Assembly (NCBI GenBank): GCA_013360585.1
Contig: JABWBH010000045.1
Location: 1-35,899, forward strand
Direction of reading: 5' to 3'
Origin: Phycisphaerae bacterium
GTDB lineage: Bacteria > Planctomycetota > Phycisphaerae > UBA1845
DNA length: 35,899 nt
Shown: one piece after another, positions 1-35,899 of the stretch
How positions within the stretch are numbered: the first letter of the stretch is position 1
Layout: each line of letters starts with the position of its first letter
The notes under the pieces: model-generated
The model's database searches: none
What the model saw: only the letters and a program-made list of their open reading frames with translations
What the model was told of the DNA's origin: nothing
Position numbers and translations under genes: made by a program

Positions 1-484
1 CGGGCGAGCGCCGCGCGCAGCGCCGCCAGCCGCCCGTGCGGACGACGCGGCTCGCGTCCCGCGCCTTCCGACGTGAGGTGCAGATATTCGCTGTACCCGA
101 CCTCACCGCCCCCGGCCTCGCGCCCGGTCGGACCCTCCGGAAACAGATAATCCCGCCGCACGCCGAGCGGCGTGACCCCATCCCGGTAGCGCACCTCTCG
201 AGCCTTCGCCCCGACCTCCGCGCGCCGTCGTCACCGATGGCGTTGTTCCCCGGGTTCAGCGTGGTGAGGTTCGGGAGGGTAAGCAGCGCCGGGGGAACCG
301 CGTTGAGCCGTTCCCGGAGGACGAAGGCGCGATCGCCCGGCCAGCCGTGGTCCAGCCGTTGGGTGTAGTTCTGCCAACCGTGTGGGATCAGCACGAGGTG
401 CATCCAGCGTTCGCGCTTCGCCCGGGCGAGTACGGCGTCGAACTGATCCGGGGTGAGGGGTTGTTCTGGATCGAATCCGGGCAT
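1..484 (-). CDS. hypothetical protein, 3' end outside window, apparent frameshift
   Basis: A gene enters from the left edge on the minus strand. From an ATG at 484 the reading begins MPGFDPEQPLTPDQF and contains a leucine-rich stretch (LLTLPNLTTLNPGNN). Near 215-228 the coding signal moves to another frame. The original frame turns into Arg/Ser/Cys-rich noise, while the frame one base back reads like protein (AREVRYRDGVTPLGV, DYLFPEG, YSEYLHLT) to the window edge. One missing base in the GCGCGCGG stretch would join the two parts. A TATACT hexamer at 501-506 on the minus strand lies about 17 bases upstream of the ATG and could be a -10 box, but no good -35 is present. I do not recognise the family. 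The break may be a sequencing error rather than a true pseudogene. Confidence 0.5.
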   Translation of the reverse strand, partial: MPGFDPEQPLTPDQFDAVLARAKRERWMHLVLIPHGWQNYTQRLDHGWPGDRAFVLRERLNAVPPALLTLPNLTTLNPGNNAIGDDGARRSGRRLERCATGMGSRRSACGGIICFRRVRPGARPGAVRSGTANICTSRRKARDASRVVRTGGWRRCARRSP

Positions 485-671
485 GGGAGATTCCGCACCG
501 AGTATACGGACGCTGCGCGGCGGGATTCCAGGAGCGCGTCGTGAGCCGGGCGGCGGGCATAGCCCGCCCTACGGGTCGGGTTCGGCGTCATCGGAAGTGC
601 GGGTTCCGGACGGAAAGCCGCTTTCGCGGAAGCGGTTGAGCGGAGAAGATGTCCGGCGCGGAGCGGGTCGG

Positions 672-716
672 GGAGCGGAGGGAGCGGAGGAAGCGGGGGG
701 AACGGAGGGAGCGGGG
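672..716. repeat. five tandem 9-bp purine-rich units
   Basis: Five consecutive 9-base units, the first two both GGAGCGGAG and the rest differing by one to three bases, lie in the divergent spacer (485-767) between the left-edge gene and riboflavin synthase. The other strand of this stretch would read as Pro-Pro-Leu repeats, but no credible gene surrounds it. The rest of the spacer shows nothing else that I can support. The unit length of nine is compatible with slippage that would keep a reading frame, so an unrecognised coding origin is not excluded. Confidence 0.7.
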
Positions 717-767
717 GGTCGGGGGTTGACGTCTGATTCGCGTTCGTCATCGCAGGCGTTGAAGACG

Positions 768-1469
768 ATGTTCAGCGGGATCGTCGAGTGTCAGGGTTGC
801 GTGACGGGGCTGCGCGCGGGGGGCGGCGGGGGGGTTCGGCTGCGCGTTCGGGCGGCGGGAGTCGCATCCGGGACGGCGCTGGGGGCGAGCGTTGCGGTCA
901 GCGGGGTGTGCCTGACGGTTGCGGGGATCGACGGGGAGCACCTTGAGTTTGACGTGGTTCCGGAGACGTTGCGGCGGACGACGCTGGGGGATCTGCGGGC
1001 GGGGGCGCGGGTGAACCTCGAGCGATCGTTGCGGGTCGGCGACCGGCTGGACGGACATTTCGTGCAGGGTCACGTGGACGGGACGGCGACGGTGACGGAG
1101 GTGATCCGCCGGGCGGATGAGCATGAGCTGCGGTTCGCGCCGGAGCGGGGCTTGATGACGTACATGATCCCGAAGGGGTCGGTGGCGGTGGACGGGGTGT
1201 CGCTGACGATCGCGGCGGCGGCGGGGGACACGTTCACGGTCGCGCTGATTCCCACGACGTTGCAGGTGACGACGCTCGGCGAGCGCCGCGTCGGGGACCG
1301 TGTGAACCTCGAGACCGACATCCTGATCCGGGCGCTGTTTCACCGGTTGTCCGGGGTCGGGGAGCCTTCCGTCGCGGCGGGAGGCGGGGGGGCGGCGCCG
1401 GCGGCGAGCCTCGGCGCGATTTCGAGTGTGACGCGGGAGCTTCTCGATCGCGCGGGGTTCTTGCGATGA
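768..1469 (+). CDS. ribE: riboflavin synthase alpha subunit
   Basis: Riboflavin synthase converts two 6,7-dimethyl-8-ribityllumazine molecules to riboflavin and a pyrimidinedione in the cytoplasm. The 233-residue product starts with the hallmark MFSGIVE and has the two similar lumazine-binding halves. The first half holds the SVAVSGVCLTV strand and VNLERSLRVGDRLDGHFVQG. The second half repeats it with SVAVDGVSLTI and VNLETDIL. The ATG at 768 is chosen because the family begins exactly at this motif; an open frame upstream to 453 is noise. A glycine/alanine-rich linker precedes the last 25 residues, making the protein slightly longer than most family members. Its stop overlaps the next gene, pdxA, by four bases (ATGA), implying co-translation of two cofactor genes. 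Confidence 0.93.
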   Translation: MFSGIVECQGCVTGLRAGGGGGVRLRVRAAGVASGTALGASVAVSGVCLTVAGIDGEHLEFDVVPETLRRTTLGDLRAGARVNLERSLRVGDRLDGHFVQGHVDGTATVTEVIRRADEHELRFAPERGLMTYMIPKGSVAVDGVSLTIAAAAGDTFTVALIPTTLQVTTLGERRVGDRVNLETDILIRALFHRLSGVGEPSVAAGGGGAAPAASLGAISSVTRELLDRAGFLR

Positions 1470-2557
1470 CGGCGGCGGGGACAACCGATTCCCGCGGGGG
1501 CGGCGCGGAGCGCAAGCCGGTGATCGGCGTGACGATGGGCGATCCGTGCGGGATCGGGGCGGAGGTGATCGTCAAGGCGCTGGCGGACCCGGGGGTGCGG
1601 GCGCGGGGTCGGTTCATCGTTTACGGGCTGGATGAGATCCTGTCTTACGCCGCGGATCGTGCGGAGATCAACCCCTTCTGGTTCCGGCTGCCGCACGAGC
1701 AGGTTTCGACGATCGAAAGCGGCGTGGTGGTCGCGGATTTCGACGAGTACACGCTTTTCGATCCGACGCTGCGTCGTCCGACGGCGGAAGGCGGTCATGC
1801 GTCGCTGCGTTTTGTGGACGAGGCGATCGAAGCGGCGCGGGCGGGGCGCGTGGACGCGATCGTGACCGGGCCGATTCATAAGACGAGCTGGCAACTGGCG
1901 GGATATCGGCGACCGGGGCACACGGAGAAGATCGCGGACGCGTTCGGCGTGGAGCATCCGACGATGATGTTCGCGGCCGGGGAGCTTCGGGTGGCGCTGG
2001 CGACGGTCCACATCGGGATCGCCGAGGTTCCGGGCGTGCTGAACATCGGATGCGTCTTCCGGGCGATCGAACATCTGGCGCAGGCGCTGAAGCACTGGTG
2101 GGGGATCGAGGACGCGCGGATCGCGGTGGCGGGACTGAATCCGCACGCCGGCGAGGGCGGTCGCTTCGGGGATGAGGAGCTGCGCGTGATCGAGCCGGCG
2201 ATGACGATGGCGCGTTCGGCGGGGTGGGGCGTGGAGGGGCCTTTTCCGCCGGATACGTTGTTCGTGGAGGAGCGTCGGCGGCGTTTTCACGGGATCGTGG
2301 CGATGTATCACGATCAGGCGCTGATCCCTGTGAAGCTGCTGGCGTTTCATTCTGCGGTCAACGTGACGCTGGGGGTGCCGATCCTGCGGACGAGCGTGGA
2401 TCACGGGACGGCGTTCGACATCGCGGGGAAGAACGTCGCGCATCCGGGGAGCATGTCGGCGGCGCTGGCGCTGGCGTGCGAGCTGGCGGACCGGTCGAAG
2501 GCGGCATCGAGAACGCCGGCGGGTGTGTCTGAATCCGCGTCAGACCCGGACGATTAA
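1466..2557 (+). CDS. pdxA: 4-hydroxythreonine-4-phosphate dehydrogenase
   Basis: PdxA oxidises 4-phosphohydroxy-L-threonine with NAD(P) in the DXP-dependent route to pyridoxal 5'-phosphate. The 363-residue product shows the family landmarks in order: VIGVTMGDPCGIGAEV near the N-terminus, VTGPIHKTSWQLAGY, the metal-ligand histidine segment PGHTEKIADAFG (His about residue 152), LNPHAGEGGRFGDEE, MYHDQALIPVKLL with a second ligand His, and LRTSVDHGTAFDIAG near the end. The family is usually about 330 residues; the extra length is a polar N-terminal lead of some 20 residues and a short tail. The ATG overlaps the ribE stop. The neighbourhood therefore pairs flavin and vitamin B6 synthesis. Confidence 0.93.
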   Translation: MTAAGTTDSRGGGAERKPVIGVTMGDPCGIGAEVIVKALADPGVRARGRFIVYGLDEILSYAADRAEINPFWFRLPHEQVSTIESGVVVADFDEYTLFDPTLRRPTAEGGHASLRFVDEAIEAARAGRVDAIVTGPIHKTSWQLAGYRRPGHTEKIADAFGVEHPTMMFAAGELRVALATVHIGIAEVPGVLNIGCVFRAIEHLAQALKHWWGIEDARIAVAGLNPHAGEGGRFGDEELRVIEPAMTMARSAGWGVEGPFPPDTLFVEERRRRFHGIVAMYHDQALIPVKLLAFHSAVNVTLGVPILRTSVDHGTAFDIAGKNVAHPGSMSAALALACELADRSKAASRTPAGVSESASDPDD

Positions 2558-2652
2558 AGGCCGGCGCGACGCCTTGCGGGATTTCACGCCGCCGAATCGT
2601 CCTGATCTGCGAACTGTGTCGATACAATACCGCACAGCATCAAACGATCGCG

Positions 2653-3450
2653 GTGGGCAGGCGGAGCACAGCGTTGGCGGTGAGTCGTGACAGGAAGAGG
2701 CGGACGGGGCGAGGGTTCTCCCTCGTTGAGCTGCTGGTGGTGATCAGCATCATCGCCGTGCTGCTGTCGATCCTGCTGACGGCGCTGGGGCGTGCGCGGC
2801 GCTCGGCGCGGCAGTTCGTGTGTCAGAACAATCTTCGCAACGTGGCGGTGGAGTTCACGTTGTTCGCGGAGGCGCCGGAGAGCGGTCTGAACGGTGACAA
2901 GGCCGTCGGGTTTGGCGCGCGGTTCCGGCTGGAGACGTTTCAGGAGAAGCTCTACCGCATCAATGCGTTCTGGGATCTTCCGAATCTGAATTCGGCTCCG
3001 ATCAACCCGCAGGTTCAGCCTCTGATGTGCCCCGAGGGACCGGCCGACCTGCGTCGGGTCGCGAACCTGCCGTGCCGGGATTATGCGGTCGCGCCTCCGG
3101 AGCACGTCAGCGTGGCGTTCAACGCGCGGCTGGACCGGATCAGTGTTCAGATCGAGGGCCGCTGGGTGCTTCAGGAGGCGCTGCTGGGGGCGCGGATTCT
3201 CGAGCATCCGGCGGTTCCGCTGGCGTTCGACGCGGACGGTGCGGAAGCGGTGAAGAAGACGGTTGTGCCGTATTACTCGGCACCGCCCGCGGGAGACGCG
3301 GGGCGTTACGGGAGCGGGCAGTTCTGGTTTCCGTCGCTGCGCCATGGGGGGAAGCTGACGAGCGCGTTCGTGGGCGGATACGTGCTGTCATCGCGAAACC
3401 CGGAGCGGGAGGCGGGGTGGGACTGGTCGTATCAGCCGCCTGCGGAGTAA
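2653..3450 (+). CDS. prepilin-like protein with type II/IV N-terminal methylation motif
   Basis: After a basic leader (RDRKRRTGRG) comes the prepilin peptidase site and hydrophobic helix G|FSLVELLVVISIIAVLL, as in type IV pilins and type II secretion pseudopilins. The remaining 220 or so residues are a soluble domain with NNLRN and several prolines, in the style of the very numerous planctomycete prepilin-like proteins whose role is mostly unknown. The protein should be inserted in the inner membrane and processed by a prepilin peptidase, which is not encoded here. The start is uncertain: GTG at 2653 gives the full lead and in-frame GTG at 2680 gives a shorter one; neither has a well placed ribosome site. 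A TACAAT hexamer at 2623-2628 could be a -10 box. Confidence 0.75.
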   Translation: MGRRSTALAVSRDRKRRTGRGFSLVELLVVISIIAVLLSILLTALGRARRSARQFVCQNNLRNVAVEFTLFAEAPESGLNGDKAVGFGARFRLETFQEKLYRINAFWDLPNLNSAPINPQVQPLMCPEGPADLRRVANLPCRDYAVAPPEHVSVAFNARLDRISVQIEGRWVLQEALLGARILEHPAVPLAFDADGAEAVKKTVVPYYSAPPAGDAGRYGSGQFWFPSLRHGGKLTSAFVGGYVLSSRNPEREAGWDWSYQPPAE

Positions 3451-3598
3451 CACGGGGTTTCAAGACGTTCCGCGGAGCAGGGTTGAAGAAGAACGCTCCT
3501 GCGCGTGACAAGGTGGCGCAACGTCAAGGGCAGGCGGCGCGGTTCGGTCGTGCAGTGCGGTCGGGCGGTGGAGACGGACGCGGGTCCGGCGGTGGAAC

Positions 3599-4999
3599 AT
3601 GCTTCTGCGCCACAAGTTCGGCCTTTTGGCGCTGGTGTACGTCGCGGCGATCACGGTGACGTTGGTCGTGGCGCTGACGTGCATCGTCGTGTATTTCGAC
3701 GCGGCACTGGAGCGTGCGCATGCGGCGGTGGCGTTGCGCGACGAGGTCGAGACGCTGCGCACGCTGGCGCGGGCGTACGAGGGGGTGGGTCCGGGGGCGG
3801 GTGGAGCTGCGGCGCGGGAGGGGTTGTCGCGATCGTGGAGGGAGCGTAGCGCACGGCTGGCGTCACGGTTGCGGGAAGGTTCGTTGACCGCGGAGTGGTC
3901 CGAGGTTGTGCGTGCGGCGGCGCCGATCCTCGGGGAGGGGTCGGGAGAAGGCGGACCGGATGCGGCCGGTCGGTCGGCGGACCTCGATCGGGCGCTGGCG
4001 GCGCTGCTTCGGCGGCTGGGGGATGAGGGCGGGGAGCAGGTGACCGCAGCCGGTCGGACACAACAGCGCGTCGTGTCGCTGCTGGTCATCAACGGCGCGG
4101 CGGCGGCGGCGCTGTGCGTGGCGGGGCTGGTGCTGGTTCACCGGTGGATCCAGCGGCCGATCCTCGAACTGAGGGACGCGACGCGGCGGATCGCCGGAGG
4201 AGACTTCAGCGGGCGGATCGCGGTGCGCTCCCGTGACGAGCTGGGGCGGCTCGCGGACGAAATCAACCAGATGTGCGGGATGATCACGGCGATGCAGGCG
4301 CGGTTGGCCGAGCAGGAGCGCCTGGCGGGCGCGGCCGAGATGCTGATGCGGGTCGCGCACAACATCCGCAATCCGCTTCAGGGGCTGCGGGGGCTGGCGG
4401 AAGAGACGATCCACCGTCACGGGGACGACGCGCAGACGCGCGATCTTCAGCAGCGGATCCTCGGGACGGTGGATCGCTTCGAGCGCTGGCTGCGCGAGCT
4501 GCATCATGCGACGTCGCCCGGGACGATCCACCCGGGTCCGGTGGCGCTGGAGCCGTGGCTTCGCAACGTGGCGGAGGTGCTCTCGCCGATGGCGCTGAAG
4601 CGCGGCGCGACGCTGGAGGTGCGCGTGGAGCCGGAGCTGGAGTCGGTGGTGATGGACTCGGCGCAGATGGAGCAGGCGCTGGTGGCGTTGCTGACGAACG
4701 CAATTCAGGCGTCCGGCGCGGGGGGGCGCGTGCGGGCGACGGCGCGGTGCGGGCGCGAGGCGGAGCGCTGGGAGCTGGAGGTTGCGGACGACGGTCCGGG
4801 CATTCCGGAGGCGCTGCGGGAAGCGGTGTTTCAGCCGTATTTCACGACGAAGGCGGACGGGTACGGGCTGGGGCTGGCGATGGCGCGGCAGATCGTGCGA
4901 CTGCACGGGGGGGAGGTGGGCGTCGCACCCTCGATCGGGGCGGGAAGCAGGATCGTGGCGACGTTGCCCCGACACGCGGCGTCGGGTGCGTCCGGGTGA
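3599..4999 (+). CDS. membrane sensor histidine kinase, NtrB-like
   Basis: A 466-residue sensor kinase. Two transmembrane helices (about residues 8-33 and 161-182) flank an external sensor region of about 125 residues that I do not recognise. A HAMP linker follows (IQRPILELRDATRRIAGGDF). The dimerisation/phosphoacceptor helix carries VAHNIRNPLQGL with the likely phosphorylated His254. The ATPase domain has the N box (LLTNAIQAS), G1 (VADDGPGIP), F box (FQPYFTTKADGYG) and G2 (GLGLAMA). This arrangement matches kinases that partner NtrC-type regulators, and the next gene, 74 bases downstream, encodes such a regulator. The signal sensed cannot be read from sequence. Confidence 0.9.
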   Translation: MLLRHKFGLLALVYVAAITVTLVVALTCIVVYFDAALERAHAAVALRDEVETLRTLARAYEGVGPGAGGAAAREGLSRSWRERSARLASRLREGSLTAEWSEVVRAAAPILGEGSGEGGPDAAGRSADLDRALAALLRRLGDEGGEQVTAAGRTQQRVVSLLVINGAAAAALCVAGLVLVHRWIQRPILELRDATRRIAGGDFSGRIAVRSRDELGRLADEINQMCGMITAMQARLAEQERLAGAAEMLMRVAHNIRNPLQGLRGLAEETIHRHGDDAQTRDLQQRILGTVDRFERWLRELHHATSPGTIHPGPVALEPWLRNVAEVLSPMALKRGATLEVRVEPELESVVMDSAQMEQALVALLTNAIQASGAGGRVRATARCGREAERWELEVADDGPGIPEALREAVFQPYFTTKADGYGLGLAMARQIVRLHGGEVGVAPSIGAGSRIVATLPRHAASGASG

Positions 5000-5073
5000 C
5001 GGACGTGGGATGCGCGGTCCGCCGGAAGACGGGCGCCGGATGAGCGTCGGGCGGGTTATCGCGGGAGAGTTGA

Positions 5074-6498
5074 ATGCCGGACATCCTGATCGTGGACGAC
5101 GAGGAAAACGTGGCGTACGCGCTGCAGCTCGCCCTGCAACGGGCGGGACATCAATGCCGCGTGGCGCATTCTCTCGGGCACGGGTGGGAAGCGGCGCAGC
5201 AGCGTCACCCGGACGCGGCGCTGGTTGATCTTCAACTACCGGACGGGACCGGGATTGATCTGATCGGGCGGTTGCGTGAGGCCGGGATCGAAGCGCCGGT
5301 CATCGTCATCACGGCTTACGGAACGGTGGCGCGGGCGGTGGAGGCGATGAAGAGCGGGGCGGTGGATTTTCTTCAGAAACCGCTGGCGATGGAGGAGGTG
5401 GCGCTGACGGTGGGTAGGTGCCTCGAGCACGGTCGGATGCGCCGACAACTGGAGGCGTTCCGGGAGGCGCAGCGTCTGGACGCCGGCGGGGCGCAGATGA
5501 TCGGGACATGTGCGAAGCTGCGCGCGGCGATCGAAGCGGCGGAACGGGTGGCGACGATCCCCGCGGATCCGTCGGCGGGACTGACGGTGGCGTTGATGCT
5601 CGGAGAGACCGGAACGGGCAAGGAGCTTCTGGCGCGTCACCTTCACGCTCGGGGGGCGAAGGCGGACGGTCCTTTCATCCACGTCAACTCGACGGCGATT
5701 CCGGATGCGCTGTTCGAGTCCGAGTTGTTCGGACACGAGCGTGGTACGTTCACGGATGCGCGGGACGCGAAGAAAGGGCTGGTGGAAATCGCACATGAGG
5801 GGACGCTTTTTCTGGACGAGATCGGCGATCTTCCTCCAGCGGTGCAGGCGAAGCTGCTGGTGGTGATCGAGAGCGGGCGTTTCCGCCGGCTGGGTTCGAC
5901 GCGTGAACGAGTCGTGTCCGCGCGGGTGATTGCGGCGACGAACGCGGATCTGAAGGCGCGGGTGGAACAGGGACGGTTCCGCACCGACCTTTATTACCGG
6001 TTGATGCAGTTTCCGATCGAGCTGCCGCCGCTGCGCGAGCGCGGGGAAGACGTATTCCTGCTGGCGGCGTTTTTTCTGGAACGAGCGGCGCGCAAGTTTC
6101 ACAAGCCCGTGCCGATGCTGACCGCTTCCGCGCTCTCGGCGATGGGCGGTTACGCCTGGCCGGGCAATGTGCGGGAGCTGGCGCATGTGCTTCAACGAAG
6201 TCTGCTGTTGTCGGACGATCGGGAGTGGACGGCGTCGACGCTGGGGCTTCCCGCGGGGGGTGAGGCGACGGCAGGCCGGACCGTCGGACCGGTCAAACTG
6301 GAGCTGGATTTCACCTCGGGCACGTTGACGCTCGATGACGCGCAGCGTCGCGTGATCGAGGCGGCGCTGCGTCACTGTCGAGGGAGCGTCAGTGAGGCGG
6401 CCCGCGTGCTGGGAATGACCCGGGGCGGGTTGCGTCATCGGATTGAAAAGCTTGGCATCCTTGCGCGTGATCCGGACGGACCTAGGATCGCCGGGTGA
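5074..6498 (+). CDS. NtrC-family response regulator with altered GAFTGA loop
   Basis: A 474-residue response regulator. The receiver domain (1-120) has the acidic pair D8-D9, phospho-acceptor Asp52 (ALVDLQLPDG) and the Lys of LQKPL. The AAA+ domain has Walker A GETGTGKE, Walker B GTLFLDEIGDL and the arginine-finger region FRTDLYYRL. The C-terminal Fis-type helix-turn-helix is SVSEAARVLGMTRGGLRHRI. The sigma-54 contact loop, normally GAFTGA, reads GTFTDA at residues 224-229, so two of six positions differ. The loop remains complete in length, so sigma-54 dependence is likely but not certain. The spacing from the kinase gene and the domain pairing argue for a cognate two-component pair. A GGGAGAG site lies just before the ATG. 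Confidence 0.92.
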   Translation: MPDILIVDDEENVAYALQLALQRAGHQCRVAHSLGHGWEAAQQRHPDAALVDLQLPDGTGIDLIGRLREAGIEAPVIVITAYGTVARAVEAMKSGAVDFLQKPLAMEEVALTVGRCLEHGRMRRQLEAFREAQRLDAGGAQMIGTCAKLRAAIEAAERVATIPADPSAGLTVALMLGETGTGKELLARHLHARGAKADGPFIHVNSTAIPDALFESELFGHERGTFTDARDAKKGLVEIAHEGTLFLDEIGDLPPAVQAKLLVVIESGRFRRLGSTRERVVSARVIAATNADLKARVEQGRFRTDLYYRLMQFPIELPPLRERGEDVFLLAAFFLERAARKFHKPVPMLTASALSAMGGYAWPGNVRELAHVLQRSLLLSDDREWTASTLGLPAGGEATAGRTVGPVKLELDFTSGTLTLDDAQRRVIEAALRHCRGSVSEAARVLGMTRGGLRHRIEKLGILARDPDGPRIAG

Positions 6499-6510
6499 TC
6501 CCTGTGTTCA

Positions 6511-6567
6511 CCAAGGCAAGTTGAGTTCGCGGGTTTTATTCTTAGGCTGAACTCTAAGCCGCCTTGG
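6511..6567. repeat. imperfect 18-bp inverted repeat after the response regulator gene
   Basis: The left arm (6511-6528) begins CCAAGGC and ends GAGTTC. The right arm (6549-6567) begins GAACTC and ends GCCTTGG. The arms match at both ends, with a few mismatches and a one-base offset in the middle, across a 20-base loop. It starts 12 bases after the regulator stop. It may be a transcription terminator, although no T-run follows the right arm, or a binding site for the Fis-type domain of the regulator just encoded. It sits 110-166 bases upstream of a sigma-54-like promoter candidate. Confidence 0.5.
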
Positions 6568-6664
6568 CTGCCAGCCGCCGCATTTGACGAATCTTCTGGG
6601 CGGCGACCCAACGCCAGCATCTCTTAAATTTATTAATTACATAAGATTGTGCCTTGTTCTTCAC
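6554..6664 (-). CDS. possible 36-residue basic peptide
   Basis: A short frame from GTG at 6664 to TAG at 6554, preceded by AGGGA five bases upstream of the start. The product is basic and ends WRWVAAQKIRQMRRLAAKAA. Its first half is AT-rich (YVINKFK), unlike the surrounding genome. Its 3' end overlaps the right arm of the inverted repeat at 6511-6567. I do not recognise it; it could be the C-terminal remnant of a decayed gene or a chance frame. Coding status is unproven. Confidence 0.25.
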   Translation of the reverse strand: MKNKAQSYVINKFKRCWRWVAAQKIRQMRRLAAKAA

Positions 6665-6676
6665 GCAGATCCCTGG

Positions 6677-6692
6677 CGGCACGTCGCGTGCT
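6677..6692 (+). promoter_or_regulatory. sigma-54-like -24/-12 promoter candidate
   Basis: CGGCACG, four bases, then GTGCT fits the sigma-54 pattern TGGCACG-N4-TTGCW with one mismatch in each element and correct GG-N10-GC spacing. It lies just downstream of an NtrC-family regulator gene and about 290 bases before the secreted-protein gene at 6982. Matches of this quality occur by chance in GC-rich DNA, so position is the main support. Confidence 0.3.
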
Positions 6693-6913
6693 CAGTCCGC
6701 GGTGGAGGACGGCGGGGGGTCGGCATGCGCTGTCAGCCGGTTGAGATTATTCAGGGGAGAGACGGGCCGCCGGTCGAGGACAGGGTTCGATCGGCGACCC
6801 GGTTTGTGTTTGCCCGGCACATCCGTCAATGCGTGGCGTTTGTGATCGCGCGCAGGTGCGACGCGCCGAGGTCCGTCGGTTGTGCGGGCGTCGGCGGTTG
6901 AGGTGGTTTTTTT

Positions 6914-6957
6914 GATCGCGCGAGACGAATCAACGTTGATTTCGGATCGCGTGAAAC
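6914..6957 (+). promoter_or_regulatory. palindromic operator candidate between two direct repeats
   Basis: A perfect 14-base palindrome, AATCAACGTTGATT (6928-6941), sits between GATCGCGCGAGAC (6914-6926) and GATCGCGTGAAAC (6945-6957). The two flanking repeats differ at two of 13 positions and are 31 bases apart, about three helical turns. The gene start at 6982 is 25 bases downstream, with a GGAGGG ribosome site between. The core TCAACGTTG also occurs upstream of groEL1 (14578-14586). Confidence 0.5.
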
Positions 6958-6981
6958 AGGTGATTCGGCAGGAGGGAAAAC

Positions 6982-7281
6982 ATGAAGAAGTTGGTTGGAC
7001 TGCTTGCGGTGTTGGCGTTGAGCGCGGGGTATGCCTTCGCGGATTGCTCGGGCAATGAGGCGATCACCGCGAAATGCCGCAACGGGAAGGTGAAGGTCAA
7101 GCTGACGGGCGGAACGGCCGGGGATACGGCGACGTTTCAGCTTGACGGTGATGAGAGCACGAACATCAGCGTAACCGTGGGTGACGACGGCAAGGCCAAG
7201 GCGAAGTGGAAAGGCGTTGCGGACGGCGCGCACACGGTCAGCTACCTTGAGTGTGGGCAAAGTGCCGACGTCGAGTGCTAA
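6982..7281 (+). CDS. small secreted four-cysteine domain protein
   Basis: A 99-residue protein with a clear signal peptide (MKKLVGLLAVLALSAGYAFA, cleavage after AFA) and a mature domain of about 79 residues. The mature part starts DCSGNEAITAKC, continues with an alternating beta-strand pattern (KVKVKLTGG, ATFQLDGDES, ISVTVGDDGKAKAKW) and ends LECGQSADVEC. Four cysteines at the two ends suggest disulfides in an exported beta-sandwich. The same domain forms the C-terminus of the next gene's product. A strong GGAGGG ribosome site precedes the ATG and a strong terminator follows, so this is a single-gene transcription unit. I do not recognise the family. Function is unknown; a surface or matrix protein is one possibility. 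Confidence 0.85.
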   Translation: MKKLVGLLAVLALSAGYAFADCSGNEAITAKCRNGKVKVKLTGGTAGDTATFQLDGDESTNISVTVGDDGKAKAKWKGVADGAHTVSYLECGQSADVEC

Positions 7282-7320
7282 AGGGGGCCAAGGCGAAGGC
7301 GCGAGTCCCATCCTCCGGAG

Positions 7321-7358
7321 GGGCTGATCCGCTTGCGGATCGGCCCTTTCCGCTTTTT
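7321..7358 (+). terminator. Rho-independent terminator
   Basis: An 11-base stem with one G-U pair (7321-7331 with 7336-7346) closes a four-base loop. It is followed by TTT and, a few bases later, TTTTT. It lies 40 bases after the secreted-domain gene and separates it from the next gene, which carries the same domain. Confidence 0.85.
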
Positions 7359-7421
7359 ACCGGGCGGGCGGCGTGCGAGGGCGGGTACAATCAGGCGAGA
7401 CAGGGGTCAGGAGCGACAAAC

Positions 7422-9023
7422 GTGAGAAGGGGGTCAGACGTCAAGTATTTCTCTCGTCACGCCGCCGGTCCGCGCGGGTGGATCGCCGCCGGGGTCGTGA
7501 TGGTTCTTGTGCGGGTGCCGGCGATCGGGCAGACCGTGCGGACATGGGAGGACGCCGCCGGGGATGTGCAGGTCCGGCGCACGGACGCCGGGGCCGACGG
7601 ACTGGTCGACACGAACCTGCACCCGCCGGCGGATCTTTTGTCCTACCAGGTCGGGGCGTGGGCGCCCTCGGATGCGAGGGCGGACCTCTTTCAAGGGGTG
7701 TGGTGGGATGCGGGGTTGTTCATGCGGCTGGATCTTGTGTTCGCCGGGCTGGTGAACCCGCCGGGCACGATGGGGGAGGACGAGCTTTTCGACCCGTTCC
7801 GGTACGGGGCGTCTCCGGTGTTCGGATACGTTGAGATAGATGTGGACGCGGACATCAATACGGGTGGGGAGTTGGCGTTCCCCGAGCTTCGGTATCAGGG
7901 GAACGCGGGGCGCTGGGGCGGGCTGCCGTCCGGGAAGCGGTTGGCGCGGCGCGTGGCGCTGGATGCGACGGCGTTCGATGGGGAATTGTCGACGCCGCCG
8001 CACGTGGAATGCAGCGGAGAGGAGTTTCATCTGGCGTTCAACGGCCGAGCGTGGGAGGACATTCGGATCAAGCGCGGCAACGCCAACCCGTTTTTTCAGC
8101 GGGGGGAGGGGTGGATTCTGACCGGGCGCGTGTTTCACCGGGCGCACGGATTCGAGGCGTTCAGCTACGCCTGCTGCTGCGAGGGGGGGCAGGGGCGTTA
8201 CCTGCCGCGCGTTCAGGTGCAGTTTGATCATGATGCGTCGACGGACCGGACGACGGTTTCGCTCGTTTACCCGCTGACGAATGAGGGGGCGGCGGCGATG
8301 GCGGGGGATTCGGAGGTCGAACCCTTCGACGGCGACGCGTGCAATCAGAACAGTCTCGGGGAAGCGGTGGATGATCTGATCTTCAGCACGCGCAACGCGC
8401 CTTCGTGGTGGCGAAGCGATCCGGACTTCCCGATCATCGCGGGGTGGGAGTTCAAAACGGTGGAAGAGGCGATGACGCCGGCGGCGTGGGAGGTCACCGC
8501 GCTCACCGCGACCAGCTACCTGGAGCGGAGTTCCGGCGATCCGTGGTATGTCTGGACGGATATTGCGCCGAACCCGCTTCCGCGTGACGTGGACGGAAAC
8601 GGCGTGGTGAACGAAGCGGACAAAGACGCGATCGCGCAATACATCATCAAGCACGATGGCGACCCGGAATATGACGGAGACGGCCGCGTGAACGAGCGCG
8701 TGACGGTCATCGACTTCGGTCCGAACTTCAGCGTGTATGACGTCAATTATGATGGTCGCGTCGAGACATCGGATGCGACGCCGTGCAGCGGGCGCGAGAC
8801 AGTTTCCGGAAGCTGCCGACGGGGCAAACTCAAAGTGAAGGTGACCCGCGGCGTTCCCGGCGCGACGCTGACTTTGCGCCTTGACGGCAACGCCTCGACG
8901 GACTGTCCCACGACGCTCAACAGCCGTGGCCGGGGCAAGGCGAAGTTCAACGATGTTGCGCCGGGCGAGCACCTGGTGGCGCTGCTGGAGTGCGAGAGGC
9001 AGGCGCAGGCGAGGTGTGACTGA
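7422..9023 (+). CDS. large secreted protein with dockerin-like loops and C-terminal four-cysteine domain
   Basis: A 533-residue exported protein. The N-terminus has a basic segment and hydrophobic core (GWIAAGVVMVLVRVPAIGQ). A body of about 350 residues follows, rich in Trp, Asp and Gly, which I do not recognise. Around residues 390-450 are EF-hand-like calcium loops (DVDGNGVVNEAD, DGDGRVNE, DVNYDGRVETSD) of dockerin type I style. The last 80 or so residues (CSGRETVSGSC to LECERQAQARC) match the stand-alone domain of the preceding gene, with all four cysteines plus one extra. GTG at 7422 is chosen because GGAG lies eight bases before it and a signal sequence follows; the open frame upstream runs through the terminator. 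Likely a cell-surface or extracellular protein. Confidence 0.8.
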   Translation: MRRGSDVKYFSRHAAGPRGWIAAGVVMVLVRVPAIGQTVRTWEDAAGDVQVRRTDAGADGLVDTNLHPPADLLSYQVGAWAPSDARADLFQGVWWDAGLFMRLDLVFAGLVNPPGTMGEDELFDPFRYGASPVFGYVEIDVDADINTGGELAFPELRYQGNAGRWGGLPSGKRLARRVALDATAFDGELSTPPHVECSGEEFHLAFNGRAWEDIRIKRGNANPFFQRGEGWILTGRVFHRAHGFEAFSYACCCEGGQGRYLPRVQVQFDHDASTDRTTVSLVYPLTNEGAAAMAGDSEVEPFDGDACNQNSLGEAVDDLIFSTRNAPSWWRSDPDFPIIAGWEFKTVEEAMTPAAWEVTALTATSYLERSSGDPWYVWTDIAPNPLPRDVDGNGVVNEADKDAIAQYIIKHDGDPEYDGDGRVNERVTVIDFGPNFSVYDVNYDGRVETSDATPCSGRETVSGSCRRGKLKVKVTRGVPGATLTLRLDGNASTDCPTTLNSRGRGKAKFNDVAPGEHLVALLECERQAQARCD

Positions 9024-9135
9024 AGCCGCGCAGAGCGGTCGGTCTCGGGTTGCGCGAGCGAAGGGGGAGCCGGGTTGGATCAGACGCGGGCGGCGGGTAA
9101 AGTCGCGGGGTGGCTTCACTCGATGCAATCTGCGG

Positions 9136-11097
9136 ATGAAACCCTCACCGTCGTCCAAGCTTCGTTATCGCGCGTTCCGCCGCGGGTCTTCGTCGCCCGC
9201 CGCATCACGCGGCGTGGAGGCTGCATCGAGCGTCTCGCCCGGCGCGCCGCCTTCCTCTCGCGGGGACAATGATGAAAAGCCCCACGGGCGCGAGCTGAAG
9301 CGTCACCTTCGACAGTACCGGACGTGGCTTTCGCCGCATTTCGGATCGTTGGCGCTGGTGTTCGTGCTGGCGCTGGCGTCGGCGGGGCTGAACATGGTCC
9401 TTCCGATGGTGACGAAGATCCTCATCGATGACATTCTGCTGGCGGAAGGTCTGACTTCGGACGCGCGTCTTTCGCGTCTTGTTCAGGCGGGGCTGGCGAC
9501 TGCGGCGCTGCTGGTGGCGGCGCAGGGTCTGGATGCGTGGCGATCGGTGCGGATGTCGGTGTTGAACTCGAAGGTGATCTTCAAGCTGCGGGAGCGGCTT
9601 TTTGACCGGTTGCTGAGGTTGCCGCTGGCGTCGCTGTCGGAGATGAAGAGCGGGGGGATCGTGTCGCGTCTTTCGGGCGACGTGGACAGCCTGACGGGTC
9701 TGGTTCAGCTTGCGATCATTACGCCGGGCGTGGCGATCATCCGGGTGATCCTGACGATCGGGGTGCTGGTGTTCCTGAGCTGGAAGATGGCGCTGGTGTC
9801 GGTGCTGCTGATTCCTCCGGTGGTGCTGATCAACGTGATGTGGGTGCGGAAGGTGCGTCCGGTGTACCGGTCGATCCGGGATGACCGGGCGGAGGTGGAC
9901 GGGCGGATCACGGAGACGTTCGGGGGGATCCGGGTGGTGCGATCGTTTCAGCGGGAGGCGCACGAGGAGCACGATCACGCGGTCGGGCATCACACGATCA
10001 TTCGGAAGCGTCTTTATGCGAACCTGCTGCAACTGGTGGTGACGAGCGGGTGGGGGCTGCTGATTCCGGCGACGACGCTGCTGATCGTGTGCTTCGGGGG
10101 ATACCTAGTCATCCGGGAGCAGGCGACGGTGGGGGACATCTTCGCGTTCCAGATGTACGCGTTCATGCTGCTGACGCCGGTGTCGCAGATCGTGAATTCG
10201 TGGAACGAGACGCAAAGCGCGCTGGCGGCGATGGAGCGGGTGTTCGAGATTCTCGATCTCGTGCCGGAGAAGCCGGATCCTGCGGATGCGCTGCCTGCGC
10301 CGGGGCGGGTGGAAGAATTCCGGTTTGACCACGTGAGCTTCGCGTACCGTGAGGGACATCCGGTCCTGCACGGGTTCGACCTGACGGTGCGCGGGGGGAT
10401 GACGGTGGCGCTGGTGGGTCCGAGCGGAGCGGGTAAGACGACGGTGACGGACCTGGTGGCGCGGTTTCATGATCCGACGGGCGGGGCGTTGCGGTTGAAC
10501 GGCGTGGACATCCGGCGGATGCGGTTGCGGGAGTACCGCGGACTGGTCGGGGTGGTGCAGCAGGAGGTGTTTCTTTTTGACGGGACGGTGCGCGACAACC
10601 TGACATACGGGCGGCGGGGGGCGACGGACGAGGAGGTGATCGCGGCGGCGCGCCGGGCGAACGCGCATGATTTCATCGCGGCGCTGCCGGAAGGGTATGA
10701 GACGCTGATCGGGGAGCGGGGCGTGAAGCTGTCCGGGGGGCAGCGGCAGCGGGTGAGCATCGCGCGGGCGCTGCTGGCGGATCCGCAGATTCTTGTGCTC
10801 GACGAGGCGACAAGCAACCTCGACACCGAGAGCGAGCAACTCATTCAGGCCTCGTTGAGGGAATTGCTGCGCGGTCGGACGACGTTTGTGATCGCGCACC
10901 GGTTGAGCACGGTGACGCACGCGGACCTGATCGTGGTGATGAATCAGGGGCGCATCGTGGAGACCGGATCGCACGACGTCTTGATGGCGCGAGGCGGGCC
11001 TTATCGGGAGATGGTGGACCGTCAGCGGCGGGTCATGTCGGAGGGGCTGGACGGGGCGGCGTGGAGTTGTGAGGGGCTTAAGAGCGCCGCACAATGA
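9136..11097 (+). CDS. ABC exporter, fused membrane and ATPase domains (MsbA type)
   Basis: A 653-residue half-transporter expected to act as a homodimer in the inner membrane. After a hydrophilic lead of about 55 residues the six-helix exporter domain begins (LALVFVLALASAGLNMVLP). The ATPase domain has Walker A GPSGAGKTT, Q loop GVVQQEVFLFDGTV, signature LSGGQRQR, Walker B ILVLDEATSNLD and the switch His in IAHRLS. The family exports lipids, peptides or drugs; the substrate cannot be told. The start is uncertain: ATG at 9136 lacks a good ribosome site and GTG at 9214 is an alternative. Neither neighbour is an obvious partner. The next gene follows after 61 bases on the same strand. Confidence 0.88.
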   Translation: MKPSPSSKLRYRAFRRGSSSPAASRGVEAASSVSPGAPPSSRGDNDEKPHGRELKRHLRQYRTWLSPHFGSLALVFVLALASAGLNMVLPMVTKILIDDILLAEGLTSDARLSRLVQAGLATAALLVAAQGLDAWRSVRMSVLNSKVIFKLRERLFDRLLRLPLASLSEMKSGGIVSRLSGDVDSLTGLVQLAIITPGVAIIRVILTIGVLVFLSWKMALVSVLLIPPVVLINVMWVRKVRPVYRSIRDDRAEVDGRITETFGGIRVVRSFQREAHEEHDHAVGHHTIIRKRLYANLLQLVVTSGWGLLIPATTLLIVCFGGYLVIREQATVGDIFAFQMYAFMLLTPVSQIVNSWNETQSALAAMERVFEILDLVPEKPDPADALPAPGRVEEFRFDHVSFAYREGHPVLHGFDLTVRGGMTVALVGPSGAGKTTVTDLVARFHDPTGGALRLNGVDIRRMRLREYRGLVGVVQQEVFLFDGTVRDNLTYGRRGATDEEVIAAARRANAHDFIAALPEGYETLIGERGVKLSGGQRQRVSIARALLADPQILVLDEATSNLDTESEQLIQASLRELLRGRTTFVIAHRLSTVTHADLIVVMNQGRIVETGSHDVLMARGGPYREMVDRQRRVMSEGLDGAAWSCEGLKSAAQ

Positions 11098-11158
11098 CGG
11101 GAGTCCGGGACGCACTCGGTCCGGGCATCGCGTCATGCATCCTGACAAGCAGTTCAAG

Positions 11159-14100
11159 ATGAACGATCCGGACGGATCCGCGCGGGCGCGCGGCAGAGCG
11201 GCGGCGCGCGTTGCGGCGGCGGCGTTGATCGTTGTGATTTCGGTCGGAGCGCTTGCCGGAGCAGTCGCGGCGGCGCGCTCAGGCGGACCGGCGGCGCGCT
11301 CAGGCGGACCGGCGGCGCGATCGAGTGAGGGGGCGTCGCGGAGGGCACCGGAGCCGGGGGACGCTCAGTCGCGGCGTGTGCAGTTTCTGGCGCGGGGGAC
11401 ACGGACGTTCGAGGGGCCTGCCGGCGACGGAATGTTGATGCCGTCGGACGTGGCGGTGCTGTCGGACGGGACGGTCGTCGTCGCGGACGGCGTGCATGAT
11501 CGCCTGATGCTCTTCGAGTCCGACGGGGGCTGGCGACGGGAGTTGCGCGGTTTCGGGCACGTGGACTTCAGCCGGCCGCTGGGCATCGCGGCAGGCCGGG
11601 CGGATCGGATCTGGGTGGCGGACACGGGAAGCTCGCGCGTTTTGTCGGGGACCGCGCTGGGCGAGCTGACACGGGCAATTCCGATCGGCGAGAGCGGAGC
11701 GGACATCACCGATGTCGTGTTGACCCTCGACGAGCGGCGTCTTTATGTCGCGGACAATCATCTTCACCGCCTGTTACGGGTAGACCTGGGCGGGGGGACT
11801 GAGACGGTGCTGGGCGGTCCCGGCGTCGGGCGCGGGCAGTTCAACTATCCCTACCTGATCGCGGCGGATCGCGGCGGACGCATTCTGGTTTCCGACGTCA
11901 TCAACGGTCGGATCGGCGTTCGACAGGAGGATGGCGCGGCGCTGCCGGAGATCGGCTCGTTCGGGGTGATGCCGGGGCAGTTGTACCGTCCGAAGGGGGT
12001 GGCGTCCGACGCGGCGGGGCGGACGTGGGTTTCCGACGGGCGGCTGGGCGTGATCTCGGTGTTCACGAGCGACGGAAGGTACATCGACGTCCTGCGCGGG
12101 GAGGACGGTATTCCGCTGCGTCTTGAGGAGCCTTCAGGGCTGGCGTTCGACGGTCAGGGGCAGTTGTACGTTGTGGAGGTTCGCGGCGACCGGGTGCGGT
12201 CGTTCGAGCTTGTTGAGCGTGAGGCGGCGACTGCGGGTGCGGAGACGGCGGCGCCGACGGTAGGGCGTCAACCGCAGGGATGCACGGTGTGCCACCTGGA
12301 GTGGACGACACCGCTGGTGGACGGAAAGGGGACCGAGTTGATCGCGGTTCCGGAGAATCCGTCGTCGCATCCGCTGGTGAGCCGCGAGGAGAATTGTCTT
12401 TCCTGTCATGACGGGTCCGTGGCAGACTCGCGGAGGCGGGTCTGGGTGGAGCACGGTCACGGGACGGGCATCACACCTCCCGCGGGCATGACGGTTCCGG
12501 CGGAACTGCCGCTGGCGGACGGACAGATCGTCTGTCGGACGTGTCACAGCGCGCATACCCGCGGGGGGTCGGGCAACGCGCTGAAAGACGCGGTGTTCCT
12601 ACGGGTGAAGTCGGATGCGGGAGAGCTTTGTCTGGGGTGTCACGCGGACCTGGCGGGGGGCGCGGTCACCGGGATGCATCCGGTCGGGGGGTTCGAGGAT
12701 CCGCTTTCCCACGTGCTGCGGGCCGCGGGCGCGAAGGCGCCGGCGGACGGGGCGGCAGGCGCCTGTCTGACGTGTCACACGCCTCACGGGTCCGCCCAGA
12801 CCGCGCTGATGATCGAGACGGCGACGGCGGAAGCGCTGTGCATTGAGTGTCACGCGGACGTCACTTCGCAACATGCGGTGGAGGGTGTGACGGGCGCGCG
12901 GCATCCGCTTTCGGGCGAACTGGGCGCCGGACAGCGTGAGGCGCTGCTGGGCGCGGACGTTCGGCCGCGCTGGGCGGGCGGGCTGGAGTGCCTGTCGTGT
13001 CATAAGATGCATCACGCGCCGTCGAAGGATCACCTTCTGATTCAGCCGACCGAGGACGGCGCGTTCTGTCTTACGTGTCACCCCTCGCAGCGGGCGGTGA
13101 TCGGCACGGGGCACGATCTGCGGAGTAGTGCACCGGAGGAGACGAACGCGGCGGGGTTGACCGCGGGAGCCTCAGGACCGTGCGCCGCGTGCCACGGGGT
13201 TCACGCTCCCGCAAGGTTGTCCGGTGGGCCTGCGGATCCCGCGAATCCGGCGCAACCGACGCGAGACGCGGACGAGGCGTGTCTGACCTGTCACCGAACC
13301 GGCGGATGTGCGAAGGTTGCGGCAGAATTTCGGCATCCGCGCGCGGTGCCGGGCGATCGACTCGCCGGTCTGCTTTCAGCGCTGTCGCGGCATCCGGCAG
13401 GGGGTGCTGGCGACGGGGGAGAACGTGCCGCCGAGGTTGAGGAGGATCAAGCCGAGGCTGCGCAGATGCGATGTACGCACTGTCACGACCCGCACGATGC
13501 GACGCACGCGGCTTATCTGCGGGCCGAAGCGGACGTGCTTTGCGCGGCGTGTCACGCGGATCAGGCGGGAATGCTGGGGGGACGGCACGACTTCCGGGAC
13601 GATCCGCACCTCGTTGCCGGTCGGGGGCAATCTGCGGAGGTCACCGGCGCCTGCGGGTTCTGTCATGCGGTTCACGGTGGGGCGTCACCGGCGTTGTGGG
13701 CGGCGACGGCGAGCGTTCCGAAGGATGCGGAAGGGTTGTGCCTGGAGTGTCACCGCGCGGGCGGGCTGGGGGCGGCGTCTGTCGCCCCGCATTCCGCGCA
13801 TCCGACCGGCGTTTCGTCGTTGGCGGGCGAGACCGGGAGGTTCTCGTCAGCGATGATAACGTCCGGGCTACCGCTTTTCTGCGAGAGCGGGCTTCGGGAT
13901 CCGGGAGGGGGCGTGACATGCGCAACGTGTCATGACCCTCACGCCGACGCTTCAGTCGGGACCGCGATGCTTCGTACGAATGCGGGCAGCGACGCGACGG
14001 ACTTGTGCCTGCGCTGTCATCCGCACACGCAAGGCCTGTCGTTCAGTGCTCACGGACGTGAGTTGGCGAAGTACGCCCCGGAGACGACCTGCGGACCGTG

Positions 14101-14548
14101 TCATGCGGTTCATCCCTCGGAAGCGATCGCCGGGGAGGGGATGTGGGTCGGACTGAAAGGGGAGGCGGGACACGGGGCGGGGGATCTGGCGGCCGGGGAG
14201 ACCTGCACCGGTTGTCACAAGCCGGGAGGGACCGCCAAGGCCGCGGGTCGAGCGGGGCACCCGAGGTTTCTGATGGCGAATACGGTCGCTGCGGATCACC
14301 CGGCGTACATGCCGCTGAGGGATGCGCAGGGTCAACTCTCATCCCGAGGGGAGATGACCTGCGTGACCTGTCACCTGCCTCACGGTGGGTTGACCGCAGA
14401 GGAGGCGGGTCCGCTGCTGGTCGCTGATCCGTCTGGGCGACTCCTGTCGGGTGCGAAGCCGCTGCTGCGATCGTACGTGGCGCCGAACCTCTGCACCCAG
14501 TGCCACGGTTCGGAAGGACTGAGGCGGTTTCTTGATTTTCACCGGTGA
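11159..14548 (+). CDS. NHL beta-propeller fused to 20-motif multiheme cytochrome c
   Basis: A 1129-residue exported protein. A hydrophobic segment (residues about 17-39, VAAAALIVVISVGALAGAVA) is a signal or anchor. Residues about 75-370 hold NHL-type blades (MPSDVAVLSDGTVVVAD, RPLGIAAG, RPKGVASDAAGRTWVSD, EPSGLAFDGQGQLYVVE). From residue 375 to 1115 I count 20 CXXCH haem c attachment motifs, the first CTVCH and the last CTQCH. Many are arranged as the doubled pattern CXXCHxxH followed by a second CXXCH, and many extra histidines could serve as distal ligands. Assembly requires a cytochrome c maturation system, not present here. The expected role is electron transfer outside the inner membrane, possibly extracellular; this is inference. 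ATG at 11159 is preferred; in-frame ATG at 11135 is possible. Confidence 0.9.
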   Translation: MNDPDGSARARGRAAARVAAAALIVVISVGALAGAVAAARSGGPAARSGGPAARSSEGASRRAPEPGDAQSRRVQFLARGTRTFEGPAGDGMLMPSDVAVLSDGTVVVADGVHDRLMLFESDGGWRRELRGFGHVDFSRPLGIAAGRADRIWVADTGSSRVLSGTALGELTRAIPIGESGADITDVVLTLDERRLYVADNHLHRLLRVDLGGGTETVLGGPGVGRGQFNYPYLIAADRGGRILVSDVINGRIGVRQEDGAALPEIGSFGVMPGQLYRPKGVASDAAGRTWVSDGRLGVISVFTSDGRYIDVLRGEDGIPLRLEEPSGLAFDGQGQLYVVEVRGDRVRSFELVEREAATAGAETAAPTVGRQPQGCTVCHLEWTTPLVDGKGTELIAVPENPSSHPLVSREENCLSCHDGSVADSRRRVWVEHGHGTGITPPAGMTVPAELPLADGQIVCRTCHSAHTRGGSGNALKDAVFLRVKSDAGELCLGCHADLAGGAVTGMHPVGGFEDPLSHVLRAAGAKAPADGAAGACLTCHTPHGSAQTALMIETATAEALCIECHADVTSQHAVEGVTGARHPLSGELGAGQREALLGADVRPRWAGGLECLSCHKMHHAPSKDHLLIQPTEDGAFCLTCHPSQRAVIGTGHDLRSSAPEETNAAGLTAGASGPCAACHGVHAPARLSGGPADPANPAQPTRDADEACLTCHRTGGCAKVAAEFRHPRAVPGDRLAGLLSALSRHPAGGAGDGGERAAEVEEDQAEAAQMRCTHCHDPHDATHAAYLRAEADVLCAACHADQAGMLGGRHDFRDDPHLVAGRGQSAEVTGACGFCHAVHGGASPALWAATASVPKDAEGLCLECHRAGGLGAASVAPHSAHPTGVSSLAGETGRFSSAMITSGLPLFCESGLRDPGGGVTCATCHDPHADASVGTAMLRTNAGSDATDLCLRCHPHTQGLSFSAHGRELAKYAPETTCGPCHAVHPSEAIAGEGMWVGLKGEAGHGAGDLAAGETCTGCHKPGGTAKAAGRAGHPRFLMANTVAADHPAYMPLRDAQGQLSSRGEMTCVTCHLPHGGLTAEEAGPLLVADPSGRLLSGAKPLLRSYVAPNLCTQCHGSEGLRRFLDFHR
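11270..11311 (+). repeat. two perfect 21-bp direct repeats in the cytochrome gene
   Basis: Two identical adjacent 21-base units (11270-11290 and 11291-11311) and the first eight bases of a third encode repeats of the seven residues ARSGGPA just after the signal or anchor segment. The length keeps frame, so copy number could vary without breaking the protein. It forms a flexible linker before the propeller. Confidence 0.85.
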
Positions 14549-14567
14549 GGGGAGTCGCAACCGGGCG

Positions 14568-14663
14568 TGACAATTTGTCAACGTTGGACACGGATCGGAA
14601 GGGCGTTCTGACAACGTGGCAACGTTCCTTGTCGACCCCGACGGCATTGAACAACGTAACGTT
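14568..14663 (+). promoter_or_regulatory. cluster of CAACGT boxes upstream of groEL1
   Basis: CAACGT occurs at 14579, 14612, 14620 and 14652, with AACGTT again at 14658-14663 inside the spacer of the groEL promoter. A near-perfect palindrome TGACAATTTGTCA (14568-14580) begins the cluster. In this base composition five such boxes within 85 noncoding bases are far more than expected. They look like operators for an unidentified regulator of the chaperonin genes. The usual CIRCE element of HrcA is not present. Confidence 0.5.
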
Positions 14664-14675
14664 TTTAATTATAAG
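14647..14675 (+). promoter_or_regulatory. sigma-70 promoter for groEL1
   Basis: TTGAAC (14647-14652), a 17-base spacer and TATAAG (14670-14675) make a strong housekeeping-type promoter. Transcription should begin near 14682, leaving a leader of about 165 bases before the groEL1 start. The spacer contains two CAACGT-type boxes. Confidence 0.75.
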
Positions 14676-14698
14676 AGCTTACGCCGATATCAGGTTAG

Positions 14699-16492
<1,794 letters not shown>

Positions 16493-16496
16493 GCCT

Positions 16497-16524
16497 TGCG
16501 AATGACGAATTACGAATGACGATG
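16497..16524. repeat. four period-7 units after groEL1
   Basis: Four adjacent heptamers, the second GACGAAT (16504-16510) and the others one to three changes from it, start five bases after the groEL1 stop, in the 121-base gap before groES. Related period-7 stretches occur at 16954-16974, 18677-18704, 18751-18778 and 35818-35899. Confidence 0.65.
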
Positions 16525-16613
16525 GCGGCGCGGTGATGGGGTAACCGGCGCGCCTTATCTGGAAACAAAAAACCGAGAATCCGGGTGCATCCAACAGGAG
16601 GTTCTGAAGAGAC

Positions 16614-16949
16614 ATGGCGACAGCAACAGCGACGGCGACGAAGGGGAAGAGCAAGACGAGCGTGAAGTTCCGGCCGCTGGATGATCGGCTTCTGATCGAG
16701 CCTCACGAGGCCGAGGAGACGACGGCGGGCGGGATTGTGCTTCCGGATACGGCGCGGGAGAAGCCGCAGCGCGGGACGGTGGTGGCGGCGGGTCCGGGAA
16801 AGCTGCTGGACAGCGGCGATCGCGGCGAGATGACGGTCCGGGTGGGGATGAGCGTGCTTTACGGCAAGTACAGCGGGACGGAGATCACGATCGGCGGCGA
16901 GGACTACGTGGTTCTGCGGGAGTCCGACGTGTTGGGGATCGTCGAGTAG
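16614..16949 (+). CDS. groES: co-chaperonin GroES
   Basis: A 111-residue GroES that caps the GroEL ring. The core begins VKFRPLDDRLLIEP, carries the mobile GroEL-binding loop (EETTAGGIVLPDTAREKP) and ends YVVLRESDVLGIVE. A Thr/Ala/Lys-rich lead of 15 residues (MATATATATKGKSKT) precedes the usual start, longer than in most GroES. An AGGAGG site lies 12 bases before the ATG, which is far, with GAAGAG nearer; a start within the lead is less likely because no other start codon is present. It lies between the two groEL copies. Confidence 0.96.
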   Translation: MATATATATKGKSKTSVKFRPLDDRLLIEPHEAEETTAGGIVLPDTAREKPQRGTVVAAGPGKLLDSGDRGEMTVRVGMSVLYGKYSGTEITIGGEDYVVLRESDVLGIVE

Positions 16950-16953
16950 GCGT

Positions 16954-16974
16954 CAGGCAACAGGCGACAGGAAG
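16954..16974. repeat. three period-7 units supplying the groEL2 ribosome site
   Basis: CAGGCAA, CAGGCGA and CAGGAAG follow each other directly, starting five bases after the groES stop. The last unit contains AGGA seven bases before the groEL2 ATG, so the repeat itself appears to provide the Shine-Dalgarno sequence. Confidence 0.65.
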
Positions 16975-16979
16975 ACGGT

Positions 16980-18590
16980 ATGCCAAAACAAATGATGTTT
17001 TCTCAGGACGCCCGGCAGCAGATTCTGGAGGGCGTTTCGAAGCTGGCGGCGGCGGTGAAGATCACGATGGGTCCGACGGGGCGCAACGTGCTGCTTCAGA
17101 AGTCTTACGGATCGCCGCGGGTGACGAAGGACGGCGTGACCGTGGCGAAGGAGGTTGAGCTTCCGGACAACTTCCAGAACATGGGCGCGAAGATGATCAA
17201 CCAGGTCGCGTCGAAGACGAGCGACGTGGTGGGCGACGGAACGACGACGGCGACGGTGCTGGCGGAGGCGATCTACCGGGAGGGTCTCAAGCACGTGACG
17301 GCCGGGGCGAACCCGATGGCGCTGAAGCGCGGGATCGACCTGGCGGTGGCGGCGGCGGTGGAGTCGATCGCGAAGCAGTCGGTGAAGGTCAAGGGGAATG
17401 ACGACCTCGCGAAGGTGGCGACGATCTCCGCCAACGGGGACGAGGGCATCGGCAAGCTCCTCGCGGAGGCGCTGGCGAAGGTCGGGAACGACGGCGTGGT
17501 GGAGATCGAGGAGGGCAAGAGCCTCGAGAATGAGCTGGAAGTGGTGGAGGGGATGCAGTTCGACAAGGGCTACATCTCGCCTTACTTCATGACGGATCCG
17601 GGTTCGCTGGAGTGCGTGCTCGAGGATCCGTATATCCTCATCTACGAGAAGAAGATTTCGAGTCTGCGTGAGTTCGTGCCGTTGCTGGAGGGCGTTCTGT
17701 CCGGGGGGCGTCCGCTGCTGATCATCGCGGAGGACGTGGACGGCGAGGCGCTGGCGACGCTGGTGGTGAACAAGCTGCGCGGGATTCTGAAGGCCTGTGC
17801 GGTGAAGGCGCCGGGTTTCGGCGACCGGCGCAAGGCGATGCTGGGGGACATTGCGGCGCTGACCGGCGGTCAGCTCATCAGCGAGGATCTCGGCGTCAAG
17901 CTGGAGAACATCACCTTGTCGCAGATGGGCTCGGCGAAGCGCGTCGTGATCGACAAGGACAACACGACGATCATCCAGGGCGCCGGGAAAAAGAGCGACA
18001 TCAAGGCCCGGACGGAGCAGATCCGCAAGCAGATCGAGGCGACGACGAGCGACTACGACCGCGAGAAGCTTCAGGAGCGGCTGGCGAAGCTGACGGGCGG
18101 CGTGGCGGTGATCCGTGCCGGCGGGGCGACGGAGATCGAGGTCAAGGAGCGGAAGGATCTGCTGGACGACGCGTTTCACGCGACGAAGGCGGCGTCGGAG
18201 GAGGGCATTGTTCCGGGCGGCGGCGTGGCGTTTCTGCGGGCGATCGCGGCGGTGGACGCGGTGCGCGGCAAGGCCCGCGGCGATGAAAAGACCGGCGTGG
18301 ACATCATCGCGCACGCGCTGCGCATTCCGACGCGGACGATCGTCGAGAACTGCGGCGAGGACGGCGAGGTGATCATCGAGCAGGTTCTGGAGAAGCCGGG
18401 GTCTTTCGGATACGACGCGCGGAAGGGCGAATTCACCGACCTGCTGAAGGCGGGGGTGGTGGATCCGGCGAAGGTGTCGCGCGTGGCGCTGGAAAACGCG
18501 GCGAGCGTGGCGGGGCTTCTGCTGACGACGGAAGTCATGCTGACCGAGCTGAAGGAGGACGCCAAGCCGGCGGCGCACGCGATCCGGTAA
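16980..18590 (+). CDS. groEL2: chaperonin GroEL, second copy
   Basis: A 536-residue chaperonin subunit with [63 protein letters not shown] and [13 protein letters not shown]. It differs from the first copy across the whole length and ends without the Gly-Gly-Met tail or the His/Asp tail (last residues KPAAHAIR). It lies 30 bases after groES, with a ribosome site in a period-7 repeat. Two divergent groEL genes around a single groES suggests an old duplication and division of work; whether they form mixed rings is unknown. Confidence 0.97.
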
Positions 18591-18621
18591 AGGCGTCGGG
18601 GACAATCCGGTCGATGAATCA

Positions 18622-18655
18622 GGAGGGCGGGCGCGTATGAGACGGCCCGCCCTTC
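18622..18655 (+). terminator. strong hairpin after groEL2
   Basis: GGGCGGGC (18625-18632) pairs perfectly with GCCCGCCC (18645-18652). Three more outer pairs, one of them G-U, give an 11-pair stem around a 12-base loop. No T-run follows, so termination may need Rho, or the stem may protect the 3' end. It closes the groEL-groES-groEL unit before dnaJ. Confidence 0.55.
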
Positions 18656-18676
18656 GGCACGTAAGGCGGAAGCCAA

Positions 18677-18778
18677 GACGAAGGACGAATGATCAAGGAC
18701 AGATAACCAACTGACGATCAAATCCTGCTCGGGCGGGATACCGCTTTTTCGTCATTTGTCCTTTGTCCTTCGTCATCA
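18677..18778. repeat. two period-7 blocks in opposite orientation before dnaJ
   Basis: Four heptamers (18677-18704, first unit GACGAAG) face four more at 18751-18778 (first unit GTCATTT), which on the other strand read in the same GAC-purine style. The two blocks are imperfect inverted copies about 45 bases apart and could form a long hairpin between groEL2 and dnaJ. No promoter could be fixed inside. Confidence 0.65.
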
Positions 18779-18799
18779 AGAGACGGTCGCTGTGCGGTC

Positions 18800-19960
18800 A
18801 TGTCGGCGCAGAAGCGTGATTATTACGAAGTTCTCGGGGTGACGAAGTCGGCCTCGGAGGATGAGATCAAGAAGGCGTACCGTCGCTGCGCGCACAAGTA
18901 TCATCCGGACCGCAATCCGAACGACCCGGAAGCGGAGGGGCGGTTCAAGGAGGCGGCGGAAGCGTACGACGTTCTGTCCGACGCGTCGAAGCGGCAGCGG
19001 TACGACCAGTACGGTCACGCGGGTCTGAACGGCGCGGGCGTGCGCGACTACGAGCACATGAACATCGAGGACATCTTCTCGGTGTTCAGCGACTTTTTTG
19101 GGGGTTTCGGGAGCGGAAGCCGGCGTTCGCGCGGAGCGGATCTTCAGACGCAGCTTGAGATCACGCTTCAGGAGGCGGCGACAGGGGTCGCGCGAAGCCT
19201 GACGTTCGAGCGGCGGGATCTGTGCGGCACGTGCGGCGGGAGCGGGGCGCGGCCCGGGTCGCGAAAGCAGACGTGTTCGACCTGCGGCGGATACGGGCAG
19301 GTGGAGCAGGTCAGCGGGATGGGGGGGATTTTCACGAGCCGGATCGTGCGCGCCTGTCCTCATTGCCGGGGTCGCGGGCAGGTGACGAAGTCGCCGTGCG
19401 AGGCTTGCGGAGGGGGTGGTCAGGCGCGGGTGACGCGGACGGTCAGCGTACAAATCCCGGCGGGGATTCAGGACGGTCAGGCGGTGCGTCTGCGAGGCGA
19501 GGGGGAACCGTCGGAGGACGGACAGTCGCGCGGGGATCTGCATTGTTACATACACGTTCAGCCGCACCCGCTGCTGGAGCGACATGATAATGACCTGCTG
19601 TGCCGGGCGCCGATTTCGTTCACGCAGGCGTCGCTGGGCGCGAAGATCGACGTGCCGACGCTGACGGGTCGCGTGGACCTGACGATTCCGGCGGGGACGC
19701 AGAGCGGTCAGATGTTCCGCCTGAAGGGGCTGGGCATGCCGGACCTTCGGACGGGTCGTCGCGGGGACGAGATCGTGCAGGTGCTGGTGGAGATTCCGCG
19801 CAAGCTCAGCCGGAATCAGGAGCAGCTCCTGCGGCAGTTCGCGGAGACGGAGGACCGGTCGGTGCTTCCGGAGTCGCGAGGTTTTCTGGACAAGCTGAAG
19901 GAATATTTCTCCCGTTTTGACAAGCCCGGGGACTCCGGGGACCGAGGCACAGACGTCTGA
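18800..19960 (+). CDS. dnaJ: chaperone DnaJ (type I Hsp40)
   Basis: A 386-residue co-chaperone that delivers substrates to DnaK and stimulates its ATPase. The J domain (residues 6-75) has the HPD motif in [13 protein letters not shown] Gly/Phe-rich segment follows ([10 protein letters not shown]). The zinc-binding domain has four CXXCXGXG repeats ([32 protein letters not shown]). Two substrate-binding barrels and a short dimer tail complete a full-length type I protein. grpE follows after 45 bases, but dnaK is not in the window. The ribosome site before the ATG is weak. Confidence 0.97.
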
Positions 19961-20005
19961 CGGGGGGATCATACGGGGCGCACGAGGGGAAGACACGGAA
20001 GGATC

Positions 20006-20575
20006 ATGACGGAGCAACCGGACATCATTCAGAAAGAAGGATCGGCGGAAGAGGTCGCCGGGGCGGCCGCGCCGACGGCGGACGCGCGGGAGCTTCAGGT
20101 GTGCGAGCTTTCGAGGCGGATCGAGGAGCTGGAGGGGCGACTGCTGCGGGCGCGGGCGGACTTCGCCAACTTTCAGCGCAGCGCGGCAGCGGAGCGGGAG
20201 TCGTCGATCCGTTACGCGAACGTGGAGCTGATCCGGTCGCTGCTGACGGCGTTGGATGACTTCGAGCGGTGTCTGAGCGTGGAGGCGACATCCGAGGATG
20301 CGAAGCGCCTGCACGACGGGGTGAAGCTGGTGTATGACAACGTCCTCAAGGCGCTGCGCGACCGGGGCGTGACGGTGCATGATCCGCTGCATCAGGCGTT
20401 CAATCCGGAATACCACGAGGCGATCCTCAGCCAGCCGACGGACGCGCATGCTCCCGGGACGGTGATCGCGGTGGCGGCGAAGGGATATCAACTCGGCGAG
20501 CGGTTGATCCGGCCTGCGCGGGTCGTCGTAGCGGCGCGTGCGGACGTCGCGAGCGGTAAAGGGGACGGAGGCTGA
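20006..20575 (+). CDS. grpE: nucleotide exchange factor GrpE
   Basis: A 189-residue GrpE, which releases ADP from DnaK. After an acidic, disordered lead come the long dimerising helices (ELSRRIEELEGRLLRARADF, then NFQRSAAAERES) and the beta-wing domain with the family signature around FNPEYHEAI, PGTVIAV and KGYQLGERLIRPARVVVA. A GGAAGGA site precedes the ATG closely. It is read with dnaJ and is followed after four bases by a zinc-ribbon gene. Confidence 0.96.
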   Translation: MTEQPDIIQKEGSAEEVAGAAAPTADARELQVCELSRRIEELEGRLLRARADFANFQRSAAAERESSIRYANVELIRSLLTALDDFERCLSVEATSEDAKRLHDGVKLVYDNVLKALRDRGVTVHDPLHQAFNPEYHEAILSQPTDAHAPGTVIAVAAKGYQLGERLIRPARVVVAARADVASGKGDGG

Positions 20576-20579
20576 AGAC

Positions 20580-20972
20580 ATGCCGACCTACGAGTACGAA
20601 TGTACGCGGTGTGGTGAGACGTTTGAGCTTTTTCAGTCGATCAAGGATCCGGCGAAGAAGACGCTGGCGGTGGATTGCGCGGAGTGCAAGAACCGGGCGC
20701 CGGTGGTGCGGTGCATCGGGACGGGCGGGGGACTGATCTTCAAGGGATCCGGTTTCTACATCACGGACTACCGCAGCGAGGGCTACAAGGAGGCCGCGAA
20801 GGCGGAGTCGGACAGCGGCAAGGCGAAGTCCGACGGGAAGTCGGATGCTCCAGCCTCGAAAGCGACATCGGGCGGGAAGTCGGATTCGGGCAGCCCAAGC
20901 GGCGATGCTTCACCTTCAGGGTCGTCGAAACCGAAGGCGCCCCGGAAGTCCGGGAAGAAGCCGCAACCCTGA
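20580..20972 (+). CDS. FmdB-family zinc-ribbon protein
   Basis: A 130-residue protein. The N-terminal 45 residues are the FmdB-type zinc ribbon: MPTYEYECTRCGETFE with a CXXC pair, then a second CXXC in DCAECKNR. The segment GSGFYITDY follows, typical of the family. The last 55 residues are a low-complexity Lys/Ser/Gly/Pro tail, probably disordered. The ATG is four bases after the grpE stop, so it belongs to the dnaJ-grpE transcript. The family is named for a regulator of formamidase and amidase genes, but the biochemical role is not settled. The domain call is secure and the function is not. Confidence 0.85.
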   Translation: MPTYEYECTRCGETFELFQSIKDPAKKTLAVDCAECKNRAPVVRCIGTGGGLIFKGSGFYITDYRSEGYKEAAKAESDSGKAKSDGKSDAPASKATSGGKSDSGSPSGDASPSGSSKPKAPRKSGKKPQP

Positions 20973-21004
20973 CTTCGCCGCAGCGGTCGGGTCTGCGGTA
21001 GAAT
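20961..21004 (+). promoter_or_regulatory. inverted repeat and -10 box immediately before pxpB
   Basis: A bulged stem (20961-20973 with 20986-20998; CCGCA with TGCGG, ACCC with GGGT, GAC with GTC) spans the end of the FmdB-type gene. TAGAAT at 20999-21004 is a good -10 hexamer with no clear -35. The GTG of pxpB is only six bases after it, so a transcript from this site would be leaderless. Confidence 0.45.
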
Positions 21005-21010
21005 GCGATC

Positions 21011-21721
21011 GTGTCCTCGCGCGTCGAATCCCTGGGGTTGGACTGGGTCAGCGAGCGCCACCTGCGCGTTCTCTTTTGCGCCGAAAGTCCGGACTTGCCG
21101 GTGGGGAGACTGGACCAGGCCGCACGCGCAATCCGCGACGCAGGGGTCGCGGGACTTTCATCGGTGACGCTCGCGTGGAACTCTCTCCTTCTTGAATTTG
21201 ATCCGGCCACGCCCGACGAGGACGCTGCGACGGCGACGGTGCGCGCGGTATTGAGCGAGGCGTGGGCTTCGTCGAACGACGAGGCGTGGCGCGCGGTTGA
21301 GATCCCCGCGTGCTTCGAGGGCGAATTCGCGCCGGACGTCGAGGCGGTCGCGGCGTATCACGGAATGCCGCCGTCGTCGCTCGTCGAGACATTCTGCGCG
21401 GCGCTCTTTGTCGTTCGCTTCGTCGGATTCTGCCCCGGATTCGCCTACCTGAGCGGGCTGCCGAGCGCGTTGGAGACGCCGCGTCTGAGCACGCCGCGCG
21501 TTCGCGTACCCGCGGGGAGCGTGGGGATCGCGGGCGATCAGGCCGGGGTATACCCGCTGGCTACGCCGGGGGGGTGGTGGTTGATCGGGCGCACGCCGCG
21601 CGTGATGTTCGACGCGCGCCGGAATCCGCCGGCGCTGCTGGCACCGGGAGATCGGGTGCGTTTTGTCCCGATCCGAGCGGACGAGTTTCACGCTTTCCAG
21701 CGGACCGGGCAGCATGTCTAG
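21011..21721 (+). CDS. pxpB: 5-oxoprolinase subunit B (PxpB/KipI family)
   Basis: A 236-residue protein of the KipI/allophanate hydrolase subunit 1 family. With PxpA and PxpC it hydrolyses 5-oxoproline (pyroglutamate) to glutamate using ATP. Signature stretches are VEAVAAYHGMPPSSLVE, the conserved FVGFCPGFAYLSGLP, VRVPAGSVGIAGDQAGVYP and TPGGWWLIGRTP. GTG at 21011 fits the family N-terminus (LGLDWVSERHLRVLF); there is no Shine-Dalgarno but a -10 box sits just upstream. The stop overlaps the start of pxpC by eight bases, a sign of translational coupling. Confidence 0.92.
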   Translation: MSSRVESLGLDWVSERHLRVLFCAESPDLPVGRLDQAARAIRDAGVAGLSSVTLAWNSLLLEFDPATPDEDAATATVRAVLSEAWASSNDEAWRAVEIPACFEGEFAPDVEAVAAYHGMPPSSLVETFCAALFVVRFVGFCPGFAYLSGLPSALETPRLSTPRVRVPAGSVGIAGDQAGVYPLATPGGWWLIGRTPRVMFDARRNPPALLAPGDRVRFVPIRADEFHAFQRTGQHV

Positions 21722-22691
21722 ATCGGCGGTGATCCACGTCATCGAGCCGGGGATGTTCACGACGGTTCAGGATCTGGGCCGCCCGGGGTGGACGCAGTTC
21801 GGCGTGCCTCGCGGGGGCGCTGCGGATGCGCTGTCGTTGCGGATCGGAAACCGGCTGGTCGGAAACGAAGACGGGGCGGCGGGTCTTGAGCTGACGCTGG
21901 TGGGCGGCGCGTTCGAGTTTACGCGCGAGTTGGTGGTCGCGTTGACCGGCGGCGACGTTGAGGCACGGGTCGAGGGTTCGGGGCGGCAGCGCGTTGTGCC
22001 GATGTGGGCGGCGTTCGAGGTTCGTTCCGGGGAGCGGCTTGTCACGGGGCCGGTGCGGTCGGGGACGCGGACTTACGTTTGTGTACGAAGGGGCGTGCAG
22101 GCGCCGATGCGGCTCGGAAGCCGCTCGACGCACCCTGCGGCCTCATTCGGCGGACATGAAGGCCGAGCGCTGCGGCGCGGGGATGCGCTGGAGATCGGGG
22201 AAGGCGTGCGATCCCGGGAACGTCACGGCGCTGCGGCAGCGGAGGCGGTTCAGGTGTCGCAATTCGCGAGGGACGTTCTGGCGCGGCGTGAACTGCGGGC
22301 GGTGGGCGGAGCGCATATGAGGTTGTTTGAGCCTTCGACGGTTGAGGCCTTCTGGGGCGCGACGTTCGAGGTGTCGTTGAACACGGATCGGACCGGAGTG
22401 CGCTTGACGGGGCGGATCGGGGCGGGGGCTTGCGGGGGACGTCTTCCGAGCGAAGGCATGATGCACGGTGCGGTGCAGGTTCCCGAGTCCGGCGAGCCGA
22501 TCCTGCTGGGCGTGGATCATCCGACAACCGGGGGTTACCCGGTGATGGCGTGCGTGATTGCGGCGGATCTGCCCGTTGTGGGGCAGCTTCGTCCGCGTGA
22601 CCGGGTTCGGTTTGTGCAGGTTGATCGTGCGGAGGCGAGGGTGTTGTACACGGCGCAGGAGCGTCGCCTGAATGCGGAGATTCCGTCGTGA
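21714..22691 (+). CDS. pxpC: 5-oxoprolinase subunit C (PxpC/KipA family)
   Basis: A 325-residue biotin-dependent-carboxylase-like protein, partner of PxpB. Landmarks are VIEPGMFTTVQDLGRPGWTQ near the start, the GVPRGGAADALSLRIGN turn, NTDRTGVRLTGRI, SEGMMHGAVQVPESGEPI and DHPTTGGYPVMACVI. ATG at 21714 lies inside the end of pxpB. The stop overlaps the MFS gene start by four bases (GTGA). The family forms a heterocomplex with subunit B; the catalytic partner PxpA is two genes downstream. Confidence 0.92.
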   Translation: MSRSAVIHVIEPGMFTTVQDLGRPGWTQFGVPRGGAADALSLRIGNRLVGNEDGAAGLELTLVGGAFEFTRELVVALTGGDVEARVEGSGRQRVVPMWAAFEVRSGERLVTGPVRSGTRTYVCVRRGVQAPMRLGSRSTHPAASFGGHEGRALRRGDALEIGEGVRSRERHGAAAAEAVQVSQFARDVLARRELRAVGGAHMRLFEPSTVEAFWGATFEVSLNTDRTGVRLTGRIGAGACGGRLPSEGMMHGAVQVPESGEPILLGVDHPTTGGYPVMACVIAADLPVVGQLRPRDRVRFVQVDRAEARVLYTAQERRLNAEIPS

Positions 22692-23929
22692 GCGAACACT
22701 CAGGAGCGGCGCCGTGGCGGCGTGAAGTCGGCGCGACACAGTGGCGCTCGCTGGCGGCGGCCGGAGCGGGCTGGATGCTCGACGCGATGGATGTGACGTT
22801 GTACGTCATCGCGCTCGGGTCGATCCGAGAGGAGTTCGGATTGACGAATGCGCAGGCGGGGGCCGTCGCTTCGGTGACGTTGATCGCGTCGGCGGTGGGC
22901 GGCGTGGCGAGCGGCGTTCTGGCGGATCGGTTCGGGCGGGTGCGGATGCTGACGTGGTCGATCCTGACGTACTCGGTGTTCACGGCGCTGACGGCGACGT
23001 CGCAGAGCGTGGCGCAGCTTGTGATCTGGCGTCTGCTGGTCGGGCTGGGGATGGGCGGAGAGTGGTCGGCGGGGGCGGTGCTGGTGGCGGAGACGTGGCC
23101 GGCGAAGCATCGGGGCACGGCGATCGGACTGATGCAGTCGGGATGGGCGCTGGGCTACATCCTTGCGGCGGTGATCGGCGCGGTGGTGCTGCCGCGGTGG
23201 GGGTGGCGGGTGTTGTTTCTGATCGGATTCGCGCCGGCGCTGCTGACGTTGTGGGTGCGGCGTCACGTCCCCGAGCCGGCGGTCTGGCGGGAGGGCGGGG
23301 TTGCGGCGTCGCGGGAAGTCGGGGGTTGGGCGAGCTTGTTGCGAGCACCGCTGCGATCGCGGGTGATCGTCGCCACGGCGATGACGGCGTCATTGCTTTT
23401 TTCGTACTGGGGATTGTTCACGTGGGTTCCGAAATACCTGGCGGGCGCGGACCACGGGGGTGCGGGGTTGGGGATCGTGCGCTCGACGGCGTGGATCGTG
23501 GCGATGCAGATCGGCGCGTTTTTCGGATACACGTCGTTCGGGTTTCTCGCGGACCGGTTCGGGCGTCGGCCGACGTTCATTGCGTTTGTGCTCGGGGCGG
23601 CGGGGATCGTGCCCGTCTACGGCGCGAGCGCGCGAAGCGGAACGGCGCTGATGATCCTCGGGCCGATCGTCGGGTTTCTCGGTCACGGGTACTTCAGCGT
23701 GTTCGGGGCGATGCTGGCGGAGTTGTTTCCTTCCGGTGTGCGGGGGACGGCGCAAGGGTTCTGCTACAACGCAGGGCGGGCGGTGAGCGCGCTGGCGCCG
23801 TGGACGATCGGCTGGGTCGCGGACCGTCAGGGATTCGCGCTGGCGCTGGGGTGTACGTCGGTGTGCTACGTGGTCGGCGCGGCGCTGGTGCTTCTGCTTC
23901 CGGAGACGCGTGGACGGGAGATTGTGTGA
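22688..23929 (+). CDS. MFS transporter within the 5-oxoprolinase operon
   Basis: A 413-residue major facilitator with about 12 helices. The MFS motif appears in both halves (GVLADRFGRVRM after helix 2 and GFLADRFGRRPT in the second half), and RLLVGLGMGGEW is typical of the sialic acid and aromatic acid carriers. A soluble lead of about 20 residues precedes helix 1. The gene overlaps both pxpC (4 bases) and pxpA (4 bases), so it is made with the enzyme. The likely substrate is 5-oxoproline or a related carboxylate; this rests only on context. Confidence 0.88.
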   Translation: MSEHSGAAPWRREVGATQWRSLAAAGAGWMLDAMDVTLYVIALGSIREEFGLTNAQAGAVASVTLIASAVGGVASGVLADRFGRVRMLTWSILTYSVFTALTATSQSVAQLVIWRLLVGLGMGGEWSAGAVLVAETWPAKHRGTAIGLMQSGWALGYILAAVIGAVVLPRWGWRVLFLIGFAPALLTLWVRRHVPEPAVWREGGVAASREVGGWASLLRAPLRSRVIVATAMTASLLFSYWGLFTWVPKYLAGADHGGAGLGIVRSTAWIVAMQIGAFFGYTSFGFLADRFGRRPTFIAFVLGAAGIVPVYGASARSGTALMILGPIVGFLGHGYFSVFGAMLAELFPSGVRGTAQGFCYNAGRAVSALAPWTIGWVADRQGFALALGCTSVCYVVGAALVLLLPETRGREIV

Positions 23930-24708
23930 AGGCGAGAGCGATCGACCTCAATTGCGACCTGGGCGAGCGGACCGACCGGACCGGGATCGCCGAGGAGCTG
24001 CAATTGCTTGAGTTTGTGTCGTCGGTGAACGTGGCGTGCGGCGGACATGCGGGCGACACGGACAGCATGACACGGGTTGTCGAAGCGGCGCTGGGGCGCG
24101 GCGTTGCGATCGGCGCGCACCCGTCGTATCCGGATCGGGCGGGGTTCGGCCGGACGGAGCAGGACATGCCTCCGGAAGCGCTGGAGGACGCCGTCACGGC
24201 GCAGGTGGCGGCGCTGGTTGCGGCGGCGCGGCGGGTCGGCGCGAAGGTCACGCACGTGAAGCCGCACGGGGCGTTGTATCACGCGGCGGCGCGGCGAGCC
24301 GAGATCGCGGAAGTCGTGGCGAGGGGTGTGTGGCGCGCCGCGGGGCTGGTGATCCTCGTTGGTCCGTCAAGCTCCGAGGTGCTGGATATCTGGCACCGGC
24401 TGGGTTTCCAGGTCGCGGCGGAAGCGTTTGCGGATCGCCGGTACGAACGAGATGGAACCTTGCGGCCGCGCACACGGGCGGGGGCGGTCCTCCCCTTTCC
24501 GGTCGATGTCGCGGCGCAGGCGGTGCGTGTTGCGCGGGGGCAGGGCGCCGTGACGGAGGACGGGACCGTTGTGGCGATCGTTGCCGACACGTTGTGCATC
24601 CACGGCGACGCTCCGAACGCGGTGGAATCAGCGCGTGCAGTGCATCAGGCGCTCACAGAGGCCGGAATCCGCATTGAGCCGCTGGTGGACAGGTCTGCTG
24701 CATTCTGA
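23926..24708 (+). CDS. pxpA: 5-oxoprolinase subunit A (PxpA, LamB/YcsF family)
   Basis: A 260-residue protein of the LamB/YcsF family, the catalytic partner of PxpBC. Diagnostic stretches are IDLNCDLGER, SVNVACGGHAGD, GAHPSYPDRAGFGR, VTHVKPHGALYH and FADRRYERDGTLRPR. The GTG at 23926 overlaps the MFS stop (GTGA) and gives the normal N-terminus. The gene order B, C, carrier, A means all parts of the enzyme are co-expressed. Confidence 0.94.
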   Translation: MKARAIDLNCDLGERTDRTGIAEELQLLEFVSSVNVACGGHAGDTDSMTRVVEAALGRGVAIGAHPSYPDRAGFGRTEQDMPPEALEDAVTAQVAALVAAARRVGAKVTHVKPHGALYHAAARRAEIAEVVARGVWRAAGLVILVGPSSSEVLDIWHRLGFQVAAEAFADRRYERDGTLRPRTRAGAVLPFPVDVAAQAVRVARGQGAVTEDGTVVAIVADTLCIHGDAPNAVESARAVHQALTEAGIRIEPLVDRSAAF

Positions 24709-24752
24709 TGAATGCGGTTCCGGGAAGCAGGCCTCAACGATCAGCGCCCGCT

Positions 24753-24781
24753 TTGGGTCAGCCTTGAACACCGGGTATGAT
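24753..24781 (+). promoter_or_regulatory. sigma-70-like promoter
   Basis: TTGGGT (24753-24758), 17 bases, then TATGAT (24776-24781). It lies in the 138-base gap after pxpA and would start transcription about 60 bases before the ATG at 24847. Confidence 0.5.
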
Positions 24782-24846
24782 GGCGTCAAACGGGTGCGGT
24801 CGCTTCAAGCCTGGGAAGCGAACGTGGCGGGGAGGGGAGGGTGAGC

Positions 24847-26115
24847 ATGCGCAGCAGCGTTCCGGCGACAATCATGATGCTCGTGTTCGCAGGCTCGGGA
24901 CACGGCCAGGTCTTGATGGAACCGTGTTCCCCGAGAACCGACCGGGAGGTGCATCCGCCGCCGGCGCTTCCGGAGCTTCCGTCGGCCGGCGGGGTCTTCC
25001 GGGATCCGACCTTCTGCACCTCGATCCTGCGCGTCACGGATGAGCGTGACGGGCGTTATTTTCAGACCGCGTACTCATACTGGCCGACGTTCAACCGCGA
25101 CAGTACGCGCATCTACCTCTTGCAGGATGACGACGGATTGCGGGCGTGGACGTACGAGTTCGACGCGCGGCGGTTTCGAGTATCCGGCAAGAGCGCGGTT
25201 CTTGATGTTCCGGCTCCCAACGGCGAGTCGCCGCGGACGGAAGACGCAATCTGGAGCGGGATGGCTGCTGACGAGCTTTATTGTTATGCGGGGCCGGGGT
25301 TGTGGACGTACAACGTAACGGCGCGGGCGTACGCGCTCGTTCGGGACTTCACGACGGAGATCGGCGACGGGCATCTGCGCCAGATGAGCCGGAGCGTCGA
25401 CGACAACGTGTTTGCATTCACGACGCTGAACCGGCGGTTTCGGGTGACCGGGTCGCTGGTGTGGCGTCGATCGGACAACCGCGTCATCGTGCGTCCGGAC
25501 GAGCCTGAGGGGCTGGACGAAGTGCAGATCGACAAGTCCGGGCGTTACCTGGTGATCAAGACGGGCGGCTCGGGCGATGGCGCGGTTCAGGTGCGCGTGC
25601 TTGATGTCGAGACGGGCGCGGTTGCGGAACTGACGGACGGTCCGCCGGATTACGCGCCGGGGCACGGGGATTGCGGTTTCGGCACGATCATCGGATATGA
25701 CAACTGGCTGAACCGCCTGCGTTCGCGCCGGCTTTCCGACCCGCATTCGCGGAAAACGGTGTTCAATCTGGGCGACGACTGGACGCAGGACATTCACGTG
25801 TCGCTGCTGGGCGACGATCCGGCGTGGATGCTGCTGAGTTTGTACACGCAGTCCGCGGACTGCGATGTTCCAGCGGGTCTTTTCCGCGATGAGATTCTGC
25901 TGATGCGGACGGACGGAAGCGAGGCGGTGCGACGGTTGGCGCATCACCGGTCCTGCGTGGGCGAGTACTGGGATTCCCCGCGTGCGAATCTGAGTCGTGA
26001 CGGGCGTTTTGCGGCTTTTACGAGCAACTGGGGCGGAGCGGATCGGCGGGACGTGTTTCTTCTCCGGACGGGAGGGGACGTACCGCCGCAGTCGGAGCGT
26101 CGGGTCGGGCCGTGA
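24847..26115 (+). CDS. secreted beta-propeller-like protein
   Basis: A 422-residue exported protein with signal peptide MRSSVPATIMMLVFAGSGHG. The mature part shows repeated blade-like stretches in the TolB/PD40 style: YWPTFNRDSTRIYLLQDD, LDEVQIDKSGRYLVIKT and PRANLSRDGRFAAFTSNWGG. Such propellers bind ligands or act as glycan or polyuronate lyases; no catalytic set was recognised. ATG at 24847 is preferred over GTG at 24841 because the GGAGGGGAGG ribosome site sits six bases before the ATG and too close to the GTG. It has its own promoter and is followed by two small hairpins, so it is likely transcribed alone. Confidence 0.75.
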   Translation: MRSSVPATIMMLVFAGSGHGQVLMEPCSPRTDREVHPPPALPELPSAGGVFRDPTFCTSILRVTDERDGRYFQTAYSYWPTFNRDSTRIYLLQDDDGLRAWTYEFDARRFRVSGKSAVLDVPAPNGESPRTEDAIWSGMAADELYCYAGPGLWTYNVTARAYALVRDFTTEIGDGHLRQMSRSVDDNVFAFTTLNRRFRVTGSLVWRRSDNRVIVRPDEPEGLDEVQIDKSGRYLVIKTGGSGDGAVQVRVLDVETGAVAELTDGPPDYAPGHGDCGFGTIIGYDNWLNRLRSRRLSDPHSRKTVFNLGDDWTQDIHVSLLGDDPAWMLLSLYTQSADCDVPAGLFRDEILLMRTDGSEAVRRLAHHRSCVGEYWDSPRANLSRDGRFAAFTSNWGGADRRDVFLLRTGGDVPPQSERRVGP

Positions 26116-26155
26116 GGGGCTGGGCCCCGCGTTCCTGATCCTGCGCTGAAGCGCA
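26116..26155 (+). terminator. two small hairpins after the propeller gene
   Basis: GGGGC-TGG-GCCCC (26116-26128) begins at the base after the stop codon, and TGCGC-TGAA-GCGCA (26142-26155) follows. Both stems are perfect five-base pairs. No T-run is present, so factor-independent termination is doubtful. Confidence 0.35.
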
Positions 26156-26250
26156 ACAGATCCAGATCCGCGCGAGCTGAAGTCTGCGGGTCACTCAGGC
26201 GGAAGGAACCAGCGAGGCGACAAGACCGGTGCGCGTGGGGAATTGATGTA

Positions 26251-26448
26251 ATGCCGGTGTTCGAATGTCCGACATGCGGGAAGGAATTGAGGGTCGAGCG
26301 CCGAGAGGACGCGCCTTACCGTCCGTTCTGCTGCCGGCGCTGCAAGCTGGTGGACCTCGGACGCTGGCTGGACGGAACGTACTGCATCAGTGAACCCCTC
26401 ACCGGCTCCTTCCCGGAAACGCCGAAGGCGGCGGAGGATGAGGACTGA
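26251..26448 (+). CDS. yacG: YacG-type zinc-binding DNA gyrase inhibitor
   Basis: A 65-residue protein with CPTCGKEL, then [17 protein letters not shown], giving the CXXC and CXXXC zinc ligands and the signature CKLVDLGRW of YacG. In Escherichia coli YacG binds GyrB and blocks DNA binding by gyrase. The acidic C-terminal tail (AAEDED) is shorter than in some members. A GGGGA site lies nine bases before the ATG. It stands upstream of a lipoprotein gene and dnaG. Confidence 0.88.
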
Positions 26449-26560
26449 TCCGCATGTCAGCGGGGTGTGCAACGGGAGACTTGACGGCCGCTGCGCGCCC
26501 CGTGTAATCACGGTCGAGCGAAGCGGCAAGGTGAGCGCAGCAGAGAGGAGGAGGCGGATC

Positions 26561-26887
26561 ATGAAAATGCGGCGATCAATCACAGGGATTGCGGCGGCGG
26601 GAGTTCTGGCAGTCGTGTCGGCATGCACTTCTTCCGGATCGAAGCAGGCGGCCGCGCCGTCGCCCCCGGATCCGCAGGAGGCGGATCTGGCGGCGGAGGT
26701 TGAGCAGCATCGGGCCGCGTATTATCGCAACCTGCTGACGTTGCACGACTTCTACGCCGCCAACGGTCTTGAGACGAAGCGTCGCTGGGCGGCGTTTGAG
26801 CTAGAGGGTCTGGGCAAAGTGCGGACTTACGCCTACGCCGGGACGGTTGCGTCGGCGCCAGATGACGGTCCGGACAGCGGTCAGTAG
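26561..26887 (+). CDS. small lipoprotein
   Basis: A 108-residue protein with a lipoprotein signal: basic start MKMRRS, hydrophobic core GIAAAGVLAVV, and a lipobox ending SAC at about residue 22. The mature part has a Ser/Pro-rich spacer and one predicted helix (HRAAYYRNLLTLHDFYAANG). I do not recognise the family. ATG at 26561 is chosen for the strong purine-rich AGGAGGAGG site upstream. It is expected to be lipid-anchored in the cell envelope. Confidence 0.75.
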   Translation: MKMRRSITGIAAAGVLAVVSACTSSGSKQAAAPSPPDPQEADLAAEVEQHRAAYYRNLLTLHDFYAANGLETKRRWAAFELEGLGKVRTYAYAGTVASAPDDGPDSGQ

Positions 26888-26943
26888 CGCCAGCCGGGTG
26901 AGAGCGGCCCGGGGCGAAGTTCGTCGGAAATCTTCAGACGGAT

Positions 26944-26972
26944 TTGACCCGGAGCCGATCCCGGAGTAGATT
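26944..26972 (+). promoter_or_regulatory. sigma-70 promoter for dnaG-rpoD
   Basis: TTGACC (26944-26949), 17 bases, TAGATT (26967-26972). It lies in the gap between the lipoprotein gene and dnaG and would give a leader of about 100 bases. Confidence 0.6.
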
Positions 26973-27078
26973 TAGGGTGAATTGGAACTTGTCGTGGCGC
27001 ACGGCGAATGCCCGCGCGGCGGTTTCCTTCCTGGGCGACGGTTCGGTTTTTCCTTAACAGGCAGAATCCGTAGCTACT

Positions 27079-28959
27079 TTGCGCGATCTTGATGCCGTAA
27101 AACGCGAGATCCGGGACCGCGTACCTCTGGTGGAAATCGTGTCGCAGCATGTGGCGTTGCGCCAGCGCGGGCAACGCTTCCTCGGGCTGTGCCCTTTCCA
27201 CCAGGAAAAAACGCCGTCCTTCACCGTGCATGCGGACCGGGGCTTTTTCAAATGCTTCGGCTGCGGGCGCGGCGGCGACGTTTTTACCTTCGTTCAGCTC
27301 ATCGAGAACACCTCCTTCGGCGAGGCGATGCGCATCCTTGCGGATCGCGCGGGGGTCGAACTGCGGCGATCATCGGGCGGGAAGATGCCCGAGGGTCCGG
27401 GTCGCGCGGACCTGGCGCGGATCAATGAGTGGGCGTGCGGATATTTTCGGCGGCAGTTGCAGTCATCGCCCGCGGCGGATCACGCCCGACGGTATGTCCG
27501 GCAGAGGGGGGTGACGCCGGAGACGGAGACGGCGTTCGAGTTCGGGTTCGCGGCAGGGAATCTGGAACCTCTGCTGGAACAGGCACGCCGCGCCGGTCTG
27601 AGCACGGCTGACCTGATCGCCGCGGATCTGGCGCGCGAAGGCGAACGCGGTGTGTATCCGACGTTCCGCGACCGGCTGATGTTCCCGATCCGGGATTCAA
27701 TGAACCGCGTGATCGGGTTCGGGGGCAGGACGCTCTGCGACGACAAAGCGAAGTACTTGAACACCCGTCAGACGGCGCTGTTTGAGAAGGGGCAGGGTTT
27801 CTACGGATTGGCGCAGGCTCGTCAGCGGATGACGGAAACGGACCGCGTCGTGGTGACGGAGGGTTATTTCGACGCGATCATGGCGCATCAGGCCGGGTTC
27901 TCGGAGACGGTGGCGACGCTGGGGACCGCGCTCGGGGCAGCGCAGGTCGAGTTGCTTCGGCGTTATGTTTCGACGGCGGTGTTCCTGTTTGATTCGGACG
28001 CGGCGGGAGAGGCAGCGGCGGAACGCGCGATTGAGATTGCCCTTCCACTACGCCTGACGGTGAAGATGGCGAAAGTTACGGAGGGGAAGGATCCGGCGGA
28101 TTACCTGTTATCGCATCCTCCGCAAGACTTTGAAGGGATATTGAACTCGGCGGTTGACGCGCTAGAATTCAAGTGGCTTCAATTGTTGCAAAGATTTGAC
28201 AGGGATGATCTTAAGAGTCGTCATCAGGTGGTATCCGATTTTCTCGGATTGATTCAGAGATCCTTTCAGGCACAAGCGGTGGACGCGATCACCCGGGGTC
28301 TGGTGGCCAACCGGGTGGGGGCGTTGTTGTCCCTCGATCCGCGGGAAGTGCTTGCGGCGGTGGGACGGGGTCGATCGGGCAGAGCAGAACCTTCCGTGGC
28401 GGGTGCCCGCCGGTCGGAGCGGGCGCGAGAGCCGCTGGAGGCATGCGCGGTTCAAGCCTTGGAGGTGGTTTTGAATGAACCGGGGCTGATCGGCGAGTGC
28501 GCCACGGTGCTGGAGCAGACGGAGTATTCCGAAGAGGTGGATCGGGTCGTGGCGCGGGTGGTGCTCGACCTTTTCGAGTCCTACGGCGAGTTCGAGTTGA
28601 GCGAAGTGCTTTCCAGGTGTGAAGATCCTGCGGTGGCCCGGCGTGTGACAGAGTTGGCGGAGCACGGCGGGCGGCGCGGGAACTACGAGGAGACCGTCGC
28701 GGTCGTGGTGTCGCGTTGGACGGACCTTCGGCGCGAGCGCGAAGTGGTAGGTCTGCGGCAACGGGTGACGCTGCGGGAAGCGGCCGTGGTTCAGGCGGAC
28801 GAGGTGAACCAGGCGTATTGCGAGGGCGTCCGGTCGGGGCGGCATTTCCGACCTCTGCGGCGCAGCGGCGCGGTTCGCCTTGGCGCAAGACCGGCGGAGC
28901 GGGATGCGGGTTCCGGAGGCGGGGATCAGGCGGTACAGGGAGCGGATTCTTCGGTATGA
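27079..28959 (+). CDS. dnaG: DNA primase
   Basis: A 626-residue primase that makes RNA primers at the replication fork. The zinc-binding domain has C38, H41, C59 and C62 ([25 protein letters not shown]). The TOPRIM core has catalytic E261 in [14 protein letters not shown], the acidic pair D305 and D307 ([10 protein letters not shown]) and GKDPADYL. The C-terminal 190 residues form the helicase-binding part. An in-frame TAA at 27055 leaves TTG at 27079 as the first usable start, giving the family-like opening [19 protein letters not shown]; no good ribosome site precedes it. The stop overlaps the rpoD start (ATGA), as in the classic primase-sigma operon. Confidence 0.95.
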
Positions 28960-30734
28960 ATGCTGCGACACAGACGGCGACGAATCTCGCCGAGGTCATT
29001 GAGAACACGGTACAGCGGCTGATCGCACTGGGTCGGGAGCAGACGTTTCTGACCTGGGATGACATGAACGCGATCCTCCCGGACGACTGCGTGGACCCGG
29101 ATGCGGCGGACCGGATTCTGCTGCGCCTGGAGGAGGAGGGTCTGGAGGTTCTCGATCAGGTCGACGCGATCGCCGCCGGGCGCAAGCGCCGATCGGGGCG
29201 CGGTTCCAGCGCGGCGCGGGCTGCGGGAGATCCGGACGCGGCGCACGTCTTCGGCGGGCCGGGTGCGCCGACGGCGGACGAAAGCGGTGACGAACCGGTC
29301 GTGATCGTCGAGGAGCCCGCGGGCAAGCGGATCGACGATCCGGTGCGGATGTACCTGACGCAGATGGGCGAGATCCCGCTGCTGACGCGCGAGGAGGAGA
29401 TCCGGCTGGCGAAGAAGATCGAGCTGACCCGGATGGTGTTCCGTCAGAAGGTGCTGGAGATTCATTACTGCTCGCGGCTGGCGGTGGAGATTCTCGAGCA
29501 GGTGCAGGACAACCGCCTGCCGTTTGACCGGACGATGAAGATTTCAACGTCGGAGCACGCGGCGAAGGCGCGCATCACGTCACGCATGCCGGGCAATCTG
29601 GAGACGGTTCGGGCCCTGCTGCGGCGCAACGAGGAGGCGTGGGAGGAAACCGAGACGCGGCGCATGCCGGCGGCCGAACGTCAGGAGATTGATCTCCAGA
29701 TCAAGCAGCGTGCCCGCCGGATCGCGAAGCTTCTTGAGGAGTTGTCGTTGCGGACGAGCCGGATTCAACCGCTGATGAAGAAGGTGCGTGGACTGCACCT
29801 GAAGATGGGGCAGCTTCAGCAGCGGATCGAGTCACAGAAGAAGCGGCGCTCGATGTCGGACGAGGATTTCCTGGCGATGAAGGAGGAGTTGAGCGGGATC
29901 GAGTCGCTGTGCCTGTCGCACAACGGCCCGCTGTCCGACCGCCTGCGCGTCATCCAGCGCGTGTTCGGCGAGTACGAGGACGCGAAGCGCAAGCTGTCCG
30001 GCGGAAACCTGCGCCTCGTGGTGAGCATCGCCAAGAAATATCGCAACCGCGGACTGGGCTTCCTCGACATCATCCAGGAAGGGAACACCGGTCTGATGCG
30101 GGCGGTGGATAAGTACGAGTATAAGCGCGGGTACAAGTTCAGCACTTACGCGACGTGGTGGATCCGCCAGGCGATCACCCGGGCGATCGCCGATCACGCC
30201 CGGACGATCCGCATCCCGGTCCACATGATCGAGACGATGAGCCGCCTGCGCAACATCAGCCGCGAGCTGCTTCAGGATCTGGGGCGCGAGCCGACGATCG
30301 AGGAGGTCGCGCGGCGGGCGAAGATGCCGCTGTCCGAGGTGCGCCGGGTGATGAAGATCTCGCGGCAGCCGATTTCGCTGGACAAACCGGTCGGAGAGAG
30401 CGAGGATTCGTACTTCGGGGACTTCGTGGAGGACGACCGGGTCGAGTCTCCGATCTCCACGGCGGGCGGCGAGATGCTCCGCGACCGGATCGAGGACGTG
30501 CTCAAAACGTTGACGTACCGCGAACGCGAGATCATCAAGCTCCGCTACGGCATCGGCGACGGGTACACGTACACGCTCGAGGAGGTCGGGAAGATTTTCA
30601 AGGTGACCCGGGAGCGCGTGCGCCAGGTCGAGGCGAAGGCGATCCGCAAGCTTCAGCATCCGGTCCGGTCGCGGAAGCTTGAGGGATTCCTCGAGCAGCT
30701 TGACGCGGCCGTGGCGCAGGGCGGCGATCTGTAG
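28956..30734 (+). CDS. rpoD: primary sigma factor RpoD
   Basis: A 592-residue housekeeping sigma-70. Region 1.1 (about residues 15-75) is present, which marks a primary sigma. Region 1.2 is [21 protein letters not shown] long non-conserved insert separates it from region 2 ([19 protein letters not shown], the -10 recognition part [19 protein letters not shown]). Region 3 has [18 protein letters not shown]. Region 4 has [14 protein letters not shown] and the -35 helix-turn-helix [23 protein letters not shown] at 28956 overlaps the dnaG stop. It would read the TTGACA/TATAAT-like promoters seen in this window. Confidence 0.97.
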
Positions 30735-30861
30735 CGGGCGCGGGTCGCCGCGGAGTCCCGGCGTGACGGTTTCGGCGGCGACGGGGTCGCTCCGGCGGCG
30801 CCGACCGGGTTGAACCGAGGGACGGGGACGCTTCCGCTCGGCGCGCAGGCAGGAGACGGTG

Positions 30862-32211
30862 GTGACGATCTGGTACGCACTGGCGGCGCTGCTGGCGGTC
30901 GCGTGGATCCTGCGCTGGTATGTCGTCGAGCATTATCGCCGCAGGGAGCGTCTGCTGACCGAGTCCGCCTACGACGGACCGCCGGACCCCGCGCCGCCGG
31001 TGTCCATCCTTGTCGCCGGCAAGGATGAAGAAGACAACATTGAAGTCTGCGTACGTTCGCTGCTCGCCCAGGATTACCCGGATTTCGAGGTCATCGCGGT
31101 CAACGATCGCAGCGGCGACGCGACCCCGTCGATCCTCGATCGTCTTGCGAAGGAATTCCCTGACCGCTTGAAGGTGATTCATGTGCGACACCTGCCCGAC
31201 GGCTGGTTCGGCAAGCATCATGCGATGCACGTCGGAGTTCAGGCGGCGCGCGGGGACTGGTTGTTGTTCACCGACGCGGACTGCCGGCAGGTTTCGCGGC
31301 GCACGCTGAGCCTGTCGATGCGCGAGTCGATCGAGCGGAAGGTGGACTTCCTGTCGCTGCTGCCGGTGCTGGACAACCGGCGGTTCTGGGAGCGCTGGTT
31401 TCAGCCGGTGTGCGCGGCGATCCTGCTGCTGTGGTTTCAACCGCGGAAGGTGAACAAGCCGCAGTCGCCCTACGCCTACGCCAACGGCGCGTTCATGCTG
31501 ATGAACCGGCGCTGCTACGACGCGATCGGGGGCCACCCGGCGTTCCGCCAGCAGGCGAACGAGGACATTCACATGGCCCGCGTCGCCAAGTCGCAGGGAC
31601 TGCGCCTCAAGGTCATGCAGAATGACAGGCTTTATGTCACCCACATGTACCGCACGTTCAAGGAGGCGTGGCGCGGGTGGGGGCGGATTTTCTACGGCTG
31701 CCTCGGGCAGCGGCGGAAGATCGCCCTGGCGATGACGTTCCTCCTTTTCTTCTCGATCACGCCCTGGGCGAGTCTGGTCGCGGCGCTGGCGGGAGCGGCG
31801 CTGGCGGAGGGAGTGAACCGCGCCGCGTGGCGGGAGGCGGCGCTGGTCTGGACGGGCGTCGTGCTCATCATGCAGTTCGCGCTGGTCTCGTGGTACCGGA
31901 TTGTGCGCACACCGGTGATCTGGTCGCTGGGCTACGTGCTGGGCTCGCTGGTCGCGTGGACGAGTTTGCTGCATGCGTTCTTTCAGGTCGGCGGACGAGC
32001 GCGGACGGTCTGGCGCGGGACGATCTACCGCGCCGGCGTGCGCACGGATGAAGCCTCGGATTCGGCGCCAGCCGAAGGCGTTCGAGGGCCCGTGCCGGTG
32101 ATCGCCGAAGCCGCCGGATATGGCGCGCCTCCGGCTGCGTCCGGGACGGTTCCGGTTTCGTCCATCGCCCTTCCGTCGCAGGCGGCGGAAAGTGTGCGGA
32201 TTGAAGGATGA
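30862..32211 (+). CDS. membrane glycosyltransferase, family 2
   Basis: A 449-residue GT-A glycosyltransferase. An N-terminal membrane helix (WYALAALLAVAWILRWYVV) is followed by the catalytic domain: PVSILVAGKDEEDNIEVC, FEVIAVNDRSGD, the metal-binding DAD at residues 138-140 (LLFTDADC) and the acceptor-side NEDIHMARV. Three or four C-terminal membrane helices follow, then a disordered tail. The overall plan resembles transferases acting on lipid-linked or carotenoid-like acceptors; the substrate is unknown. GTG at 30862 is chosen over GTG at 30859 because AGGAG is then six bases upstream. The stop overlaps the next gene (ATGA). Confidence 0.85.
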   Translation: MTIWYALAALLAVAWILRWYVVEHYRRRERLLTESAYDGPPDPAPPVSILVAGKDEEDNIEVCVRSLLAQDYPDFEVIAVNDRSGDATPSILDRLAKEFPDRLKVIHVRHLPDGWFGKHHAMHVGVQAARGDWLLFTDADCRQVSRRTLSLSMRESIERKVDFLSLLPVLDNRRFWERWFQPVCAAILLLWFQPRKVNKPQSPYAYANGAFMLMNRRCYDAIGGHPAFRQQANEDIHMARVAKSQGLRLKVMQNDRLYVTHMYRTFKEAWRGWGRIFYGCLGQRRKIALAMTFLLFFSITPWASLVAALAGAALAEGVNRAAWREAALVWTGVVLIMQFALVSWYRIVRTPVIWSLGYVLGSLVAWTSLLHAFFQVGGRARTVWRGTIYRAGVRTDEASDSAPAEGVRGPVPVIAEAAGYGAPPAASGTVPVSSIALPSQAAESVRIEG

Positions 32212-32744
32212 GTCGTCCGATGTCCCAGGACGTTTCGAGCCTGCCTTCGCCGACGGATATTCCGACGGAAGCGGTGCGCGACGCGGCGGAAGATTTCTTT
32301 TTCGGACTGGACCGCACGAAGCTGATCTGGCTGGGCTGGCTCGTCGGGCTGCTCATGATGTTGTGGGCGGCGCGGCGGGTCTTGCGGTGGGTGCGCCGGC
32401 GGCGGCCTGTGAAACTGCATCCAAACCTCCAGAAGTACGGCGACGCCACCGCGCCGTCCGCGAGCGAGGACGAGCTTTCGGCGAAGCGCCACGCGGAGGC
32501 GGCGCGCATCGTCGCCACCTCCAGCACCGCGGACATCGCGGGATATCAGATTCTTCAACAGGTCGAAGCGGTGTACGTGGACGGATTCCGCCGGCCGGAG
32601 GACGCCCTCGAGGGTCTGAAAGCCGCGGCGGCGATGAAGGGGGCCAACGCCGTCATCCGGGTGCATCAGGAGCGGACGGCGGCGGGGCGGTGCAGCGCCT
32701 CCGGCGACGCCGTGATCGTGCGGCGCACGGAGAATCCCGCCTGA
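32208..32744 (+). CDS. single-pass membrane protein with YbjQ-like domain
   Basis: A 178-residue protein. One membrane helix (residues about 41-57, IWLGWLVGLLMMLWAAR) is followed by an Arg-rich cytoplasmic anchor (RRVLRWVRRRRPVKL) and a C-terminal domain from about residue 100 (ATSSTADIAGYQILQQVE, AAAMKGANAVIRV). That domain resembles the YbjQ/DUF74 family, which forms pentamers of uncertain role. It overlaps the glycosyltransferase by four bases, so the two are co-translated and may act in the same membrane process. The domain match is by eye and moderate. Confidence 0.6.
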   Translation: MSRPMSQDVSSLPSPTDIPTEAVRDAAEDFFFGLDRTKLIWLGWLVGLLMMLWAARRVLRWVRRRRPVKLHPNLQKYGDATAPSASEDELSAKRHAEAARIVATSSTADIAGYQILQQVEAVYVDGFRRPEDALEGLKAAAAMKGANAVIRVHQERTAAGRCSASGDAVIVRRTENPA

Positions 32745-32793
32745 GATCGTCCGCGTCTCCCCGCGACGCCACAACGCCGCCGCGCAGGCTCGA

Positions 32794-32870
32794 GGGCGTC
32801 ACGCCCCACAAACCAGACCCGAGGCAGGATGCGGTCCGCAAAACCCGAGCCGCGCGGCTTTAGCCTGCGC
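32794..32870. terminator. hairpins in the convergent gap
   Basis: The 239-base gap (32745-32983) separates convergent genes. It has a perfect GGGCG-TCA-CGCCC stem (32794-32806) and a seven-pair stem with one bulge, GCGCGGC-TTTA-GCC-T-GCGC (32852-32870). Neither has a T-run on either strand. They are plausible two-way stops but not strong ones. Nothing else is seen in the gap. Confidence 0.35.
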
Positions 32871-32983
32871 GAAGGATCGCGCGGGGCCGAAGAAGGGCGA
32901 TCGCTCCGCGGTTCTGCCTGCTGCGTCCTGTCGCTGGTCTTGGGACCGGCTTGACGCTTCCTTCGGAGACAACACCAGCCTTG

Positions 32984-33973
32984 TTACGGACAACTCGCAC
33001 AGCCGGGCGACGCCGTGCCGAGTCCGAAGGTGGTGCTGACGCTGACGTGGGCGATGATCCTGGGCTCCGACTTGTCGTCCACGCAATCGTCGCACGCGAC
33101 CGACTTGAGCGTCAGCTTCCCAGCGGTGCAGAACGACGCCCCGCACTCCAGCGTCCCGGCGTAGAGCGTCACCGGTCCGGTGGCCGCGACGCAGCCCTCG
33201 CCGTACTCGATCTTGAACGTCCCGCCGAGCGGCGCGGTGGTGTCAATACACTGCCACGCGCATGCGCCGGTCACGGTCGTCATCACGTGAAACTCCGTGT
33301 CGTTCTCCACGACCCAGAAGCCCGCGGAGCTTCCCGTCTTTGGCTCGTCTTTCAGACGAAGGCAATCCAGATCCCCGACGACATACGCGCGGTTGTCCAG
33401 CGCCACGTGAATCTCGCCGCCGCCGCGCAACACGACCGTGCAGTCCCGGTCCTGCGGCCAGCCGGAGCACGAGGTGTTGCTGGACTGGAGCGTCAGTTCA
33501 TCGCCCGTGCCGTCGTTCTCGATGATCTTCGTGCTGTCGTAATGGATCATGTGGATGACGCCCCCTTCGCCCTGAATCGTGTGGTCGCCGTTGATCTTCA
33601 GGACGCCGTGCTCATGACCGCTGCGGCCCAGGAAGAGTTCGCCGTCAAGGGTTGTGGTCTGGGCGTTTCCATCACCAAGAATGAGCGTAGCGCCTTCCTC
33701 AACGTTGATCTTGGCGCCGGCCTCGATGGTGATGGCCCCGGCCACGGCGTCCGTTGTATCATTGTCGATCAGCGGCATCCGCGCCGCATTTGCGGGAATG
33801 ATGGCGCGGTTGCTCGCCGTCGGACGAGATCCGCCTTGCCAGTTGTTATCATTCAGCCAGTTCCTGTTTTCCACCCCCAACCACTCTTTGTCAGTGAGTT
33901 GGGCGGAAGCCGGCATTGTCAGTCCGACAAGAACTATCGTCACACCAAGAAGTATCGTGAACACGCGATTCAT
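32984..33973 (-). CDS. secreted repeat-rich surface protein, cysteine-rich C-terminus
   Basis: A 329-residue exported protein. The signal peptide is NRVFTILLGVTIVLVGLTMP followed by ASA. The mature part starts with WLNDNNWQGGSRPT and continues with short beta-strand repeats (ITIEAGAKINVEEGATLILG, LDGELFLGRSG, LKINGDHTIQG) that fit a right-handed beta-helix. The C-terminal third holds many cysteines (CAWQC, CVAATG, CGASFC, CDDC, CASCP), probably disulfide-bonded outside the cell. AAGGA lies eight bases before the ATG. It follows the upstream secreted gene after 22 bases, so the two are likely one transcript. The start WxNxxNW resembles that of the broken gene at 35290-35795. Confidence 0.75.
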   Translation of the reverse strand: MNRVFTILLGVTIVLVGLTMPASAQLTDKEWLGVENRNWLNDNNWQGGSRPTASNRAIIPANAARMPLIDNDTTDAVAGAITIEAGAKINVEEGATLILGDGNAQTTTLDGELFLGRSGHEHGVLKINGDHTIQGEGGVIHMIHYDSTKIIENDGTGDELTLQSSNTSCSGWPQDRDCTVVLRGGGEIHVALDNRAYVVGDLDCLRLKDEPKTGSSAGFWVVENDTEFHVMTTVTGACAWQCIDTTAPLGGTFKIEYGEGCVAATGPVTLYAGTLECGASFCTAGKLTLKSVACDDCVDDKSEPRIIAHVSVSTTFGLGTASPGCASCP

Positions 33974-33995
33974 GTTGATTCCTTTCTTGAGCCTG

Positions 33996-35213
33996 TTATG
34001 GAGAGGCTCCAGTAAACGCGTTCTGGAGCCGGACGAAGTCCGCCAGGTCCAGATCGCCGTCGTAGTCAATATCCAGGAAACGATTCTCGCAGAGGCCAGG
34101 CGCGCGGACTGGCCCCGACATGTACGTTGCAAAGCCTTGATGATCTGTCAAATTGATGTCGCCATCGAAATCTCCATCGCCTGTACGTATCCTACGAAGG
34201 TAAGATATGCCCCAGATTCGTTCATTGTAAGGAGCGTTTGTCCGAAAGCTCCAAACGCACTCTCCCCACGTATTCACGGCGCCATTGAGGTGTTGTTCAT
34301 CTTTATCGTGCAACCGATATGCAGTGATGTCCGCATCCAGGACATCGAACACCCACGGTTGATATGAGTTGTACTGAAACGAGTATATGGGAACAAAGAT
34401 ACGCCCGAGACTATTCAAGTCCGCCTTTGCTGCATAGCGAGCAACCAGTTGAACGTCACTATCAATCCAAAGCAGAACACCGGTCTCACTGGTCCAAACG
34501 ACCCAGCGAAGATTGTTGATGGCGGGCACCGCGTTCTGGGTATCAGGACTCGGTATTTGAATCCGAGCGTCTGGAAACTGCACTTGGATGTCCGACGCCC
34601 ACGGGTTCTGGCAGAATCGGGCCAATTCCCAAGCCATCTCGTCGTGATCATTGAGGCTCGGGCTGACGTTGCTCAGCTCGCGGTCCCGCGTCAACTGTTG
34701 CGTCGTCTGGCCGTCCCAGAAAAAGATGTTCTCTTTCTTGGGACAGTTGCGCCAGCGCTGGCTGCGCGTCCAAGCGACGTGGCCGAGGTTGTTGAGCGTG
34801 CGGCCGTTGAAGCTCTTCTTAAACTCGTCCAGGATCGTCTCCTGCCCGTCCTGGTAGAGGATCAACTGCGTGACGCTCTTGTTCCCCAAACCGCGACCCC
34901 AGAGGATTTGCCCCAAATTGTTGATCTGGGGATTGACATCGCTGTCCGCGTTGTTCGTGATTCGAACGATCGCGCCGTTGTCATACCGGTACACTTCAGA
35001 CGACGACCATTGAGATTCCAATCGCTTGTAGATGACGATCTCGCCGCAGTCGTTGATATCCGGTGTACCCGTGAAATCCTCGTCCACCGCGAACTCGACG
35101 ATCTCGAACCCCGGCGGGAGGTTGACCTGCGCGTGGGCGCACAGACAGGGTTTTCCGGCGACGAGCAGGCCGGCCAGGGTCACAAAGCCGCAACGATGGC
35201 GATGAACCGACAC
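33996..35213 (-). CDS. secreted seven-repeat propeller-like protein with dockerin-like end
   Basis: A 405-residue exported protein with a signal peptide (GFVTLAGLLVAGKPCLCAHA). Seven short repeats of the form xxN-x-x-G-x-x-xW recur: DINDCGEIVIY, QINNLGQILW, TLNNLGHVAW, SLNDHDEMAW, AINNLRWVVW, DLNSLGRIFV and AVNTWGECVW. This fits a seven-bladed HAF-type propeller. The C-terminus has paired calcium loops (DGDFDGDINLTD, DIDYDGDLDLAD) of the dockerin-like type common in planctomycete exoproteins. GTG at 35213 is chosen because GGAGA lies six to seven bases upstream; TTG at 35219 is too close to it. Stretches of the gene are richer in A and T than the rest of the window. Confidence 0.78.
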   Translation of the reverse strand: MSVHRHRCGFVTLAGLLVAGKPCLCAHAQVNLPPGFEIVEFAVDEDFTGTPDINDCGEIVIYKRLESQWSSSEVYRYDNGAIVRITNNADSDVNPQINNLGQILWGRGLGNKSVTQLILYQDGQETILDEFKKSFNGRTLNNLGHVAWTRSQRWRNCPKKENIFFWDGQTTQQLTRDRELSNVSPSLNDHDEMAWELARFCQNPWASDIQVQFPDARIQIPSPDTQNAVPAINNLRWVVWTSETGVLLWIDSDVQLVARYAAKADLNSLGRIFVPIYSFQYNSYQPWVFDVLDADITAYRLHDKDEQHLNGAVNTWGECVWSFRTNAPYNERIWGISYLRRIRTGDGDFDGDINLTDHQGFATYMSGPVRAPGLCENRFLDIDYDGDLDLADFVRLQNAFTGASP

Positions 35214-35289
35214 GGTCAATCTCCGAAGGAAGACACAGAAGCAACGGATCGCGGGACGCGGCGCAGGACCGGTGAGCGCCCCGCCACCG

Positions 35290-35795
35290 TCAGTCCGTCT
35301 CCACGGCCCCCAGGTACTTCGCGCTGATCGTCGTCGGGTTGGTCTGCCCGCCGGTGATGATCACCGTGTCGCAGGTCAGGGTCCGCGCGTTTCCGTCGCT
35401 GGCGAACGCGCCGGTCACAGAGTTCTCGCCGGTGCTGAGGGCCGTCAGGTCGTCGATCGTCCGGCTCGCGTCGAACACGGCCGTGAAGTTCAGATGTTGA
35501 AACAGCACGTCGTCCGCAGACGAGCACGGATAGACACACGCCCCGCCCGCGCCGCTCCAGTTCTGCGCGTTCGTCCAGGCATCGGTGCTTCCGCCGCCCG
35601 TCCACATCCACGACGCCCGCAGCATCGGTTCCGGATGGCCCGCCGAAGCCTCGGGCAAAACCGCAGAACCTCCCGGCAAAGCCGCAACCACCCCGATCAG
35701 GCCAACCCTGCAACGGTGAACATCGCCGCCGCCACTCCCGCGAAAGCCCTCCCGCGGACCTTCGCCCCTTCGTCTACGATTCTACCGAGCGTCAT
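35290..35795 (-). pseudogene. frameshifted, short secreted protein gene
   Basis: A perfect GGAGGT site precedes ATG at 35795, which opens a 32-residue frame (MTLGRIVDEGAKVRG, then AFAGVAAAMFTVAGLA) ending at TGA 35697-35699. One frame back, LIGVVAALPGGSAVLPEASA continues the same hydrophobic signal sequence, and the mature part WMWTGGGSTDAWTNAQNWSG runs to a stop at 35290. One extra C in the CCC at 35706-35708 would restore a single gene of about 168 residues. The mature start resembles that of the gene at 32984-33973, but the protein stops early. It is either a decayed paralogue or a sequencing error. Confidence 0.65.
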
Positions 35796-35817
35796 GTTCG
35801 GACCTCCAGAAAAAAAT

Positions 35818-35899
35818 AGGCAACAGGCAACAGGGGACGGGGGGCGGCGGGGCGAAAGTTGAGAGGCGAGAATATCGAAAGCTGAAAGTTGAAAGGCGA
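35818..35899. repeat. period-7 repeat at the right edge
   Basis: Heptamers continue to the window end: AGGCAAC twice, AGGGGAC and GGGGGGC, then after one interruption GAAAGTT and GAGAGGC, and after another GAAAGCT, GAAAGTT and GAAAGGC. The phase slips by one or two bases at the interruptions. It lies upstream of the secreted gene that starts at 35795. The array probably continues beyond the window. Confidence 0.7.

Follow-up and report, generated by a model that had tools for sequence, protein, structure and literature searches.

A propeller-fused 20-haem cytochrome of planctomycetes, a candidate periplasmic wire associated with a CbcL-like quinone module

The gene, its neighbours and the propeller

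The window, i.e. the whole analysed stretch of 35,899 nucleotides from a Phycisphaerae bacterium, is a complete contig (C1), and the neighbourhood of the 20-haem gene is therefore cut by the assembly ends. The gene, its parts and its neighbours are as follows.

9349..11097, + strand: ABC transporter, MsbA-like sequence (approximate start), named by eye
11159..14548, + strand: NHL-propeller/20-haem c-type cytochrome gene, 1129 aa; alternative in-frame ATG at 11135
11159..11338, + strand: predicted signal/anchor and low-complexity linker, residues 1-60; by eye a basic n-region, a hydrophobic stretch and an Ala-rich end
11378..12229, + strand: six-bladed NHL beta-propeller, about residues 74-357 (Pfam, AlphaFold2, fold comparison)
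12281..12409, + strand: haems 1-2, divergent first pair, CXXCH at residues 375 and 413; putative distal His H432 and H434
12533..13336, + strand: haems 3-10, residues 459-726, four CXXCHxxH/CXXCH-x(n)-H pairs (motifs, alignment)
13472..14260, + strand: haems 11-18, residues 772-1034, four pairs homologous to haems 3-10 (hhalign)
14360..14545, + strand: haems 19-20, last pair, residues 1068-1129; putative distal His 1128, the second-last residue
14849..20575, + strand: GroEL, GroES, second GroEL, DnaJ and GrpE, named by eye

The translated frame of 1129 codons had zero internal stops; the ATG lying 24 bases upstream of 11159 may be the true start. Exactly 20 CXXCH motifs were counted in the protein, spanning residues 375-1112. 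In 2000 shuffled copies the mean number of motifs was 0.08 and the maximum was 2, which rules out a chance origin. Substitutions relative to the two closest orthologs were concentrated at the third codon position (39/47/136 and 111/107/290 at positions 1/2/3), which indicates that the frame is real and selected as a protein. The preliminary description had read a signal or anchor, NHL blades and then 20 CXXCH motifs in one frame, and this architecture was confirmed. The domain search it had proposed resulted in matches above the Pfam gathering scores with NHL and with paired and class III-like cytochrome families (Paired_CXXCH_1, Cytochrome_C7 and Cytochrom_c3_2).

In the window's genome and in the two nearest species, G001 and G003, the 20-haem gene sits between the ABC transporter and the chaperonin genes, with the transporter gene ending 61 bp before 11159 and at the same place in the other two genomes. 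These neighbours are not thought to have a functional link to the 20-haem gene. None of the other called genes of the window, up to the contig ends, contained a CXXCH motif. Downstream of the cytochrome gene, at 14849-18590, GroES is placed between the two GroEL genes, and at 6982-9023 two exported-looking proteins without a Pfam match are conserved in the two nearest species.

The N-terminal signal, as read by eye, predicts export of the protein across the inner membrane; no lipobox was seen by eye in the N-terminus. The propeller scored 71 bits with the NHL model PF01436 (cut-off 20). Its AlphaFold2 prediction consisted of 24 strands, corresponding to six blades, with pLDDT values mostly above 90, and the predicted structure was matched to the NHL domains of TRIM2/TRIM3 at a Z of about 37. 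The mean pLDDT of the model covering residues 61-1129 was 75.1, with values of mostly 45-90 in the haem half.

The haem chain and its known relatives

The doubled CXXCHxxH layout, noticed already in the preliminary description, was found in nine of the ten haem pairs, and the paired-CXXCH model PF09699 scored 156 bits over six stretches. Haems 3-10 are homologous to haems 11-18 by profile alignment (hhalign probability 99.8, E 1e-28), in line with a block duplication. Every haem motif is an ordinary CXXCH, and all 20 were invariant in the 21 full-length orthologs, whose identities were 36-92%.

The putative distal ligands were determined from an alignment of 23 family rows, comprising the 21 full-length proteins and two short members with 12 motifs, in which some of haems 11-20 are absent. 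Outside the CXXCH motifs, 20 conserved histidines were found, each kept in 19-23 of the 23 rows. The ten histidines at residues 432-726 were kept in every row, and the ten at residues 779-1128 in 19 to 22 rows. Many of the gaps in the latter group are traceable to the two short members; His 810 (20 rows) and His 881 (19 rows) were also absent in one or two rows besides these. Starting at haem 3, the conserved histidines lie 3 residues past the motif His in odd haems and 11-17 residues past it in even haems. Haem 1 has no conserved His after its motif, and haem 2 has two. The counts and the spacing suggest that there is one distal His per haem and that every haem is bis-His.

Among proteins of solved structure, MtrA (6r2q chain A) was closest to the cytochrome part, with profile E values of 2e-21 and 9e-16. 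The paired CXXCH layout is common to the 20-haem protein and the MtrA/DmsE decahaem family (MtrABC, 6r2q), and the DmsE family model was matched with five stretches. However, the TIGR03508 (DmsE) score of 99.2 bits was below the cut-off of 192.2, and the protein has 20 haems, not ten. Compared with MtrA, it has twice the haems, a fused propeller and no adjacent porin gene in the window. The haem density of the cytochrome part was 38 aa per haem; MtrA-type wires have about 33 aa per haem, and MtrA extends about 100 angstroms with ten haems (PMC5566968). Modelled alone by AlphaFold2 without haems, the cytochrome part had a mean pLDDT of 68.7, and a Foldseek search of this model against the PDB resulted in no match at E up to 10. 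A second fold comparison, with only six chains, gave MtrA (6r2q_A) a Z of 5.2 and an rmsd of 5.0 over 210 aligned residues, which may be chance.

By description, the protein also resembles the PCC3 periplasmic cytochromes, which carry twenty-odd haems per chain and have a membrane partner predicted to bind b haems (PMC5566968, PMC10734462); it has been proposed that PCC3 proteins, with 21-27 haems, reach across the periplasm (PMC10734462). In contrast, no propeller is mentioned for PCC3, whose membrane protein is of the five-helix HX13H type and whose genes cluster with a porin and an extracellular cytochrome. No cluster of this type (porin, extracellular multihaem cytochrome, HX13H protein) was found in the window, and the relatives use a CbcL-like module instead. 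The OetABI conduit of syntrophic sulfate reducers, likened here by description as well, combines a multihaem conduit with nanowire cytochromes, and the main text of that report does not contain the words NHL or propeller (PMC10553843). Giant periplasmic cytochromes such as PCC3 and the Uet clusters, both compared by description, are already known, whereas no description of a fused, module-linked propeller-cytochrome family was found in the open-licence literature.

Association with the quinone module and distribution of the family

Co-occurrence was studied in a set of 60 related genomes that contains the window's own, with presence and absence read off by hand. The full-length 20-haem gene was present in 21 of them and adjoined a CbcL-like module in 13 of these 21. 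The CbcL-like protein combines a multihaem c part, with 6 CXXCH plus CX3CH and CX4CH sites by eye, and a cytochrome b561 (Pfam Ni_hydr_CYTB). The second module gene encodes a c-type protein of smaller size, which has a hydrophobic stretch at its N-terminus and is apparently membrane-anchored. The strong CbcL-like form was detected in each of the 21 genomes that carry the full-length gene and was absent from the 39 others; G019 and G029 have a short or variant cytochrome without a strong CbcL-like protein. A Fisher's test of these manually compiled sets returned 3e-14, a value that overstates the link because the genomes are kin. The second sample was taken from a class-wide survey in which 35 of 298 genomes carry the ortholog, and it is phylogenetically structured. 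Here the CbcL-like protein was found in 14 of 15 further genomes with the cytochrome and in none of 20 without it; in G294 the cytochrome is present without a strong CbcL-like match. Over both samples, the module occurred in 0 of 57 genomes lacking the 20-haem gene. The likeness to CbcL/MtrH/MtoC (multihaem c with cytochrome b561; PMC6295460) belongs to this presumed partner in the relatives and not to the 20-haem protein itself.

In G002, of the same genus, the 20-haem gene still stands beside the b561 module, and its isolation is a local rearrangement confined to three species of the genus. The earlier observation that no other cytochrome is adjacent is correct for the window, up to the contig ends, and does not extend to the relatives. 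The earlier suggestion that the protein may work alone is rejected by the adjacency and the co-occurrence. In the window's genome the parts are scattered over several contigs, a point that counts against a joint function.

The b561 (CbcL-like) module of the window's genome was located on contig C18, a c-type haem-attachment family on C73, and a set of NHL, 11-haem, 4-haem, NHL, 8-haem and cyclophilin genes on C83. A porin-like gene on C21 is a porin candidate; its profile gave no match against the PDB. By description, the C83 set and the C21 gene together are like the Uet cluster reported for Candidatus Tenderia and Gallionella (PMC10734462). That report does not name the 20-haem propeller protein as a Uet part; the C83 set contains an 8-CXXCH protein, and the three trihaem genes of Uet were not seen in it. 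The OmcE-like tetrahaem cytochrome of the same genome (L036 10908-11681) matched 7tfs with an E of 3.7e-5 and 9yuq with 1.5e-8; the G002 copy matched 7tfs at 8e-17, in agreement with similarity to the OmcE nanowire subunit. In eight relatives an 11-haem NapC-like protein is encoded next to the 20-haem gene; no complete copy of it was found in the window's genome, where the only match was partial, to a shorter NapC-like protein. On contig C24 of this genome, L160 4157-5776 encodes a NapC-like protein that has seven CXXCH motifs and a hydrophobic stretch near its N-terminus and may be a second quinol dehydrogenase.

In 3 of the 21 genomes (G037, G040, G055), the propeller and the cytochrome are encoded by two adjacent genes. 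A scan of named genomes detected relatives in many phyla. In these, a gene with 16-34 CXXCH usually follows directly on an NHL gene, often at a distance of 0-34 bp and with cytochrome-b relatives upstream. The query used to rank these loci included the propeller, so that the frequency of NHL neighbours among them is biased upward. A sequencing error is an unlikely source of the split, which recurs in many unrelated loci, the second gene having a signal-like start in several. The architecture sought in the preliminary description is shared by related planctomycetes, with the module as a neighbour in 13 of the 21 genomes, and is not unique to them: relatives occur across many phyla, mostly in the two-gene form. 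In a tree of 51 cytochrome parts, two changes between the fused and split forms were forced by strongly supported branches, and none of 500 shuffles was as low. Subject to the placement of the root and to losses, the fusion probably arose twice. Independent fusions with 12-16 CXXCH were also observed outside the planctomycete clade (L096, L098, L101, L104), in Acidobacteriota and Gammaproteobacteria records.

Proposed function and alternatives

The 20-haem protein is probably a periplasmic haem wire that is docked by its propeller and links the quinone pool to a conduit in the outer membrane, a proposal in which we infer the location, the haem spacing, the partner contacts, the electron direction and the role of the propeller. 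The protein would be exported to the periplasm, where its 20 putative bis-His haems would make up one unbroken chain for electron transfer between the quinone pool of the inner membrane and the outer-membrane conduit. The inner partner would be the CbcL/MtrH/MtoC-type protein together with the smaller c-type subunit, which appears to be membrane-anchored; relatives of CbcL/MtoC are believed to operate in both directions (PMC6295460). Candidate outer partners are the members of the Uet-like set, i.e. the undecahaem cytochrome, the OmcE-like tetrahaem protein, further NHL proteins and the porin-like protein. The N-terminal propeller may serve for docking or spacing, most likely by holding the wire in position on a partner. 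If the spacing is MtrA-like, twenty haems would reach roughly 200 angstroms by extrapolation. The earlier proposal of a propeller followed by a long electron conduit, with a role in respiration beyond the inner membrane, is well supported as a putative function.

Alternatively, the protein could be an outer-surface or secreted terminal cytochrome, whose propeller would bind a mineral, a polysaccharide or another cell, with electron exchange between the haems and the bound target. Multihaem/NHL clusters have been discussed for extracellular electron transfer and mineral binding has been suggested for NHL proteins (PMC12016550), as has complex assembly (PMC10376724), and the window's genome has Uet-like surface parts. 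However, the OmcE-related tetrahaem gene is far wider, occurring in 52 of the 60 related genomes, which indicates that the distribution of the 20-haem gene follows the quinone module of the inner membrane and not the surface cytochrome. The periplasm is favoured for this reason. Among the separately encoded NHL proteins of the clusters, several resemble lipoproteins, whereas the 20-haem protein has no such feature by eye, and a surface location is regarded as unlikely.

A periplasmic electron store or hub, buffering several carriers without one directed wire, is considered quite improbable. Twenty haems would provide a large capacity, a capacitor role has been raised for the giant PCC3 cytochromes (PMC10734462), and the NapC-like protein with seven CXXCH is encoded in the same genome. 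The strict haem number and order and the duplicated block fit a structural wire better, although the motif number of the wider family varies from 12 to 34. An enzyme, with reduction or oxidation of a small molecule at one or several haems and with substrate access shaped by the propeller, is highly improbable: some propellers are enzymes and weak profile scores to nitrite reductase, hydroxylamine oxidoreductase and MccA were obtained, but with twenty conserved non-motif His for twenty ordinary CXXCH haems none seems left open for catalysis, and the putative bis-His ligation of every haem argues for a conductor.

Beyond the periplasmic wire proposed for the planctomycete protein, it is conceivable, though somewhat short of probable, that an NHL propeller, a paired-CXXCH cytochrome of 12-34 haems and their own CbcL-like module make up a widespread, undescribed conduit from the inner to the outer membrane, present in many phyla and fused at least twice. 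The way in which electrons get across the periplasm during extracellular electron transfer is still debated, and both small diffusing carriers and long wires have been proposed. A family in which the haem number, the ligands and the quinone partner are conserved together is a definite candidate wire for testing, and it supplies such a candidate for planctomycetes, in which extracellular-type respiration is little studied. The combination of a propeller and a paired-CXXCH chain beside CbcL-like genes gives a sequence signature for finding the family in other phyla.

Further multihaem proteins were observed in the relatives. OmcE-related tetrahaem cytochromes are widespread among planctomycete relatives, suggesting predicted cytochrome nanowires. 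In G002, contig C24 (L047 12541-16517) contains a second NHL cytochrome with 12 haems, followed by a 13-CXXCH gene, inside an 11-haem/OmcE-like/porin-like cluster. A similar 12-haem NHL cytochrome is located near a contig end in G019 (L071 17085-19286).
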